Assembly: GCA_946407735.1 (NCBI GenBank)
Contig: CAMJPL010000003.1
Location: forward strand, 1-64,000
Direction of reading: 5' to 3'
Source: an uncultured Clostridia bacterium
Lineage (GTDB): Bacteria; Bacillota; Clostridia; Oscillospirales; CAG-272
DNA length: 64,000 nt
Shown here: positions 1-64,000 of the stretch, piece by piece
Numbering within the stretch: position 1 is the first letter of the stretch
Layout: each line of letters begins with the position of its first letter
Notes under the pieces: generated by a model
What the model saw: the letters and a program-made list of their open reading frames with translations, nothing else
What the model was told of the DNA's origin: nothing
Databases searched by the model: none
Made by a program: the position numbers and the translations under genes

Positions 1-76
1 CTTTCCCAAAAGCTTTACTACAAATATTTGTTGAAATAATCTGAATTTAGTATAAAAAAACTAAAGTTTTAAAATC

Positions 77-110
77 CAAAAGGGAGATCCGCATCGTGAT
101 CTCCCTTTTA
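77..110 (-). terminator. Bidirectional rho-independent terminator
   Basis: The inverted repeat AAAAGGGAGATC / GATCTCCCTTTT has a short loop and lies just past the stop of the minus-strand lipoprotein at 114. Read on the minus strand the stem ends in a T-run. The symmetric A/T flanks mean it could also stop plus-strand transcription from outside the window. Confidence 0.85.
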
Positions 111-113
111 TCT

Positions 114-1130
114 TTATCTCCTTGCGTATTCCCCGGCCGGTATGAGCGAGCTGCCGGATTCGGATTCGGTTATGACGAGCGTACCGGATTCGTTTAGCGT
201 ATATGTCACATCGTCGTTATAAGGCATCGCGGCCCAGCCGATCTGCTCGCAGAGGACGGCGAGCAGGCTGTCGTCGGCGTACCACGCGCCGAGATACACC
301 TTCGCCGGGATATCGTTCCGATTGTCGAGCAGGGTGAAGCCGCCGTCCTTTTCAAAGGAGAGGTACGAATATCCGTCTTCGAAGACGCACACCCACTCGC
401 CGCAGAGCCCGTCCTTCACCGAAGAGAAATCGGTGTTGTAGGCGGAGGCGAACTGCTCCTTTATCGTCTCTCTCACATGATATCTTTCGGCGTTTTCGTC
501 GCGTGTGCGGAAGAAGTCGCTGCCGCCGTCAAGGCTCTTGAAAAACAGCCTGTCCTCGGCGATGAACAGAGTGTATCTGTCCGGCTCGTCCCAGTACTGT
601 CCGGCGTATGAGAATCCCGAGAAGCGCTTTACCGTCACCGGGATCCCCGAAACGGCGAGATCGCCGGTGTACTGATTGAAGAGTATGTCGGGATTGTCGA
701 AATATATCTCCTCAGCGTAATAGTCGAACTTGTTGTTCGTCTCGGAAATAAGGAGATCGCAGATATATCTGATCTCGGTGTAATCCGTGACATCCTCGTC
801 CCCGAAGCCGTCGCTTTTGTCGGAATACAGCCCGGTGAGCATATCGAGCACGATCAGCCCGGCGGGCTCGGGATCACCCTCGTCAGCCGTTTCCTCCTCA
901 GTCACGGCGGAGGTTTCTGCGGCTGTTTCGGCTGCCGTCAAAGTGGTCTCGCCGGCTGCATCCGCCGTCGCTCCGGCGGCATCGGTGACAGCGGTTGTCT
1001 CGGCGCCGTACAGCGTCCGGTAGCTGTCGATGAAGATCCTGAGAGCGGTGTCGCAGCCGGTGAGCGGAAGCGCCGAGAGCAGGATGAGGAAGGCGGCCGC
1101 CGCGCGTATCATATTGTGTCTGTTGCTCAC
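114..1130 (-). CDS. Putative lipoprotein with lipocalin-like C-terminus
   Basis: A 338-residue exported protein of unknown function. The first 26 residues form a lipoprotein signal peptide: basic start, hydrophobic core, then the lipobox LTGC, so it should be anchored on the outer face of the membrane. An Ala/Thr/Glu-rich linker at about residues 45-85 is typical of clostridial lipoproteins. The last 100 residues alternate beta-strand and Gly-Trp patterns (CGEWVC, YLGAWYADD) that suggest a small beta-barrel fold, by inference only. It is transcribed alone, away from the next operon, with a candidate promoter at 1227-1254. I do not recognise a named family. Confidence 0.8.
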   Translation of the reverse strand: MSNRHNMIRAAAAFLILLSALPLTGCDTALRIFIDSYRTLYGAETTAVTDAAGATADAAGETTLTAAETAAETSAVTEEETADEGDPEPAGLIVLDMLTGLYSDKSDGFGDEDVTDYTEIRYICDLLISETNNKFDYYAEEIYFDNPDILFNQYTGDLAVSGIPVTVKRFSGFSYAGQYWDEPDRYTLFIAEDRLFFKSLDGGSDFFRTRDENAERYHVRETIKEQFASAYNTDFSSVKDGLCGEWVCVFEDGYSYLSFEKDGGFTLLDNRNDIPAKVYLGAWYADDSLLAVLCEQIGWAAMPYNDDVTYTLNESGTLVITESESGSSLIPAGEYARR

Positions 1131-1226
1131 TTATCTCCCTCCGTTTCAAAGATGTCCGTTTCGGTCATTTTTCATCACGGCGGCGTATGACGACAGCGCC
1201 GCGCCGGCCGATACGATTCTAATTAT

Positions 1227-1254
1227 ACTATATTTTTTTCCCGGTGTCTGTAAA
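1227..1254 (-). promoter_or_regulatory. Candidate sigma-A promoter for the 1130 lipoprotein
   Basis: On the minus strand TTTACA (1254-1249) is followed after 16 bp by TATAGT (1232-1227). It lies about 100 bp upstream of the start codon. The fit is weaker than for other promoters in this window. Confidence 0.45.
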
Positions 1255-1345
1255 AATACTGTTAATTATCACACGGCATCCCCGCACGCCCGGCAGACGG
1301 CCCGCTAAAAGGAAAGTTCGCGGCGATATTTTTTGCCTCCGCTTA

Positions 1346-1374
1346 TTGTATTGCCGGATGTTTTGTGATATAAT
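1346..1374 (+). promoter_or_regulatory. Extended -10 promoter of the 1419 operon
   Basis: TTGTAT at 1346-1351, 17-bp spacer, TATAAT at 1369-1374, preceded by the extended TGA element. It sits about 45 bp before the start codon of the DUF6935-like gene. Confidence 0.8.
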
Positions 1375-1418
1375 AAGACACGGTAAGCATATTCAAATCA
1401 GCCGAGTAAGAGGTGAGA

Positions 1419-2120
1419 ATGATGGGACTTCTTGACGATCTTATAAAAAAGGCCGGCAGTCAGGCAAGAAACGCCGCTCAGACGGCGGCGGGGCAGGCTG
1501 TGAGAGGCGCGGTGGACGCCGCGTCCAAGGCGGGATCCGCTCTGGCTCAGGGAAAGAGCGTGATCGGTCAAACTGCCGCTCCCGCCGGAGCGGACGGCGC
1601 GGGGCCCGCCGACGCCGGTACCGGACACGGGACTCAGACCTTTGTATTTTCAGACCTTCCGCAGGATCTTTCCGCCATGAAGGCGATGGCCGAGAGCGAT
1701 CTCTCGACTCCGTTCAAGGCGGCGGCGCTTACCGTCCTCGCCCTCTGCAGATGGGGAGAGTCGAAGGACGACTGTTATGAGATGCTGGATTACCTCCGCG
1801 GCCCGCGCCCGCTGTCGGAATTCGACAGGCAGTTCATACGCGACCGCCTGCAGGGAAGGGAGTATCTGCCGTTCTCCTTCTTCGCCGGAAGCACGCCCGA
1901 AAACGGCTATACGCCGGACAGGCCGTATCAGATAACCGTGTTCGAGGATATCTACAGCTACCAGAACGAAGGCTACTGCCGGCTGAACATCCGTTCGTCC
2001 GGCGCCGACAGCCCGCGTCAGCTCATGCTCAGATGCCAGGGCGGAAAGGTATGGAGACTGTGGGAAAACTATCTCCTGCCGATGATCCGTGTCCCGGCGA
2101 GCGAGGATCCCTGGGCGTGA
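1419..2120 (+). CDS. DUF6935-like protein
   Basis: About 233 residues, no signal peptide. The first 45 residues are an Ala/Gly-rich amphipathic segment (GLLDDLIKKAG and following) that could bind a membrane or another helix. The C-terminal 150 residues, containing KAAALTVLALCRWGES, LRGPRPLSEFDRQFIRDRL, PFSFFAG and a terminal DPWA, resemble the clostridial DUF6935 family as I remember it; the biochemical role is unknown. AGAGGTGAG places the start at ATG 1419 or 1422 rather than GTG 1413. It is first in an operon and the solute-binding lipoprotein gene begins 37 bp after its stop. Confidence 0.75.
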   Translation: MMGLLDDLIKKAGSQARNAAQTAAGQAVRGAVDAASKAGSALAQGKSVIGQTAAPAGADGAGPADAGTGHGTQTFVFSDLPQDLSAMKAMAESDLSTPFKAAALTVLALCRWGESKDDCYEMLDYLRGPRPLSEFDRQFIRDRLQGREYLPFSFFAGSTPENGYTPDRPYQITVFEDIYSYQNEGYCRLNIRSSGADSPRQLMLRCQGGKVWRLWENYLLPMIRVPASEDPWA

Positions 2121-2157
2121 CGGAAGATTTGCGTGATCCTGAAAGCGAAGTGACATA

Positions 2158-3630
2158 ATGGATATCAGACGTCTTGCGGCGTCGGCGGCGGTATGCCTGT
2201 TCTCTCTCGCCGCGCTGCTTTCATGCGGCGAGTCCGCCGCCGAAACTCCGGCATCGTGGAGCGCCGCAGCCGATACGGCGGCCGATGAGACCGCCGCCGA
2301 GACTACGACGGCTCTCTCCGCCGCGTCGGTGCTTCCTGCCGCCGATTACGGCGGGAGGACATTCATGATCCTCGGGCGCGAGTACGCGAAGCTCGGCGAT
2401 CTTCCGTCATACGAGTTCACCGTCGAAAGCGAGACCGGCGATCTTATAAACGACGTCATATTCCAGCGGAATATGTCCGTCGAGGAGCGGTACAACGTGA
2501 AGATCGCCTCCTCTCAGGGCGACGCCTCGTCTCTCATACCGAAATCGGTGATGTCCGGAGACGACGCCTACCAGCTCGCGTGGGCGCATGTCAGCACCAT
2601 GAGCGGTCTTGTTTTGAAGGGCAGTCTCGCCGATTACTACACCGTGCCGAACATCGACATCACGCAGCCGTGGTGGAATCAGCTCGCCACCGATTCTCTC
2701 ACCGTCAACGGCAGATGCTATCTGCAGATGAACTACATCCCCTTCACCGGGGTACTGCTCAGCCACTGCCTGTATTACGATCAGAAGCTCGCCGCCGACT
2801 ACGGCGTGTCCGATCTTTACGGCATGGTGAACGGCGGCACGTGGACCTTCGACCGCTTCGACACCGAGGCGAGAAAGGTCTCGGCCGATCTTAACGGCGA
2901 CGGAGTGTACGACGCGTCCGATCTTTACGGCATCATCGCCTCGCACGGCACCTCCGCCGTCGCGATGGGCGTCGCCATGGGAGTCGTGCCGGTCGACGTG
3001 CACGACGACGGCAGCTTCACGCTGACGATGGGCGGCGAAAAGAACCAGAAGATCCTTGAGATGGTCAATTCCCTCATGCACAGCGACTGCGCCTACCTCA
3101 TCACCGATTACTCGAAGGAAAACGACATAGCGAAGATGTTCGCCGCGGGGCAGGGGCTGTTCTATTCCGGCTTCCTCACCGACTCGTACCAGTTCTTCCG
3201 CGACAAGACCGATGACTACGGGCTCCTGCCGTTCCCGAAATACGACGAGGCGCAGGAAAAGTATATAACCACCGTCACCGGAGGCACCGGCCTTCTCGGA
3301 GTCCCGCTCGGGCAGTCCGATTTCGCCTTCACCGGCATGATCACCGAAGCGCTGGCGATAGAGAGCCTGAGCAGGGTATATCCCGCGGTGTACGAGACCG
3401 TCGTCGAGGAGAAGCTTTTAAGGGACGAGGACTCGAAAAAGATGTTCGACATCCTGATGGACGGCATGGCGATAGATTTCGGCCGCACCTTCAAGGACGC
3501 GGCGTATTCCGATCTTCTCGGCGATCTCTGCGTCAAAAACTCGAACGATCTCACTTCGGCGGAGGCGAAGGCTGCGAAATCCGCCGAAAAGCAGTACCGG
3601 AAGGTGCTGGATGTATTCTACGGCGAATGA
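2158..3630 (+). CDS. Extracellular solute-binding lipoprotein (paralog 1)
   Basis: A 490-residue ABC-type solute-binding protein. Signal peptide and lipobox (LLSC) span residues 1-23, followed by an Ala/Thr/Glu linker. The body carries marks shared by five proteins in this window: a LINDVIFQRN-type segment near residue 97, a PWW motif, the EF-hand-like loop DLNGDGVYDASD, and PKYDEAQ. The family fold is like bacterial extracellular solute-binding proteins that bind oligosaccharides. No ABC permease is nearby, so it must feed a distant transporter or act as a receptor. It is followed 21 bp later by an MBL-fold hydrolase gene, probably cotranscribed. The ligand is unknown; a sugar is inferred from the glycan enzymes near its paralogs. 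Confidence 0.85.
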   Translation: MDIRRLAASAAVCLFSLAALLSCGESAAETPASWSAAADTAADETAAETTTALSAASVLPAADYGGRTFMILGREYAKLGDLPSYEFTVESETGDLINDVIFQRNMSVEERYNVKIASSQGDASSLIPKSVMSGDDAYQLAWAHVSTMSGLVLKGSLADYYTVPNIDITQPWWNQLATDSLTVNGRCYLQMNYIPFTGVLLSHCLYYDQKLAADYGVSDLYGMVNGGTWTFDRFDTEARKVSADLNGDGVYDASDLYGIIASHGTSAVAMGVAMGVVPVDVHDDGSFTLTMGGEKNQKILEMVNSLMHSDCAYLITDYSKENDIAKMFAAGQGLFYSGFLTDSYQFFRDKTDDYGLLPFPKYDEAQEKYITTVTGGTGLLGVPLGQSDFAFTGMITEALAIESLSRVYPAVYETVVEEKLLRDEDSKKMFDILMDGMAIDFGRTFKDAAYSDLLGDLCVKNSNDLTSAEAKAAKSAEKQYRKVLDVFYGE

Positions 3631-3651
3631 GCGCCGGATCTGCGGCGGTGA

Positions 3652-4521
3652 ATGACAATGGCTGAAACGTTACTTTATCTTCAGAGCGAGACCAGCGCCT
3701 TCATGATGTCGATAGTCCTCATAACGTCGGCGGGGAACGCCGTCGTGATCGACGGCGGAAGACCTGAGGATCTTCCGCTGCTTCGAAAGATCGTCGGCGG
3801 CCGTCCGGTGAAGGCGTGGATTCTGACTCACCCCCATCTCGACCATATCACGGGATTCTCCTTCATCCTCTCGCGCGGCGGCGATCCGCTCATGCCGGAG
3901 AAGGTCTATTACCATTTCCCGACTCGGGAATTCATGGACGAAACTGAGCCCGGCGAGGCGTGGACGCTGAGATCGTTTCTCTCCGTCGAGGACAGGCTCG
4001 GCGAAAGGAAGGTCACGGTGAACGAAGGCGACGTGTTCCGGGTGGATGAGCTCACATTCACCGTCCTGCAGGCGTATGAGGAAAACGATCCCATCGTCCC
4101 GGCGAGACCGGGGGACCAGAACAGCACCGGAAACGAGAATTCCCTTGTTTTCAGGATCGACAGCCCCGGCAAAAGCGTCCTTATCCTCGGCGACACAGGT
4201 CCGCTCGGCGGCGACAGGCTGATGTCGCGCCACTGGCGGGATCTGAGATGCGACATCGTCCAGATGGCTCATCACGGCCACGGCGGAGTAGGGGCCGAGG
4301 TCTATCTCGCCGCGCAGCCGACGACATGCCTCTGGTGCTGCGCCGACTGGCTTTATGACGAGGAGCCGATGTATCTGAGCGAGCGGCTGTGGGGGACGTC
4401 CATGACGAGGAACTGGATGGAATGGATGGGCGTGAAGGATCACCGCGTGACGAAGGACGGCACTCAGAAGCTGGTGCTCTGGGACGGAGAGGAAAAAGCG
4501 GCTCCGATATCCGGCGGCTGA
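3652..4521 (+). CDS. Metallo-beta-lactamase-fold hydrolase
   Basis: 289 residues. The zinc-binding signature THPHLDHITG (HxHxDH) lies at about residues 61-70, later ligand regions are LGDTG near residue 180 and AHHGHGG near 205. There is no signal peptide, so it should be cytoplasmic. The layout resembles ComEC/Rec2-type and other stand-alone MBL hydrolases; the substrate cannot be told from sequence. The start codon is 21 bp after the solute-binding gene. An alternative start at the second Met (residue 3) is possible. It ends before the promoter of the next solute-binding paralog. Confidence 0.85.
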   Translation: MTMAETLLYLQSETSAFMMSIVLITSAGNAVVIDGGRPEDLPLLRKIVGGRPVKAWILTHPHLDHITGFSFILSRGGDPLMPEKVYYHFPTREFMDETEPGEAWTLRSFLSVEDRLGERKVTVNEGDVFRVDELTFTVLQAYEENDPIVPARPGDQNSTGNENSLVFRIDSPGKSVLILGDTGPLGGDRLMSRHWRDLRCDIVQMAHHGHGGVGAEVYLAAQPTTCLWCCADWLYDEEPMYLSERLWGTSMTRNWMEWMGVKDHRVTKDGTQKLVLWDGEEKAAPISGG

Positions 4522-4540
4522 AAATGTTTTGAATTTATGC

Positions 4541-4569
4541 TTGAATTTGCGGTAAGCGGGTGATATAAT
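4541..4569 (+). promoter_or_regulatory. Extended -10 promoter of solute-binding paralog 2
   Basis: TTGAAT at 4541-4546, 17-bp spacer, TATAAT at 4564-4569 with TGA directly before it. It lies about 48 bp upstream of the start codon at 4617. Confidence 0.88.
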
Positions 4570-4616
4570 TATACCCGCTGTACTATTATGCCATTATTAT
4601 GGGGAGAAAAAACACC

Positions 4617-6116
4617 ATGAACAAGAAAAGGATCGCTTCACTTCTTATCGCCGGGCTGACGCTGTCGGGGCTTTTCGCCGCCTGCGGAGATGCCGGAGAT
4701 AAACCGGCCCCGTCTGCGACCGCCTCGGACGGTCAGCTCGATGCCGCCGAGACCACGGCTGAGGAGACGGCAAATCCCTACGATCCCGGGGTGCCGGAAT
4801 CCGATTTCGGGGGCAGTACCTTCACATTCTACATCCGCAAATGCGGCTCCAATTTCTGGACTGTCACCGATATCTGGGTCGAGGATCTTACCGGCGATGC
4901 CCTCAACGACGCCGTCTACAACCGCAACCAGTATCTCAGCGAGACCTACAACATCAATATAGCCCAGGAATACGCCGGCGACAACGGCTCCTGCTCGACC
5001 GCGATACAGAAGATGGTCATGGCCGGAGACGCCGTCGATGCGGTCGTCGTCAACGGCAACGACACCACGACGCTCGCCATGAAGGGCAACCTCACCGACC
5101 TCAATACCGTCCCGTACATCGACTTCACCAAGCCGTGGTGGGATCAGCACTCGGTGTCGGGGCTCAATCTCTACAACAAGGTCTTCTTCGCCGCCGGAGA
5201 GGCGACGATAGCCGACAACAACGCCGTCAACATCATAGCCTTCGTCAAGGCGAACGTCACCGACTACGGTCTCGAGGATCCCTATCAGCTCGTCCGCGAC
5301 GGCACATGGACCCTCGACAAGTTCACCTATATGGCCGAGACGGTCAGCCGCGACCTCAACGGCGACGGCGTGAAGGATGAGAGCGACATAATGGGCTACA
5401 TGCACTTCGGCGACGCCGGACAGACGATGTTCAACGCGATGGGCAACATGGACGGCATAATCGACGACTCCGGGCAGCCTCAGCTCACCTTCCTCACCGA
5501 GCGCTCGGTGTCGTCATGGCAGAAGCTGATCGCCTTCATACAGAAGGACTGCACGATGTCGATGTCGAAGGAGCTCAGAGTATATAAGGGCATGGGTGAC
5601 TACGACGTCAAGGTCAAGGTCATCGAGGGAAAGAACACCCTGTTCTCATGGGTGCATATGCGCGACATCGAAAATCTCCGCGGCGTTGAGTCCGATTTCG
5701 GAGTCCTTCCGAATCCGAAGTTCGACGAGGCGCAGGCGAGCTACTGCAACGAGAACGACCCGTACGGAACCGGTCTCGTATCCGTGCCGAAGACCTGCCC
5801 GGATCTCGAGCGCGCCGGCATCGTCATCGAGGCCTTCTCGGCGAAGAGCATGGAGATCGTCCGTCCGGCTTACTACGACATCAACCTCACGGGCAAATAT
5901 ATGCGCGACAACGATTCCGAGGAGATGCTCGACATCATATTCAAGAGCGTCATCTATGATATCGGGCGCTTCTACAACTGGGGCGGCATGTACGATCAGA
6001 TATCAAATCTCTGGAACGGCAAGAAGGACACCATCGCCGCTTCATGGGAGAAGATCCAGAGCAAGGCCGAAAAGAAGATGCAGGACACCATCGATCTGTT
6101 CAACGCGGTGGAATAA
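4617..6116 (+). CDS. Extracellular solute-binding lipoprotein (paralog 2)
   Basis: About 499 residues. The start at ATG 4617 is chosen because GGGGAG lies 10 bp upstream and the protein then begins MNKKR, a classic lipoprotein n-region; the upstream in-frame ATG 4599 overlaps the ribosome site. The lipobox is FAAC. Shared family marks are ALNDAVYNRNQYLSETYNI, KPWWDQHS, the loop DLNGDGVKDESD and PKFDEAQ. It is monocistronic with its own strong promoter and is followed by a 19-bp hairpin. As with paralog 1, no permease is adjacent. The EF-hand-like loop may bind calcium, as acidic loops do in several solute-binding proteins (inference). Confidence 0.86.
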   Translation: MNKKRIASLLIAGLTLSGLFAACGDAGDKPAPSATASDGQLDAAETTAEETANPYDPGVPESDFGGSTFTFYIRKCGSNFWTVTDIWVEDLTGDALNDAVYNRNQYLSETYNINIAQEYAGDNGSCSTAIQKMVMAGDAVDAVVVNGNDTTTLAMKGNLTDLNTVPYIDFTKPWWDQHSVSGLNLYNKVFFAAGEATIADNNAVNIIAFVKANVTDYGLEDPYQLVRDGTWTLDKFTYMAETVSRDLNGDGVKDESDIMGYMHFGDAGQTMFNAMGNMDGIIDDSGQPQLTFLTERSVSSWQKLIAFIQKDCTMSMSKELRVYKGMGDYDVKVKVIEGKNTLFSWVHMRDIENLRGVESDFGVLPNPKFDEAQASYCNENDPYGTGLVSVPKTCPDLERAGIVIEAFSAKSMEIVRPAYYDINLTGKYMRDNDSEEMLDIIFKSVIYDIGRFYNWGGMYDQISNLWNGKKDTIAASWEKIQSKAEKKMQDTIDLFNAVE

Positions 6117-6128
6117 ACGAAGACCTAT

Positions 6129-6188
6129 AACCGTTTTCAGCAGTTTTAGAAACTCGCACAGTGAAAAAAACTGCTGAAAACGGTTTTG
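6129..6188 (+). terminator. Long perfect hairpin after paralog 2
   Basis: Arms 6129-6147 and 6167-6185 are a perfect 19-bp inverted repeat (AACCGTTTTCAGCAGTTTT and complement) around a 19-nt loop. It begins 12 bp after the stop codon and probably ends transcription. It is unusually long and A/T-rich for a terminator here and marks the left edge of an AT-rich islet. Confidence 0.65.
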
Positions 6189-6392
6189 ATTCAACAGTTA
6201 TACAGTTAGACTATAGAATGGCATGTTGTTTTCAAAGAATATTACATAAATATTTAGTATTCCAGATGAAAAAATGATTACCAAAAAATATGTAATTGTT
6301 GCACTATGCCTCTTTCACTCTCTTTTGTTGGTTGATAAAAATAACAAGATAATGAATTCGTCTTGGGATTTTATTTGAAAGCAGTTAAAGCC

Positions 6393-7166
6393 ATGAAAAA
6401 GAGTATTACTGTTATATATTTGTTCATCCTTATTGTAACTGTGTATTCACTCTTTTTCCCCAGAACAAATGGCTTTGTACTATTGAAATCAAGAAATTCA
6501 TCATCTGAGTATAAACCGGAACAATCGGAAAAGAGAAATTTAATTATAAGCGAAGCTGATAAACTGGGGATCATATCAGAATACAGAGAGATACAAATCA
6601 TCGAAGTGAATTTACTTGACCGTGACAGTAAGGAGGAATATAAAGGAAATATAAGATTCTGTGATGACAATATGTTTATATGTAACCGCAGACTTATTCT
6701 TAAAAACAGATACAACGAATCGACCAGGATAACTTATACAAATGAGCTGCCATCTGATACAGCGTATATTTCGACTGCGGATCCCGCTCTTCGTCTAGCT
6801 GTTGCTGCGGAAGATATACAGATAGACGGAGCAGATATAAGGATCGAGAACGTAATATATGACAATATCGAAAAAAAATTCGATTATCCCATAGAAAATA
6901 TTATATATATTCGTCCTGATTTGTCAGAGACTGCAATATCAAAAGCTCCTGAACAATTTACAGAAATATATTTGATAAAGTATTGTTATTTTGATGTGAT
7001 CAGGATTTATATTTCATGCCGTCTGTTATCTGAATACGAAACCTTGGGATATATTTTGGGTAATTCGGTATTTTGGTCTATTATGTTTTCAATGGAAATA
7101 GTGTTGTTGATTATATACATGATATTTAAAGCCAAAGCAAACAAAGATAAGTCCGAGATTATGTGA
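6393..7166 (+). CDS. Unknown membrane protein in AT-rich islet
   Basis: About 257 residues from ATG 6393 (a TTG at 6363 in frame is less likely). Residues 1-20 form a hydrophobic segment after MKKS, either an uncleaved signal anchor or signal peptide, and the last 30 residues contain a second membrane segment followed by a basic tail. The region between, rich in Ile, Asn, Glu and Arg, would be outside the cell. I recognise no family. Codon use is strikingly A/T-rich (many AAA, ATA, AAT, GAA codons), unlike both neighbours, which suggests recent acquisition. No clear ribosome site is seen. The preceding 6190-6392 stretch is AT-rich and holds no convincing gene. Confidence 0.6.
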   Translation: MKKSITVIYLFILIVTVYSLFFPRTNGFVLLKSRNSSSEYKPEQSEKRNLIISEADKLGIISEYREIQIIEVNLLDRDSKEEYKGNIRFCDDNMFICNRRLILKNRYNESTRITYTNELPSDTAYISTADPALRLAVAAEDIQIDGADIRIENVIYDNIEKKFDYPIENIIYIRPDLSETAISKAPEQFTEIYLIKYCYFDVIRIYISCRLLSEYETLGYILGNSVFWSIMFSMEIVLLIIYMIFKAKANKDKSEIM

Positions 7167-7277
7167 GTTACTTCAAAAAATTCTCAATTACGACAGTAAG
7201 GATGCAGTGAACCTGTGTTTCAGACAGTCGAGTATCAATATTTGCAAATCAGTCGAAAAGAGAATCAGATAAATAAG

Positions 7278-7308
7278 AGCGTCCGGAAATCTGTCCGGAC
7301 GCTTTTTT
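7278..7308 (+). terminator. Rho-independent terminator
   Basis: AGCGTCCGGA / TCCGGACGCT arms with a 6-nt loop, followed by six T residues. Confidence 0.9.
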
Positions 7309-7405
7309 GTAATTCATTGATGCGTTATGTATTCCCCGATCTCCGCAATCTGTTCATCATTCCGGCCGTTTTTGCGTCTTATTTCGTAAAAAAACGTCCC
7401 GGGGA

Positions 7406-7434
7406 TTGTAAAAGACCTTCGGATGTGATATACT
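7406..7434 (+). promoter_or_regulatory. Extended -10 promoter of pyk
   Basis: TTGTAA at 7406-7411, 17-bp spacer, TATACT at 7429-7434 preceded by TGA. It lies about 60 bp before the pyk start. Confidence 0.85.
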
Positions 7435-7496
7435 ATTGAAGATGAACCGATTATACGCCGACAAAACATCCGCGATACCGCAGAAGGAAAACGATC

Positions 7497-8939
7497 ATGC
7501 TTAAAACGAAGATAGTCTGCACGCTCGGCCCCTCGTCCAACTCATACGATATGATAGAGAAGATGATCCGCGCCGGAATGAACGTGGCCCGTCTCAATTT
7601 CTCCCACGGCACTCACGAGGAGCACGCCGAGGTGATAGACCGCATAAAAAAGGCGAGAGAAAGGCTCGGAGTGCCGCTCGCGATAATGCTCGACACGAAG
7701 GGACCCGAGATAAGGATCGGGAAATTCAAAGGCGGCTCGGCGCAGCTGACGGATGGGACACATTTCACCCTGCGCACGAAGGAGCCCGACGCCGAGGGAG
7801 ACGAAAAGGGAGTATGGATAAGCTATCCCGATCTTCCGAAGCAGATAAAGCCCGGGACGAGGATCCTTCTGAACGACGGGGCGATAGAGCTCATCGTGCG
7901 GGAGATATCGGAAGACGACGGGAGCATACTTACCGATGTGAAGGCCGGAGGCGTCATAAAGAGCGGCAAGGGGCTCAACGTCCCGAACGTTCACCTTGAC
8001 ATGGCGCATCTTTCCGACAGGGACAAAAGCGATCTGATATTCGGCATCGAGCACGATGTAGACTTTGTCGCCGCCTCGTTCGTCCGCTGCCGCGACGACG
8101 TTGTCGGGATGAGGAAATTCCTCGACTATCACGGCGGTCACAGCATAAAGATCATATCGAAGATAGAAAACCTCGAGGGCGTCGACAACTTCGCCGAGAT
8201 CCTCGAAAGCTCGGACGGGATAATGGTCGCCAGAGGCGACATGGGCGTCGAGGTCGATTTCGAGCGGCTTCCCGGCCTACAGAAGCGCTTTATCAAGGAG
8301 TGTTATCAGTCGGGCAAGATGGTAATCACCGCCACTCAGATGCTCGAGTCGATGATAGAGAAGCCGACGCCGACCAGAGCCGAGATATCCGACGTAGCGA
8401 ACGCCGTCTTCGACGGCACGTCGGCGGTCATGCTGTCGGGCGAGACCGCCGTCGGTAGATATCCTCTGCTGGCGGTCAGGGCGATGGCGAAGATAGCCGA
8501 GCAGGCCGAGAAGGACGCCGTCGAGTCGGGGGCCTACGACGACATGAAATACGTCATCGACGAGGACGACGTGACGGGAGCCCTCTGCGACGCCGCCTGC
8601 ACCACAGCCCGCGATATCAAGGCGAAGGCGATAGTAACCCTCACCACCACCGGCAAGAGCGCCCGCCGCATGTCAAAGTTCCGCCCGGTGCAGCCGATAG
8701 TCGCCGCCACTCCGGCCGAGAAGACCTTCCATCAGCTCGCGCTGTCATGGGGAGTCTATCCCGTTCTCAGCCTGCGGCAGGAGACGCTTGAAAAGCTGCT
8801 CGTCCACGCCGTCGACTGCGCGAAGGAGCTCGATCTGGCGGCTCCGGGCGATCTTATCGTGATAGCCGCCGGCGTCCCGGTGCTGACTCCCGGCAACACC
8901 AATCTTCTCAAGGTTGAGACCGTTAAGGGAAATGAGTGA
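7497..8939 (+). CDS. pyk: Pyruvate kinase
   Basis: 480 residues, the usual size without the extra C-terminal PEP-utiliser-like domain of some Bacilli. It converts phosphoenolpyruvate and ADP to pyruvate and ATP, the last step of glycolysis, in the cytoplasm. The N-terminus KIVCTLGPSS, the RLNFSHG segment, the active-site region IISKIENLEG, and the family block MLESMIEKPTPTRAE with SGETAVGRYP are all intact. The barrel plus B domain covers about residues 1-345 and the C-terminal alpha/beta domain about 360-475. It is transcribed alone from its own promoter and ends at a shared convergent terminator. It fits a fermentative sugar user. Confidence 0.97.
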   Translation: MLKTKIVCTLGPSSNSYDMIEKMIRAGMNVARLNFSHGTHEEHAEVIDRIKKARERLGVPLAIMLDTKGPEIRIGKFKGGSAQLTDGTHFTLRTKEPDAEGDEKGVWISYPDLPKQIKPGTRILLNDGAIELIVREISEDDGSILTDVKAGGVIKSGKGLNVPNVHLDMAHLSDRDKSDLIFGIEHDVDFVAASFVRCRDDVVGMRKFLDYHGGHSIKIISKIENLEGVDNFAEILESSDGIMVARGDMGVEVDFERLPGLQKRFIKECYQSGKMVITATQMLESMIEKPTPTRAEISDVANAVFDGTSAVMLSGETAVGRYPLLAVRAMAKIAEQAEKDAVESGAYDDMKYVIDEDDVTGALCDAACTTARDIKAKAIVTLTTTGKSARRMSKFRPVQPIVAATPAEKTFHQLALSWGVYPVLSLRQETLEKLLVHAVDCAKELDLAAPGDLIVIAAGVPVLTPGNTNLLKVETVKGNE

Positions 8940-8956
8940 GACCGGCTGAAAAATTT

Positions 8957-8987
8957 CGTCGGGCTGCCGAAAAAGGGCAGCCCGACG
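8957..8987. terminator. Convergent bidirectional terminator
   Basis: CGTCGGGCTGCC (8957-8968) pairs perfectly with GGCAGCCCGACG (8976-8987). A T-run follows only on the minus strand, so it best serves the TolB-like gene; pyk may share it. Confidence 0.8.
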
Positions 8988-9014
8988 GCTCATGCGCGGA
9001 GAAAATACGCTTTA

Positions 9015-9920
9015 TCATTCCAGCTCGCCTATGTCTTTTATGCTGTATTCGACAAACGCGAAGCGACGGCTGTCGGGAGACCAGCTGTTGACGTTCATCG
9101 TGCCCTGACCGCCGAAGAGCGACCTTATCGGGCGCGCCCCGCTGCCGTCGCTGTTCATCAGCATGATCTCGACGCGCCTGTGGGGCAGATGCTCGGACGG
9201 GCTGATGCTGCCCGCGCGGTAGGCGAGATATGAGACGAGCCTGCCGTCCGGAGATACATGCGGGAACCAGCAGTTGCGCGAATTGTCAAAGGTGATCCTC
9301 TCGGCGTCAGATCCGTCGCATTTCATCCGCCAGACCTGCATGAGGCCGGATCTTACCGAGTTGTACCATATATATTTCCCGTCCGGGGAGTATTCGGGAC
9401 CGTCGTTCAGCCCGGGGGAATCGGTGAGCTTTTTCTCCGTCCCTCCGTCGGCCGGGATCGCATATATGTCGAACTCTCCGTTTCTTTCGGCGCAGTAGGC
9501 GAGAGTTTTCCCGTCCGGCGACCAGCCGTGAAGATAGCTCGGACCGAGCGGGGTTATCAGCTTCGGCACCCCGCCCGATATCGGCATCATGTAAACTCTC
9601 GATCTGCCGTCTTCTTTGCTCCCGTGGCTTATCGCGATGCGTTTGCCGTCGGGCGACAGGACGTGATCGTTGTTGCAGTTGTCGGCAAAGCCGGAGTCGA
9701 TGATCGTTTTCTGACGCGATTCAAGATCGAAGCGGACCATCCGGCCTTTCTCGTTGTAATACAGCGAGAGGCCGTCCTTTGACCAGTTCGGCGCCTCGAT
9801 GAGGCCGTCTGTCACATCCGCGTCGGAAATGACGCCTGTCTCGGCGTCGTATATCCTCAGATATGATATGTCGTCTTCCCGGTACCACGGGTTTGATCTG
9901 TAAAATTGTATGTCCTTCAT
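9015..9920 (-). CDS. TolB-like beta-propeller protein
   Basis: 301 residues made of repeated blades of the form SPDGKxIA, WSPDGKTLAY, YSPDGKYIWY, VSPDGRLVSY and WSPDSRRFAF, as in the TolB/WD40-like six-bladed propellers. There is no signal peptide or lipobox, so unlike Gram-negative TolB it should stay in the cytoplasm. Such proteins in Clostridia are often annotated as TolB family or oligogalacturonide-lyase-like; no catalytic motif of that lyase can be confirmed here. It is monocistronic from the promoter at 9961-9989. Likely roles are binding or scaffolding, or a sugar lyase; function unresolved. Confidence 0.8.
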   Translation of the reverse strand: MKDIQFYRSNPWYREDDISYLRIYDAETGVISDADVTDGLIEAPNWSKDGLSLYYNEKGRMVRFDLESRQKTIIDSGFADNCNNDHVLSPDGKRIAISHGSKEDGRSRVYMMPISGGVPKLITPLGPSYLHGWSPDGKTLAYCAERNGEFDIYAIPADGGTEKKLTDSPGLNDGPEYSPDGKYIWYNSVRSGLMQVWRMKCDGSDAERITFDNSRNCWFPHVSPDGRLVSYLAYRAGSISPSEHLPHRRVEIMLMNSDGSGARPIRSLFGGQGTMNVNSWSPDSRRFAFVEYSIKDIGELE

Positions 9921-9960
9921 GGCGTTCGCTCATTCACGGAAATAATATCGTTCTGCTCTC

Positions 9961-9989
9961 ATTATATAACATTTTTGATGATGAGTCAA
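9961..9989 (-). promoter_or_regulatory. Promoter of the TolB-like gene
   Basis: On the minus strand TTGACT (9989-9984), 17 bp, TATAAT (9966-9961), about 40 bp before the start codon. Confidence 0.85.
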
Positions 9990-10042
9990 GCTTAACCGAT
10001 CCATTTTTCACAAATAAACGGCTGAAAAGCTGAAAATACAAA

Positions 10043-10573
10043 ATGACCTGTTTTGAAATCAAAACCAACCGTCTCGTCCTGAAGCCGATTTGCATGGATT
10101 ACCTCGAATCGACGCACGAATACGCGTCCGATCCCGGGAACTGCACATATATGCTGTATCTGCCGAATGAGACTCTTGACATGACGAGACGCTTCATCGA
10201 GAGGGCGGAGGCCGAATGGCGCCTTGAACAGCCGGCGTTTTACGAGCTGGCGGTGCTGCTCGGCGGAAAGCATATCGGCGGAGTCAGCCTGAGCCCAGAA
10301 GACGGCGGGACGTCCGCCGAGCTCGGATGGATCATAAACAGGAGATATCATAACCGCGGATACGCCTCGGAGGCCGCCGCGGCGCTGATGGAGTACGCCG
10401 CCCGTCACCTCGGGATAAAGCGCTTCATAGCTCACTGCGACACAGAAAACAAGCCGTCTGAGAGAGTCATGATAAAGCTCGGCATGACGAAAACGGCGGA
10501 ATACGGGGGCAGGAGGAGCAGGAACTTCGATCACGAACGCCGTGAATACCTGTATGAAAGGACATATCCGTGA
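10043..10573 (+). CDS. GNAT family N-acetyltransferase (RimJ/RimL-like)
   Basis: 176 residues. The opening FEIKTNRLVLKPI is the typical beta-1 of RimJ/RimL-type acetyltransferases, and the acetyl-CoA loop is seen in YHNRGYASEAAAALMEYA (R/Q-x-x-G-x-A pattern), followed by HLGIKRFIAHCDTENKPSERVMIKLGM, where ENKPSERV is the usual Asn-Ser turn. It transfers an acetyl group from acetyl-CoA to an amine, perhaps a protein N-terminus or a small molecule. No strong ribosome site precedes the ATG. It ends 21 bp before a terminator and seems to stand alone. Confidence 0.9.
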   Translation: MTCFEIKTNRLVLKPICMDYLESTHEYASDPGNCTYMLYLPNETLDMTRRFIERAEAEWRLEQPAFYELAVLLGGKHIGGVSLSPEDGGTSAELGWIINRRYHNRGYASEAAAALMEYAARHLGIKRFIAHCDTENKPSERVMIKLGMTKTAEYGGRRSRNFDHERREYLYERTYP

Positions 10574-10594
10574 TCCCGACGGAAAAGGGTATGC

Positions 10595-10624
10595 AGCCGC
10601 CGTATACGGCGGCTCCTTTTTTTC
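10595..10624 (+). terminator. Rho-independent terminator
   Basis: AGCCGCCG / CGGCGGCT arms at 10595-10602 and 10607-10614 with a TATA loop, followed by CC and a T-run. Confidence 0.88.
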
Positions 10625-10653
10625 AAAGGCGGCTATTCTTTACAAAATCGGTA

Positions 10654-10682
10654 TTGAAAACATCCGCCGCTTCGATTATAAT
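10654..10682 (+). promoter_or_regulatory. Promoter of the partner-switching cluster
   Basis: TTGAAA at 10654-10659, 17-bp spacer, TATAAT at 10677-10682. The leader to the first start codon is about 88 nt. Confidence 0.85.
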
Positions 10683-10776
10683 ATTAAAGATATGTTATTG
10701 CCTGATTTCAAGGCGGCGGACGGGATATACCGACGCGCCGCATGTCTCTTTGTGACGGAAAAAGGAGAGTCAAAAT

Positions 10777-11379
10777 ATGAAATCTGATGTGATCCATCTG
10801 ACGAACGAAGGCGTCGGTTTCGACGACGCTCTCGCGCAGGCGGAGCTTGTCGCGAAGTTCAAGTCTCTGCCCGATAAAAGCGCTCTGCATCTCCGCCTTC
10901 TCACCGAGGAGATGGTCGGCATGATGCACGCTCTTACCGGCGAAAGAGAAGCCGATTTCTGGATCGACGACAAGGACGGCGTCTTCGCGCTCCATCTGCA
11001 GGCGCAGACGAACATGAACGCCGAGATGAGAAAGAATCTTCTCGCCGCCTCAAAGAGCGGATCGAATTCGGCCGCGAAGGGCATAGTCGGCAAGATGCGC
11101 GATCTGTTCGACCGCCTCATCGAGCCCGTCGACGGCGATATGTCCGGCGTGCTGGTCGGGCTCAACGTGAACTACGCGAACGCCGATTTCGGAAGCTATT
11201 CGGCGGCGCTCGCCGGACTCTGGACGCTGAACAATTATAAATCTGCGCTGAAAGAGGGACACGCCCCGCAGGAGAACTGGGACGAGCTTGAGAAATCCGT
11301 TATCGCCCGCCTCGCCGACGACGTTCAGATCGGCATCTCGGGACAGAATGTCGAAATGATCATATACAAGAAGTTCTGA
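10777..11379 (+). CDS. RsbW-like ATPase-fold protein (putative anti-sigma-type regulator)
   Basis: 200 residues, cytoplasmic. The segment LRLLTEEMVGMMHALTGE (about residues 39-56) looks like the N-box helix of GHKL/RsbW-type ATPases with Glu44-Glu45, followed by a beta-strand stretch ADFWIDD, and the C-terminus ends in a strand pair. The G1 and G2 boxes are not obvious, so ATP binding is uncertain. Placement directly before a STAS-domain antagonist gene (27 bp gap) and upstream of a second protein with STAS and HATPase domains argues for a partner-switching role. AAAGGAG lies 10 bp upstream of the start. It is the first gene of a five-gene run. Confidence 0.7.
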   Translation: MKSDVIHLTNEGVGFDDALAQAELVAKFKSLPDKSALHLRLLTEEMVGMMHALTGEREADFWIDDKDGVFALHLQAQTNMNAEMRKNLLAASKSGSNSAAKGIVGKMRDLFDRLIEPVDGDMSGVLVGLNVNYANADFGSYSAALAGLWTLNNYKSALKEGHAPQENWDELEKSVIARLADDVQIGISGQNVEMIIYKKF

Positions 11380-11406
11380 ATTTGAGACCGGAAGGAGAAT
11401 ATAAAG

Positions 11407-11703
11407 ATGACTATCACGAAAACACAGAACGGCGCCGCCCTGACAGTCAAGGTGGACGGAAGACTCGACACCATGACCGCGCCTCAGCTCGAGTCCGTCG
11501 TAAGCTCAGAGCTCGGCGGGATAGAGAAGCTCGTCTTCGATTTCGCCGATCTTGAGTACATCTCGTCCGCCGGTCTGCGCGTGCTTCTTTCCGCGCAGAA
11601 GACGATGAACTCGCAGGGGACCATGACCGTGAAGAACGTGAACGAGCTCGTCTCCGAGGTGTTCGAGGTCACCGGCTTCACCGATATACTGACCATCGAG
11701 TGA
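11407..11703 (+). CDS. STAS-domain anti-sigma factor antagonist
   Basis: 98 residues, a complete single STAS domain like SpoIIAA/RsbV. The phosphorylation loop FADLEYISSAGLRVLL has Ser53-Ser54; in SpoIIAA/RsbV the matching serine is phosphorylated by the cognate kinase to release or bind the anti-sigma factor. GGAGAATATAAAG precedes the ATG. The gene lies between the RsbW-like gene and a small secreted protein. It closely resembles the STAS domain at the N-terminus of the large fusion protein encoded 540 bp downstream, so the two may compete for the same partner (inference). Confidence 0.93.
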   Translation: MTITKTQNGAALTVKVDGRLDTMTAPQLESVVSSELGGIEKLVFDFADLEYISSAGLRVLLSAQKTMNSQGTMTVKNVNELVSEVFEVTGFTDILTIE

Positions 11704-11765
11704 TTAAAGGCACGATCATCTGACCGGCGCGGGGCGTACCGCTTTCGCGCCGAAGCGGAGGCGCA

Positions 11766-12230
11766 GTGAAAACAATTATCTGTATCATTATGGCCGCTCT
11801 CGTAAGCGTCTCGATCGCCGTGTCGGGAGCCGCCATCGAGCGCATAACGCCCGTGAATACCGCCGCCGAAATGTCGGTATCGGATTTTAGCGGCTCCTAT
11901 GCCGCCGGAAGGGCTTCTGCCGAGATATCCTGCGGCGAAGACGGATCTGTCAGTATCGTCGTGAGATGGGGCAGCAGCGCCTGGACGACGGCCGTATGGA
12001 CGATGAGCGGCAAACTCGACTTTGAAACGATGACGCTCGAATATTCCGACTGCGTCAAAAAGACAGAGACATACGGCGATTCCGGGGAGCTTGAAAGCGC
12101 CGAGATATCGTTTGAGAACGGCAGCGGCCGTTTCGTCTTCGGCGTGGATATGAAGACCGTGACATGGTACGACGACAATTCCGATTTCGGGAGCCTCGAA
12201 TTCGAGAAGCTGCCCGATATTGAACCGTAA
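11766..12230 (+). CDS. Small secreted protein of unknown function
   Basis: 154 residues starting at GTG 11766 with GGAGG a few bases upstream. Residues 1-24 are a signal peptide ending AVSGAA, with no lipobox. The mature part (FSGSYAAGRASAEI, then VVRWGSSAWTTAVWTMSG) is a compact beta-rich domain that I have seen in clostridial cell-surface lipoproteins, but I cannot name the family. It is the only exported product inside an otherwise cytoplasmic partner-switching cluster and could be an external signal input or simply a passenger gene. Confidence 0.7.
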   Translation: MKTIICIIMAALVSVSIAVSGAAIERITPVNTAAEMSVSDFSGSYAAGRASAEISCGEDGSVSIVVRWGSSAWTTAVWTMSGKLDFETMTLEYSDCVKKTETYGDSGELESAEISFENGSGRFVFGVDMKTVTWYDDNSDFGSLEFEKLPDIEP

Positions 12231-12245
12231 CTGACTGCATCTGAT

Positions 12246-13814
12246 ATGAACAACGAACTGAAAACGATAGCCCTGTCCGGAAGGATCGATTCGCTCAACG
12301 CCGCGGAGACCGAAAAGCAGATACTTGACGACCTTCAGGGCATTTCCGGAGTCCCGCTTGTCTTCGACATGGAGAAGCTCGACTATATCTCGAGCGCCGG
12401 ACTCAGGGTCATACTGCGGCTCAAAAAGCAGTACCCGGACATCAGTATAATCAACGTGAAGCCGGAGGTCTATGAGATCCTCGAAATGACCGGCTTTACC
12501 GAGATGATGACGGTGGAAAAGGCGTACCGCGTCGTTTCGACGGAGGGCTGCGAGGAGATAGGCAGAGGCGCCAACGGCACGATATACAGGATAGACAGGG
12601 ACAATGTCGTCAAGGTCTACAACAACGCCGACGCGCTGGAAGATATACGGCATGAGCGCGAGGTCGCGAAGCTCGCTCTGATACTCGGCATCCCGACGGC
12701 CATATCGTACGACGTCGTCAGGGTCGGGGAAAGCTACGGCTCGGTCTTCGAGCTGCTCAACGCGAGATCGTTCTCAAAGATAATCGCGACCGAGCCTGAC
12801 AAGCTCGACTGGTGCGTCAGCGAGTACGTCAAGATGCTGAAAAAGATCCACGGCACCGTCGTCCCGGAGGGCAAGCTCCCGGACATGAGGGAGACGGTCA
12901 TCGGCTGGGCCGAATTCATGCGCCCGTATCTCCCTTCCGACGCCGCGGAGAAGCTGATCGGCCTCGTCAATGACGTCCCGCGTGACGATCACATGATCCA
13001 CGGCGATTATCATACGAAGAACCTCGAGCTGCAGGGCGACGAGGTGCTCATCATAGACATGGACACCCTCGCCGTCGGCAATCCGATTTTCGAGCTCGCG
13101 TCGATGTATAACTCGTTTATCGGCTTCTCCGAGATGAATCACGCAAACATCCTCAAATTCCAGGGTTTTGATTTCGAGACCGGAACGAAATTCTGGAAGA
13201 AGTCTCTCGCCGCCTATCTCGGCACCGACAGCGAGACCGTCATCGAAAGCGTCGAGGACAAGGCGAGGATCATCGGATACACCCGCATGATCCGCCGCTC
13301 GATCCGCCGCGGCGGCCTCGATGACGAAGAGAGAAGAAAAGAGATCGAGCACTGGAAAGGTGAGCTGCTGGAATTGCTTGAAAAGACAGACTCCCTCGTT
13401 TTCGGCGTGAGCGAGATCGAGGTCGAGGCCGATACCGAAAACCTCCCTCAGGTCCAGTCATTCGTCGAGGAGCATATCGCCGCGGCCGAATGCTCGCCCA
13501 AGGCGATGATGCAGATCGGCCTCGCGGTGGAGGAGATCTTCACCAACATCGCGAACTACGCCTACGCGCCCGACAAGGGCAAGGCGAAGGTGCGGGTAGA
13601 CGTGCTGAAGGATCCCGTCGCCGTGTCGATCACCTTCGTCGATCACGGCGTGCCGTACGATCCGCTCGCGAAGGACGATCCCGACCTTACGCTGTCGGCG
13701 GAGGACCGCGCCATCGGCGGTCTCGGCATATTCATGACGAAGAAGATAATGGACGACATAGTTTACGAATACCGCGACGGCCAGAATATCCTCACTCTCA
13801 GGAAGAATCTTTGA
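12246..13814 (+). CDS. STAS-phosphotransferase-HATPase fusion protein
   Basis: 522 residues, three complete domains. Residues 1-92 are a STAS domain with LDYISSAGLRVIL (Ser49-Ser50). Residues 100-375 are a kinase-fold phosphotransferase of the APH/choline-kinase type (TIGR02172-like): glycine-rich GRGANGTIY at 106-114, Lys123, catalytic HGDYHTKN with Asp254 and Asn259, and metal-binding IDMD with Asp271. Residues 390-522 are an RsbW-type ATPase: N-box VEEIFTNIANYAY (Glu429-430, Asn434), DHG at 466-468, GGLG at 491-494. Thus an anti-anti-sigma part, a small-molecule or protein kinase, and an anti-sigma-type kinase are on one chain. All catalytic residues look intact. The start is 15 bp after the secreted-protein gene. 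Confidence 0.93.
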   Translation: MNNELKTIALSGRIDSLNAAETEKQILDDLQGISGVPLVFDMEKLDYISSAGLRVILRLKKQYPDISIINVKPEVYEILEMTGFTEMMTVEKAYRVVSTEGCEEIGRGANGTIYRIDRDNVVKVYNNADALEDIRHEREVAKLALILGIPTAISYDVVRVGESYGSVFELLNARSFSKIIATEPDKLDWCVSEYVKMLKKIHGTVVPEGKLPDMRETVIGWAEFMRPYLPSDAAEKLIGLVNDVPRDDHMIHGDYHTKNLELQGDEVLIIDMDTLAVGNPIFELASMYNSFIGFSEMNHANILKFQGFDFETGTKFWKKSLAAYLGTDSETVIESVEDKARIIGYTRMIRRSIRRGGLDDEERRKEIEHWKGELLELLEKTDSLVFGVSEIEVEADTENLPQVQSFVEEHIAAAECSPKAMMQIGLAVEEIFTNIANYAYAPDKGKAKVRVDVLKDPVAVSITFVDHGVPYDPLAKDDPDLTLSAEDRAIGGLGIFMTKKIMDDIVYEYRDGQNILTLRKNL

Positions 13815-13832
13815 AACCGCTGATGTAAGCTG

Positions 13833-14699
13833 ATGATACAGAATCAGAAAAGTATCGATCTTCATATGCATTCCACCGCCTCGGACGGTACCGATACCCC
13901 GGATCAGATCCTCGATAAGGTAAGAAGATCGGGGCTCATGATGTTCTCGCTCACCGATCACGACGCTGTCAAGGGATGTTTTGACATAGCCGCAAGGCTC
14001 ATGGACGGCGATCCCGAGTTCATCACCGGCGCCGAATTCTCCTGCCGCGACGAGATGGGCAGATATCATATCCTGGGCTACAGGATTGACGCTGAGTCGT
14101 CCCCGGTGCGGAAGGTCCTTGAGACCGGACACGGCTATCGCATGACGAAGCTGCGGGAAAGACTTGAATTCCTCAAGACGCGGTACGGATTCTCGTTTTC
14201 GGACGAGGACACAAGGCAGCTGTACGCGAGGAACAATCCCGGGAAGCCGCATATAGCCAGACTGATGGTGAAGTACGGCTTCTCCGAATCGGTCGACGCC
14301 GCCTTCCGCGATTATCTGAATAAGATCGAGTCTCACAGCGGATATCTCCGCCCCGAGCAGGCGATTGAAGGGATCCTCGCCGGAGGGGGCATACCGGTTC
14401 TCGCGCATCCGGCATTCGGCAGCGGTAATCAGCGGATATACGGCGACGAGCTTGAGAAGCGTGTCGTCAGGTTGATGGGATTTGGTCTCAGAGGTCTTGA
14501 GGCCTTCTATTCGGGATTCGGCGCCGATATAACTGCCGGGCTGATCGGTCTTAGCGAGAGATACGGTCTTTACGTCACGGCGGGAAGCGATTATCACGGC
14601 ACGAGCAAGACGGTCGCCCTCGGCGATACCGGCTGCCTCGCGTCATCCGAAGTGCCGGATGGGATGAAGCGCTTTCTCTGCGACGTGCTTGACGGCTGA
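13833..14699 (+). CDS. PHP-domain phosphoesterase (TrpH/YciV-like)
   Basis: 288 residues. Metal-binding motifs of PHP phosphoesterases are in order: DLHMHSTASDGT at about 9-20, LTDHDAV near 40, GAEFSC near 68, HILGY, LAHPAFG near 193, and SDYHG near 250. Relatives hydrolyse 3',5'-nucleoside bisphosphates or RNA 5' ends with three metal ions in the cytoplasm. It follows the fusion gene by 18 bp and may be cotranscribed, perhaps by chance; a link with phosphorylation-based signalling is only inferred. Confidence 0.92.
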   Translation: MIQNQKSIDLHMHSTASDGTDTPDQILDKVRRSGLMMFSLTDHDAVKGCFDIAARLMDGDPEFITGAEFSCRDEMGRYHILGYRIDAESSPVRKVLETGHGYRMTKLRERLEFLKTRYGFSFSDEDTRQLYARNNPGKPHIARLMVKYGFSESVDAAFRDYLNKIESHSGYLRPEQAIEGILAGGGIPVLAHPAFGSGNQRIYGDELEKRVVRLMGFGLRGLEAFYSGFGADITAGLIGLSERYGLYVTAGSDYHGTSKTVALGDTGCLASSEVPDGMKRFLCDVLDG

Positions 14700-14729
14700 C
14701 CGGCTTTGAAACTCCCTGACGGGACTTTG

Positions 14730-14749
14730 AAAACGCATATCTGCGTTTT
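14730..14749 (+). terminator. Weak candidate terminator
   Basis: AAAACGCA TATC TGCGTTTT is a perfect 8-bp stem after the PHP gene, with only a partial T-run. A second small inverted repeat CGGAAAGC / GCTTTCCG lies at 14769-14816. Confidence 0.5.
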
Positions 14750-14861
14750 GATATTTATGAAGTGATGACGGAAAGCGGATACGAATAACGGCGTACGATA
14801 TTCTCCCGGCTTTCCGTTTCACGCCATGATCTGAAAAATATTTTTTTTAGGAGTATACAAC

Positions 14862-16355
14862 ATGAAAAAGACAGGCGCATTCCTGACGGCGTCGGCGATA
14901 CTCATTTCGGCGCTGCTTTCCGCATCATCCTTTGCCGAGCCCATCGCTGACAATTCGTCTGCGGCGATCGACAGAGCCGTCGTGCTCCAGACGCTGTACG
15001 AGAGAGAGGGCAGACCGGACACCGGCGGCGATTATCCGTTCGCCGACGCCGAAGGCACATGGTATTACACCGCGTCAGCGTGGGGAAGCTACGCCGGGAT
15101 CATACTCGGCGACGGCGAAGGGAACCTTCACGGCGACTGCCCGATCACTTACGCCGAGCTCGTGTCCATGCTTTACAGATACGCCCAGTATAAGGGCTAT
15201 GACGTTTCTGTCGGCGAGGATACCAATATCCTGAGCTACGACGACGCCTTCGAGATCCCCGGCTGGAGCATGGCCGCCTTCCAGTGGGCCTGCGGAGCCG
15301 GCGTCATGCCTGAGACGGGCAGCAGCCTGAATTATGACAAGACGGTCACGAGATCCGCTTTCGCCGAGATCCTCAGCCGCTTCACGAACGAGACCGCCCT
15401 TTCGCTCTGGACCGACGACGCCGAATCCAAAAACGAGCTCGTTTCCTATGTCAAGGCCGTCACCGATGAGACGAGCCCCGACTATATCCCCGTCGAGGAC
15501 CGCATAGCTGTGTTCGACTTCGACGGCACCCTGTTCTGCGAGACCGATCCCAACTACTTCGATTACTGCCTGCTGAAATACCGCGTGCTCGACGATCCCG
15601 ACTATAAGGACAAGGCCTCCGATTTCGAGCGCGAGGTCGCCCTCAAGATCAAGGATCAGAATGAAAACGGCACCTCCTATTCCGGACTCGAGGTCGACCA
15701 CGGAAAGGCCGTAGCCTCCGCCTTCTCAGGGATGACGCTTGACGAGTTCAACAGCTATATCCAGCAGTTCAAGGCGCATGAGATGCCCTCCTACGACGGT
15801 ATGACCAGAGGCGGCGGCTTCTACAAGCCGATGGTCGAGGTCGTTGAGTATCTCCAGAAGAACGACTTCACCGTTTATATCGTCAGCGGCACCGACCGTC
15901 TGATCGTGCGCGGGATCATGTACGAAAACGTCCTTGACATCCCGAACAGTCAGATCATCGGCTCCGACGAGATCATCGTCGCCAGCAATCAGGGAGAGAC
16001 CGACGGCCTGAATTACGTCTTCACCGACAGCGACGAGCTTATCCTCGGCGGCGAGTTCATCATAAAGAACCTCAAGATGAACAAGGTCTCCGTCATCATG
16101 CAGGAGATCGGTCAGCAGCCGGTCCTCTCCTTCGGCAACAGCACCGGCGACGCCAGCATGGCTGAGTACGTCATAACTGGGAATAAGTATAAGAGCCTCG
16201 CCTTCATGCTCTGCTGCGACGATACCGTCCGTGAGAACGGCAATGAGGGCAAGGCCGACAAGATGTACGCTCTCTGCGACGAATTCGGCTGGATCCCGGT
16301 ATCTATGAAAAACGACTGGGTTACGATTTACGGCGACATGGTCGTAAAGCACTGA
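14862..16355 (+). CDS. SLH-domain surface protein with HAD phosphatase domain
   Basis: 497 residues. Residues 1-26 are a signal peptide (cut after SFA). Residues about 60-115 and 125-175 resemble S-layer homology repeats (FADAEGTWYYTAS, ITYAELVSMLYRYA; then IPGWSMAAFQWACGAGV, VTRSAFAEILSRF). From residue 215 a haloacid-dehalogenase phosphatase follows: nucleophile motif AVFDFDGTLF with Asp219 and Asp221, motif II YIVSGTD, and motif IV FGNSTGDASM. It should be a phosphatase displayed on the cell wall, releasing phosphate from outside substrates. AGGAG lies 8 bp before the ATG. Preceded by a possible terminator and followed 29 bp later by an alpha/beta hydrolase gene. Confidence 0.88.
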   Translation: MKKTGAFLTASAILISALLSASSFAEPIADNSSAAIDRAVVLQTLYEREGRPDTGGDYPFADAEGTWYYTASAWGSYAGIILGDGEGNLHGDCPITYAELVSMLYRYAQYKGYDVSVGEDTNILSYDDAFEIPGWSMAAFQWACGAGVMPETGSSLNYDKTVTRSAFAEILSRFTNETALSLWTDDAESKNELVSYVKAVTDETSPDYIPVEDRIAVFDFDGTLFCETDPNYFDYCLLKYRVLDDPDYKDKASDFEREVALKIKDQNENGTSYSGLEVDHGKAVASAFSGMTLDEFNSYIQQFKAHEMPSYDGMTRGGGFYKPMVEVVEYLQKNDFTVYIVSGTDRLIVRGIMYENVLDIPNSQIIGSDEIIVASNQGETDGLNYVFTDSDELILGGEFIIKNLKMNKVSVIMQEIGQQPVLSFGNSTGDASMAEYVITGNKYKSLAFMLCCDDTVRENGNEGKADKMYALCDEFGWIPVSMKNDWVTIYGDMVVKH

Positions 16356-16384
16356 AAAAATTAGATAACTGATCTGTGCTTTAA

Positions 16385-17191
16385 ATGAGTATTTCGGTTG
16401 AGACGGTAAAGCTCCCCGGCTTTTCGATGGACTATATCCGCTTCGGCGGAGGACCTAAGACGCTCGTTATCCTTCCCGGTCTCAGCGTCAAAAGCGTGAT
16501 GGGATCGGCCGACGCGATAGCCGAAGCCTATTCCGTCATGACAAAGCGGTATACCGTCTTTCTCTTTGACAGAAGACGCGGGCTGCCCGACGTTTACACG
16601 ATATCCGATATGGCGCGCGACACCTCAGAGGCCATGAAGGAGCTCGGCATCTCTGGCGCCGATGTCTTCGGCGCGTCTCAGGGCGGCATGATCGCCATGG
16701 AGCTGGCCATACGATATCCAAAGCTCGTCCGGGCTCTGGCTCTCGGCTCGACGGCGGCGCGCGTCGATGAAAAGCGGGAAGGCGTCATCGGAAGATGGAT
16801 CTCATACGCAAAAGCCGGCGACGCGAGGTCTCTCTGGCTTGATTTCGGCGAGTCTCTTTATCCCCGGGATGTGTTTCTCGTCTCAAGGGACGCGCTTATA
16901 TCCGCGGCTGACGCGACGACGGATGAAGAGCTCAGGCGCTTCGTCATCCTCGCCTCCGGCACGAGGGCTTTCGATATCACGGGAAGTCTCTGTAAGATCG
17001 GATGTCCGGTGCTACTTCTCAGCTCTGACGACGATAAGGTCCTCGGCAGCGACGCCGGGGATGAGATTGCGCATCAGCTCGGCGGGAGGCCCGACTTTGA
17101 GCGCTTTGTATACAGCGGGTACGGACACGCCGCCTTCGACACGGCTCCCGATTACAAGGAACGCCTTCTGAGCTTCTTTGAAAGATTCTGA
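16385..17191 (+). CDS. Alpha/beta hydrolase
   Basis: 268 residues, cytoplasmic. The nucleophile elbow is GASQGG with Ser98, the acid region lies in LLSSDDDKVLGSDAG near residue 220 and the catalytic His is in YSGYGHAAFD near 245. The size and lack of a lid insertion fit small esterases or haloperoxidase-like hydrolases; the substrate is unknown. The start has only a weak ribosome site and lies 29 bp after the SLH-HAD gene, so translation may depend on read-through of that operon. It ends at a bidirectional terminator shared with the M20 peptidase gene. Confidence 0.9.
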   Translation: MSISVETVKLPGFSMDYIRFGGGPKTLVILPGLSVKSVMGSADAIAEAYSVMTKRYTVFLFDRRRGLPDVYTISDMARDTSEAMKELGISGADVFGASQGGMIAMELAIRYPKLVRALALGSTAARVDEKREGVIGRWISYAKAGDARSLWLDFGESLYPRDVFLVSRDALISAADATTDEELRRFVILASGTRAFDITGSLCKIGCPVLLLSSDDDKVLGSDAGDEIAHQLGGRPDFERFVYSGYGHAAFDTAPDYKERLLSFFERF

Positions 17192-17201
17192 AAACAGCGA
17201 T

Positions 17202-17236
17202 AAAAAGCCGCATCGGTTCATCCGATGCGGCTTTTT
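17202..17236. terminator. Convergent bidirectional terminator
   Basis: AAAAAGCCGCATCGG (17202-17216) pairs with CCGATGCGGCTTTTT (17222-17236) around 5 nt. T-runs are present on both strands. Confidence 0.95.
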
Positions 17237-17249
17237 CCGTATACAGATA

Positions 17250-18656
17250 TCATCTGAAGCTTTCGTCCAGCTTAAGGAGCATGTAGGCGAGGATCGCCGA
17301 TGCCTCGGCGACGCCGTCTATAGGTACGTTCTCGTCCGGCTGGTGACAGAGCCCGTGTCCGGCGGGGAGGGTGAAGGGCGCCTGCCTGTCGGTGGAAGCG
17401 CCCATCGTAAAGGCGTTTTTCAGGTATTTTGCGTATGTGCCGCCTCCGTTCACGCAGCATACGTCGTCCGGGAAGCCGGTGCACTCGGAATACGCCTTCA
17501 TCAGCAGGCGGAGGATCTTATTGTCCTTCGGGACGGCGTATCCGGGGCTGTCGTGGATGAGCTCGAAATCGTACCCTATCGAATCGAGGCGGCTCGTGAT
17601 CTTCGATATCATCTCGGCGCTGTCGACCGAGCTTCCGTATCTTATGTCGAATGAGAGCGTCAGCCGTCCGTCCCGCATCTTCGCTACGCCGTTAGATATC
17701 GTCAGCCTTCCGAAATCGGGATCGTCGTTCTCTATGCCGAAGCCCTCGCCGTAGCTTCCTTTCAGCGAGGCTGTATCGGCGAGCCTTTTTCTGTCCCTTT
17801 CCGATATGTACGGGCAGGCGGAGAGCTTTTCGGCCATAAGGAAGGCCGCGTTCAGCGATCCGTCTGGAGCCGCGGCGTGCTTTGATATGCCGTTCGCCGT
17901 TATTACGACGCCGTCTGAGCGGTCGAGCTCAAACCGGCTGTCACCCGAAAGGAACCCTCCGTCAAAATCGTCGGCGCTGATACGCGTCTTCACCTGACCG
18001 AGGATTATGTTCAGCGCCTCTCCGCCGCTGAAATCGGTGATATTGTCAAACGGCTCTCTCGCGTGAGCCCAGAATCTCATGATCCCCTTTTCTCCCCTGA
18101 ATATCGGGAAGCCCGAGTCGGGGATAAGGGAGATGTCGGGCATCGGCTGTTCCTTCTTGTAATTTGCCAGATCCTTCATGCCGGTCTCCTCGTTCGATCC
18201 GGTGAACAGGATGACGCGCGAGTTAAATCCGGGGCAGAGGTCCCTTATCGCCGACACAGCCATGAGAGAGGCGATCACGCTGCATTTGTTGTCGGACGAG
18301 CCGCGTCCGAACATGAATCCGTCGATGACATCGCCGGAAAACGGCGCCGCCATCGTCCACTTGTCATCTACCGGGACAACGTCGGCGTGGGAGAATACGC
18401 CGATGTTCCTGTCGCCCTTTCCGCTGTATGACAGCAGATATCCGCTGTCGGCGTGAAGCTCGGTTTCAAATCCGTTCTCTGAGTATATCTTTTCGGCTTC
18501 GATCAGGGCGTCGGCGCATCCTCTGCCGAACGGGGCGTGAGGCTCGGGATCGGAGCGTACCGAAGGGACGCGGACAAGCCTTCTGAGGGCCTCGGTGAGA
18601 TAATCCCTGCGTTCGTTTATATAGCCGGTGAGCTTTGAGTATATCTTGTCGTCCAT
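17250..18656 (-). CDS. M20 family dipeptidase (PepV/Sapep-like)
   Basis: 468 residues. The metal site is seen in FSHADVVPVDDKW at about residue 92, GRGSSDNKCSV near 124 and NEETGMKDL near 160, with a late ligand in the HQPDENVPIDG region near 445. The length and the PDSGFPIF segment fit the PepV/Sapep branch that cleaves dipeptides with two zinc or manganese ions in the cytoplasm. It is downstream of the SIS gene on the same strand (51 bp gap), so probably in one operon. With the Opp transporter 5 kb away it would complete peptide use. Confidence 0.93.
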   Translation of the reverse strand: MDDKIYSKLTGYINERRDYLTEALRRLVRVPSVRSDPEPHAPFGRGCADALIEAEKIYSENGFETELHADSGYLLSYSGKGDRNIGVFSHADVVPVDDKWTMAAPFSGDVIDGFMFGRGSSDNKCSVIASLMAVSAIRDLCPGFNSRVILFTGSNEETGMKDLANYKKEQPMPDISLIPDSGFPIFRGEKGIMRFWAHAREPFDNITDFSGGEALNIILGQVKTRISADDFDGGFLSGDSRFELDRSDGVVITANGISKHAAAPDGSLNAAFLMAEKLSACPYISERDRKRLADTASLKGSYGEGFGIENDDPDFGRLTISNGVAKMRDGRLTLSFDIRYGSSVDSAEMISKITSRLDSIGYDFELIHDSPGYAVPKDNKILRLLMKAYSECTGFPDDVCCVNGGGTYAKYLKNAFTMGASTDRQAPFTLPAGHGLCHQPDENVPIDGVAEASAILAYMLLKLDESFR

Positions 18657-18707
18657 CTTGCTTTCTCCGTCAAAGCGGGCGCTTTTCTATCTGAAAGATC
18701 GTTTTTT

Positions 18708-19439
18708 TCACAGCGGTTTTATTATCGGCTTGTATTTTTCGATTATCCCGGCGTTTTTCGCGTCGCCGCCGATAGTGTTCGCCGACGCGAATATCTCCGG
18801 CTCGGCCGTCTCGGACGCGATCTCGACCGCGCGGCAGACGATCGCCTCCATTATCATGGCGCCGATGACGGTCGATGTAGGTCCCGTCATCGTCCCGTTT
18901 ATCTCCACCGCCGCGTCGCCGTAGCAGCCCTTGTTGTCGATCACGACGTCGCAGACGTCCATCAGCTTGAGCCCCTTCGGATGGCGGGAGATCATCTTCG
19001 AGCTGTGCGTCACGTTCGTTATGCAGATCGTCTTGAGCCCTCTTTTCCCGGCTTCCTCGGCCATCTCGATGGCCACGGTGTTGCACCCGGAGTTGGAGAA
19101 GAGGAACAGCACCCCGCCGCATTTTACGGCGTCGATATCGTCGAGCAGGGCCGACGCGAGCCCTGATATCCGCTCGAGGGCGCTGCTGCGAGCGGCGGCC
19201 TTGTGAAGCATGAGCGAATCCTCGAGGATCGGGTATACCCTCGCGATCCCCCCGGCACGGTAGAAGATCTCCTCGGCGAGGATATGCGAGTGCCCGGTGC
19301 CGAAGGTAAAGACGTAGCCGCCGCTGACAAGCGCATCCGCCGTCAGGGAGGCGGCCTTCTCGATCATATCCGACTGCGTCGACTCAACGCCGTCGATCAG
19401 ACTTTTTACGATGCTGATGTATCTTTCCGAAGCTTTCAT
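18708..19439 (-). CDS. SIS-domain sugar isomerase-like protein (UPF0309)
   Basis: 243 residues. The phosphosugar-binding SIS fold is shown by GGYVFTFGTGHSHILAEE (about residues 40-57), LFLFSNSGCNTVAIEMA near 118, and CDVVIDNKGCYGD near 165. It matches the UPF0309 group, usually placed near sugar-phosphate or amino-sugar genes; the exact reaction is not known. AAAGGATGACATC precedes the ATG. It begins 95 bp from the divergent ceramidase-like gene and leads an operon with the M20 dipeptidase. Confidence 0.9.
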   Translation of the reverse strand: MKASERYISIVKSLIDGVESTQSDMIEKAASLTADALVSGGYVFTFGTGHSHILAEEIFYRAGGIARVYPILEDSLMLHKAAARSSALERISGLASALLDDIDAVKCGGVLFLFSNSGCNTVAIEMAEEAGKRGLKTICITNVTHSSKMISRHPKGLKLMDVCDVVIDNKGCYGDAAVEINGTMTGPTSTVIGAMIMEAIVCRAVEIASETAEPEIFASANTIGGDAKNAGIIEKYKPIIKPL

Positions 19440-19475
19440 GATGTCATCCTTTCGATGTGATATTTCGGCCTGTAC

Positions 19476-19504
19476 TTGACTTTATGAAGATGAAATGATA
19501 TAAT
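19476..19504 (+). promoter_or_regulatory. Extended -10 promoter of the ceramidase-like operon
   Basis: TTGACT at 19476-19481, 17 bp, TATAAT at 19499-19504 preceded by TGA. The start codon follows about 30 bp downstream. Confidence 0.9.
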
Positions 19505-19534
19505 AATACTATAAAATCCGGAGGGAAACCAATA

Positions 19535-20824
19535 ATGTCAGAGATAAGATTCGGCTTCGCCGATAATGTGATAACGCCTGAGCTGAACGGCAATTTCCTT
19601 GACGGCTACGGATTCAGGCTCAGCCCCGCAGAGTCGATACGCGACGATCTTCACGCCAAGGCCATGGCGGTGCTGTCGGGAGACGTAACGCACCTCATAT
19701 TCAGCATAGATCTGATCGGGCTTACCGAGTACACATACGGGCTCGTCGCCGGGAACATATCGGCCGGGACGGGCGTGCCGAAGGAGAGGATCGCTCTCAG
19801 CTTCATTCACACCCATTCGGCTCCCGCCGTCGGGACGCTCGCCGACGTGTCGGTGAATATGGACTATATAGCCTATGTCGCCGACCGCTGCATCGACGCC
19901 GCGAAAAGAGCGGTTTCGAGAGCCGTACCGTGCTCGGTCATGACAGCCGTGCTGCCGGAGGAGCTGAAGCATATAAAGAACCGCCGCGGACGCGACCCGA
20001 TCGACCGCAGGATCAAGGCGGCTGCGTTCAGGGACGCTGACGGAGAGCTTAAAGGCGTCATCTGCTCGGCGTCATGCCACGCCGTGATCAACACGAAGCC
20101 CGCGGTCTCGGCCGACTGGCTGAGCGTCCTCAACCGCGTATCGACTGACGGCGTCCCGTATCTCTTCCTGCAGGGAAGGGGAGCCGACATCAACCCGACG
20201 ATGGGAGAGGATCTCGACGACGAGACGCTGATTGAAACGCTCGGATCGGAGCTCGCCGATCCGGTCGTAAGCTTCGCACACAGCGGCAGCGGCGAAGGCT
20301 TCAAACCCGCAGAAGGGAAGGTAAGATCGCTATACGAGTATGTGACCGTCCCCATGAAGCCGCTCGGAGACATGAGCGCGATGGACGCGAAGATAAAGGC
20401 GGCTGAAAACGAGTATTTCAGCGCGGCAGATCCGGTAGACCGTCACTTCGCCCTTCGCGAGCTGCAGTATCAGAGACAGCGCAGGGAGATGCAGAGGAAG
20501 GGCGAGACGCAGGACCTCACCGTGCCGATGCAGTATTTCGCCGTCGGCGATTCGCTGCTCTTCTGCTTCGTGCCCTTCGAGATGATGACGCTCGTCGGGG
20601 ATCACATAGAGGGATCGGCTGCAGATAAGGGCTGGAGGGCCGATCAGATATATGCCCTCGGGTACTCGAATTATGTGAACGGCTATCTTTCCTCAAAGGA
20701 AGAATTCCCGTTCGGAGGGTATGAGGTCTCCGGCGCGGCTCACTGGTACGGCGTGTCCGAGACCTGCGCAGAGAGCGCCGACGCGGTCATCGGATGGTTC
20801 GACAAGAATACGGCAAAGAGATGA
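19535..20824 (+). CDS. Neutral/alkaline ceramidase-like hydrolase
   Basis: 429 residues. It resembles the N-terminal catalytic domain of neutral/alkaline non-lysosomal ceramidases: N-terminal FADNVITPE, then LIFSIDLIG, and the metal-ligand segment SFIHTHSAPAVG near residue 92, with CHAVINTKP near 180. Ceramidases cut the amide bond of ceramide, but the bacterial family is broad and many members lack a signal peptide as here, so a cytoplasmic amidase on another substrate is possible. GGAGGG lies about 10 bp before the ATG. Its stop overlaps the start of the next gene by ATGA. Confidence 0.85.
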   Translation: MSEIRFGFADNVITPELNGNFLDGYGFRLSPAESIRDDLHAKAMAVLSGDVTHLIFSIDLIGLTEYTYGLVAGNISAGTGVPKERIALSFIHTHSAPAVGTLADVSVNMDYIAYVADRCIDAAKRAVSRAVPCSVMTAVLPEELKHIKNRRGRDPIDRRIKAAAFRDADGELKGVICSASCHAVINTKPAVSADWLSVLNRVSTDGVPYLFLQGRGADINPTMGEDLDDETLIETLGSELADPVVSFAHSGSGEGFKPAEGKVRSLYEYVTVPMKPLGDMSAMDAKIKAAENEYFSAADPVDRHFALRELQYQRQRREMQRKGETQDLTVPMQYFAVGDSLLFCFVPFEMMTLVGDHIEGSAADKGWRADQIYALGYSNYVNGYLSSKEEFPFGGYEVSGAAHWYGVSETCAESADAVIGWFDKNTAKR

Positions 20825-21156
20825 ATATACAGATATTCGGGACAAAGAAAAGCGCGGATACGAGAAAAGCCGAGCGCTTTTTCAAGGAGCGGAGGATCAG
20901 GTTCCAGTTCATAGATCTCTCCGATAAGGGCATCAGCCGGGGCGAGCTTACGTCCGTCATCAGCGCCGTTGGCGGCATCGACAGTCTGATAGATGACAAA
21001 GACGCCGATTTCGCCGCGCTTATGAGCGTACTCGTGCCCGAGCAGAAGATCGACAAGCTGCTTGAGCGTCAGGACGCCATCATTCAGCCGATAGTAAGGA
21101 ACGGCAGGGCGGCGACCGTCGGGTATCAGCCGGAGATTTGGAAAGGCTGGCAGTGA
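20821..21156 (+). CDS. ArsC/Spx-family protein without catalytic cysteine
   Basis: 111 residues starting at ATG 20821, which overlaps the TGA of the ceramidase-like gene (ATGA), a sign of coupled translation. The thioredoxin-like ArsC fold is clear: MNIQIFGTKKSADTRKAERFF, FQFIDLSDKG, and the C-terminal PIVRNGRAATVGY. In the family a cysteine (or selenocysteine) stands where this protein has Ser11, codon AGC. It should therefore not act as an arsenate or disulfide reductase by the usual route and may be regulatory, as Spx is, or inactive. An upstream in-frame start at 20794 is less likely. Confidence 0.88.
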   Translation: MNIQIFGTKKSADTRKAERFFKERRIRFQFIDLSDKGISRGELTSVISAVGGIDSLIDDKDADFAALMSVLVPEQKIDKLLERQDAIIQPIVRNGRAATVGYQPEIWKGWQ

Positions 21157-21181
21157 AGTGCCAATAGGGGAGAGAAAAAGC

Positions 21182-21976
21182 ATGACTGTTTTAAAAGATA
21201 TCGCCTACGGCGGGCATGAAAGGCAGAGGCTGGACCTGTGTCTTCCGTCCTGCGATACTCACGGGCTGATCCTGTTCATTCACGGCGGCGCATGGATCGC
21301 CGGGGACAAGTGCGGGTATGAGGATGAGCTTGAGCTCTGGGGCGGCAGGGGCTATGCCGCGGCGGCGATGAATTATCATTATCTGTCGCCGGAATACCAT
21401 ATGGATACGCTGCTTTGCGACATCACAGCCGCTCTTGCGAAGATAAAGAGCACAGCCGCGGAAAACGGCTTCGGTCTCACCGGCGTCCTGCTCACCGGGA
21501 CTTCCGCCGGAGGGCATCTGTCGCTTTTGTACGCCTATTCGATGGCAGAAACGGCTCCGATAAGACCGGCGTGCGTCATCGACTACTGCGGCCCGACGCT
21601 TCTCACCGACAAGGGGCTTCTGTATGATACGCCGAAGAACCATCCGCCGGTCCAGCAGTGGATCGACATATTCACATGGCTGACGGGGACAGATTTTTCC
21701 GAGGAAAATACGGAAAAGATCCTCCCCGTGCTTGACCGGTATTCCCCGGTATCTCACATAACCCCTTCATCGGTGCCGACCGTGATCTGTCACGGACAGA
21801 AGGACGACGTCGTGCCGTTCTCGAATGCCGTCGCCCTTAGAGACCGGCTCGAAAGCTGCGGCGTCGAGTATGTTTTCCTCCAGATGCCGCAGGCCGGTCA
21901 CGGGCTTGAGCAGAAGGAGATATACGAGGAATCGAAAATGCTGTTCGGCATCTACGCCGAGAGATTTCTGAGGTAA
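21182..21976 (+). CDS. Alpha/beta hydrolase (esterase)
   Basis: 264 residues from ATG 21182, chosen because AGGGGAG lies 8 bp upstream (a GTG at 21158 has none). It has the oxyanion-hole motif LFIHGGAWIAGDK, the nucleophile elbow GTSAGG, an acid in GQKDDVVPF and the catalytic His in AGHGLEQ. This is the pattern of the hormone-sensitive-lipase/BD-FAE-like carboxylesterases that remove acyl groups from small esters or acetylated sugars. It is third in the operon with the ceramidase-like and ArsC-like genes (25 bp gap) and ends at a terminator. Confidence 0.92.
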   Translation: MTVLKDIAYGGHERQRLDLCLPSCDTHGLILFIHGGAWIAGDKCGYEDELELWGGRGYAAAAMNYHYLSPEYHMDTLLCDITAALAKIKSTAAENGFGLTGVLLTGTSAGGHLSLLYAYSMAETAPIRPACVIDYCGPTLLTDKGLLYDTPKNHPPVQQWIDIFTWLTGTDFSEENTEKILPVLDRYSPVSHITPSSVPTVICHGQKDDVVPFSNAVALRDRLESCGVEYVFLQMPQAGHGLEQKEIYEESKMLFGIYAERFLR

Positions 21977-21993
21977 ATCATCATCGCTTGTTT

Positions 21994-22031
21994 CGGGCAG
22001 AGAGCCGCTTCCGGCGGCATCTGCCCGTTTT
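21994..22031. terminator. Convergent terminator
   Basis: CGGGCAGA and TCTGCCCG enclose a GC-rich inner stem (GCCGC..GCGGC) and are followed by TTTTT on the plus strand. It lies between convergent genes. Confidence 0.85.
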
Positions 22032-22035
22032 TATA

Positions 22036-22383
22036 TCAGTGCAGGAATATCCAGGCGATAACGACCAGGGCGGTGAGTATGAGGATCACCGGGCCGAAGA
22101 CGAGCATGGCCGACAGTATCATCGCCGGAAGATCGCCTTTTTCCAGCTCTATCTTTTTCTCATCAGGCCTTTCTCTATCTTTCGGATCATCGCCGCGCCG
22201 GTCATCGGTCTCTGATAAGGCGGCGATGTTTTCGGCGTCATCCGGGCTTACGTCCGGCACGGCTCCGTCCGGCGCGGCGTCGGACGGAGGAGGATCGGAT
22301 TTGTTTTTCTTATTCTGATCTTCAAGGTACAGACGGTTGTTTTCCCGCATGAGATCGAAGGCCTTGTCGAGCTTTTTTCCCAT
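22036..22383 (-). CDS. Small tail-anchored membrane protein
   Basis: 115 residues. The N-terminal 85 residues are highly charged and disordered-looking (Asp/Pro/Lys-rich, with DPPPSDAAPDGAV), and residues 88-113 form one hydrophobic helix (LPAMILSAMLVFGPVILILTA start) ending IFLH. No family is recognised. It lies 69 bp after oppF on the same strand, beyond a hairpin, so it may be expressed by partial read-through of the opp operon. Confidence 0.65.
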   Translation of the reverse strand: MGKKLDKAFDLMRENNRLYLEDQNKKNKSDPPPSDAAPDGAVPDVSPDDAENIAALSETDDRRGDDPKDRERPDEKKIELEKGDLPAMILSAMLVFGPVILILTALVVIAWIFLH

Positions 22384-22416
22384 TCTGTCCTTTCCCGCCG
22401 GGATCCCGGCGAAAAT

Positions 22417-22448
22417 CGGGAGGCGAATCCGCAGGAAAACGCCTCCCG
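22417..22448 (-). terminator. Hairpin ending the opp operon
   Basis: CGGGAGGCG / CGCCTCCCG arms with a 14-nt loop directly after the oppF stop at 22453; the T-run on the minus strand is short. A further palindrome GCCGGGATCCCGGC lies at 22397-22410. Confidence 0.65.
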
Positions 22449-22452
22449 TATG

Positions 22453-23991
22453 TCATTTGTCTATCCGTTTGTCTTCGATGCCGCCGAGGATATGATGGCA
22501 GGCGACGAAGTGGTTCGGGCGCGCTTCGACCAGCTCCGGCGTTATTTTGGTGCATACGTCGGTGCAGTATTTGCATCTGGTGTGGAATTTGCAGCCCTGA
22601 GGCGGATTTACTGGAGAAGGTATGTCGCCCTCAAGGATCACCAGCTCGCGGTTGTCGTCGACGTTGGTGGTGGGGATGGCCGAAAGAAGCGCTTCGGTGT
22701 ATGGGTGCATCGGATGATCGAAGAGCTCCTGCGAGTCGGACAGCTCGACGATGTTTCCGAGATACATGACGCCTATGCGGTCGGAGATATACTTTACGAC
22801 CGAGAGGTCATGCGTTATGAAGAGATATGTGAGATTGTTCTTTTCCTTGAGATCCTGCAGCAGATTGATGATCTGCGACTGGATCGAAACGTCGAGAGCC
22901 GAGACCGCCTCGTCGCAGATTACGAATTTCGGCGATGTCGACAGAGCTCTCGCGATGCCGATCCTCTGGCGCTGACCGCCGGAGAACTGATGCGGGTATC
23001 TGTGGATGAAATACGGCGCGAGACCGCACATCTCCATGATTTTCAATACCTCATCCTTGAGCCTCGGGCTGTTTTTCCTGAAATAGCCGTGAGCCTCCAT
23101 GCCCTCGCCGATGATCTGGCCGACCGTCATGCGGGGGTTGAGGGAAGAGTAGGGATCCTGGAAGATGAGCTGCAGATCGCTGCGCAGCTCGCGCATCTCT
23201 TCAGTCGTGAGGCGGGCGAGGTCGATACCGCCGTCGCGGTGAGCCTCGTGCTTCTGGAATTCAGGGTCGGCGGAGTACTTTGCCCGAAGCTGATTCACCT
23301 CGGCGTGAGCGGCGGTGAGCTCTTTTTTCAGTTCGGCCAGCTGGTCGTCGATGGCCTTGACCTTCGCTTTTCTCCCGGCGATCTTCAAGTCAGAGTTCTT
23401 TCCGTTTTCCTTTTCGTACTCGGCGTCGGCAAGCGCCGATTCGGCGGCGAGCTTTTTCGCGTTCAGTTCTCTGTTCTTGCGGGCGAGTTTGTAGACGTTC
23501 ATGTAGGCGTTCTGGATGCTCTCGGTATCGTCGACCGCCGCGAAGCCGCCGAAGATATTGGCGATGAGCATGTACATGGCGTCTGCGTCGCGCTTGGCCT
23601 GTCTGAGCTCCTCGTGCTTTTCGCTCTTCTCGTTTTCGGGGCAGCTGTCGAAAGCCTCCTGCGCCGCGTCCCTCTTCTCTATGAGCTTTTTCAGCTGGGC
23701 CTTTTTATGAGGGAGATGCAGTATCGTGTCCTTGACATAGCTCGGCGCGAGATCGTCGAGCGAGCGGCCGTAATACATGGTCTGCCCGTCCGTCTGACGG
23801 TACAGCTCGAGGATCGTCCGCCCGAATGTCGACTTGCCGCATCCGCTCTCGCCGACGAGACCGAGAGTTTCGCCCTCGTATATATTGACGTCGATGCCGT
23901 CGTTGGCTTTGACGTACATCCCCTTCTTCTTGAGAGGGAAGTACTGCTTGAGGTTTGTTATCTTTAAGAGAACCTTCTTATTGTCCGCCAT
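22453..23991 (-). CDS. oppF: Oligopeptide ABC transporter ATP-binding protein OppF with helical insertion
   Basis: 512 residues, much longer than the usual 310-350. The ATPase core is complete: Walker A GESGCGKST at 47-55, Q-loop FQDPYSSLNPR near 278, signature FSGGQRQR at 336-343, Walker B VICDE at 357-361, and H-loop THD near 394. The extra length is a charged, coiled-coil-like insertion at about residues 85-265 between Walker A and the Q-loop. The C-terminal OppD/F domain contains four cysteines at 467, 473, 476 and 480, as in homologs where they can hold an iron-sulfur cluster. It powers peptide import with OppD and overlaps oppD by 14 bp. Confidence 0.95.
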   Translation of the reverse strand: MADNKKVLLKITNLKQYFPLKKKGMYVKANDGIDVNIYEGETLGLVGESGCGKSTFGRTILELYRQTDGQTMYYGRSLDDLAPSYVKDTILHLPHKKAQLKKLIEKRDAAQEAFDSCPENEKSEKHEELRQAKRDADAMYMLIANIFGGFAAVDDTESIQNAYMNVYKLARKNRELNAKKLAAESALADAEYEKENGKNSDLKIAGRKAKVKAIDDQLAELKKELTAAHAEVNQLRAKYSADPEFQKHEAHRDGGIDLARLTTEEMRELRSDLQLIFQDPYSSLNPRMTVGQIIGEGMEAHGYFRKNSPRLKDEVLKIMEMCGLAPYFIHRYPHQFSGGQRQRIGIARALSTSPKFVICDEAVSALDVSIQSQIINLLQDLKEKNNLTYLFITHDLSVVKYISDRIGVMYLGNIVELSDSQELFDHPMHPYTEALLSAIPTTNVDDNRELVILEGDIPSPVNPPQGCKFHTRCKYCTDVCTKITPELVEARPNHFVACHHILGGIEDKRIDK

Positions 23992-24997
23992 TCTTGCGAG
24001 CCTCCTTGTCGGGATAGAAGCACCGTATCTCCTGAGTGTCGGATATGCGGGTCATTTTCGGCTCTTCGCCGCGGCATCTGTCGGTCGCGTATTTGCAGCG
24101 CGGCGCGAATTTGCAGCCCTTCGGAAGATCGAGCGGATGAGGTACCGAGCCGGGAATGGCTTCAAGGCGCTGATTGGCAGGCGTGTCGAGGCGCGGGATC
24201 GATACCATGAGCCCTTCGGTGTAAGGATGGGAATATCTGGTCTTCGGATCGAACAGGACCTTCGCCGGGACGCGCTCGACGACCTGTCCGCAGTACATGA
24301 CCGCGACATAGTCGGCCATCTGGTTGATGACGCCGAGATCGTGAGTGATGAACAGTATGCTGGTGCCGAACTCCTTCTTCAGATCGTTCATCAGCCTCAG
24401 CACCTGCGCCTGGATCGTCACGTCGAGAGCCGTCGTCGGCTCGTCGGCGATGAGCAGCTTGGGACGGCAGGCGAGGGCCATGGCTATCATGACGCGCTGG
24501 CGCATACCGCCGGATAGCTGATGCGGATACTGCTTGACGACGATCTCGGGGTTCGGTATCTTTACGTCGCGCAGGATCTCGACCGACTTTTTGGCCGCCT
24601 GCTTCTTGTCCATGTTCTGATGGACGATGAAGACCTCGGACAGCTGCTTCTCTATCGTGAATACCGGGTTGAGCGAGGTCATCGGCTCCTGGAAGATGAC
24701 CGAGATCTCGTTGCCGCGGACCTCGTACATCTCGTCCATCGAGATCTTGGTAAGATCTCTGCCGTTGAAGATTATCTCGCCGCTGTCGATATAGCCGTTG
24801 CCGTCGAGCAGACGGAGGATGCTCATCGCCGATACGCTCTTGCCGGAGCCTGATTCGCCGACTATGCCGAGGGTCTCGCCCTCGCGGACACTGTATGAGG
24901 TGTTGTTGACCGCCTTCACGACGCCGCGGCGGGTGGTGAAGAAGGTATGGAGGTCCTTGACTTCAAGAAGGTATTTTTTATCGCTTGTTTCTGACAT
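23978..24997 (-). CDS. oppD: Oligopeptide ABC transporter ATP-binding protein OppD
   Basis: 339 residues, normal length. Walker A GESGSGKS at 48-55, Q-loop [10 protein letters not shown] near 103, signature LSGGMRQR near 161, Walker [13 protein letters not shown] near 181 and H-loop THDLG near 217, then the C-terminal Opp/Dpp domain with [14 protein letters not shown]. It pairs with OppF on the cytoplasmic side of OppB/OppC. The gene begins 10 bp after oppC and overlaps oppF by 14 bp, so the two ATPases are likely translated together. Confidence 0.97.
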
Positions 24998-25007
24998 AAC
25001 AGCCTCC

Positions 25008-26867
25008 TTATCTGCCGTTGGCCTTGGGATCGAGCGCGTCGCGCAGACCGTCGCCGATCAGGTTGATGCAGATACACGCTATACCGAATATCGCGCCGAC
25101 GAAGACCCAGTTCCACCAGTAGTTCTGGATGACGATGGAGTTCTTCGCGTTATCAAGCATGTTGCCCCATGTCGGAGTCGGAAGCGGAACGCCGAATCCG
25201 AGATACGACAGGGAGGACTCGGTCAGCATGGATGTTCCGAAGGCGAGCGTGATCGAAACAAGGCATACCGACATGACATTCGGGATTATATGGCTGAATA
25301 TGATCTTCGATTCCTTGACGCCGAGCGCCTTCGCTGCGATGACGTACTCCATCTCGCGCTGGGCGAACATCTGCGCTCTTACGAGGCGGCAGAGGCCGGG
25401 CCATGACAGGATGCCGAGGATGACCATGATGATGTACATCCTCTGCTCGACCGAGACCCTTGTGCCCATGACGGCGGACAGGATCATGGCGAACGGGATG
25501 AACGGCATCGAGGAAACGATCTCCGCGATCCTCATGACCACCATATCCACGACTCCGCCGAAATATCCGGCGATACCGCCGAGGATGATGCCGATGATCA
25601 TCTCGATCACGACGGACAGCGCTCCAATCGTCATAGTCATCCTGCCGCCGTTGACGAGGCGGGAGAATACGTCGCGTCCGAGGCCGTCGGTTCCGAATAT
25701 GAAGCCCTTAAGGCCCCATGTTCGGATCTCGCCGTCCTTCTGCAGGGCGTAATTCTGGAACGATCCGACGAATATGTCCTCGACTTCGCCCAGATTCTCC
25801 GGGACGCTGGTCTGATTGTAGCGCGTGCCGCCCCAGGATACGACGCTTCCGTTCTCGAGCAGGGCAGTGTAATGATAACGTCCGCCGGCGATCTTCTTTA
25901 TCGGGGAAGTGAACTGCGGGATGCTGTTTTCGCCCTTCACCGAGTTGCCCCAGATCCTGAGGCTTCCGTCCTCGAGCAGGGCGAGTATCGAGCTCGAGGA
26001 GCCGGTTATCGCCTTTACGTTCGATCCGAGATCATCGGGAACGCGCTGCTCGGAGAATTTGGGGGCGAAGCCGCCCATGGTGACGGTGCCGTCGTCGAGG
26101 AGGATGACGTATGTGAAGTTCGTGACGGCGGCGGAAACGACGTGCCCGTCGTATTTCTCGGCGTCATAGTCTATATCGGCGAGGTTGGAGTTTCCCCATG
26201 TGAACAGCCGCCCGTCGTCGGTGACGACGACCGAGAACTGGTTCGCGGCGTGGATCTCCTTTATGCCGAACTCATGGAGGCGGTTGTTCGATTTCAGCTC
26301 GGAGGGAAGAGTGGTCTGCCCGAGACGGTCGCTGCCCCACGCGTAGATCGTTCCCTGATCGTCGAGGGCGAGAGCGTGATCGGCTCCGGCTGCGACCTTA
26401 ACGATCTTCGCGCTGCTGACTTCCTCGGGTATATTGCCGAGATCTATCACCTTTGTGAGCTTGGCCTTGCCCCATACGTAGATCTTTCCGTTTTTGTCGG
26501 CTCCGACCGAGTAGTTGTTTCCGACGGCTATGTCGGCCACTCCGTTTTCCTTCAGTTCGGACGGGTATTTCATCATGTTGCTGCCCGGCGACACGAAGAC
26601 GAGCGTCGAGTCCTGCTCACCGAGATCGAGAGTCACGAAATGAGGCGCTATGAATACGAACAGGGCTATGATGATGAACACTATCAGAGCCACCACGGCC
26701 GTCGGCTTCGAGAAGAAGTTGCGCACGACGACGCGGAACGGGCTCTGCATCTGCTCCTCGGCGTAGATATCTAGCTCCTTGTTCGGGAAGAAGAGTCTGC
26801 GTATCCAGCGGAAGAGGAAGAATTCTTTTTTCGCGGCGGCGGAGCCGTTATTGCTTTTGTTATCCAT
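25008..26867 (-). CDS. oppC: Oligopeptide ABC transporter permease OppC with RCC1 propeller insertion
   Basis: 619 residues, twice the normal 280-320. Residues 1-56 are cytoplasmic and basic, TM1 is about 57-77, and the usual permease resumes at FGTDGLGRDVFSRL (391-404) with five more membrane segments and the EAA loop AAKALGVKESKIIFSHIIPN at 511-530. Between them, residues 108-387, lie seven repeats of the RCC1 type, each ending in a WG- or GG-like turn: IYVWG, IYAWG, LFTWG, VTMGG, LRIWG, VVSWG, IRTWG. Seven repeats are what a closed seven-bladed propeller needs. The loop between TM1 and TM2 is outside the cell, so the propeller should face OppA or the substrate. Gene spacing of 10-12 bp on both sides shows a tight operon. 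Confidence 0.95.
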   Translation of the reverse strand: MDNKSNNGSAAAKKEFFLFRWIRRLFFPNKELDIYAEEQMQSPFRVVVRNFFSKPTAVVALIVFIIIALFVFIAPHFVTLDLGEQDSTLVFVSPGSNMMKYPSELKENGVADIAVGNNYSVGADKNGKIYVWGKAKLTKVIDLGNIPEEVSSAKIVKVAAGADHALALDDQGTIYAWGSDRLGQTTLPSELKSNNRLHEFGIKEIHAANQFSVVVTDDGRLFTWGNSNLADIDYDAEKYDGHVVSAAVTNFTYVILLDDGTVTMGGFAPKFSEQRVPDDLGSNVKAITGSSSSILALLEDGSLRIWGNSVKGENSIPQFTSPIKKIAGGRYHYTALLENGSVVSWGGTRYNQTSVPENLGEVEDIFVGSFQNYALQKDGEIRTWGLKGFIFGTDGLGRDVFSRLVNGGRMTMTIGALSVVIEMIIGIILGGIAGYFGGVVDMVVMRIAEIVSSMPFIPFAMILSAVMGTRVSVEQRMYIIMVILGILSWPGLCRLVRAQMFAQREMEYVIAAKALGVKESKIIFSHIIPNVMSVCLVSITLAFGTSMLTESSLSYLGFGVPLPTPTWGNMLDNAKNSIVIQNYWWNWVFVGAIFGIACICINLIGDGLRDALDPKANGR

Positions 26868-26879
26868 TTTTCGGCTCCT

Positions 26880-27899
26880 TTACTTGTCGATCCTTACTCT
26901 CGGGTCGACGAGAGTATAGCTTATGTCTGTCAGCAGAACGCCGATGAGCGATATCAGCGTGTAGAACATCTGCATCGCGAGCACCAGCTCGTAGTCGGTG
27001 CTGGTGAGAGCGGCCCAGTAGAGCCTTCCGGTTCCGTTGAGCGCGAAGGTGTTTTCAATGACCAGCGAGCCGCCGGTGAATACGCCGATCATCCAGCCCA
27101 TTATCGAGGTGGAGACCGGAAGGAGAGCGTTCCTCCAGGCGTGGGAGTAGATGACGACCTTTTCCTTCAAGCCCTTCGCTCTCGCGGTGCGTATGTAGTC
27201 CTGAGTGAGGGTATCCATCATCGCAGCGCGCACCGTTCTTGTCATTCCGGCGAGACCGGTGAAAACAAGGACGATTATCGGCAGGGCCATATAGTGCATG
27301 CGGTCGATGAATTCCATAACCCCTGTGTACGTCGAGCCGGGGGTCTTGGCGCCGCCCGTCGGGAACCATCCGAGCAGTACGGCGAATATATAGATGAACA
27401 GTATGCCTATAAGGAAGGTCGGCAGGGAATATCCGACGACGGTGAACGCCTGAAGCGCGCTGTCGGCGGCCTTTCTCGCGTGCACCGCGCAGTATATGCC
27501 GAGCGGGATCGTTATGGCGAGAGTCAGTATCGTCGAGACGAGATTCAGGATGATCGAGTTCTGCATCGGCACTCCGATGATGTCGATTACGTTGCGCTTG
27601 TAGGACGTCGAAAAACCAAAGTCGCCCTGCAGAAGACCGCTGAAATTGCCGTCCACGTCGCGCATGAAGCCCATCCATCTGGCGTAGCGAACGATGAGCG
27701 GCGCGTCAAGGCCGAGCTGTCTGCGCAGCTCCTGATACTGTCTGGTCCATTCTTCCGGCTTGAGGGTCTTTCTCAGCGGCTCCATCTGGACAAGCGCCGG
27801 ATCGCTGGGAATAAGATTATAGATCATGTACATCATCAGCGAGACGAAGAAGAAGACGATGATGAGGTATATGACTCGCTTCAGGAGATATTTTTTCAT
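26880..27899 (-). CDS. oppB: Oligopeptide ABC transporter permease OppB
   Basis: 339 residues with six membrane segments and normal length. The family marks are the N-terminal MKKYLLKRVIYLIIVFF, the LGLDAPLIVRYARW segment, GDFGFSTSYKRNV, and the EAA loop TARAKGLKEKVVIYSHAWRN near residue 240, ending DPRVRIDK. It forms the translocation pore with OppC. oppC follows 12 bp downstream. Upstream lies a 227-bp gap with a hairpin that separates it from oppA. Confidence 0.97.
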   Translation of the reverse strand: MKKYLLKRVIYLIIVFFFVSLMMYMIYNLIPSDPALVQMEPLRKTLKPEEWTRQYQELRRQLGLDAPLIVRYARWMGFMRDVDGNFSGLLQGDFGFSTSYKRNVIDIIGVPMQNSIILNLVSTILTLAITIPLGIYCAVHARKAADSALQAFTVVGYSLPTFLIGILFIYIFAVLLGWFPTGGAKTPGSTYTGVMEFIDRMHYMALPIIVLVFTGLAGMTRTVRAAMMDTLTQDYIRTARAKGLKEKVVIYSHAWRNALLPVSTSIMGWMIGVFTGGSLVIENTFALNGTGRLYWAALTSTDYELVLAMQMFYTLISLIGVLLTDISYTLVDPRVRIDK

Positions 27900-28054
27900 A
27901 TCCCGTCTGCCTCCGTTTGTGTATTATTTGAATGACCGAATACACTGGGGTGATGGGTACGCCTGCATAAGGTCAAAAATACGATCCCCGCCGAAAAAGT
28001 CGTCGGGAAGCGTGTTTTCAGCTTCATGACAATGCCGTAATTTTTAACATACTT

Positions 28055-28089
28055 CGGGAGGGATCTCCGATGCTGGGAAATCCCTCCCG
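28055..28089 (-). terminator. Intra-operon hairpin between oppA and oppB
   Basis: CGGGAGGGAT / ATCCCTCCCG, a perfect 10-bp stem with a 15-nt loop, 38 bp after the oppA stop. No long T-run follows, so it may act as a partial terminator or mRNA 3' stabiliser that keeps oppA expression above the permease genes. Confidence 0.65.
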
Positions 28090-28126
28090 ACAACAGCTAT
28101 TCGGTTGTCAGTCGATCGAAAAACGA

Positions 28127-30085
28127 TCAGTCGCCGATGTATCTGGCGTACAGGATGGCGTTCTCATAACCCCAGAACGGGCCTTCCTGATAATCCTTGA
28201 TGGTGTTCGGGTAAACGGAATAGTAGATGTTCGAGTACAGCGGGACCTGCGGAAGCAGCTCGTTGTAGCGGACCACGAACTCCTGCCACTTGGCGAGGTA
28301 GGTCTTGTAGTCGCCAGCCTCTACGCCGTAAACCATATCCATCGAGAGCTTGTCGAGCTGCTCGTCATAGAGATGAGTGCTGTTGTAGCCCTGATCGAGG
28401 TATTCCTGATTGGTGGTGAACTCGAAGGACATGTCATAGGCTCCGGAGTTCCATCCGGTGGCCAGGTTGAACATGTTGTAGGTAGGAACGGAGTAGTCGC
28501 CGCCCAGACCGTACATATCCTGACGGTACATGTAGTTCAGGAGCTCCGGGAAGGTCATGACGTTCTGACGGATCTCTACGCCGGCCTGCTTGGCGGCGTC
28601 GCCGTTGGCGAGCATGGTGACGAGAAGATCGGAGACCGAGTTGCCGTCGGAGGAAGCCCAGTTGACCATGGCGGGCATGAGGATGTCGGAGCCGACGTTC
28701 TTGCAGAAGGCCTCGTAGTTGGTGGCCTCAGCGGCGGTTACCTTCTTGTAGCGGATGCCGGTGCCGTTGTAATCGGAGCCGTCCTCGGCGTAAACGAAGC
28801 CGGCCTTCTCAAGAAGCTCAACGGCCTTATCTACGCTGATCTCGTAGGTGTCAAGACCGGCGATGACCTTCTTGGAATCCTCATACATCGAGAAAGCGGT
28901 GCAGTACGGGCCGTGAACGACGGAGCCGTAGCCCTGGCAGAAGGTGTTGGCGAATTCGTTTCTGTCGAGCAGATGTGCGACTGCCTGACGGAACTCAGTG
29001 TACTGGGTGGGACCGAAGTCGCAGGCGAACTGGAAGTATCCGTAGCCGGCGCGGTCATAGTGGCAGAAGGAGGAGTCGAGGCCGTTGTCCATAAGGTCGT
29101 AGATGGCCTTGATCTCGGAGCCGTCGGCGATACCGGAGTAGATCTGGATGCCGCCGGTGGAAATGGTGTCGATTACGGTGTCATCCTCGGTCTTTACGAT
29201 AACGAGGCGCTTGATGCCGGGCTTGCAGCCTTCGAAGTTGCCGCAGTAGTTGTCGTTGGACTCAAGGACGATCTGAGACGAGGCCTTGTCGTAGCTGACC
29301 AGGTTGTACGGGCCGGCGGTGATGCGGTCGGAGGTCGCGTCGCGGGCGGCGGTGAAGGTGGTCTCGATGTTGGCCTTGGTGAACTCGGTGCCGTTGTCGT
29401 TGACGAGATAAGCGCCCTGGCCGTCATCCTTTACGTGCCAGCCGTCGCCGAACCAGTATTTGATGTGGGTGGCGCGGGCTCCGGCGTAGGAGAGGTCGAA
29501 GTAGTAAGGCAGATAGTTGTTCCCGTCATAACCGGTCTTGAGGATGGTCATGGAGAAGGTGTAGTCGTCGATAAGACGCAGGCCGGCGAGGACGTTGGTC
29601 TCGCCAGAATGGTACTTGTCGCCGCCCGGGATCATGTTGTAGCCGGCGGCGGTAACGCCCATCTCAGCTCCGGCGGGGGAGTAGAGGAACAGGGACCATA
29701 CGAGGAAGTTCTCGGCGGTGATCGGATCGCCGTTGTTGAAGACGAGATCCTTCTTTATGGTGATCTTGTAGGTGACGTTGCCGTCGGACTCTTCGATCCT
29801 GTCGTACTTGTCGACGACGGAGTTGTTGATGACGAAGTCGCCGTTCTGGTCGGAGACTACGGTCTCGCAGTCGTCGGTAAGGGTGAGGACGGCGGAGTCG
29901 GTGGCGTTGTTGGAGCCGAAGGCGGCATGTGACCAGTCGCCGCTGGGCTCAGTGGATGTTCCGATGATGACCTGGCCTTCGGCTGCCACGTTCGTGAAGC
30001 CCGAGCCGCCGCATCCGGTGAGACACAGTCCGGCGAGCATGACGGCGGCAAGAGCAAAGGTCATGATCCTGCTGCGAAGTTTCAT
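28127..30085 (-). CDS. oppA: Oligopeptide-binding lipoprotein OppA
   Basis: 652 residues. Signal peptide and lipobox LTGC end at Cys25, so it is a membrane-anchored substrate-binding protein of family 5. Typical marks are IGTSTEPSGDWSHA, YKITIKKDLVFNNGDPITAENF near residue 108, and the long C-terminal lobe with AVAHLLDRNEFANT. It delivers peptides to OppB/OppC. CTGGAGGT lies 13 bp upstream of the ATG. It is the first gene of the opp operon and has its own promoter with a leader of about 235 nt. Confidence 0.95.
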   Translation of the reverse strand: MKLRSRIMTFALAAVMLAGLCLTGCGGSGFTNVAAEGQVIIGTSTEPSGDWSHAAFGSNNATDSAVLTLTDDCETVVSDQNGDFVINNSVVDKYDRIEESDGNVTYKITIKKDLVFNNGDPITAENFLVWSLFLYSPAGAEMGVTAAGYNMIPGGDKYHSGETNVLAGLRLIDDYTFSMTILKTGYDGNNYLPYYFDLSYAGARATHIKYWFGDGWHVKDDGQGAYLVNDNGTEFTKANIETTFTAARDATSDRITAGPYNLVSYDKASSQIVLESNDNYCGNFEGCKPGIKRLVIVKTEDDTVIDTISTGGIQIYSGIADGSEIKAIYDLMDNGLDSSFCHYDRAGYGYFQFACDFGPTQYTEFRQAVAHLLDRNEFANTFCQGYGSVVHGPYCTAFSMYEDSKKVIAGLDTYEISVDKAVELLEKAGFVYAEDGSDYNGTGIRYKKVTAAEATNYEAFCKNVGSDILMPAMVNWASSDGNSVSDLLVTMLANGDAAKQAGVEIRQNVMTFPELLNYMYRQDMYGLGGDYSVPTYNMFNLATGWNSGAYDMSFEFTTNQEYLDQGYNSTHLYDEQLDKLSMDMVYGVEAGDYKTYLAKWQEFVVRYNELLPQVPLYSNIYYSVYPNTIKDYQEGPFWGYENAILYARYIGD

Positions 30086-30328
30086 GATTTAAGATATACC
30101 TCCAGTTGATAATCGCGCCCTTTTGTTAACGGCAGTGTAAAGTGTAAGCTGCGCCTTTTCAGGCGCGGCTCCGGGCAGGTGCGTCACAGCCGTTTTCCCG
30201 AAGCCTTCTGGAAACATGATAAATTCGGCGCCTTCACATGGCGTCCCGCACATCGGACAGCCGTGAAAACGTCATGACAGACCGCCGCCCTGTCATGCGA
30301 TACCGGGGCGGCCTGCGATCTGCATATT

Positions 30329-30357
30329 ATTATACCAAAATACGGCGAAAAAATCAA
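30329..30357 (-). promoter_or_regulatory. oppA: Extended -10 promoter of oppA
   Basis: On the minus strand TTGATT (30357-30352), 17 bp, TATAAT (30334-30329) preceded by TGG. It predicts a leader of about 235 nt, long for this window. Confidence 0.85.
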
Positions 30358-30419
30358 TAGGAATTAATACATTAATGCAAAAAAAACCGCAAATTTCTCG
30401 ATATCGGCCGGTAAGACAA

Positions 30420-30472
30420 TAAAAAAATTTACATTTCATCCCCTGGATTTACCGGGGAGCAAAATGTAAATT
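30420..30472 (-). terminator. Terminator after ispE
   Basis: AATTTACATTT (30426-30436) pairs with AAATGTAAATT (30462-30472), with an inner CCCC/GGGG pair. Read on the minus strand the stem is followed by seven T residues. Confidence 0.85.
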
Positions 30473-30528
30473 CTTAAAAAGTGCAAAATATTGTTATGAC
30501 AGGAAAATACCAGCCGGGATCTGTGTCT

Positions 30529-31377
30529 TCACTCCACCGGCTCGCAGACGTACGTCGCGTATTTTTTCGCCGCGAGCCGCATCCGGGCTTTTTCGAGCGA
30601 ATGCCTGTCGCCGGGGGCGAACACCCCGAACACCGACGGGCCGGAGCCACTCATCATCGCCGCGACCGCCCCGTTTTCGAGCATGACCGATTTTATGCCG
30701 TCGGCCGCCGGGGTTATGCTCTCGAAGCGGTTGTACATCCCGCCGCATACCTGTCTGAGATCGCCCGCCTCGAGGGCGGCGGGGACGGTATTTTGCCTTC
30801 CCGACGCCGGAGACGAGTCTATCTGCCTGTAAGCCAGCGCCGTGCTGACCTTCTCGCTTCCGACGGCTATCAGGATGAGACACTTCGGCATGATGGGGAG
30901 AGGTGAAAGTATCTCGCCCCGGCCGACGGCGTGTCGGCAGCCGCCCATGACGCAGAACGGCACGTCCATGCCGAGCTTCTCGCTGAGCGAGCACAGCTCA
31001 TCCTCCGAAAGCCCGGCGCCGAAAAGCAGGTTCATCCCGACGAGGACGGCCGCCGCGTCGGACGAGCCTCCGGCCAGCCCGGCAGCTATCGGGATGTTCT
31101 TTTTGAGCTGGATATTCACCCCGGTATGGAGATCGGGGCATCTCTGGTAGAACAGGGCCGCCGCCCGGAAGGCGAGATTGTCGGCGAAGGATGAAAGGGA
31201 GGGATCGGAGCAGAAAAGCGAGATCCCCCGCGCCTGAGGGGCGAGCATCACCGTGTCGTAAAGAGACACCGCCTGCAGGACGGTATCTATCTCGTGATAC
31301 CCGTCGGGCAGCTTTGAAAGCACGTCGAGAAAAAGGTTTATCTTCGCGCAGGCGAAAACTGTAATGGAATCTATCAT
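30529..31377 (-). CDS. ispE: 4-diphosphocytidyl-2-C-methyl-D-erythritol kinase
   Basis: 282 residues, normal for IspE. It phosphorylates CDP-methylerythritol in the non-mevalonate isoprenoid pathway. The GHMP-kinase ATP loop is AGLAGGSSDAAAV at about residue 94, the N-terminal FACAKINLFLDV strand carries the active-site Lys, and the C-terminal MSGSGPSVFGVF is the third GHMP motif. It starts 7 bp after the DUF362-ferredoxin gene and ends at a strong terminator, so it is last in an operon that begins with a solute-binding lipoprotein. Confidence 0.95.
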   Translation of the reverse strand: MIDSITVFACAKINLFLDVLSKLPDGYHEIDTVLQAVSLYDTVMLAPQARGISLFCSDPSLSSFADNLAFRAAALFYQRCPDLHTGVNIQLKKNIPIAAGLAGGSSDAAAVLVGMNLLFGAGLSEDELCSLSEKLGMDVPFCVMGGCRHAVGRGEILSPLPIMPKCLILIAVGSEKVSTALAYRQIDSSPASGRQNTVPAALEAGDLRQVCGGMYNRFESITPAADGIKSVMLENGAVAAMMSGSGPSVFGVFAPGDRHSLEKARMRLAAKKYATYVCEPVE

Positions 31378-31384
31378 CTCGGAT

Positions 31385-32545
31385 CTATCTCATGAAGCCT
31401 ATCCTGTTCGCCAGCTCGGCGACGGGGATGCGTTTTACTTCGACGGCCTTGAACCGGCACAGCTCCTGACAGCAGTAGCACCGTATGCACCTGCCGAGCT
31501 TTATCTTCGCCGTCGTCCTGCCCGACTTCTTCACCATCGTGATGGTCTTTTCCGGGCAGTTGGAGGCGCACTCGCCGCAGCCGCGGCATATCGACGGGTC
31601 GACGTGCGGTCTCGGCTTCATGAATCCCGGAATGTTCGTCAGGGCGAAGCCGACCGCCGAATCGGCGCGTCTGAACTGCGTCCTGAAGCCGGAGATGTCG
31701 TCTCCTCTGAGATAGGCGCCGTCGGGCTTTTTCGACAGCCCGCGCTTTTCCGTCAGCGGCAGCATGAGGGCGCAGGACGACAGCCCGGAAATGTCGGCCG
31801 CCGCCTCGTCGAGCATATACGGCGACCTTGAGGCGAGGATGGCTCCGACGTGCTTCGGCGTGCCGCCGGACGGGCCGTTGCCCTCCATGCATTCGACGGC
31901 GTCGCATATCGCCAGGAACTCATGCGTCGACTCAAGGAGCCGGCAGATGTCGACGGCGTAGTTCATGAACGCCGCGGCGTCGCGGCCGTATCTCGCGTGG
32001 GTCTCGAATTTCTTCACGCCCGGCACCGCGCCGAACATGTTCTTCACGGCGCAGGTCATGCCGGTGAGGCCGTGGGTCTTGAGCTTGCAGAGGTCGACGA
32101 TGATGTCGGCGTCGGCGAGGGGCTTTAGCACCTCGAACAGCTTTGACGAAACGCCGTCAAAGGAAAGCGTCTCTGTCGACGGGTCCTCGTTGAGGACAGC
32201 GTCAAGACCCGACAGCGCCTGCGTCACGCCGCAGGCTTTGTAGGAGTTTCTCATCGACTCTGGGGTGTAAGAGCCGCCGCCGGATTCGGCGATGGTGACG
32301 AAGGCTCCCGCCTCGCAGAAGATCCTCGCCGTCTCCCTTACGACGGACGGGTGCGTGGTGACGGCCTTTTCCGGGTCGGATTTCATAAGCAGATTCGGCT
32401 TGATGCAGACCTTTTTACCCTTTGAAAGGGAGACGTCGCAGCCGATGTCGGACAGAGCCGACATGATCGCGGCGCTGACATCGTCAGCGCCGTAGGTCGG
32501 ACATTTTCTGATTGAAACAGGCTGAAATGAATCGGAACTTACCAT
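31385..32545 (-). CDS. DUF362 protein with two-cluster ferredoxin domain
   Basis: 386 residues, cytoplasmic. Residues 1-300 are a DUF362 domain (VCIKPNLLMKSDPEKAVTTHP, SGGGSYTPESM, CAVKNMFGAVPG). The C-terminus has two 4Fe-4S motifs: CRGCGECASNCP near 317 and CIRCYCCQELC near 345, so it should carry electrons. DUF362-ferredoxin proteins are common in anaerobes but their reaction is not defined. It follows the solute-binding gene by 26 bp and precedes ispE by 7 bp; whether it serves the iron-sulfur enzymes of the same isoprenoid pathway (IspG/IspH) is only a guess from the neighbourhood. Confidence 0.9.
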   Translation of the reverse strand: MVSSDSFQPVSIRKCPTYGADDVSAAIMSALSDIGCDVSLSKGKKVCIKPNLLMKSDPEKAVTTHPSVVRETARIFCEAGAFVTIAESGGGSYTPESMRNSYKACGVTQALSGLDAVLNEDPSTETLSFDGVSSKLFEVLKPLADADIIVDLCKLKTHGLTGMTCAVKNMFGAVPGVKKFETHARYGRDAAAFMNYAVDICRLLESTHEFLAICDAVECMEGNGPSGGTPKHVGAILASRSPYMLDEAAADISGLSSCALMLPLTEKRGLSKKPDGAYLRGDDISGFRTQFRRADSAVGFALTNIPGFMKPRPHVDPSICRGCGECASNCPEKTITMVKKSGRTTAKIKLGRCIRCYCCQELCRFKAVEVKRIPVAELANRIGFMR

Positions 32546-32571
32546 ATGATGTTCGGTTTGAAACTTGCGTA

Positions 32572-34056
32572 TCAGAGATCGTTGTTTTCGAGATATTTGT
32601 CGATGAGCTTGTCGAGCTTCTTCTGCTCGCTCGTCTGAGCCTTCGCGACCTTGGAGGCGACGTCGGTCTTCTTGCCTGCCAGAGCGTCGCGGTAGAAGCC
32701 GGAAAGGTTCGGGAAGGATTCCATGTTGGCGTAGGCGAGGTCATAGATATGATTGCGGATGATGAGGTCGACCATGTCGGCGGACTGCTCGTCGCGGGCG
32801 TTCTTCGTCTTTACGACGATGTCATAGATCTGCGGTGTCATCGAATAGTAGGTCTCGGCCGACATCTCGGTCATGACCGCGGATACGAGCGACGGGTTCT
32901 GAATGGTCTTCGGAACGCCGATCATCTTGATGGAGCCGTTGAGGAAGGACTTGTACTCCTCCTGGATCTCGTCGAACTTCGGGATCGGGATGATGCCGAA
33001 ATCCTGCTCCATCTCGCGGTATTTGTCGGCCATCAGATGGGTCGGGCTGCACTCGAGGAAGAGGGCACGCCCCTGAACGAAGGTGTCGTAGGCGTTGCTG
33101 TAATCCTCCATCTTGGTGCAGAAATAGGACTCGTCGGTGATGAAGATCTTGTACATCTTATCATATATGGCGGTGATCTTGTCCATATCGACGTTGATGT
33201 ACGGCATATCGTCGGCGTCCTTGAGTATCATCATGCATCCGGCGCCGTAGAAGAAGGAGAACGGGGAATCGAGATACCATGAGGTCAGTCCGTAGAAGTC
33301 CTTGTACGGATCCATCGCGCCGTCGCCGTCGAGGTCGGCGTTCTGGCCGACGAGATAGCTGTCGAGCACGTCGAACGTCCATTTCCCGTCGTAGACCGAC
33401 TGATAGGGATACTCGAGCCCTCTGTCGTTGAACAGGTTCTTGTTGAACACCATGCAGGAGGTGCGGAGCATACCGCTGATATTGAGGTCGCCGTTTGTCA
33501 GGTATAGCTTGCCGCCGATGGAGAAGGCGCTGGGGACCGCCGAATCCCACCACGGCTGGGACTGATCGTAATACTCAAGGGTATTCAGCGGCGTGAATAT
33601 GCCGGAAGCCGCGAGCGAGGCGGAATTGACCATGTGATTCAAAAACAGATCATAGGCATCCTCGGCGGCGAGAACGGAGTTTTTCAGAGCGTTCGCGACC
33701 ACGGTGTAATCGCCCATGTGAGTTTCGTTTATCTTGATGTTCATCCTCTCCTCGACGGTGGAGTTGCGGCGGTAGATAAGGTCGTTCAGTATCTCGCCGT
33801 TTTCCGATTCCGCCCAGCAGTCGGTGTACTTCGAGTCGTCGCCTCCGGTCTCAAGGATGCGGTAGGCATATCCCTCGCCGTTGAAATCGTCCGGCACTCC
33901 GGTGGGGACGCGGGTCTCCTCGGGCTCAGTCTCGATGTCCTCGGCCTGAGCCGCTGTGGTGGAGGCGGGAGACGGTCCTTCGGACGATTCCCCGCATGAG
34001 ATCATGACAGAAGAAGTGAGAAGGGCCGCGAAGATGAGCGCTAAAATCCGTTTCAT
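32572..34056 (-). CDS. Extracellular solute-binding lipoprotein (paralog 3)
   Basis: 494 residues from ATG 34056, chosen because GAGGT lies 9 bp upstream and the protein then begins MKRIL; an upstream ATG at 34083 lacks a site. The lipobox is MISC. Shared family marks: ILNDLIYRRNSTVEERMNI, QPWWDSAVP, the loop DLDGDGAMDPYKD and PKFDEIQ. As in the other paralogs there is no ABC permease next door. It heads an operon with the DUF362-ferredoxin gene and ispE. Confidence 0.87.
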   Translation of the reverse strand: MKRILALIFAALLTSSVMISCGESSEGPSPASTTAAQAEDIETEPEETRVPTGVPDDFNGEGYAYRILETGGDDSKYTDCWAESENGEILNDLIYRRNSTVEERMNIKINETHMGDYTVVANALKNSVLAAEDAYDLFLNHMVNSASLAASGIFTPLNTLEYYDQSQPWWDSAVPSAFSIGGKLYLTNGDLNISGMLRTSCMVFNKNLFNDRGLEYPYQSVYDGKWTFDVLDSYLVGQNADLDGDGAMDPYKDFYGLTSWYLDSPFSFFYGAGCMMILKDADDMPYINVDMDKITAIYDKMYKIFITDESYFCTKMEDYSNAYDTFVQGRALFLECSPTHLMADKYREMEQDFGIIPIPKFDEIQEEYKSFLNGSIKMIGVPKTIQNPSLVSAVMTEMSAETYYSMTPQIYDIVVKTKNARDEQSADMVDLIIRNHIYDLAYANMESFPNLSGFYRDALAGKKTDVASKVAKAQTSEQKKLDKLIDKYLENNDL

Positions 34057-34116
34057 ATTATTGTTACCTCGTATCGTCCGCATGATTCTTTGTCGGTCTG
34101 TTATTAAACGATATAT

Positions 34117-34145
34117 AATATATCACAAAAACCTTCCCGATTCAA
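34117..34145 (-). promoter_or_regulatory. Extended -10 promoter of solute-binding paralog 3
   Basis: On the minus strand TTGAAT (34145-34140), 17 bp, TATATT (34122-34117) preceded by TGA, about 60 bp from the start codon. Confidence 0.8.
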
Positions 34146-34190
34146 CATGATAAATTGAACAAAATATCAAATCGGACGAAAAATCCGCTC

Positions 34191-34532
34191 CTATGACAGC
34201 TTTCCGGCTGCGGCGCGGTATCTTCTGAGGATGTCGAGGGTCTCCTCCTCTGTGAGCGGCTCGGCGCACTTGCATCCTTCGCAGCTCAGCAGCTCGCTCG
34301 CCCCGTACAGCCTGCATACGAGCGGACGGCTGTCATACACGGTGCATCTGCCGTCCTCGCCGAGCTTGGGGCATCTGCCCTTCCAGTCGTACCCGCCTAT
34401 CGCCTCCCGCTCCGACTGCGACATCTGAATCGAGTTCACGCAGCAGCGGAAACATCCTGCCTCGCATTCGGTATGCGGGAGCTTATCGTACAGCTTTCGT
34501 ATCTCTGACAGCTCTGACATTTTTAGGTCCAT
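34191..34532 (-). CDS. YkgJ-family cysteine cluster protein
   Basis: 113 residues. It has the YkgJ/Fe-Zn chelating pattern: CEAGCFRCC near residue 19, CPKLGEDGRCTVYDSRPLVC at about 49-68 and a further CEGCKC near 80. These cysteines probably bind a metal or iron-sulfur cluster; in some contexts relatives are linked with flagellar or protein modification, in most the role is unknown. AGGA lies 7 bp before the ATG; a second Met at residue 5 is possible. Transcribed alone from the promoter at 34570-34598. Confidence 0.9.
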   Translation of the reverse strand: MDLKMSELSEIRKLYDKLPHTECEAGCFRCCVNSIQMSQSEREAIGGYDWKGRCPKLGEDGRCTVYDSRPLVCRLYGASELLSCEGCKCAEPLTEEETLDILRRYRAAAGKLS

Positions 34533-34569
34533 CCGTGATCCTGATGTGAAAATTTATTCCCGTTCAATA

Positions 34570-34598
34570 ATTATATCACGCTCCGGCGCTCAAATCAA
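34570..34598 (-). promoter_or_regulatory. Extended -10 promoter of the YkgJ gene
   Basis: On the minus strand TTGATT (34598-34593), 17 bp, TATAAT (34575-34570) preceded by TGA. Confidence 0.87.
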
Positions 34599-34653
34599 GC
34601 GGTTTGCGGCTGGGTGTTTTTTTCGATATTTTGAATGAAATGCGAAAAAACGG

Positions 34654-34682
34654 ATGACAAAATGAATCTTTTGTGATATAAT
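34654..34682 (+). promoter_or_regulatory. Extended -10 promoter of the acyltransferase gene
   Basis: ATGACA at 34654-34659, 17 bp, TATAAT at 34677-34682 preceded by TGA. It is divergent from the YkgJ promoter, 55 bp away. Confidence 0.85.
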
Positions 34683-34738
34683 ATACAAAACTGCCGAGAT
34701 ATCTGAGATATCCGGCGCAAAGGAACGGTGAGCCCCCG

Positions 34739-36007
34739 ATGTTAAAACAGCCCGAAAGGTTCGATATGAGCCGTCCTCCGGTCAGGACGAAATGGTATCT
34801 TAAGCCGCTTACCTATCTCATCAGCAAGCCGGTGCTCATGAGCCACCGGCAGAGGCTGACGAAAAACGGGATGGACGGGGTAAAGCCGCCGTATCTCATG
34901 CTCTGCAATCACAACGCCTTCATGGATATAATGGCGGCGGCCGCCGCCGTATATCCGGAGCGGGCGAATTACGTCGTCGCCATCGACGGCTTCATCGGAA
35001 GGGAAAAGCTGCTGCGCGACGTCGGCTGCATATGCAAGCGGAAATTCACGAGCGATCTGTCGCTGATACGGAATCTCAGGCGGGTGATATCGAACGGCGA
35101 TATCGCCGTCGTCTACCCGGAGGCAAGGTACTCGCTCTGCGGTACCACGGCGGTGCTGCCTCAGTCGATGGCGAAGCTGGCAAGGATGCTCAAGGTCCCG
35201 GTCGTCGCCTTCATCTGCCATGGTCATCATATAAACTCACCCTTCTGGAACCTCCACCAGAGGAAGGTAAAGCCGATCGAGGCCGAGATGAGCCTTCTTC
35301 TGACGCCGGATGAGATGAGCTCGATGACGGACGACGAGATAAACGACAGGATCGTGAAGGCCTTCAGTTACGACGAGTACGAGTGGCAGCTTGAGAAGGG
35401 GATACGCGTCACATACAAAGGCCGGGCGGAAGGCCTCGAAAAGGTGCTCTATCAGTGCCCGGCGTGCGGGACGGAATACAGGATGAAGACCTCCGGCGCC
35501 GAGCTTGTATGCGGGTCCTGCGGCAGAAGATGGACATTGAGCGAGCTCGGACAGCTCGAGTCGGACGGCGATCAGATCTTCAGCCATATCCCCGACTGGT
35601 ACGAGTGGGAGCGCGGGAACGTGCGCCGGGAAATCGAGGCCGGGACATATACGACGGGCGACATGCCGGTGACCGTGCGGTCGCTGCCGAACGCGAAAAG
35701 ATTCATACTTCTCGGCGAGGGCACCATGACGCATGACATGACCGGCTTCCACGTCAGCGGCAGGGACGGGGACGGCGATCCCTTCACAATGGAAAAGCCG
35801 GTGCCGTCGCTCTATTCGTGTCATATAGAGTACGAATATCTCGGGAAATTCGGCGACTGCGTCGATCTCAACACCCTTGACGACACATGGTATATCTATC
35901 CGCATGACTGCGATTTTTCGGTCACGAAGATGGCTCTGGCGACGGAGGAGCTGTATTATAAATACCGCCGGGACATCGGCAATCCCTGCCGTCCGGGACT
36001 GGCGTGA
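34739..36007 (+). CDS. Glycerolipid acyltransferase with zinc-ribbon domain
   Basis: 422 residues. Residues 1-215 are a PlsC-type acyltransferase: CNHNAFMD gives the HX4D catalytic pair (His58, Asp63), and VVYPEARYS is the substrate-binding EGTR-like block. The family acylates lysophosphatidic acid on the inner membrane face. Beyond it, residues 240-261 form a zinc ribbon (CPAC ... CGSC, Cys240, 243, 258, 261), followed by a beta-rich C-terminal domain of about 150 residues. This tail is not part of standard PlsC. The gene stands alone between its promoter and a terminator. Confidence 0.88.
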   Translation: MLKQPERFDMSRPPVRTKWYLKPLTYLISKPVLMSHRQRLTKNGMDGVKPPYLMLCNHNAFMDIMAAAAAVYPERANYVVAIDGFIGREKLLRDVGCICKRKFTSDLSLIRNLRRVISNGDIAVVYPEARYSLCGTTAVLPQSMAKLARMLKVPVVAFICHGHHINSPFWNLHQRKVKPIEAEMSLLLTPDEMSSMTDDEINDRIVKAFSYDEYEWQLEKGIRVTYKGRAEGLEKVLYQCPACGTEYRMKTSGAELVCGSCGRRWTLSELGQLESDGDQIFSHIPDWYEWERGNVRREIEAGTYTTGDMPVTVRSLPNAKRFILLGEGTMTHDMTGFHVSGRDGDGDPFTMEKPVPSLYSCHIEYEYLGKFGDCVDLNTLDDTWYIYPHDCDFSVTKMALATEELYYKYRRDIGNPCRPGLA

Positions 36008-36022
36008 AAAACAATAACGCGT

Positions 36023-36048
36023 AAAGGAGAGGGCTCGCCCTCTCCTTT
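36023..36048. terminator. Convergent bidirectional terminator
   Basis: AAAGGAGAGGGC pairs with GCCCTCTCCTTT between the convergent acyltransferase and GH2 genes. Confidence 0.88.
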
Positions 36049-36059
36049 ATTTATATGAT

Positions 36060-38183
36060 TCAGCCGCCGTAATATCTCAGCCGGTACTCGCTCGATCTGT
36101 CATCCGACGAAGCAGTTATCCTGAGCGTCATTTCCTCCGCTTTGACGGACGGCAGGACGATCTCGGCCGCCGGGCCGCGTTTGTTCCCGCGGGGTTCTAT
36201 ATCGCCGGTCTCCCATGTGAGAAGCGTGAAGGTCTCGTCCCCTATGACAAGCGACGCAGTTATCCTGTCGCTTACCGTTTCGCCGCTGTCGTTCAGCATC
36301 CAGAGCTCGGTCTTGAAGCTGTCTCCCGGCTTCCAGTCGAAGCGTCCGATCCTCGCGCTCGCGACGACAGGTCTCAGCGAATCGCGTATCGCGAAATAGG
36401 ACGGCTTGAGTTTCAGCGGCCATGATATCGGCGTGTTGTTCGCCGCCGTTATCCACGGCTCGCAGAAGCACCAGTTTATCGCCATCGAGCAGTACGGCCA
36501 CTGACGGCGCGCCTCCTCGAATATAGCCTTGTAGCCGACGGCCTGCAGCCACTGACTTTTTTCGATCACGGCCGGAAGATCGGGCTGCTTGCCGAAGTAG
36601 TGCTCGATGTCGTCGAGGCAGAGCCATCTCTGATCTCCCCACGCGCCGAAGCCGTGATGCGTTATCCACGCGTCGGTCTTTTCTATCGGGAACAGCTCAT
36701 TTTCGGGGATGATCCTCTGAATGTTTTCGAGCGGCGCGATACACGGCACGCCGAATTCGGTATAGGCGGTCTGATGGGCTTTTATGAATTCGGCGAATAC
36801 GTCGTCGCCGTTCTCGCGGTTGATGAAGGTATATCCGCCGTGTGCCATGCCCGGCATCGGAGAGGTGGGGAAGAACGGGCGGTCGTAATCGAGCTCGTAG
36901 CATAGCTTGTTCAGCAGCCTGAGAGCGTGCGACTGATCGTCCATGCCGGACCAGCCGTTGAAGAGCTCGTTTCCGCCGCACCACAGGATTATAGACGGAT
37001 GACGCCGCAGATGCCTTATTATCGCCCCGGCCTCCTGCTCGAGCACAGCCATATACCCCGGCGTGTCCTCGTAATTGTTGCACGACAGCATGAACTCCTG
37101 CCAGAGCATTATCCCGTATCTGTCGCAGAGATCGTAGAACTCGTCCTTGTTTATCCCCGACCCGCCCCAGAGGCGGAATATGTTCATGTTGCAGTCGGCG
37201 GCGGCCTTTATCAGCTCCTCGTACCTTTCCGCCGTCACCGTCCCGGTGAAGAGCTCGGGATTCACCCAGTTCGAGCCCTTCGCGAAGATCCTCACGCCGT
37301 TCAGCTCGACCGTCACCGCCGCGGCGTAGCGGCTTTTCGGAAAGCCGTAAGGCTCTCCCATGGTGCCGGTGTTTCTTACGAGTCTTATCTTGCGGAAGCC
37401 TATCGTCCCGCTCTTTTCGTCGGACTCGCTTTTCGCCGTCCATGTGTAAAGATACGGCGTCCCGCAGCCTGAGCACCACCAGAGACGGATGTCGTCGAGC
37501 CTGAACTCCGGATCATATCCCGAATAGACGGTATTTCCCTCCATATCTTTAACGGTGTAGCAGACGTCCGAGCCGCAGACCGTCTCGAATCTGACGTCGG
37601 CCGACCTCAGATCGCCCGACAGGGTGTAAAACGGCTCGCAGGAGGATATGAAGCCGCTGTCCCTCGTCTCGATGTACGCCGGCTTCCATATGCCGGAGAT
37701 CAGAAGGCGCGGGTTCCAGTCCCAGCCGTAGCACATCGGCGGCTTGCAGCTCTGGTTCGCCTCGCCTCTCGCCTCACGGTGCGGCCCGGGAGTTTTCGGG
37801 TGCGGATGGATCACTACGCACAGCTCGGTCCCGGTTTCGGCCCTGTCGGTAATGTCGAGCTCGGTCTTAGTGAACATCCCCTCATGGGAGTATATCTTCT
37901 CCCCGCCGAGCAGGATGTCGAATATGTAGTCTATGCCCTCCGCGACGAAAAACACCCTCTCGCCCGGCCGGCGGCTGAAATCGAGCCGCGTTTTGTAGAT
38001 CCAGTGCCATCCCTCGGTTATATCGAGCTTTTTCACGCTGCTGCCGTACATGATATCGCCCGGCTCCGACGCTTCCCACCAGTCCTTCTGGACATTTCCC
38101 GGCACTTCTGCCCTGAAAAGAGGATAGCTCTCCTTCCCCGACGGATCGTATCGTCCGGCGAGCCAGCTCTGACAGTATCTCAT
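36060..38183 (-). CDS. GH2 beta-mannosidase
   Basis: 707 residues from ATG 38183; AAGGAG 6 bp upstream supports this start over longer frames. The N-terminal jelly-roll (residues 1-170) is followed by an immunoglobulin-like domain and a TIM barrel. Beta-mannosidase-type marks are FRLWGGSGINKDEFYDLCD, the acid/base segment ILWCGGNELFNGW and the nucleophile segment AYTEFGVPC. No signal peptide, so it works inside the cell on short mannosides imported from outside. It stands alone with its own extended -10 promoter. Whether the natural substrate is beta-mannan or the N-glycan core is not shown by sequence. Confidence 0.93.
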   Translation of the reverse strand: MRYCQSWLAGRYDPSGKESYPLFRAEVPGNVQKDWWEASEPGDIMYGSSVKKLDITEGWHWIYKTRLDFSRRPGERVFFVAEGIDYIFDILLGGEKIYSHEGMFTKTELDITDRAETGTELCVVIHPHPKTPGPHREARGEANQSCKPPMCYGWDWNPRLLISGIWKPAYIETRDSGFISSCEPFYTLSGDLRSADVRFETVCGSDVCYTVKDMEGNTVYSGYDPEFRLDDIRLWWCSGCGTPYLYTWTAKSESDEKSGTIGFRKIRLVRNTGTMGEPYGFPKSRYAAAVTVELNGVRIFAKGSNWVNPELFTGTVTAERYEELIKAAADCNMNIFRLWGGSGINKDEFYDLCDRYGIMLWQEFMLSCNNYEDTPGYMAVLEQEAGAIIRHLRRHPSIILWCGGNELFNGWSGMDDQSHALRLLNKLCYELDYDRPFFPTSPMPGMAHGGYTFINRENGDDVFAEFIKAHQTAYTEFGVPCIAPLENIQRIIPENELFPIEKTDAWITHHGFGAWGDQRWLCLDDIEHYFGKQPDLPAVIEKSQWLQAVGYKAIFEEARRQWPYCSMAINWCFCEPWITAANNTPISWPLKLKPSYFAIRDSLRPVVASARIGRFDWKPGDSFKTELWMLNDSGETVSDRITASLVIGDETFTLLTWETGDIEPRGNKRGPAAEIVLPSVKAEEMTLRITASSDDRSSEYRLRYYGG

Positions 38184-38220
38184 ATCTTTCTCCTTCCGCA
38201 TAGGTCGTGATTCCGCTTCA

Positions 38221-38249
38221 AGTATATCATATCCCGGCGCCGATATCAA
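38221..38249 (-). promoter_or_regulatory. Extended -10 promoter of the GH2 gene
   Basis: On the minus strand TTGATA (38249-38244), 17 bp, TATACT (38226-38221) preceded by TGA. Confidence 0.85.
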
Positions 38250-38362
38250 GCCCTTTCCGTGATTTCGCCGATAAAAATACAATTGAGGGTGACTTTTGCC
38301 ATTTTGCGTCAAAATGAACATTTTTTTGTTTATTGACAAAATAAATGTTAATATAAAATATA

Positions 38363-38391
38363 TTGACTATTTCGACGATTTGTTATATAAT
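38363..38391 (+). promoter_or_regulatory. Promoter of the Big2 surface protein
   Basis: TTGACT at 38363-38368, 17 bp, TATAAT at 38386-38391. A second TTGACA at 38333-38338 has no well-spaced -10. Confidence 0.82.
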
Positions 38392-38507
38392 ATTTCTGCT
38401 TTATTTCCAAGCTTTTCCGATACGCGTTTTTTCTGTCCGGTACGCGGCGTGTCGGGGATATTTCGGACAGACATCACCAAAACTCAATTTTCAGGAAAGG
38501 AAGAAAC

Positions 38508-41500
38508 ATGTCAGGCAATTTCAGAAGGATCGTTTCTCTTCTTCTCGCCTCCGTGCTCTGCATCGGTCTCGGCGTGACGGCCATGGCCGATGAAGAAGAG
38601 GAGTACTTCTACCCGTCTCATTCTGAGGCATATCCGTCAGATTATGAATGGGGCTACGGTTATGATGATCACCCGACCCAGGATGATTTCAACGCGACCA
38701 TCGACATCAGTATAGACAACTCACGCGAATATCAGAAAGATGATATCGTGAACATCTATACCGACCTCACCTACGGTTTCCCGATGGAGGCCGTCTACTA
38801 TACCATCAGCCCGGCTTCCTACGCCAGCTATTTCCGTCAGGTCGGCAACAGCTTCGTCGTCCTGAAGCAGGATACGGCTCCCGTCAGGATCACGGTCACC
38901 GCGGTGTATGAAATCGGAAGCCTTCATCTCTCCGATTCCGACTACTTCGTTCTGGCCGCCGAGCAGAAGGTCGATCCTCTCAGCGTCAGAATCTCTCCCG
39001 CCTCCGGCGGAAGCAGCTTCGCCATAACCGTCGGCGATACCATAAACGTTTCCGCCGAGGTAAGCGGCGGAGCCTACGGCTCGAGCTACAGCTTCAGCTG
39101 GGCATGCAGCAGCGGTCTTGAGCTGGTTTCGTCCGTCGACGGCTATTACGGCGCCGCCACCTTCAGAGCCGTGAGACCCGACGAGAACGCGTATATCTCC
39201 GTCACCGCCATATCCGGAACGCAGTCGGCCGAAGCGAGGATCAGCGGCTCCGTCGCCGGAGTCAGCACTCCCTTCTGGATGTCCGTCTCCGAATCCTCCG
39301 TCAATATGGACGCCGGAACCACCGGCTACATCTCCGTTTCGGGAGAGGGAGGAAGCAGACCTTACAGATTTACCTGGGAATCCAGCGACAACAGCATAGT
39401 CCGCGTCGCGGCCGGACGTGACGACAGCGTATGCACCGTCGTCGCCGTCGGCGCCGGAAAGGCCACCATCACCGTCAGGGGCTATGACAGCGAGGGCAAG
39501 GGCGATATCGCCTACTGCACCGTCAACGTCACCGGCGGAAAAGCCAACATTGTTTATAATCCCGAAGCGACCGTCTCCTCCGGAGAGATGATCTACACCT
39601 CTCCGATAATCTCCGCCATCCTCAGCGAATACAAGAGGCAGACCGGCAGCGATCTTTTCACCACCAGCAAAATGGTCGTCTCGACTCCGAGCGGCGTGAA
39701 CGGCGCCTTCTATTATCCCGACGGCTCCATCATCGCAAAGGAGAGCAGCGCCTACGCTCTGATGAACGGCGCCTACTTCCGCGGAGCCGCGATGGGTACC
39801 TTCTACACATATTATTCCATCGAGGACAGAGACGGCAATTCGATCTCCGGCAACATCGGCATCAAGGTCACCGCGAGCAAGATAAAGATCAACAGCGTCG
39901 TTATCTCCGCCTCCAACCTCGAGATGCCGACATGGTCGACCCGCAACCTCAGTATCAGCGTGCTCCCGAGCAACGCGACTTACGAGGTGGTATGGACCTC
40001 TGCAAACACGAACGTCGTCAAGGTCAGCGGCAGCGGCAACAACATCACCCTGTCGTCTCAGGGCCTTTACGGCATCTCCGTCGTGAGCGCCAGAGTGAAG
40101 GATCTCAGCAACAACCAGTATGTCACCGTCACCTGCACCGTAAGCGTGCAGAACAAGAGCGCCTTTGTCTATAACCCCGAGCTCACGCTCACCTACGGCT
40201 CGGACTATAACGGCACCGGCATGTCCGATTCGGTGGCGCGCCAGTTCCTCAGCAGCTTCGGCATTTCTCTCGGATATGACGCCGTCGTCCGCTTCGGCAG
40301 CGTCGGCAACACGAAGGGAACTCTCTTCCTCTACAACGGAGCGAAGATCTCCCAGAACGTGAACTATACCTTCCGCGATCTCCAGCTCATGTCGTTCACT
40401 CCGAATGACGTCGGCACCTTCAGCATCCCGTACAGCGTGACCTATTCGGGCTACACCCTCAGCGGCACGATGTACGTCTATATCAACGGCTCGAAGCTGT
40501 CCGTCACTCCCAGCACGACCTCCGTCACGCTCGATCCGTACAGCAGCCAGTATGTGTATCTCTCGATCAGCCCGGCCAACGCCTATTACACCGTTGACTG
40601 GAGCTCCGACAATGCTCAGGTAGCCACCGTCACCGACAGGACCACCTACTACACCACCATCAACTCCAAGGGCATCGCCGGCACAGCCACCATCCGCGCG
40701 GCCGTGAAGGACGGCAACGGCATCACCACCGTAAAGAACATCAAGGTCACTGTCCGCAACTCCGGCGCTTCCGACTACAACCCGAGCACCACCACCTATA
40801 TCGGCTCGACGACTGCCGGAACCACCATCTACGACAGCATCCGCAGCCAGTTCCGCACCGTTTACGGCGCGGCTCTCCCCGATACCGCCACCATCACCTT
40901 CGGCTCGTCCGACAGCTCCATCGCCGCCAGATATCTCTCTGACGGAAGACAGGTCTCCCCGAACGTGAAGTACTCGATTGGCGAGTATAAGGCCATGTAC
41001 ACAAGGCCGTCGTCCGCCGGCACATGGAGCACTCCGTATACCGTCGCGAACGGCGAGCAGACCCTCTCCGGCAAGATCCAGGTCATCATCGGCCCGGCCA
41101 ACGCCAGCGCCGCGATCACCCTGAAGAACAGCGATCCCTATTCCTTCACATCGGCAGCGGCTGAATCGACCGGAGCCGAGCTCATGAAGGCCGGCATCGA
41201 CGACGCGCTCGGAAAGAGCGGCCTCACCGCCGCCACCGTCCGCTTCGAGACGATAAACGCCGGCAGCGGCACCCTCTATGCCGACTCCAACCGCAGCGTC
41301 CTTACCGACAAGACCAACGTCACCGTCGATAAGATCAGAGATCTTTACTTCGTGCCCGGGACCGCCGGAACCTTCACCTCCATCTTCCACGTATATGACG
41401 CCCGCGGCGGAGAGCTCGCCGCCGGATATCTCTACATCATCGTCCCGGCTTCGACCGAAGGCGTGACCGTGGTCGCCACGACCCAGAACGTCACCGTCGA

Positions 41501-41873
41501 CGGCAAGAAGGTCGATGCCGAGATATACAATATCAATGGCGAGAACTACTTCAAGCTCCGCGACGTCGCCCAGATGCTGAATGGCACCAACTCCCAGTTC
41601 AACGTCGGCTTCAACGACGAGACCCGCACGATCACCGTCACGACGAGCAAGGCGTATGTCTCCGTCGGAAGCGAGCTCGTCAAGGGCGAGGACAAGTCCT
41701 CCACCTGCGTGCCGAGCAGCATGCCGATCTTCGTCAACGGCGCTTCTGTTTCCCCGACCGCTTACAACATCGGCGGCAACAACTTCCTGCGTCTGCGCGA
41801 TCTCGGCGATATGATAGGCTTCGGCGTCGGCTACGACGACGCGACGAGGACCGTTCTCATCACATCGAGATAA
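38508..41873 (+). CDS. Large Big2/stalk-domain surface protein
   Basis: 1121 residues. A signal peptide ends at AMA (residue 27). Three Big2-type immunoglobulin domains lie near residues 265-345, 465-553 and 665-755. They alternate with a module of about 100 residues that starts with FVYNPE-like or DYNPS-like sequence (near 348, 555, 757, and a more diverged fourth copy near 870) and ends in a GTF.. ..YSV.. pattern. Residues 985-1121 hold two copper-amine-oxidase-N-like stalk domains (NYFKLRDVAQML, NNFLRLRDLGDMIGFG). No SLH or LPXTG anchor is seen, so the stalk domains or an unknown mode hold it in the wall. AGGAAAGGAAG precedes the ATG. It is an adhesin-like fibre by architecture; the ligand is unknown. 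Confidence 0.9.
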   Translation: MSGNFRRIVSLLLASVLCIGLGVTAMADEEEEYFYPSHSEAYPSDYEWGYGYDDHPTQDDFNATIDISIDNSREYQKDDIVNIYTDLTYGFPMEAVYYTISPASYASYFRQVGNSFVVLKQDTAPVRITVTAVYEIGSLHLSDSDYFVLAAEQKVDPLSVRISPASGGSSFAITVGDTINVSAEVSGGAYGSSYSFSWACSSGLELVSSVDGYYGAATFRAVRPDENAYISVTAISGTQSAEARISGSVAGVSTPFWMSVSESSVNMDAGTTGYISVSGEGGSRPYRFTWESSDNSIVRVAAGRDDSVCTVVAVGAGKATITVRGYDSEGKGDIAYCTVNVTGGKANIVYNPEATVSSGEMIYTSPIISAILSEYKRQTGSDLFTTSKMVVSTPSGVNGAFYYPDGSIIAKESSAYALMNGAYFRGAAMGTFYTYYSIEDRDGNSISGNIGIKVTASKIKINSVVISASNLEMPTWSTRNLSISVLPSNATYEVVWTSANTNVVKVSGSGNNITLSSQGLYGISVVSARVKDLSNNQYVTVTCTVSVQNKSAFVYNPELTLTYGSDYNGTGMSDSVARQFLSSFGISLGYDAVVRFGSVGNTKGTLFLYNGAKISQNVNYTFRDLQLMSFTPNDVGTFSIPYSVTYSGYTLSGTMYVYINGSKLSVTPSTTSVTLDPYSSQYVYLSISPANAYYTVDWSSDNAQVATVTDRTTYYTTINSKGIAGTATIRAAVKDGNGITTVKNIKVTVRNSGASDYNPSTTTYIGSTTAGTTIYDSIRSQFRTVYGAALPDTATITFGSSDSSIAARYLSDGRQVSPNVKYSIGEYKAMYTRPSSAGTWSTPYTVANGEQTLSGKIQVIIGPANASAAITLKNSDPYSFTSAAAESTGAELMKAGIDDALGKSGLTAATVRFETINAGSGTLYADSNRSVLTDKTNVTVDKIRDLYFVPGTAGTFTSIFHVYDARGGELAAGYLYIIVPASTEGVTVVATTQNVTVDGKKVDAEIYNINGENYFKLRDVAQMLNGTNSQFNVGFNDETRTITVTTSKAYVSVGSELVKGEDKSSTCVPSSMPIFVNGASVSPTAYNIGGNNFLRLRDLGDMIGFGVGYDDATRTVLITSR

Positions 41874-41920
41874 CGTATCCTAAACGCCTCCGGATCCTTT
41901 GATCCGGGCGGCATGATGAC

Positions 41921-41959
41921 CGCGCCGGCTGATGATGAATCAGCCGGCGCGGCTTTTTT
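41921..41959 (+). terminator. Rho-independent terminator
   Basis: Perfect 13-bp stem CGCGCCGGCTGAT / ATCAGCCGGCGCG with a 5-nt loop and six T residues. Another small hairpin CCGGATC/GATCCGG lies just before at 41890-41907. Confidence 0.93.
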
Positions 41960-42097
41960 GACCGATTTTTCCCGCGTCACGGAAATATTTACACCTTTCA
42001 GGTAGAATATCGGCGGGCGAAGCGGTATGATTTATATGTGTACGATCATTTTGTCTCCGGCGTGCGGCCGGGTTTTGAACGGACAAGGAGAAATGCC

Positions 42098-43075
42098 ATG
42101 AAAAACTTTCGTTTCGCGATCATGGGAGCCGGAGGGATAGCGAACCGCTTCTGCGACGCCGTCGGGCTGATAGACGGGTGTGAGATATGCGCGATAGCCT
42201 CGAAGTCGATGGATCGGGCGAAGGATTTCGCCGCCCGCCATTCTCTCCCCGCCGCCTATGACAGCTATGAAAGGATGCTCGACGCCGAAAAGCCGGACGC
42301 CGTATATATAGCCGTGACGACCGACAGCCATTTCGCGCTTGCCAAGCTGTGCATCGAGCATTCGGTCCCGGTCCTCTGCGAGAAAGCCATGTTCCGCTCG
42401 AGGGCGGAGGCAGACGAGGCGCTCGGCCTGTCAGAGTCGAAGGGCGTTTTTGCCATGGAGGCGATGTGGAGCCGCTTCCTCCCTCCGGTGAACGCAGCGA
42501 AAAGATGGCTCGCCGAGGGCAGGATCGGCAGCCCCATCATGGCCGACATGGGAATCGGCTTCCGCGCCCCGCAGAAGCCCGACAACCGCTATTTCAGCCC
42601 CGCACTCGGCGGAGGCGCTTCGTATGATCTCACGGTCTACGCCTACGAGATAATGACATACATAATCGGTCTGCCCGTCGTTTCCTCCGATATCACGGCG
42701 ATATCGGCGATGCCGTTTGTCGGGACGCCGGTGGACGCCGAGGAGATCGTAACGCTGCTGTTCGAGGGGAACGTCCCGGCGGTCCTTAAAAGCACGCTTC
42801 TCACCTCGCCCGACGAGAATCTCACAATAAGCGGTACGGAAGGTAAGATCGTCGTCCCCCGCCCGCATGTCGGCAGCGAGGCGTTTCTCTATCAGGGCGG
42901 CCGCCTGACCGAGCACTTCATCGACACCGCGACGAAGAACGGCTTCACCTATGAGATCGAGGAAGTCATGCGCTGCGTGCGCGCCGGCATGACAGAGAGC
43001 CCGGTCGCTCCTCATTCGATGACGCGTGATTTCGCCTCACTCTGCGACCGCATCTATGCCGGGATGATCGGCTGA
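42098..43075 (+). CDS. Gfo/Idh/MocA family oxidoreductase
   Basis: 325 residues from ATG 42098, selected by AAGGAG 7 bp upstream. The Rossmann start FAIMGAGGIANRF binds NAD(P); VAVTTDSH-type and the VLCEKAMF segment (the EKP-like motif with the catalytic Lys) follow near residues 80 and 95. Members oxidise or reduce sugars or polyols in the cytoplasm; the substrate is not clear. The next gene starts 22 bp downstream, so the pair may be one operon. Confidence 0.93.
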   Translation: MKNFRFAIMGAGGIANRFCDAVGLIDGCEICAIASKSMDRAKDFAARHSLPAAYDSYERMLDAEKPDAVYIAVTTDSHFALAKLCIEHSVPVLCEKAMFRSRAEADEALGLSESKGVFAMEAMWSRFLPPVNAAKRWLAEGRIGSPIMADMGIGFRAPQKPDNRYFSPALGGGASYDLTVYAYEIMTYIIGLPVVSSDITAISAMPFVGTPVDAEEIVTLLFEGNVPAVLKSTLLTSPDENLTISGTEGKIVVPRPHVGSEAFLYQGGRLTEHFIDTATKNGFTYEIEEVMRCVRAGMTESPVAPHSMTRDFASLCDRIYAGMIG

Positions 43076-43097
43076 AAAGGAAGAAAGCACAGCGCAT

Positions 43098-44033
43098 ATG
43101 ATCATAAATACCGGGCAGAGGACGGATATCCCGGCGTTCTATTCCGAGTGGCTGGCAAACAGGCTGAGGGAGGGGTATGTCTGCGTCCGAAGTCCGTACG
43201 ATCAGGGTCTGGTGAGCAGATACAGGCTCGATCCGGCCGTCGTCGACGCGATCTGCTTCTGCACGAAGAATCCCGCCCCGATGTTTGAATACGCGCCGCT
43301 TCTGAGCGGCTTCGGTCAGCTGTGGTATGTCACCATCACGCCGTACGGCAGGGATATCGAGCCCCGGGTCCCCGACAAGCACCGGCTTTTGGATGATTTC
43401 AGGCGCCTTTCCGGCATCGTCGGCAGAAACGCCGTCATCTGGCGGTACGATCCGATACTCGTGTCGGAAAGTTACACCATATCATATCACCTCCGGGCGT
43501 TTGAAACCATGGCGGCCGAGCTTAAAGGCTATACCGACACCGTCGTTATCAGCTTCATCGACCTGTACGCGAAGGTAAGGCGCAATTATCCCGAAGCGAG
43601 AGAGGTGACGGCGGATGAGAGGCTTGCTGTCGGCAGGGCTCTGATCGAAACGGCCTCCTCCCACGGCATGACGGTAAGACCCTGCGCCGAGGGAAACGAG
43701 CTCGCCGCCTACGGCGCCGACTGCGGCGGCTGCATGAGGATAGGCGATTTTGAAAAAGCCATCGGCAGGAGGCTCAGCGCTCCGAAAATCAAGGGAGCGA
43801 GACCCGGCTGCTCGTGTTATCTCTCATGCGATATCGGGGCGTACGATACCTGCGGACATCTGTGCAGATACTGCTACGCAAACACAGATTCACGGACGGT
43901 GCTTGAGAACATGCGTCTTCACGATCCGAAGTCGCCATTCCTTATCGGCGGTTACAGGCCGGGGGACAGGGTACATGACGTACAGCAGAAATCATGGATA
44001 AGCGACCAGACAAGCATGGAAATAGATCTTTGA
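43098..44033 (+). CDS. DUF1848 family protein
   Basis: 311 residues. It matches DUF1848: the N-terminal INTGQRTDIPAFYSEWLANRL, the CFCTKNP segment, ITPYGRDIEPRVPDK, and a C-terminal cysteine cluster CSCYLSCDIGAYDTCGHLCRYCYAN, which likely binds an iron-sulfur cluster. The first motif is reminiscent of radical-SAM TIM barrels, but no classical CxxxCxxC exists in the N-terminal part. No biochemical function is established to my knowledge. It sits between an oxidoreductase and a lipoprotein gene, 22 and 41 bp apart. Confidence 0.88.
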   Translation: MIINTGQRTDIPAFYSEWLANRLREGYVCVRSPYDQGLVSRYRLDPAVVDAICFCTKNPAPMFEYAPLLSGFGQLWYVTITPYGRDIEPRVPDKHRLLDDFRRLSGIVGRNAVIWRYDPILVSESYTISYHLRAFETMAAELKGYTDTVVISFIDLYAKVRRNYPEAREVTADERLAVGRALIETASSHGMTVRPCAEGNELAAYGADCGGCMRIGDFEKAIGRRLSAPKIKGARPGCSCYLSCDIGAYDTCGHLCRYCYANTDSRTVLENMRLHDPKSPFLIGGYRPGDRVHDVQQKSWISDQTSMEIDL

Positions 44034-44074
44034 CATGCGGCGGCAGAACGGAAGGAAAAATTACATCATTCAAT

Positions 44075-45274
44075 ATGAAGAAAGCGAAAGCATCATTATT
44101 TCTGGCGGCGGCGTGCCTTACCGCCGTCCTTGCCGGCTGCGATATCAGCGCCGCCGCGCCGAAGCTCGAGGCCGTTTATCTCGGAGTCGAGAATTACGGC
44201 GCGGAGGAGACGAACAAGGACAATAAAAACAGCTTTAAATACCTTTTCGAGACGGACGGACAGACGGTGTCGCTCAGCATGATTAACGGAACGCCGGATG
44301 AAGAGGGCAATTATGATTATCCGATCCAGAATGCGCTGAAGGAAGGATATTCATACCTTCTGACGGTAAATGACGGCACCGTCACCGGGGTAAGCGAGAT
44401 AAAGGAAGAAAACGCGGAAGGATATACTCCACAGGTAGCCGGAGTCCCGGGCGAAAGGACGATTAAAAACCTCCTTAAGACGGCGCTTTCGCCTGTCGGC
44501 ACGACGCTTTACATCTATGGCGGCGGATGGGACTGGCAGGACGAGGGCTCCGCAGTACAGACGAGAACTCTAGGTGTGTCATCCGACTGGGTCAGGTTCT
44601 TCAACGAGCAGACCGCGGATTATACCTATAAGGAAGCCGACGGAGACGAGTCGAAAGCCGATCCGGCAAACAGCTATTATCCCTACGGCGGCTACAATGA
44701 GTACTACTACGCCGGGCTCGACTGCTCGGGATATCTCGGCTGGATCATATACAACACCTTCGAGACCGAAAGCGGCAGTGACGGCTATGTCGGCGGCTCC
44801 ACCGGCTTCGCGAAAAGGCTGGCGGCGAAGGGATGGGGCGAATGGACACAGGATGTGAAAGCCCCCGACGGCACGAACGGCTATACCTTCCTTCCCGGCG
44901 ACGTCATGAGCATAAACGGGCATGTCTGGCTGTCGCTCGGCACCTGCGATGACGGCAGTGTCGTGATAGTCCACTCGACGCCCTCCGACAGCAGGACGGG
45001 TCAGCCGGGCGGCGGCGTGCAGATCAGCGCGATCGGAGCCGACAAGGAATGCATGGCGTATAAGCTCGCCGACAAATACATGTCTGAGCGTTATCCCGAA
45101 TGGTATGAAAGATATCCGGTGCATCTCTGCGATCCGGGGAGATATTTCGCGTTCGAGGGAGAAAACGCCGGGAGATTCTCATGGAATACCGACGGCTCGG
45201 AAGATGGGCTCACCGATCCGGACAATATCCGGCAGATGACGCCGGAAGATGTGCTGAATGCTCTGTTCGGCTGA
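44075..45274 (+). CDS. NlpC/P60-like lipoprotein
   Basis: 399 residues from ATG 44075, chosen because a lipoprotein signal peptide (MKKAKASLFLA, lipobox LAGC, Cys22) starts there; the nearest AGGA is 20 bp away, so initiation may be weak or coupled. The C-terminal half is a cysteine-peptidase fold of the NlpC/P60 type with GLDCSGYLGW (Cys217), NGHVWLSLG (His283) and His300 as the likely third residue. Relatives cut peptidoglycan stem peptides. It would act on the outer face of the membrane during wall growth or turnover. Confidence 0.85.
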   Translation: MKKAKASLFLAAACLTAVLAGCDISAAAPKLEAVYLGVENYGAEETNKDNKNSFKYLFETDGQTVSLSMINGTPDEEGNYDYPIQNALKEGYSYLLTVNDGTVTGVSEIKEENAEGYTPQVAGVPGERTIKNLLKTALSPVGTTLYIYGGGWDWQDEGSAVQTRTLGVSSDWVRFFNEQTADYTYKEADGDESKADPANSYYPYGGYNEYYYAGLDCSGYLGWIIYNTFETESGSDGYVGGSTGFAKRLAAKGWGEWTQDVKAPDGTNGYTFLPGDVMSINGHVWLSLGTCDDGSVVIVHSTPSDSRTGQPGGGVQISAIGADKECMAYKLADKYMSERYPEWYERYPVHLCDPGRYFAFEGENAGRFSWNTDGSEDGLTDPDNIRQMTPEDVLNALFG

Positions 45275-45328
45275 TCACAGCGGCGTATCATACGGCGTGT
45301 CTTATAACCTAATGAAGGAGAGAGAAAT

Positions 45329-45763
45329 ATGGAATACAGGAAACTCGGCGATACCTATTACATCCGCATGGACAGAGGCGACGAGATCGTCTCCGGCATA
45401 ATCGGGATATGCAGGGCCGAAGGCATAAGCTCCGCCTGCTACTCCGGCATCGGCGGCTGCAGCGAGGCTGAGATGCAGGTGTTCATCCCCGAGCGGGGAG
45501 AGTTTGAGACGAAAAAAGCGGAAGGGATGCTCGAACTCGTCTCGCTTATGGGGAACATCATATCCGACGATTCGGGCGGGCTGCATCACCACACTCACGG
45601 GCTGTTTTCCTTCATCGACGGCGGCGAGCATCGGGTGATCTCGGGCCATATGAAGTCGGCGACCGTAAGATATACGGCCGAGATCGAGCTCCGCCCGGTT
45701 TATGGCGGCGTCATACGCAGGCAGTACGATCCCGAGACGGGGACCGGATTCTGGAGGTTTTAA
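45329..45763 (+). CDS. PPC/DUF296 domain protein
   Basis: 144 residues forming a single PPC (DUF296) domain: an N-terminal YIRMDRGDEIVSGI, YSGIGGCSEAEM, and the histidine-rich metal-binding stretch GGLHHHTHGLFS near residue 90. In bacteria this domain occurs alone and trimerises, often described as a predicted DNA-binding protein because plant relatives carry AT-hooks, but no AT-hook is present here. AAGGAG lies 8 bp before the ATG. It ends at the terminator that faces the ArsP permease gene. Confidence 0.9.
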   Translation: MEYRKLGDTYYIRMDRGDEIVSGIIGICRAEGISSACYSGIGGCSEAEMQVFIPERGEFETKKAEGMLELVSLMGNIISDDSGGLHHHTHGLFSFIDGGEHRVISGHMKSATVRYTAEIELRPVYGGVIRRQYDPETGTGFWRF

Positions 45764-45787
45764 GGAGCTTTCGCCGCGAAAAACAGA

Positions 45788-45817
45788 AAATGGGATCCCG
45801 GCTGCGGGATCCCATTT
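45788..45817. terminator. Convergent bidirectional terminator
   Basis: AAATGGGATCCCG and CGGGATCCCATTT pair perfectly around a 4-nt loop; A- and T-rich flanks exist on both sides. Confidence 0.92.
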
Positions 45818-45835
45818 GTCATATTGTATTATCTC

Positions 45836-46780
45836 TCACGCGACCAGGATCCCGGCCGCGACCGAAAACGCCAGAAGCACCGCCACATACAAAAGCAGGA
45901 ACCGCTTGCGGAAGATCGTCGCTATCGCGGCGAGCGACGTGACGCGTGTAGCGGGGCCTACCGTAAGGAAGGCCAGAGCGCTGCCGAGCGACATCCCCTG
46001 TTCCATAAGCGAGGCGATAAGTGGGATCGTCCCGCCTCCGCAGGCGTAGACCGGAATCCCGACAAGAGCCGCCGTCAGGATGCCGAGCGGGGACGACGTG
46101 TCGGCCATGCCGAAGAACAGCGACAGCGGCAGCTGATCGATAAAGGCGGCGATAAGTATGCCGATGCACATCATCTTTCCGACGAACAGCAGATCCTTCC
46201 CGACGCCCTTCATATATCCTTTGAACGTGAAGATCTTTTTCGGGCGGTTCAGTATCTCCTCCTCCGATACTCTTTCCGATGAAACGGACGGGCGGATGAC
46301 GAAGCTCTGAGGCAGCAGCCGGGTGCCGAGCCCGCAGAGAAGGGAGAATATGAAGACGAAAAGCAGCCGGTAAACAGCCGTCTTTACCCCGAGCCCGCCG
46401 ACCGTCATCACGAACAGCTGCGGGTTCATCATCGACGACGCGGCGAGGAAGGATATCAGCGGACCGAGCGAGACGCCGCCGTGATACAGCGTGATCAGCA
46501 CCGGGACCGTCCCGTATGTGCAGAGCGGGGAGAGGATGCCGAGCACCGCCGCCCCGACGACGGCGGAGAAGCGGTGAGCCTTAGTGAAACGGAAGATCAG
46601 CTTCGTCCATGACGTGTATTTCAGCAGCTCCCCGACAAAGGAGCCGATGATAACGTACGGGAAAAGCTGCACCAGATACTCGATGAACCGCCCGCCGAAG
46701 TCGCGGATGAAGGCCCGGACGAAATACGGATCGCGGAACGCGGAAAACCACGCCGAGATCTCACCGATGAAATCAGCCAT
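45836..46780 (-). CDS. ArsP/YraQ-type permease
   Basis: 314 residues with about eight membrane segments. It fits the permease family PF03773 (ArsP_1): two signature blocks, GILSPLCTYGTVPVLITLY and VYACGGGTIPLIASLM, each with a conserved Cys and followed by FLAASSMMNPQLF or FLTVGPATRV. One member, ArsP, exports organoarsenicals; most are uncharacterised. It begins only 4 bp after the stop of the upstream DUF362 lipoprotein gene, so the two are translationally linked and likely act on the same compound. There is no arsR or arsenate reductase beside it. Confidence 0.9.
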   Translation of the reverse strand: MADFIGEISAWFSAFRDPYFVRAFIRDFGGRFIEYLVQLFPYVIIGSFVGELLKYTSWTKLIFRFTKAHRFSAVVGAAVLGILSPLCTYGTVPVLITLYHGGVSLGPLISFLAASSMMNPQLFVMTVGGLGVKTAVYRLLFVFIFSLLCGLGTRLLPQSFVIRPSVSSERVSEEEILNRPKKIFTFKGYMKGVGKDLLFVGKMMCIGILIAAFIDQLPLSLFFGMADTSSPLGILTAALVGIPVYACGGGTIPLIASLMEQGMSLGSALAFLTVGPATRVTSLAAIATIFRKRFLLLYVAVLLAFSVAAGILVA

Positions 46781-46784
46781 ACAT

Positions 46785-48365
46785 TCAGTAGTCGATGCGT
46801 ATCAGCTCGATCCCTTCCGTACCGCCGAGATTGCGGCTGTACTGCCTGCTTTCCGGATCGTTCCAGTGCTCGTGCACGCCGAGGCTGCCGATGGGATTGC
46901 CATAGCCGTCCTGATATATCGTCCCGGACGGGGCGCTGCCGGCCTGCGCCGCCTCGAGCAGGTAGTTGTCCGCCGTATGATCGTGCGGCAGCTCATCCTG
47001 CCATTTGTCGCCGTCTCCGGCCTTTTCGGCGGCGTCTCGCTCGGCGAGAAGGAAATCGAGCATGACAGAGTCGATGGCGACCGGATCCTGAGAGGCGAAG
47101 AAGGAGTTGGTCCAGCCGCGTCCGTTCCTTGTCCCGTCGCCGAAGGGAGCCGAGTACCAGCGTTCGCTTTCGGTCAGGGTGGAGCCCTGCATCACCGTCG
47201 CGGCGAGACCATCGCAGAGGTAGAGGAAGGTCTTTCCTCCGGCGTCGTCGTTGGAGAGAAGATCGACGAGCACTGAATAGCTGCCGAGCGGCACCTGCGG
47301 CAGCGACCACAGCTCGGGCGGCGACCAGTCGTAATCCTTCGCGGCGACGTAATGATGGATCCCGGCCCACGACGGAGGATTGGTCCTGAATCCGTCGGGG
47401 TATGTATATACTCCCGGAGAGGATTCGCATGCCGGCATCACCGAGCCGAAATGGTTCTTGGCGCTCGCCGTGAATCCGGCGAGGTTGTGCCCGCGCAGGT
47501 TGAAGAGATTGATCATGTACGTCGCTTCGGTGTAGTCGGTCGGCCAGAAGGTCGGGTTCACCGTCTCATAGCCGTTGTAGGACGGCCAGTTGTCGGCGGA
47601 AAAATCACGCGACCAGCGGACCTGCCTGTCAAAGTCGGCTTTCGGGTCGTCGTTGTAGCCGATAAGACGGACGTCCTTCAGCCCGCCCTCGTGTATCATC
47701 TCTTTGACATATGTCGGGAAATTCCTTGATGGATCGGTCAGTGTGATGTCTCCCGCCGCGACGCCGAAGTCTGTCAGTATCTCCGCGAGAGCCCGCATCG
47801 TCACCGGCGACGGATAGTAGCCGGCTATGTTTTTGTCTCCCGCGTCGCCGTTGCCGGTGACGTTGAGATTCACCTTGACGACGATCTTCTCGCCCGGCGT
47901 ATATCCCTTTTCCTCGCCGGTTCGGCGCTTGTTGTAATCCCTTATAAGCGCGTCGAGCGCTTCGTTTATGTCGGTCTTTCCGGCGAGGGTGCAGATGACG
48001 TCGATCATCATTTTCTTTACGGCGTCAGTGTCAAAGTTGGACTGCAGCCACCAGTAGCCTCTGCCGTCCCATGTGAAGGCGTTCGGGTTGTAGGCCCATG
48101 TCACGCGTCCCGGATTTACCCCGACACCCTGTCCGACGGGAGCCGGTCTATCCTTCTCAGGCGCTTCGGTTTCCGCCTCAGTCTCATTCGCCTCCGGCGC
48201 GTCGGTGACGGCGGATGACGTTTCCGCCGCGGCGGCTTCGGTGTTTGATATCACTTCGGCGGTATCATTCGCACCGCCGGACACGCTCGCTTCCTGCTTC
48301 GTGCAGGCGGCAAGCGGGAGAAACATCAGGACCGACAGAAGGAGCGCGGATAGTTTCAGTTTCAT
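46785..48365 (-). CDS. DUF362-domain lipoprotein
   Basis: 526 residues. Signal peptide with lipobox LAAC (Cys21), then an acidic Ala/Thr/Glu linker to about residue 75. The remaining part is a DUF362-like domain (VVKVNLNVTGNGDAGDKNI, LTDPSRNFPTY, GFTASAKNHFGSVMP), here outside the membrane and without ferredoxin motifs. GAGGTAT lies 8 bp before the ATG. It heads an operon with the ArsP-type permease (4-bp gap) and starts from an extended -10 promoter. Confidence 0.85.
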   Translation of the reverse strand: MKLKLSALLLSVLMFLPLAACTKQEASVSGGANDTAEVISNTEAAAAETSSAVTDAPEANETEAETEAPEKDRPAPVGQGVGVNPGRVTWAYNPNAFTWDGRGYWWLQSNFDTDAVKKMMIDVICTLAGKTDINEALDALIRDYNKRRTGEEKGYTPGEKIVVKVNLNVTGNGDAGDKNIAGYYPSPVTMRALAEILTDFGVAAGDITLTDPSRNFPTYVKEMIHEGGLKDVRLIGYNDDPKADFDRQVRWSRDFSADNWPSYNGYETVNPTFWPTDYTEATYMINLFNLRGHNLAGFTASAKNHFGSVMPACESSPGVYTYPDGFRTNPPSWAGIHHYVAAKDYDWSPPELWSLPQVPLGSYSVLVDLLSNDDAGGKTFLYLCDGLAATVMQGSTLTESERWYSAPFGDGTRNGRGWTNSFFASQDPVAIDSVMLDFLLAERDAAEKAGDGDKWQDELPHDHTADNYLLEAAQAGSAPSGTIYQDGYGNPIGSLGVHEHWNDPESRQYSRNLGGTEGIELIRIDY

Positions 48366-48411
48366 ATTTATACCTCGAAGGGTGAAATGTCATTATATTA
48401 CCTTATATATC

Positions 48412-48440
48412 ATTATATCACAAAATCCCGCCTGTGGCAA
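48412..48440 (-). promoter_or_regulatory. Extended -10 promoter of the DUF362 lipoprotein
   Basis: On the minus strand TTGCCA (48440-48435), 17 bp, TATAAT (48417-48412) preceded by TGA. A second TATAAT-like element lies nearer the gene at about 48392-48398. Confidence 0.82.
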
Positions 48441-48548
48441 TCGTAAAAGCCGTTTTTTGAAAAAATCGATCAAAATTATTTGCCGAACGCTGATTTTCCC
48501 GGAATGAAGCCGTATGTCCCGATAATACAAAAAATTAAACAAAAACAT

Positions 48549-48577
48549 TTGACTGACGGTAAAAAACATGCTACAAT
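48549..48577 (+). promoter_or_regulatory. Extended -10 promoter of the 48617 gene
   Basis: TTGACT at 48549-48554, 17 bp, TACAAT at 48572-48577 preceded by TGC. Confidence 0.85.
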
Positions 48578-48616
48578 ATAGACAGGATCGCTCATCATTT
48601 TTCTTTCGGTGCAGCC

Positions 48617-49246
48617 ATGCTTGAAAACGTAAACATACCTCAGGTCATCAGATGGGTCGAGATCATCAGCCAGCAGATATTCTACTGGCTGCTGTTCGCG
48701 GCGATATTCTGGGCCGTCCTCGTCCTGCCGAAATATATCATCTCATTTGTCTGGTACATAGTCAGCCGGATCGCGCTTTATATTGCCCTCGCCGTGAAGT
48801 CGGCGAAGGGAGGCGGCAGGATGAAGCTGCTCCGCCCGCCGTTTCTGTCGGCTCTTTTCCCGGCTCCCGACGTTCTGATCTCCTCGGGCGGCGGCGATAT
48901 CCGCGTCACCTTCATCGACGACATCACGGCGTTCAGATCCATGGTAACGGCAAAAAGCGGCGGGGAATTCGTCATCACGACGGTATCGTCCGTCGCCGTG
49001 AGGAAGGCCGTCCGTCAGGGTGACACATACGCCGTCACCGGCAGCGGCTTCCTCGGTCAGGGCGACGACCACAGGAAGCGCGCCGCGATAAAGGAGAAAA
49101 AGGGCTGCGCCGACGTGCTTCTGGTGTCGCCGAAGCCACTCCTGCTCTGCCGTCATATGACGAGCAGGCTGGAGCCGGTATATGAGCCTCAAAGGATCGG
49201 CTCGTACACGGTATGTACATGGAAGATGCTGTCAAAGCTGCTCTGA
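48617..49246 (+). CDS. Unknown membrane-anchored protein
   Basis: 209 residues. Two closely spaced hydrophobic segments (about residues 18-38 and 42-60) are followed by a basic KSAKGGGRMKLL and a C-terminal soluble domain of about 140 residues on the cytoplasmic side by the positive-inside rule. The soluble part (APDVLISSGGGDIRVTFIDD) does not match a family I know. It stands alone between a promoter and a terminator, so it is probably a real gene. Confidence 0.7.
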   Translation: MLENVNIPQVIRWVEIISQQIFYWLLFAAIFWAVLVLPKYIISFVWYIVSRIALYIALAVKSAKGGGRMKLLRPPFLSALFPAPDVLISSGGGDIRVTFIDDITAFRSMVTAKSGGEFVITTVSSVAVRKAVRQGDTYAVTGSGFLGQGDDHRKRAAIKEKKGCADVLLVSPKPLLLCRHMTSRLEPVYEPQRIGSYTVCTWKMLSKLL

Positions 49247-49283
49247 GGCGGTGTGGATAAATTCGATTTGGTCATGAATAAAC

Positions 49284-49315
49284 AAAGGACGCTTTTAACC
49301 TCAGCGTCCTTTTTT
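49284..49315 (+). terminator. Rho-independent terminator
   Basis: AAAGGACGC / GCGTCCTTT arms with an 11-nt loop followed by a T-run. Confidence 0.9.
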
Positions 49316-49400
49316 GTTTGATTATAATTAAGAATAATAAGCAGACTGCCGTATATCCGCCGGTTTTATCACCCGATCCGTTCACAGGTCATGTCTTCGA

Positions 49401-49769
49401 TCAGTGTTTCTTCCTTTTCCTGTACCACAGCGCGATAATACAGCCGGGAATAATCAGAACAGGGTGTATATACCACAGCAGCTCCCATTCGCTTGTCAGA
49501 ACGATAAGCCCGAACAGGGTGATGAATGCCGTGATAAGGTAGCAGACCAGCATTACGATACCAAAAACAATACCGCTTTTTCCTTTTCCCCACAGGCAGG
49601 TGAGAAGAAATCCGATCCCTATGATCCACGCCCCGAACCGGTAGGCGACGCTGAACACAGGCAATAACAGCTCGTTCGTTCCGTCAGGCAGGAAAAATAT
49701 GAAGACCATGATGAATACGAATAGCAGTATACATATCGAATCGATTATCCGGATCGCTTTTACAGACAT
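49401..49769 (-). CDS. Four-helix membrane protein of unknown function
   Basis: 122 residues with four hydrophobic helices (about 10-28, 35-55, 66-88, 94-113) and a basic tail RKRKKH that should lie in the cytoplasm. No motif points to a family. Its codon use is more A/T-rich than the neighbours. It lies 40 bp after the six-hairpin glycosidase on the same strand and may be cotranscribed. Confidence 0.65.
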   Translation of the reverse strand: MSVKAIRIIDSICILLFVFIMVFIFFLPDGTNELLLPVFSVAYRFGAWIIGIGFLLTCLWGKGKSGIVFGIVMLVCYLITAFITLFGLIVLTSEWELLWYIHPVLIIPGCIIALWYRKRKKH

Positions 49770-49809
49770 AGTATCAGCCGTTTTCCGCTGTATTTGTTTT
49801 TGCTTCGTT

Positions 49810-51093
49810 TTATTTATCGCAGACCTCAGCCGTCTCTCCGGCCCGGACCTGCCTTCGCGTGACTCCGCCCGCTGTTTCGGCTGTCCAGATCACGGGACGT
49901 TCAGTCCTGTTCGTCATAACGCTCTTTGTCCTGCCTTCATGACGAAGATCTATGGATCCTCCCCACAGCGGAAAACCGCTTACTTCCGACCATTCTCCGC
50001 CTAAGGCAGCGCTCCGTGTCCTTAATTCGGATCTGTCCGTGTCAGCCGTAATGCCCATGTATCCGCAGAGCAGCGCCTCGACGGCTGCATATGACACCTC
50101 GGGATAGTCCCGCCGTTTATAGTCCTCCGCCGTCATTTTCAGCCATATCCGCATTGCATCCGCGTTCCATCCGTATTTCCAGAGCATGGCGGGGTAGTAT
50201 GAGCGCAGTTCAACGATCGTTTCAGGCTCTCTCGAAAGGAGATACCGGATCTGTCCCGCGATCTGTACGGGATCCTGAATGATCCCGCACCTGAGCGGCG
50301 TCATGGCGTTGTCATCACTTTGCTTCGGACTGAATGAGCCGTCCTTCATGCGGAACTCATAAAAGCGCGCTTCCCGCTGCGACCACCATTCCCGACAGAA
50401 GATTTTCTGCAGTCTGTCAGCTTTTTTTTGATACTCCGCGGCTTTTTCCGGCTCTTTTTTCAGAGAAGCCATGCGCGCCGCCGCGAGATACGCCCTGTAC
50501 TCCAGAGCCAGCGTGTCCGCGGCGGTCCGGTAGCCTGTCGTTCCGTTCTCCTCATATGAGGCGATCCCGCGCCTTCCGTCGCTGTCCACCCTGTCGACGA
50601 TACCGTCTCCGTCACGATCCCACCTCGGGATGTATTTTTCCGCAGTGAGCCGGAAAAAGTCCTCCATTTCAGGGGAGAGCAGATACCACGCGTCCCCGGT
50701 GAGGTCGTACAGCCGTGAGGCCGTGTCCATGATATCGAAATTCGCCGGAAGATTGTACCAGAAATCGGTGTCGCTCGTGTAATCCACCGGCGCGGGTTTT
50801 CCGTCGAACGTGATTTCCCACCAGCCGCACCAGTCCTTTGCTTCGCTGATGCTGCGCTCGAAAGCCCTCATCATGCTTTTATTGTGCTCCGAAAGCCCCA
50901 GACAGTGCGCGCCGCCGGACTGATGAGACATGTCTCGCATGCAGAAAGCGTCACGTCCGGGCAGAGCCGCTTCGTAACACGGTCCGACTCCGGCGTCATC
51001 ATGAACGAACGCCTCTGCCTGCGCTCTGGCCCACTCGAATCCTTTCCGCAGTCTCGCGTCGCTGGAATTGAATTCAATTGATCTTTCGTTCAT
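49810..51093 (-). CDS. Six-hairpin (alpha/alpha toroid) glycosidase-like protein
   Basis: 427 residues from ATG 51093, chosen by GGGAGG 9 bp upstream. No signal peptide. The segments PGRDAFCMRDMSHQSGGAH, FWYNLPANFDIMDTASRLYDLTGD, and a repeated helix-hairpin content resemble alpha/alpha-toroid glycosidases such as GH63, GH78 or GH65; the ARDxxH-like RDMSH segment is where the catalytic acid region of such enzymes is often found. An acidic DRDGDGIVDRVD loop looks calcium-binding. The substrate cannot be fixed. It belongs to the glycan block and has its own promoter. Confidence 0.8.
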   Translation of the reverse strand: MNERSIEFNSSDARLRKGFEWARAQAEAFVHDDAGVGPCYEAALPGRDAFCMRDMSHQSGGAHCLGLSEHNKSMMRAFERSISEAKDWCGWWEITFDGKPAPVDYTSDTDFWYNLPANFDIMDTASRLYDLTGDAWYLLSPEMEDFFRLTAEKYIPRWDRDGDGIVDRVDSDGRRGIASYEENGTTGYRTAADTLALEYRAYLAAARMASLKKEPEKAAEYQKKADRLQKIFCREWWSQREARFYEFRMKDGSFSPKQSDDNAMTPLRCGIIQDPVQIAGQIRYLLSREPETIVELRSYYPAMLWKYGWNADAMRIWLKMTAEDYKRRDYPEVSYAAVEALLCGYMGITADTDRSELRTRSAALGGEWSEVSGFPLWGGSIDLRHEGRTKSVMTNRTERPVIWTAETAGGVTRRQVRAGETAEVCDK

Positions 51094-51135
51094 GACCGAT
51101 ACCTCCCGATCTGTGTTACTGATATCACCGGCATT

Positions 51136-51164
51136 ATTATACACTATCGGAGACCGGTTTTCAA
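51136..51164 (-). promoter_or_regulatory. Promoter of the six-hairpin glycosidase
   Basis: On the minus strand TTGAAA (51164-51159), 17 bp, TATAAT (51141-51136). Confidence 0.85.
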
Positions 51165-51258
51165 GAGAAAAGTGATCGAAAATATCGGCTTGTCACGTCG
51201 GCTTGTTCCGGCATCTTCATTTTTCCGCTTTGATTTAACTTTTTTAACTTAAAAAAGC

Positions 51259-51287
51259 TGTACAAAAGCGGAAAAGTATGATATACT
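51259..51287 (+). promoter_or_regulatory. Extended -10 promoter of solute-binding paralog 4
   Basis: TGTACA at 51259-51264, 17 bp, TATACT at 51282-51287 preceded by TGA. The -35 is weak (4 of 6) but the extended -10 is strong. Confidence 0.75.
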
Positions 51288-51328
51288 ATTTGTGGTTTTT
51301 GCTGTGAATGTTTAATTTGGAGGATATT

Positions 51329-52811
51329 ATGAAAAAAAGCGTGTATGACCGCGCTCCTTCTCTTGCTGTCGCTTTCGGCGGCCGCCTGCGGAGAGGCGGC
51401 TTCATCTCCGGCTCAGGATACGACCGCCTCGCAGACCGATGCCGCTTACGCCGAGACGGAGGCCGCCGAGACCGAGCCTCAGTATGAGGCGGACAGCCTT
51501 CCCGAGACGGATATGGGCGGAAGGACAGTGAACGTGTACGGCTGGTCGGGACCCTCGGTGGTCGAGTTTTATGTCGACGAGGCCAACGGCGAGATAGTGA
51601 ACGACGCCATCTATGAAAGAAACACAAAGGTCGAGGAGCGTCTGAACATAAAGCTCTCATATACTATGGAGCCGGGCGCCTATGACAACCGCGGCAGCTG
51701 GGTAAAGAAGATCAAGAGCAGCATCCTCGCCGGTGACAGCGCTTATGACATCTACGGCGGCTACTCGATGGCCGGCGCTACGATGGCTTACGAGAGACTT
51801 GGAGTCGATCTGATGGAGCTCGACTATCCCGATTTCGACAAGCCGTGGTGGCCGGATTCCCTCATAAAGGAAGCCACCTGCGGAGGCAAGCTTTACTTCT
51901 GCTCCGGCGATATCTCCACATATATGATCTACTATATGTACGCCACCTTCTTCAACAAGGATCTGGCGGAGTCATACGGCATCGAGAGCCCGTATCAGAT
52001 GGTCAGAAACGGGAGCTGGACGCTGGACAAGATGATCGAGATCTGCTCCGGCGTGTATAACGATCTCAACGGCGACGGCAAAAAGGGCATCGACGATCAG
52101 TTCGGCTTCACCACTCAGCGGATATTCACGGATAATTTCTTCTTCGCCAGCGGACTGCGCACCACTATACCCGGCGACGAAGGCCTTCCCGTGCTCTCTC
52201 CGGAATTCGGCGGTGAGAAGACGCAGGCTTTGGTCGAAAAGCTCGTTTCCGCTTTCAAAATGGAAGGGCTGTACAACCACGACGACAGCGGCACGGCTCA
52301 TATACCGTTCGCCGAGGGCAGAGCGGTGTTCCTGATGCATGAGGTTCAGACCGCTGAGATCAGGCTTCGCACATCAGACATAAACTACGGCATCATTCCG
52401 TCGCCGAAGTACGACGAGGCGCAGAGCGATTATTACGGCGTCACTTCGTTCCCGTACACGCTTTACGGCATCCCGATCGACGCTCCCGATCCGCAGCAGA
52501 GCGGTATCGTGCTTGAAGCGCTGGCGTCCGAATCCTATCGCACGGTATCCCCGGCGCTGTTTGAGACGGCGCTCAAGGTCAAATACGCCTCCGATGAGGA
52601 TATGTCCGAAATGTACGATATCATCCGCAGGAACAATGTATTCGATATCGGACGGATCTTCAACGACAGCATGAACGGCGCCACATATTCACTGTTCCGT
52701 ACGGCTATCGCGGACGGGAAGACCACATGGATATCCACTTATGAAAAGAGTCTTAAGAGCCTGCAGAAGAACTTCGATAAGGTGATCGGGGCGCTGACAG
52801 CCGAAGGGTAA
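51329..52811 (+). CDS. Solute-binding lipoprotein (paralog 4) with frameshift in A7 run
   Basis: The ATG with a good site (TTGGAGG, 6 bp away) is 51329, but that frame leaves the gene at once. The main frame opens at ATG 51345 and encodes 488 residues beginning MTALLLLLSLSAAAC, a lipoprotein core without the basic n-region. If the seven A residues at 51332-51338 were six, the frames join as MKKACMTALLLLLSL, a perfect lipoprotein start. The rest is intact: IVNDAIYERNTKVEERLNI, KPWWPDS, loop DLNGDGKKGIDD, PKYDEAQ. The gene is thus shifted by one base, through slippage, phase variation or a sequencing error. Confidence 0.82.
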
Positions 52812-52877
52812 TGACCGTATATAGCATACGGAAAGCTCCATGAGCCGGAATGTGACTCTGCAAATATTTTTTACAGA

Positions 52878-52905
52878 CAAAGGATGGGTTTTCACCCATC
52901 CTTTG
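52878..52905. terminator. Convergent terminator
   Basis: CAAAGGATGGGT / ACCCATCCTTTG, perfect 12-bp stem with a 4-nt loop between convergent genes; short T-runs only. Confidence 0.82.
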
Positions 52906-52945
52906 CTGTATTCTGCTGCATATATGTCTTTTTACGGACCCGGTA

Positions 52946-55900
52946 TCACGCTTCGAAAACCTGGAACATATAGATCCTGGCGGTGGGATCGCGGTGCTGG
53001 GTGGCGCTGTCTATCCAGAGACGGAACCAGCGTCCCTCGACCTCGGGGAAATCGCGCAGGGTCAGGTTGTCGTGGTTGTCCGTCACCGAATCGGCAATCT
53101 TCCATTCGTCGGACTCGCTGAGCCTGTATTCGAGGCGGAAATCACGTGTATTGTAACCGGCGCTCTCGACGGCGCCTCCGTGCATCACGAACCAGCGGCT
53201 GACTTTGTAAGCCTTTCCGGCGTCGACCTCGAGCCAGAGCTTTCCGCTTTCGTCGGCGCCGCACCACTTGTCGCGGTCGCTGCCGTTGACAGCGTTTTCG
53301 GCCTTCTCGCGCTCGTTGAACTCATGATTGGCTTTCGCCGGCTTGCCCTTCAGGATATCGCTGCCCAGCTTCTCGGCTTTGATCCGTATAGTGACGTCGT
53401 GATCCGGCATCCTGATGACGGCGGCGGGGCCGTACTCGGCGGTGATGCAGTCGCCGTCCCAACCCTTAAATACATATCCGTCCTCATACTGACCTGTGCG
53501 GACAAGAGCGGTCTTGCCCGACTGATATGTATATACGGTCTCATGACCGGCGCAGTCGACGACGGTCAGGGTGTGCTCGGGAGCGTCCGATTTCTCGACG
53601 CGGTCGTACAGATCGCACCAGGGCAGAAGTCTGCCGCTCTCAAAGGAGGCAGTCATCGCCGTGATGATGATGCTCTCATCATCTGGCAGGGTGATCTTCC
53701 TTATGCCGCTGACGGGGATCTCATAGCGGAAGAGGTAGGCGAAGAGGTAGAGCCGGTCGCCGTCCTTGTCGTGGGTATGGGTAAAGGTCTTTGCGATCTC
53801 GTCGCGCTTGATGAGCGGAGTATGACCGTTCACCAGCTGATCCCATGCTCCGACGTCGTTGTGGAAATCTTCGACGCATACCGAGTATCTCCTGCCGTCA
53901 AGCAGGAATTCGGCGCAGGTATCGCCGTCCGCCGCGGCGGCGAGGATCGATACGGTCGCCGCGCCTTCCGGGATATCTATCGTCTGTCCCTTGCAGACGA
54001 CGGCGTTCGGCTCGGTCGCCGGAGCCATCGTGAACGGGACGCCGGAGGAGACGATCTTTTCCTCCCAGAGCTCTTTCGGGCAGGCGATGCCGTGAGCGAA
54101 CTCTCCGCATCCGGGATTATGGTTGCAGGAGGTGATCTTTTTGTTGTACGGGAGCTCGATCGATTCGTATCTCGACGGAGCCGCCGTTTCCTCCGGAGCT
54201 TCGAGCTCGATCGCGAAGGTGCGGACGGCGTATCTGCCGAAATCGAGATCTATGCTGCCGCCGTCGAAACTTACGGGAGCAAACTCATCCTCGTAGCCGT
54301 TCGTTTCGGTGACAGAGGTGAGTTTCGAGGCGAATGTCAGCCTGACATTCCTGAGCTCTCTTCCGACGGTGTTCTGCAGACGGACGATTATGCGATTTCC
54401 CTTTTCCTCCTTCTTTACGGCGCGGACGATCACCGCGTCGTCGGAGACGCTGAGGAAGGAAAGGCATTTCGTACGGCCGTCATGTTTGTCGGCGCAGAAT
54501 GACATCTGCGGTTGATTGAGCTCGGCAGCCTCCTTTGTCGTCGCACCGTCTCTCGGTCCCTTGTGGCCCATTATCGAGTAGGTGAAGATATTCAGCCCCA
54601 TGTCCTGCCAGTCCTGACCGGAATCTGGGGAGAACTGCGCGAGCGGGGTGTGGATGAGCGTCAGGCGCAGAGTGTTGTCGCTCGGCTTATCCATACCGTA
54701 CTTGCAGTCGTTGAGTATCGACACGCCGTACGATCCGTCTTCGGCGGTGAGATCGGCCCACTGATGGACGACATGCTGATAATATGGGAATTTATCGGTA
54801 TTGCCGGAATCTATCGCTCCGAGTCCCAGATCGAACGCGGCTTTGGGATTCGATACGGCGAGCGGGAAGGCGGCTCGCAGGTTGGAGGCTCTCTCGAACC
54901 AGTCGACCCTGCACTCGACGTCGACGCGCTGTCCGCCGGCAGTCAGCCGCACGGTCTGCTCGAATGTCGAGCCTCCGTGCGTGCGGGTGATCTTGAGCGA
55001 GCAGACGGCGGGGCCGTTGTCGGCGATCTCGATCTTCACGTTGTCCTTTACGCGGATCGGCTCCTTGAGCGAGTCCTCGCAGACCAGCTCCCAGGACGGC
55101 CAGTTCTGAGAGGTGTCTGGGCCGATCTCGAGTCCGGCGGGAGCCGAGAGAAGCTCGGTATCGCCGTTCTCCTTGTCGATGATCGAGCAGATGTCGCCGC
55201 TGACGTCGATGGTGACGCGGTAGCGTTCGTTCTCGACGGTATTGCCGGAAACGCATACGCCGGGAGCGATATCGGACGGCTCGTTGCTCTCGCGGATATC
55301 GAATACCGCGCAGGATACGGAGGGAGTTTTGGCGATGAATTTCAGCGTCTTCGCGTCTTTATCGTACTGGGCGGGGACTTCGCGGCCGCAGGGGGCAAAA
55401 ACGCGGACATACGGCTTGTCCGGGCTGAACGGATGGACGCATACGACGTCGTTGCGCTCGACGGAAAGCGGGTTGTAGACGACGACGGGAGTGCCTGTTA
55501 CATTGGTATCGAGCGCCTTCGCCGTCCCTCCCACCGCTTTGGTGAGCTCGGAGGCGAACATATTGAGGGCGATCACGTAGTCGTTGTAGGTAAAGACATA
55601 CGCCGATGCGATGGATGTCCCCGGCAGATCGTCGTGGAACTGATGCCAGAGGAAGGTCTGCCATGCGGTAAGCAGTCTCTCGGCGGGATATTCGGAGGCT
55701 CCCAGCCATGAGGCGATGACGGCGGCGCGCTCGGCGGAGTCGGCCAGCAGCTCGTTTTTGCGGTTCCACCGCTTATTGATGGTGTGCGACGTGACGGCGC
55801 CCGATCCGTGCGGGATCAGCAGCTCGCCGTCATATACCGGCAGGCTCTCGAATTCCTCGGGGGTGAGATCGTTGAATATGTCGTCGGTCGAGGCGGAAAT

Positions 55901-56755
55901 CACCTCGTAGAGATTGTCGCCGTTATTGTCGATGGCCTCGTTCAGCATCTTCGCGGAGATCTCCTTGCAGGAGCCTCCGTAGTCGCCGGTGCCGAAATAC
56001 ATCGAGCGGTATGGAAGACCGGTGTATTTCTCGTTGTGCTCGATGGCGCGCAGGTATTCCTCTCTCTGTCCGACGGGGCGCTCGTCGGGCTTGCGGTCCG
56101 GGCCGAAGCCTCTGTCGAAGTTGTAGGTGTAGTCGCCCTCGAGCAGGGAAACGGCGACACCCTTTCCGTCGGGCCCTACCCAGCGGCCGAGATCCATGCG
56201 CGGCTTCCTCTCCTCGCGCGGCGTGTCCCTCGGCTCCGGCTCGGGTCTTGTGACCGATCCGTCCTTATTGAATATCGGGGATCCGACACCCCATACCAGC
56301 TTCTGAGTCGAGAAGCCGTTAAGTCCCATATGGGCGGCGATCGACGGCAGGGCATAGCGGAAGCCGAAGCAGTCGGTGAGGAAGATATCGGAGCTCTTCT
56401 TTCCGAATTCCTTCTCAAAGAACCCGTTTCCGTACAGGACCTGACGCATCAGAGCCTCGGAGGACGGGACGTTGGCGTCCATGGCGTCCCATGTCGAGCC
56501 GGCCACGTTCCAGCGGCCTTCAGCTATATATTTCTTCAGCTTTTCGTACAGATCGGGATAATACTCCTTCGCCAGCTTGTAGCGGAAGGCGCCTTCGAAG
56601 TTCATCCGGTAATGGGGATATTTATCCATCAGCTCGAAGTTCTTTTCCAGCGTGCTTTTTACGCAGTCGCGGATGGTGTCCTGGATCGTCCAGTTCCACT
56701 GGGTGTCAAGATGCGCGTTCGCGACGCAGTAGAGTTTCTTCTTCTTTTTTCCCAT
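52946..56755 (-). CDS. GH38 alpha-mannosidase with C-terminal F5/8 C domain
   Basis: 1269 residues, one of the longest genes here. GH38 marks: zinc ligands in NAHLDTQW (His15, Asp17), the nucleophile in FLTDCFGFR (Asp128), and FLWHQFHDDLPG near residue 368. The middle and C-terminal beta domains of GH38 follow to about residue 900. Residues 1080-1130 resemble a bacterial surface repeat (GYVFKGWDGD). Residues 1131-1269 look like a discoidin or F5/8 type C carbohydrate-binding domain (ENAVNGSDRDKWCGAD, LWLEVDAGKAYKVSRW). No signal peptide is seen, so it should be cytoplasmic, which is odd for a protein with a binding domain. AAGGAG precedes the ATG. It removes alpha-linked mannose, as from N-glycans. 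Confidence 0.95.
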   Translation of the reverse strand: MGKKKKKLYCVANAHLDTQWNWTIQDTIRDCVKSTLEKNFELMDKYPHYRMNFEGAFRYKLAKEYYPDLYEKLKKYIAEGRWNVAGSTWDAMDANVPSSEALMRQVLYGNGFFEKEFGKKSSDIFLTDCFGFRYALPSIAAHMGLNGFSTQKLVWGVGSPIFNKDGSVTRPEPEPRDTPREERKPRMDLGRWVGPDGKGVAVSLLEGDYTYNFDRGFGPDRKPDERPVGQREEYLRAIEHNEKYTGLPYRSMYFGTGDYGGSCKEISAKMLNEAIDNNGDNLYEVISASTDDIFNDLTPEEFESLPVYDGELLIPHGSGAVTSHTINKRWNRKNELLADSAERAAVIASWLGASEYPAERLLTAWQTFLWHQFHDDLPGTSIASAYVFTYNDYVIALNMFASELTKAVGGTAKALDTNVTGTPVVVYNPLSVERNDVVCVHPFSPDKPYVRVFAPCGREVPAQYDKDAKTLKFIAKTPSVSCAVFDIRESNEPSDIAPGVCVSGNTVENERYRVTIDVSGDICSIIDKENGDTELLSAPAGLEIGPDTSQNWPSWELVCEDSLKEPIRVKDNVKIEIADNGPAVCSLKITRTHGGSTFEQTVRLTAGGQRVDVECRVDWFERASNLRAAFPLAVSNPKAAFDLGLGAIDSGNTDKFPYYQHVVHQWADLTAEDGSYGVSILNDCKYGMDKPSDNTLRLTLIHTPLAQFSPDSGQDWQDMGLNIFTYSIMGHKGPRDGATTKEAAELNQPQMSFCADKHDGRTKCLSFLSVSDDAVIVRAVKKEEKGNRIIVRLQNTVGRELRNVRLTFASKLTSVTETNGYEDEFAPVSFDGGSIDLDFGRYAVRTFAIELEAPEETAAPSRYESIELPYNKKITSCNHNPGCGEFAHGIACPKELWEEKIVSSGVPFTMAPATEPNAVVCKGQTIDIPEGAATVSILAAAADGDTCAEFLLDGRRYSVCVEDFHNDVGAWDQLVNGHTPLIKRDEIAKTFTHTHDKDGDRLYLFAYLFRYEIPVSGIRKITLPDDESIIITAMTASFESGRLLPWCDLYDRVEKSDAPEHTLTVVDCAGHETVYTYQSGKTALVRTGQYEDGYVFKGWDGDCITAEYGPAAVIRMPDHDVTIRIKAEKLGSDILKGKPAKANHEFNEREKAENAVNGSDRDKWCGADESGKLWLEVDAGKAYKVSRWFVMHGGAVESAGYNTRDFRLEYRLSESDEWKIADSVTDNHDNLTLRDFPEVEGRWFRLWIDSATQHRDPTARIYMFQVFEA

Positions 56756-56917
56756 AAGGGGCGGTCTCCTTTTCGGATAACAGGATTTGTATCATTTTAA
56801 CATTTTATCGGCGGGAAGTGGTGACGGATTTTAAAACTTTGATCCCTGTTTTGGTGAAATCCTCAATTATTTGGACTTGATCTTTTGCCACCGCTGAAGG
56901 ACGGACCCGTATCGCAT

Positions 56918-58300
56918 TCAGCTCCATGCGCCCGATATATCGCTCAGCCCCTCGGCTTTAAGCGCTTCATTCATCTCGCCTATGACCGACAGCTTCATCC
57001 CGTCGACTCCGTCGTCGGTGAAATCCTGAAACTGCCATGTGAGCGCGAGCTGTATCCCCGACGCTCTGATATCTTCGCACAGAGCGCGGAAATGCTCCTC
57101 GATGTCGGGGGCGCCGTTCATGTCGAGAAAATCGCCCATCTCGCCGAATACGCACGCTTTCCCGAGAGAATCCGCCGCCTGCTTGTAGGCTGTGAAGTAT
57201 TCACGCTGGGTGATCATCCCCTCGCCGGAGAACGGCGACATGGTCTCCATATACACGCCGGAGCCGTCTCCGCTGCCCTGCTGCAGATGGAAGCAGACGC
57301 AGTCTATCGGATCGGGCGTCATATATTCGTTCATCTCGATGAAATCTGCTCTCGAATTCAGATCCCATGCCACTTCCCATGTATGCTCGCTTTTGTTCAT
57401 GCGCCTCGACGCCTGCATCATGGCCTTTGAGCTGCCGCGCATCTCGCCGTTTCCGGTGCTGATCATCCGCCATCCGTCGTATTCCCTTATCTTCGCGGAG
57501 ATGAGCGAATAAAAGGTCCTCAGCTCCTGTGATGTGTAGTAGTCGTATCCCGAGGGCTCGTTTTCTCCGATTTCCAGCCACGACCAGTTCACCGCGTCGC
57601 AGAGATCGGCCGACAGGTTGTATTCGTTGCCGATCTCCCATGCCCATACAGCCTTTGAATCGGCGTATCTCGAGACCACGGATGCCGTATAGTCGAGGGC
57701 GTATCTCACAAGCTCGCTTTCGGGATCGCCCATCGACGAGCGATGCCCTCCGACGTGGAGCGGGATCGCGGTGTCATGCCACATAAGGGAGACGATTATC
57801 CCGAGGCGGTTTTTCTCCGCCTCTTCCACCACTCGGTCAAGATAGGCGAATATTTTTTCGGGGTCGCTGTCGAACGCGTCGTAATAATCGCTCCAGTACC
57901 CGCAGAACGGCAGGCGCAGATAATCGACTCCGTATTCTTTCAGCTTTTTGAAGGCGTCGGAGAACGCCGTGTCGCCGATGTCCTGATACCAGTAGTGCGC
58001 GAAGGCGCCGAAATAGTTGACTCCGAAGCCGTAATAAGGCTTGCCGGAAAGAGTTATCGTACCGTCTTCTTCGACGTGAAGACCGAGATGACTTGTATTG
58101 ATGTCTTCAGGTTCAGGTATCGCGTATGGGAAAAACTCAGACATGGCGGCAGTTTCCTCCGGCTTCGCTGTTGTTTCCGTCTCGGGCGGCATATACATTT
58201 CCGCCGTATAGTCCGTTTCTTCACTCTCTTCGCAGGCGGAACACATTGAAAGCGCAAGTGAGAGCGATAAGACTGACAGCAGGATTTTTCTTACAAACAT
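56918..58300 (-). CDS. GH5-like glycosidase lipoprotein
   Basis: 460 residues from ATG 58300, where the signal peptide starts (MFVRKILLSVLSL) and leads to a lipobox-like CSAC (Cys23). An acidic linker to about residue 60 precedes a TIM-barrel domain with the GH-A clan marks LRLPFCGYW near 130, the acid/base in WEIGNEYN (Glu226) and the nucleophile in FGEMGDF (Glu387). It fits GH5-type cellulases or mannanases but the subfamily is not clear. Anchored outside, it would cut polymers before import. It lies 79 bp after nagB on the same strand and may be the last gene of that operon. Confidence 0.88.
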   Translation of the reverse strand: MFVRKILLSVLSLSLALSMCSACEESEETDYTAEMYMPPETETTAKPEETAAMSEFFPYAIPEPEDINTSHLGLHVEEDGTITLSGKPYYGFGVNYFGAFAHYWYQDIGDTAFSDAFKKLKEYGVDYLRLPFCGYWSDYYDAFDSDPEKIFAYLDRVVEEAEKNRLGIIVSLMWHDTAIPLHVGGHRSSMGDPESELVRYALDYTASVVSRYADSKAVWAWEIGNEYNLSADLCDAVNWSWLEIGENEPSGYDYYTSQELRTFYSLISAKIREYDGWRMISTGNGEMRGSSKAMMQASRRMNKSEHTWEVAWDLNSRADFIEMNEYMTPDPIDCVCFHLQQGSGDGSGVYMETMSPFSGEGMITQREYFTAYKQAADSLGKACVFGEMGDFLDMNGAPDIEEHFRALCEDIRASGIQLALTWQFQDFTDDGVDGMKLSVIGEMNEALKAEGLSDISGAWS

Positions 58301-58379
58301 GGCAGTCACTTTATGAAAAAGGATCGTTTTTTGGTGTCTGACGCTCACGGATGATCGATGCAGGTAAGATATCCGGCTT

Positions 58380-59117
58380 TCACGCCATATCCTTTACATA
58401 CTCTGCGGCGTCGGCGTCGAGCAGGAACTCGCAGTTCGGATGCAGCTGCAGGACGGAGGCCGGGATATCCTCGGTCACGGGGCCTTTCAGCATCAGGCGC
58501 ACCATCTCGGCCTTATGGCTGCCCTTGGCTATGAGCACGATCTTCCTCGCGCGCATTATCGTGCGGATGCCGAGTGTGAGACCGCCGAGCTCATGCTCCG
58601 GCCCGACCCCGGTCTCTTTGCGGACGCGCGCCTCGAACACCGGATCCATCGGCGATACCCATGTCTCCGAGCCGAACGGCGTCCCCGGCTGATTTATGCC
58701 TATATGCCCGTTGTAGCCGAGCCCGAGCATCTGAAGGTCGATCCCGCCCTTCTTCTCGAGCCTTTCCTGAAACAGGCGGCATTCTTCTTTATAATCGTCG
58801 GAGATCGTCTGCGGCATGATGAAGCGCTCGTCCGGGATGTCAAGAGCGTCGGCAAGCTGATCCCGGATCATCGTATAGCAGCATCCGGCGTACGATCTCG
58901 GCAGATTGGTCAGCTCGTCCACGTTGAACAGCGTTATCCTGCTGGTGTCGAAGGGATATCTCTTATAGATGTCTGAGACGATGGCGTGCATGTTTTTCGT
59001 GGTCTGTCCGGTGCTGAGACCGATAACGGAGTCAGGCTTTTTCAGTATCTGACCGATTATCCTCCATGCCGCCATAACGTCGAAATCATGCTCGCTCGGA
59101 GCTATCGTGATCTTCAT
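58380..59117 (-). CDS. nagB: Glucosamine-6-phosphate deaminase
   Basis: 245 residues from ATG 59117 with AAAGGAAA 9 bp upstream; longer frames overlap the ROK gene and are rejected. It converts glucosamine-6-phosphate to fructose-6-phosphate and ammonia. Marks: VIGLSTGQTTKNMH phosphate loop near residue 32, FNVDELTNLPR with the catalytic Asp near 64, and LGLGYNGHIGINQPGTPF with the catalytic His near 130. It follows the ROK gene by 14 bp, so kinase and deaminase should be made together. Confidence 0.96.
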   Translation of the reverse strand: MKITIAPSEHDFDVMAAWRIIGQILKKPDSVIGLSTGQTTKNMHAIVSDIYKRYPFDTSRITLFNVDELTNLPRSYAGCCYTMIRDQLADALDIPDERFIMPQTISDDYKEECRLFQERLEKKGGIDLQMLGLGYNGHIGINQPGTPFGSETWVSPMDPVFEARVRKETGVGPEHELGGLTLGIRTIMRARKIVLIAKGSHKAEMVRLMLKGPVTEDIPASVLQLHPNCEFLLDADAAEYVKDMA

Positions 59118-59131
59118 ATATGTGTTTCCTT

Positions 59132-60115
59132 TCAATAAATATTCTGTGATTGTGTTTTTGCAGTCTGACTCAGCGCGGGCATGGCGTTCGACGCCGCACC
59201 GATGACTCCTATGTATCTCGGATCGAGCCGCGTCAGACGCACACCGCCGGTGACATACCGCATGGTGTGACTGCTCAGCTGCTTTTCGGCGAGCGACAGC
59301 AGGAAGCCGTCCGAGACCAGCCCGCCGCCAAGCACGATGATCTCCGGATCGCTGAAACGGACCGTATTCATTATGAGATTTGCAAGTCCCTTCGCCGCGT
59401 TGTCGGTGAGAACTCGGCAGAGCGGATCGGAATCGTACATGGCGAATATATCCTTCGCGCTCACACGCCCGTTTTCGGGTATCGTCAGACGGCTTTCCGG
59501 GTAACGAGGGGACAACAGGCGCGCGCATCTGTCGAGCCCGATCCCCGAAGCGACCGACTCGACGCAGTCGTCTCTGCCGCATATGCAGGGGATCCTTATA
59601 TCGAGCCCCGAACAGGTATGACCGATCTCCCCGGCGTTGAAGTGCCCTCCGCTTATGAGAGTCCCGCCGGATACCGTCCCGGCGGCTATGCCTGTGCCGA
59701 CATTGATATACACGAAATTATCATACTCCCGCCCGTATCCGAACAGAAGCTCGGCTTTTGAAGCGCTTTTCACGTCGTTGTCGATGCGGCAGGGAAGGCC
59801 GAATCTGTGGCTTATCCTTTCGGCGAGCGGTATCGGTCCTCCGTCCGCAGAGTCGATCTCCATCCATTTTCCGGCTTCGGAGTCTATACGCCCGACAAGC
59901 CCGATCCCTATGGCGGCGGGGGTGTATCCTTCCGTTTTTCCTTTCATGAACTCCGCGAGGGAATCTTCCGTAAGACGGCAGGCGCTCTCCCGGTCGAGGC
60001 GGCCTGACGGCGTCGATTCGGAGCGGAGTATGTTTCCATCACAGTCGATCTCGCCGATCAGCAGCTTCGTGCCACCGAGATCGGCGCCTATATAGGATGT
60101 TTTGGATTTTTGCAT
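59132..60115 (-). CDS. ROK family sugar kinase
   Basis: 327 residues. ROK marks: ATP-binding IGADLGGTKLLIGEID at the start, NDVKSASKAELLFG near residue 113, INVGTGIAAGTVSGG near 128, and the zinc motif GHTCSGLDIRIPCICGRDDC near 158. Proteins of this kind phosphorylate glucose, N-acetylglucosamine, glucosamine or mannosamine. The position between GH9 and nagB suggests that glucosamine or N-acetylglucosamine is the substrate. No N-terminal helix-turn-helix is present, so it is a kinase, not a repressor. It starts 18 bp after GH9. Confidence 0.93.
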   Translation of the reverse strand: MQKSKTSYIGADLGGTKLLIGEIDCDGNILRSESTPSGRLDRESACRLTEDSLAEFMKGKTEGYTPAAIGIGLVGRIDSEAGKWMEIDSADGGPIPLAERISHRFGLPCRIDNDVKSASKAELLFGYGREYDNFVYINVGTGIAAGTVSGGTLISGGHFNAGEIGHTCSGLDIRIPCICGRDDCVESVASGIGLDRCARLLSPRYPESRLTIPENGRVSAKDIFAMYDSDPLCRVLTDNAAKGLANLIMNTVRFSDPEIIVLGGGLVSDGFLLSLAEKQLSSHTMRYVTGGVRLTRLDPRYIGVIGAASNAMPALSQTAKTQSQNIY

Positions 60116-60133
60116 AAGATCACCTCCGGCGTA

Positions 60134-62524
60134 TCAGCTCAGGCTGTCGGCACAAAGCCACAGCATGCGGCAGGCCGACGCTCCCCATACCTCACGGTAG
60201 GTGGCGTTGTTGTTCTGCGGCCAGTACGGGACGTCGCCGTTGCCCTTCGTCTCTATCCCGACCGGCATCTGGCCGACGCACTCGCCGCAGTGGACGGCGT
60301 ACTGCCGGCAGAAGTCAGATCCGTCCCCGTATACGAGCGACTGTCCGAATGGGTTCTTTCCCCACATCCAGTACATCTGCTCGTGCGCGATCTGTTTCAG
60401 TTCGTCGTCGCCGAAATATCTTCCGAGGATCGACGCCGCCTTGCCGGAGGACAGCATCACGGCGCTGTTGCCGCGGAATGAGAACCATACGGGGAACCTG
60501 CGCAGCACGTATCCGGGGGCTATCGGCGTACCTGACGCGAGCTGCTGCCGGAAGTTCTCCTTTTCTCTCTCATAATCGCAGAGGATATGCATATACGGGA
60601 ACAAATCCCTGTCCTCGGCCTCGTCGAGCTTATGTATGCCGTCCGGCAGCATCCCGTAGGGAGCTGTACTGCCGGCGACCGCTTTCAGATATCCGCCGTA
60701 TCTTCTCATACACTCCTCCCAGTCCGGCCTGTGAGGCGAATCAGGGAGAGCGAGACAGGCCGATTCCATCGCCTGCATGAACTGATGCTCTCGCGACTGA
60801 TGGTTGTAGTGGACAATGGTCCCGTGCGTTTCGTCCCGATAGAAGAATCCCGTGTACTCAAGACCGGCTTCTCCGGTCTCCTGACATTCCATAAGCCTTC
60901 CGGCGTACTCTGTTATCTCGTCCCGATAGAAGCCGTCTCCAACTGAGCGGTAGAGCAGACCGGCGCTCCAGACTCTTACGGCGTGATACTGAGAAAGCCC
61001 GGAATTCCATGTGTGCTCGTACATATGAGCCGGATCGACTCCCGTCTCGTCGAATTTTCTTACGGCGAATCGGTAGTCCTGTACGGCGGCGTCAAGAGCC
61101 GCCGCGGCGAGCGTCGGATCCTCATCCTTCAGCGCGAGATACGCATACGCCTCAACTCCGGCGAACAGGAAGTTCTCATACGAATGATCGAATACCCTCG
61201 CCGGGATGTCGTCGAAATTGCCGATCATATTGTCGGTATATCTCGTGGCTCCGGCAGATGTCGCCCTGAATCCGTCCCCGAAGCGCGTTTTCAGTATGAA
61301 ATCAAGCCCCCAGCGCGCCTCTTCGATCAGACGCTTACGGAGAAGGTCGCCGCTTTTTGTCTTCACGGCGCATTCCAGCAGGGCCTGCGTAATCTCGGCG
61401 GTCTGAGCCGACTGCTGGGAGACGTCTCCGGCGTCGTGCCAGCCGCCGCAGAACGGGATGCTCACCCCGCCGTGGACGGCGATTATATCCTGATGACACA
61501 TGCCGTGCTTTCCGGGGATCGGGGTGCCGCACCTCAGACAGTAGAAGAAATTGATCAGCTTCCACACCGTCGCTCTGCAGAGATCGGCGGATATCTCGAA
61601 CACGCAGCTGTCGACATCTCCCGCCTTGATATAATACGCTCCGGGCTCTCTCACTTTCGAGAAATCGGCGACGCGGAAGGTCCCTCTCTCATTCGTCACT
61701 TTGCTGCACGGCCCGCAGAATACGATCTCGCCGTCTTCCTCGCGTATCACGTAGAAAATACCCCGGCAGTCTGTCAGCACCGCCGTTTTCTCGTCATCGG
61801 GAAAATATCCGACTGAGGACAGCCGCACGCCCGGCACGGGATTTTCCCAGCCGTATTCATGCTCCGCCGTCTCTGCGTATTCGAGGCGTATGTTTCTTAT
61901 ATCGCACTCCATCATCCCCGACGATCCGCTGCCGCAGCCGCTGAGGAAAACGTAAAAGATCAGGTTCGATATGGCGTCGCGGGGCATCGCGCTGAATTCC
62001 CATATGCAGTCCTGCCACCTGTCCTTCTCGAGATCGAACACTGTTGCGCCTTCCCTGTAATACGGATCCGGGACCGCCGTCTCCCCGACGTTCTCGACGG
62101 AGACATTGAGATGGCAGACATACACGCCGGAGGAACGCGGACGGGCTTCGAATCTGAGCCGGTTATAAGGCCGCCAGTCGGATCTGTCCGGGGTGAAGCT
62201 GACCGAGGCGGTGCCGAAGTTCGAGTAATCCCCGTCCGGGGACGCCCCGTCGGGCCAGCGGTCGCTTCTGAGCGGAGCGGAGAAGGATATCATGCCGTCG
62301 CGTTCGGTCATCGCCGTGTTTTTTGACGGAAAAGGCTTCAGAACCTCCGGGTACAGCCGCTGCGTCCTCGTCACCTTTTTATCGGCGAATCCCGCCTCAA
62401 GGCTTTCCTCGCGGTGAAGTGGCAGGGGAGAATGGATATACAGCGTATCCCGTATCTCCCGAGCGAATCTGTTTTTTATCTCTCGTCTTGTCATCTGTTG
62501 CAGATCCTCGGTTTTATTGTCCAT
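60134..62524 (-). CDS. GH9 glycosidase (cytoplasmic)
   Basis: 796 residues. N-terminal 220 residues are a beta-sandwich of unclear type; residues 230-310 are the immunoglobulin-like CelD_N domain (VRLSSVGYFPDDEKTAVL); then the GH9 (alpha/alpha)6 barrel, with GGWHDAGDVS (Asp364, Asp367) and the catalytic acid in YREVWG (Glu778). WMWGKNPFGQSLVYGDG near 740 is the usual GH9 block. No signal peptide exists, unlike most cellulases; signal-less GH9 enzymes of Vibrionaceae act as exo-beta-glucosaminidases on chitosan oligosaccharides. With a ROK kinase and nagB downstream (18 and 14 bp gaps), the same role is likely here. Confidence 0.92.
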   Translation of the reverse strand: MDNKTEDLQQMTRREIKNRFAREIRDTLYIHSPLPLHREESLEAGFADKKVTRTQRLYPEVLKPFPSKNTAMTERDGMISFSAPLRSDRWPDGASPDGDYSNFGTASVSFTPDRSDWRPYNRLRFEARPRSSGVYVCHLNVSVENVGETAVPDPYYREGATVFDLEKDRWQDCIWEFSAMPRDAISNLIFYVFLSGCGSGSSGMMECDIRNIRLEYAETAEHEYGWENPVPGVRLSSVGYFPDDEKTAVLTDCRGIFYVIREEDGEIVFCGPCSKVTNERGTFRVADFSKVREPGAYYIKAGDVDSCVFEISADLCRATVWKLINFFYCLRCGTPIPGKHGMCHQDIIAVHGGVSIPFCGGWHDAGDVSQQSAQTAEITQALLECAVKTKSGDLLRKRLIEEARWGLDFILKTRFGDGFRATSAGATRYTDNMIGNFDDIPARVFDHSYENFLFAGVEAYAYLALKDEDPTLAAAALDAAVQDYRFAVRKFDETGVDPAHMYEHTWNSGLSQYHAVRVWSAGLLYRSVGDGFYRDEITEYAGRLMECQETGEAGLEYTGFFYRDETHGTIVHYNHQSREHQFMQAMESACLALPDSPHRPDWEECMRRYGGYLKAVAGSTAPYGMLPDGIHKLDEAEDRDLFPYMHILCDYEREKENFRQQLASGTPIAPGYVLRRFPVWFSFRGNSAVMLSSGKAASILGRYFGDDELKQIAHEQMYWMWGKNPFGQSLVYGDGSDFCRQYAVHCGECVGQMPVGIETKGNGDVPYWPQNNNATYREVWGASACRMLWLCADSLS

Positions 62525-62605
62525 ACTTGAGTGAGAGCGGTGCCGGGCGACCGCCTGAATGCCGCTTCCGGGCTCTCGCAGGAAGGTGTTTCCCGCCTCT
62601 CTTCG

Positions 62606-63784
62606 TCAGGTGTTCTCCTCGAAAGCGGCTATGGTTTTCTCGATCCCGCCCTCCAGCTTGGAGCGGTTCTTTTCGAGCAGGGACTGCAGCCCCTCGCCTT
62701 TTATGAAGGCCGTTTTAAGAGCCGAGTCAAAGGATGCCCATTGGAAGATGTCGGAGTTGTCCAGCATGCAGTTCTTGAAGATTATGTCGAGCATTTCCGA
62801 CGATTCCTCGTCGCGGACGTATTTTCTCGTGAGGCAGATGTCATAGTAGACCGGAAGGACATCCTTTCTGCTCGCCTCGGCGATTGCCTGAAGGATATAT
62901 CCGGACGTCTCCGGGTTTTTGGCGGTGGCCGGAACGCAGGCTGGGCTGATGCACCATCCGTCGGCGAACTGATAATATTCCTGCTGAGCCTCGTCATATT
63001 TCGGCACGGGGAGAAGCCCGAAGTTGACATCCTGAGCGCGGTGAGTCAACAGATGATATATGACGATCGCCATGAACAGGGATCTGCTGTCCATGAAGGT
63101 GTTTGAGACGTCGCTGTCGCTCATCGTTTTGATCGCCTGAGTCTGGCTCATCATGCCTGATATGCGGTCGAACACAGCAGTGCTCCTCTCGCCGCCGAGG
63201 GATATGTACGGCTTTTTCTCCTCGTTGAGATCTACCACATGTTCGCCGGCTCCGTAATAGAAGATTATCCCCGATTCGGACGACTGGAATACCAGACCCC
63301 ATCTGTCCTTCAATGTCATGGCCGAGTCTCCGTCAAGATCGCCGGCTGCCGCGAGCGACATGCTCTCTATCGCGTCAAGCGTCCATTTTCCGCTTTTCAC
63401 AAGCTCATACGGGTCGTCGAGCTGATAATCGCCGAGCATATCCTTGTTGAACCAGATCGAGAAGAGCGAGTCGCGGTAGTTGACCGAGATATCCCCGGTG
63501 GCGTAGAACATCCTGTTCATGATGGACAGAGTGTCGTTGTACATCGAAGACCAGTAGCCGCTTTCAAAGTCGAGATATTTCAGCGTCTTTAGGTCAAGGA
63601 GCAGCCCCTGCTGAGCGCAGCCGGCGGCGTTGCGCACCTGCGGGAAGACCGCGTCGTATGTGTCGTCCCCGGCCAGCAGCAGCTTTGAAAGATCTGACAT
63701 ATTGGTGTCTTTGCTGGATGTGACGTTTATACGGAAGCCGTATGTTTCCTCGAGGTGCTGATTCCTGAGAAAATTCATTTCCAT
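62606..63784 (-). CDS. Solute-binding protein (paralog 5), 5'-truncated
   Basis: 392 residues against about 490 in the intact paralogs. The protein starts at MEMNFLRNQHLEETYGFRI, which aligns with the internal VYNRNQYLSETYNI of paralog 2; the signal peptide, lipobox and first 90 residues are missing. The rest is complete: ESGYWSSMYNDT (the PWW motif is lost), a changed loop DLDGDSAMTLKD and PKYDEAQ. A good promoter lies only 30 bp upstream and an in-frame TAG blocks any longer start. It is likely a decayed lipoprotein, a cytoplasmic remnant or pseudogene. It precedes GH9 by 81 bp in the same direction. Confidence 0.8.
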   Translation of the reverse strand: MEMNFLRNQHLEETYGFRINVTSSKDTNMSDLSKLLLAGDDTYDAVFPQVRNAAGCAQQGLLLDLKTLKYLDFESGYWSSMYNDTLSIMNRMFYATGDISVNYRDSLFSIWFNKDMLGDYQLDDPYELVKSGKWTLDAIESMSLAAAGDLDGDSAMTLKDRWGLVFQSSESGIIFYYGAGEHVVDLNEEKKPYISLGGERSTAVFDRISGMMSQTQAIKTMSDSDVSNTFMDSRSLFMAIVIYHLLTHRAQDVNFGLLPVPKYDEAQQEYYQFADGWCISPACVPATAKNPETSGYILQAIAEASRKDVLPVYYDICLTRKYVRDEESSEMLDIIFKNCMLDNSDIFQWASFDSALKTAFIKGEGLQSLLEKNRSKLEGGIEKTIAAFEENT

Positions 63785-64000
63785 TTCGTGATGGCTTCGG
63801 GCTTCACAAATGAACTATACATCATTTTTAATAAAATGTCAAGTGAAAATACAGAGTATTTTCGATTATCGGATTATTTTTTACATAATAACCAAAATAA
63901 TTATGTTTTGCTTGAAATTGCAGTGTGCAATTTGTCTATCGCCGAAAAAACAGTGACACGTATGGAATATCATGTCCCCATAAAAAACTCCATTCATAAT
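63785..64000. other. AT-rich upstream region
   Basis: Apart from the promoter at 63814-63842 this end of the window holds no recognisable gene. It is AT-rich (runs such as TTATTTTTTACATAATAACC), and may contain the next operon's leader. Confidence 0.6.
63814..63842 (-). promoter_or_regulatory. Promoter upstream of the truncated paralog 5
   Basis: On the minus strand TTGACA (63842-63837), 17 bp, TATAGT (63819-63814). It is the best -35 in the window but lies only 30 bp from the truncated start, without a ribosome site. Confidence 0.88.

Follow-up and report, generated by a model that had tools for sequence, protein, structure and literature searches.

The 64,000-nucleotide stretch of clostridial DNA analyzed here (the window) encodes a protein that carries a STAS domain, an APH-type kinase domain and an RsbW-type HATPase domain, in this order, on one chain (Table 1). 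The fusion is widespread in gut and rumen Clostridia. On balance, we favor the view that it belongs to a sigma-factor-independent partner switch, with the switch domains built into the effectors and an APH kinase and a transporter controlled directly. Textbook partner switches regulate sigma factors; their parts occur here in a genome in which no SigB/F/G-type sigma factor was found, and they are fused to an enzyme and to transporters.

Table 1. Features of the fusion locus, and the SDF symporter encoded elsewhere in the same genome (G000)
Feature	Position	Strand	Details
STAS-APH-HATPase fusion protein	12246–13814	+	522 aa; ATG start, TGA stop
STAS domain, residues 7–92	12264–12521	+	Motif YISSAGL; PF01740 1.8e-13
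Ser50, predicted phospho-acceptor of the fused STAS	codon 12393–12395		
APH/TIGR02172-like kinase domain, about residues 103–381	12552–13388	+	Pfam, NCBIfam, Foldseek
Kinase-domain motifs			GRGANG 106–111, K123, HGDYHTKN 252–259, IDMD 270–273
RsbW/SpoIIAB-type HATPase, residues 390–522	13413–13811	+	PF13581 7.2e-25
HATPase motifs of the fusion			E430/N434, D466-x-G468, GGLG 491–494
200-aa protein, RsbW-like fold, degenerate nucleotide site	10777–11379	+	AlphaFold/Foldseek, alignment, neighborhoods
Free STAS protein	11407–11703	+	98 aa; YISSAGL, Ser54 predicted phospho-acceptor; PF01740 7e-15
Possible small secreted protein, family unassigned	11766–12230	+	154 aa; GTG start
PHP-domain phosphoesterase	13833–14699	+	Nearest 3',5'-nucleoside bisphosphate phosphatase, 115 bits (cut-off 400)
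SDF symporter	G000:C32, about 23528–25111 (L160:5529–7112)	-	Outside the operon of the fusion

Domain architecture and conservation of the fusion protein

The domain order was assigned by Pfam/NCBIfam and by AlphaFold/Foldseek, and all three Pfam domains exceed their curated cut-offs. Residues 103–291 match the APH family (PF01636, 3.2e-12, 47 bits against a cut-off of 23) and residues 394–520 match HATPase_c_2 (PF13581). The nearest NCBIfam family of the middle domain is TIGR02172 (1.1e-27; 97 bits, below the cut-off of 228), and the termini are nearest to ant_ant_sig, RsbW and SpoIIAB; the HATPase falls below the equivalog cut-offs of both RsbW (33 against 145 bits) and SpoIIAB (18.9 against 135). 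Structural similarity search with the AlphaFold model (30 homologues as input, mean pLDDT 82.9) using Foldseek returned APH(2''), APH(4), choline kinase and MTR kinase as the top matches of the middle domain, and SpoIIAB (1th8, TMt 0.79) for the C-terminus; one RsbV/RsbW entry was also among the matches. The profile matches, the HxDxxxxN and D-x-D residues and the Foldseek matches place the middle domain in the APH phosphotransferase fold family (PF01636), so that its kinase-like nature, claimed earlier from the letters of the window, is confirmed. It is flanked by linkers of only about 10 residues on each side.

One scan of GTDB species genomes yielded 308 loci encoding relatives of the fusion. 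The best 80 of these cover essentially the whole protein at 69–75% identity; their source assemblies belong to Clostridia and other Bacillota, and most of the assembly titles point to ruminants. The identical domain order in all 80 rules out an assembly artefact or a chance ORF; the three-domain arrangement is thus common. In an alignment of 80 sequences (the window and homologues, 64–96% pairwise identity), S49 and S50 of the STAS domain, K123, D254-Y-H-T, N259 and D271-M-D273 of the APH domain, and E429, E430, N434, D466 and G468 of the HATPase are invariant, and GGLG is kept in 79–80 of the 80. The conservation of all three sites argues for the use of all three activities.

The sequence-only reading, which had proposed the three fused domains with their catalytic signatures retained, is therefore borne out by HMM, fold and the 80 sequences, with two corrections at the residue level. 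Its Asp254, Asn259, Asp271, Asp466-Gly468 and GGLG are present, whereas the E-x3-N rule of GHKL kinases assigns the catalytic glutamate, given as Glu429, to E430, with N434 as partner. All of the motifs E-x3-N (E430/N434), D-x-G (D466-H-G468) and GxG (GGLG) are intact. The same reading had also offered Ser49/50 jointly; S50 rather than S49 is the predicted phospho-acceptor by alignment to SpoIIAA, in which we take Ser58 within MDSSGLG to be the corresponding residue. A YISSAGL-type phospho-serine motif is shared by the free STAS and most relatives.

Partner-switch genes around the fusion and across relatives

In the window, the 200-aa protein, the free STAS, the possible small secreted protein, the fusion and the PHP phosphoesterase follow one another on the same strand with gaps of 15–62 bases. 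The free STAS and an RsbW-like neighbor had both been named earlier; the former stands, and the latter holds in fold but not in its nucleotide site. By sequence, the 200-aa protein has no family match, and its own family recurs adjoining the free STAS in relatives. The top seven Foldseek matches of its model (mean pLDDT 72) are SpoIIAB/UsfX (TM 0.62–0.69 on the target, E from 3.5e-3), with SiaB also among the matches, and the alignment shows an E-E pair without the N-box Asn and the G-boxes. On this model, we accept it as a probable RsbW-like fold without a recognizable nucleotide site; an active RsbW is ruled out by sequence (no family match, hhalign probability 1–4%). Homologues of the small secreted candidate occur in loci L009, L028 and L063. 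Further along the window, at 14862–16355, NCBIfam gave no match for a 497-aa protein that, by eye, has an apparent signal peptide and joins an SLH-like part at its N-terminus to a HAD-phosphatase-like part at its C-terminus.

HMM scans near the fusion in the 80 loci revealed 65 free STAS proteins, 55 PHP phosphoesterases, 43 PP2Cs, 20 DUF218 proteins, 15 MATE-HATPase hits and 11 members of the 200-aa protein family; almost all of them lie on the same strand as the fusion. The PHP gene, directly 3' of the fusion in the window, is thus present in most fusion loci, and PP2C genes frequently adjoin or overlap the fusion start in relatives. No sigma gene was found among these recurrent neighbors, and none was noticed in the split loci inspected. 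PADLOC gave no match for the fusion or three neighbors, and an anti-phage defense reading was dropped.

The fusion locus holds both STAS domains of the window's genome (3.57 Mb, 93% complete); an own-genome search found only the free STAS besides the fused one. The genome's sole RsbW-type HATPase above the cut-off is that of the fusion, and weak HATPase_c_2 matches on contigs C88 and C5 were set aside as histidine kinases. The single SpoIIE-type PP2C is a dCache-HAMP-PP2C protein on contig C1, outside the fusion operon, with SiaA as its nearest named relative (91 bits, cut-off 700). Compared by eye to the AI-2-sensing motif (PMC9540692), that of its dCache domain looks incomplete. In relatives, very long SpoIIE-containing frames (about 1300 aa) occur at G043:C21:5902-6474 and G053:C120:18106-18672.

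Co-occurrence was analyzed in the window's genome and 96 relatives (97 in all); the fusion profile matches strongly in 23 of these. The full fusion occurs in six of the 23, STAS-APH with no HATPase on the chain in eight, and HATPase and STAS parts, the core, with no APH in nine. In the eight split genomes the HATPase lies elsewhere, either as a gene of ~140 aa, often next to a STAS gene, or behind a PP2C in a fusion. STAS-APH is accompanied by a HATPase and by this class of PP2C in 14/14 genomes. This distribution suggests that the core can do without APH, which would be its client and not its sensor, and the comparative evidence fits APH as the output of the switch better than as its input.

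RsbW-like domains are also found on transporters. MATE transporters with a C-terminal RsbW-type HATPase_c_2 domain (e.g. L063:8531-10300 and L072:1552-3333) share operons with the fusion, and the order in L072 is PP2C, MATE-HATPase, fusion and PHP. SDF symporters in L004, L006, L021, L130, L132 and L156 have a degenerate N-terminal HATPase-like domain with E-E, 'YDPL' and 'GxNxL' motifs, whose link to the fusion HATPase is moderate (hhalign probability 71, E 3.6e-5). The only SDF (dicarboxylate-type) symporter of the window's genome carries an N-terminal RsbW-like extension of ~120 aa, which scores 5.9e-45 in a profile search whose query alignment included this very sequence. MATE-HATPase occurs in 10 of the 97 genomes (weak and broken in G093) and HATPase-like-SDF in 4, never both together. 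Fisher tests on this set treat genomes as independent and somewhat overstate significance, the separation itself being complete: the PP2C class (at least 150 bits) is present in 22/23 system genomes and 0/74 others (6.7e-21), and one or the other transporter fusion in 14/23 and 0/74 (2.9e-11). At L130:5430-13762, RelA_SpoT synthetase-like and HD_4 genes stand beside a free STAS and a HATPase-like-SDF symporter, followed by a multidomain condensation/AMP-binding/reductase gene.

Altogether, the fusion system has, by sequence, the features of a partner switch: intact HATPase motifs, a STAS serine at the predicted position of SpoIIAA Ser58, and a cognate-type PP2C. As an anti-sigma equivalog it misses the cut-offs, and no SigB/F/G-type sigma factor was found in its genome.

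Proposed mechanism and alternative readings

We propose a model that includes phosphotransfer, the binding partners and the direction of regulation, all of which we infer. Within the fusion, the HATPase would act as the kinase and be opposed by the membrane dCache-HAMP-PP2C; their targets would be two serines, Ser50 in the fused STAS and Ser54 in the free one. Phosphorylated STAS domains would not hold the HATPase. Once the phosphatase fires, dephosphorylated STAS, own or free, would dock onto the HATPase and onto RsbW-like domains of other proteins, and docking would make the attached APH-type kinase and, in the window's genome, the SDF symporter more or less active. Through fusion in cis, one STAS would be locally more concentrated, while the free STAS and RsbW-like pseudo-enzymes would compete in trans. 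Docking within a dimer seems likelier than within one chain, because the linkers beside APH are so short. Beyond this genome, we tentatively suggest that gut and rumen Clostridia possess a class of partner switch not described before, in which phospho-switch domains are spread over an APH-family kinase, MATE-HATPase and HATPase-like-SDF proteins, and one PP2C sensor gates a metabolic kinase and a transporter by docking, without a sigma factor.

The best surviving alternative, which we nevertheless consider unlikely, is an anti-sigma switch with an odd target, in which the HATPase binds RpoD or an ECF, STAS releases the sigma factor and APH acts as a metabolite-tuned middle regulator. The genome encodes RpoD and about 17 ECFs, and the fusion HATPase best matches SpoIIAB/RsbW. 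However, the SigBFG model gave one match, whose value of 1.3e-41 is at RpoD level; in most relatives the corresponding value is 1e-60 or better. Most system-bearing relatives do carry SigBFG-type sigma factors, and at 93% completeness such a gene may be missing from the assembly; yet G004, G008 and G023 also combine the system with matches at RpoD level only, and together with the window's genome and G031 (76% complete) they are the only system genomes without a SigBFG-type sigma factor. As these matches stay at RpoD level in the window's genome and in some other system genomes, a SigB/F-type target of the HATPase is unlikely, and a sigma factor as target, supposed at the outset, is not supported. 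With no sigma gene among the recurrent neighbors either, a canonical SigB/F operon is ruled out. To our knowledge, no HATPase_c_2 anti-sigma factor of an ECF is known, and the anti-sigma reading leaves the transporter fusions unexplained. A precedent for control of a primary sigma factor exists in Chlamydia, where an Rsb network is reported to control its availability (PMC4552016). As a separate observation, L089, L091 and L090 (contigs C13, C14 and C77 of the window's genome) show very long frames of about 860–885 aa that carry an ECF-type sigma factor at the N-terminus, followed by uncharacterized C-terminal parts.

Less probable still is a closed circuit, close to the self-contained switch first envisaged, in which the HATPase phosphorylates its own STAS in cis, APH senses a rate-setting metabolite and the free STAS merely competes. 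The invariance of all three sites would suit it, and precedents are Rv1364c, reported both to add phosphate to its own STAS domain and to remove it (PMC7693655), and CapK, with STAS and a GHKL kinase on one chain (PMC13373217). However, HATPase and STAS-APH are separate genes in relatives, so action in trans suffices; there the HATPase stands alone or fused to PP2C, and the system comes with a sensor PP2C of its own. The short linkers would also disfavor strictly intramolecular docking relative to trans docking in a dimer. The accompanying idea of competition between cis and trans partners is plausible, as STAS partners of both kinds are present.

Under the direct-control model, the APH output probably acts on a small-molecule substrate, a protein substrate being the less probable option though a serious one. 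HD_4 and PHP phosphohydrolases suggest small phosphorylated metabolites: in the more distant relatives G341 and G488 an HD_4-like domain (HD part by eye) replaces STAS ahead of the same APH, and in L118 and L119 STAS-APH and HATPase are separated by an HD_4 gene. Frames at L148:4586-6100 and L149:4980-6602 have an HD_4-like (SpoT-type) domain, by eye, in place of STAS before the same APH kinase family. That APH instead forms a double-kinase module as a protein kinase of STAS proteins or other partners is improbable: its Gly-rich loop GxGxxGxxY and VVKVY lysine look protein-kinase-like and relatives give weak Bud32/Rio1 matches, but the best structural matches, the Pfam APH and TIGR02172 assignments and these phosphohydrolases point elsewhere.

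Comparison with known partner switches

The middle domain shares the fold and the HGDxxxxN/D-x-D signatures of TIGR02172/APH (PF01636) kinases but scores below the TIGR02172 cut-off, and we know of no such kinase fused to switch domains. In the open-licence literature collection searched, no description of STAS-APH-HATPase, MATE-HATPase or HATPase-like-SDF proteins was found. If the proposed model is true, a post-translational serine-phosphorylation circuit would control both metabolism and transport in gut bacteria that are known chiefly through metagenome assemblies. The naturally occurring split and fused versions are ready constructs to ask whether fusion in cis shields a switch from partners in trans.

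Similar to SpoIIAA/SpoIIAB and RsbV/RsbW of Bacillus, the system combines a phospho-serine STAS, a GHKL HATPase with E-x3-N and G-boxes, and a PP2C partner; it differs in that no SigB/F/G-type gene was found in the window's genome, STAS and HATPase are joined to APH, and HATPase-type domains sit on transporters. A sigma-free partner switch with enzyme output is known in SiaABCD of Pseudomonas aeruginosa, whose SiaA is the nearest named PP2C; by contrast, a diguanylate cyclase serves as its output, SiaB and SiaC are two individual proteins, and fusions to APH, PHP or transporters are lacking (PMC7647112). CapK/CapS and VapKSC share STAS and a GHKL kinase on one chain, a phosphorylated STAS partner and sigma independence, but have no APH, with a repressor or a PIN toxin as output (PMC13373217). 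The fusion does not match a CapK-type HTH-STAS-GHKL chain beside an immune operon, as Pfam found no HTH in it and PADLOC gave no match. Rv1364c of Mycobacterium tuberculosis likewise joins kinase and anti-anti-sigma domains on one chain and auto-phosphorylates its STAS; however, it carries a sensor and PP2C on the chain as well, has no APH and interacts with SigF in vitro (PMC7693655). STAS and GHKL on one chain (Rv1364c, CapK/VapK) and sigma-free switches (SiaABCD) are thus already known, whereas the architectures of the fusion and the transporters suggest that a classic sigma-factor switch has been rewired for the direct control of an enzyme and of transport.
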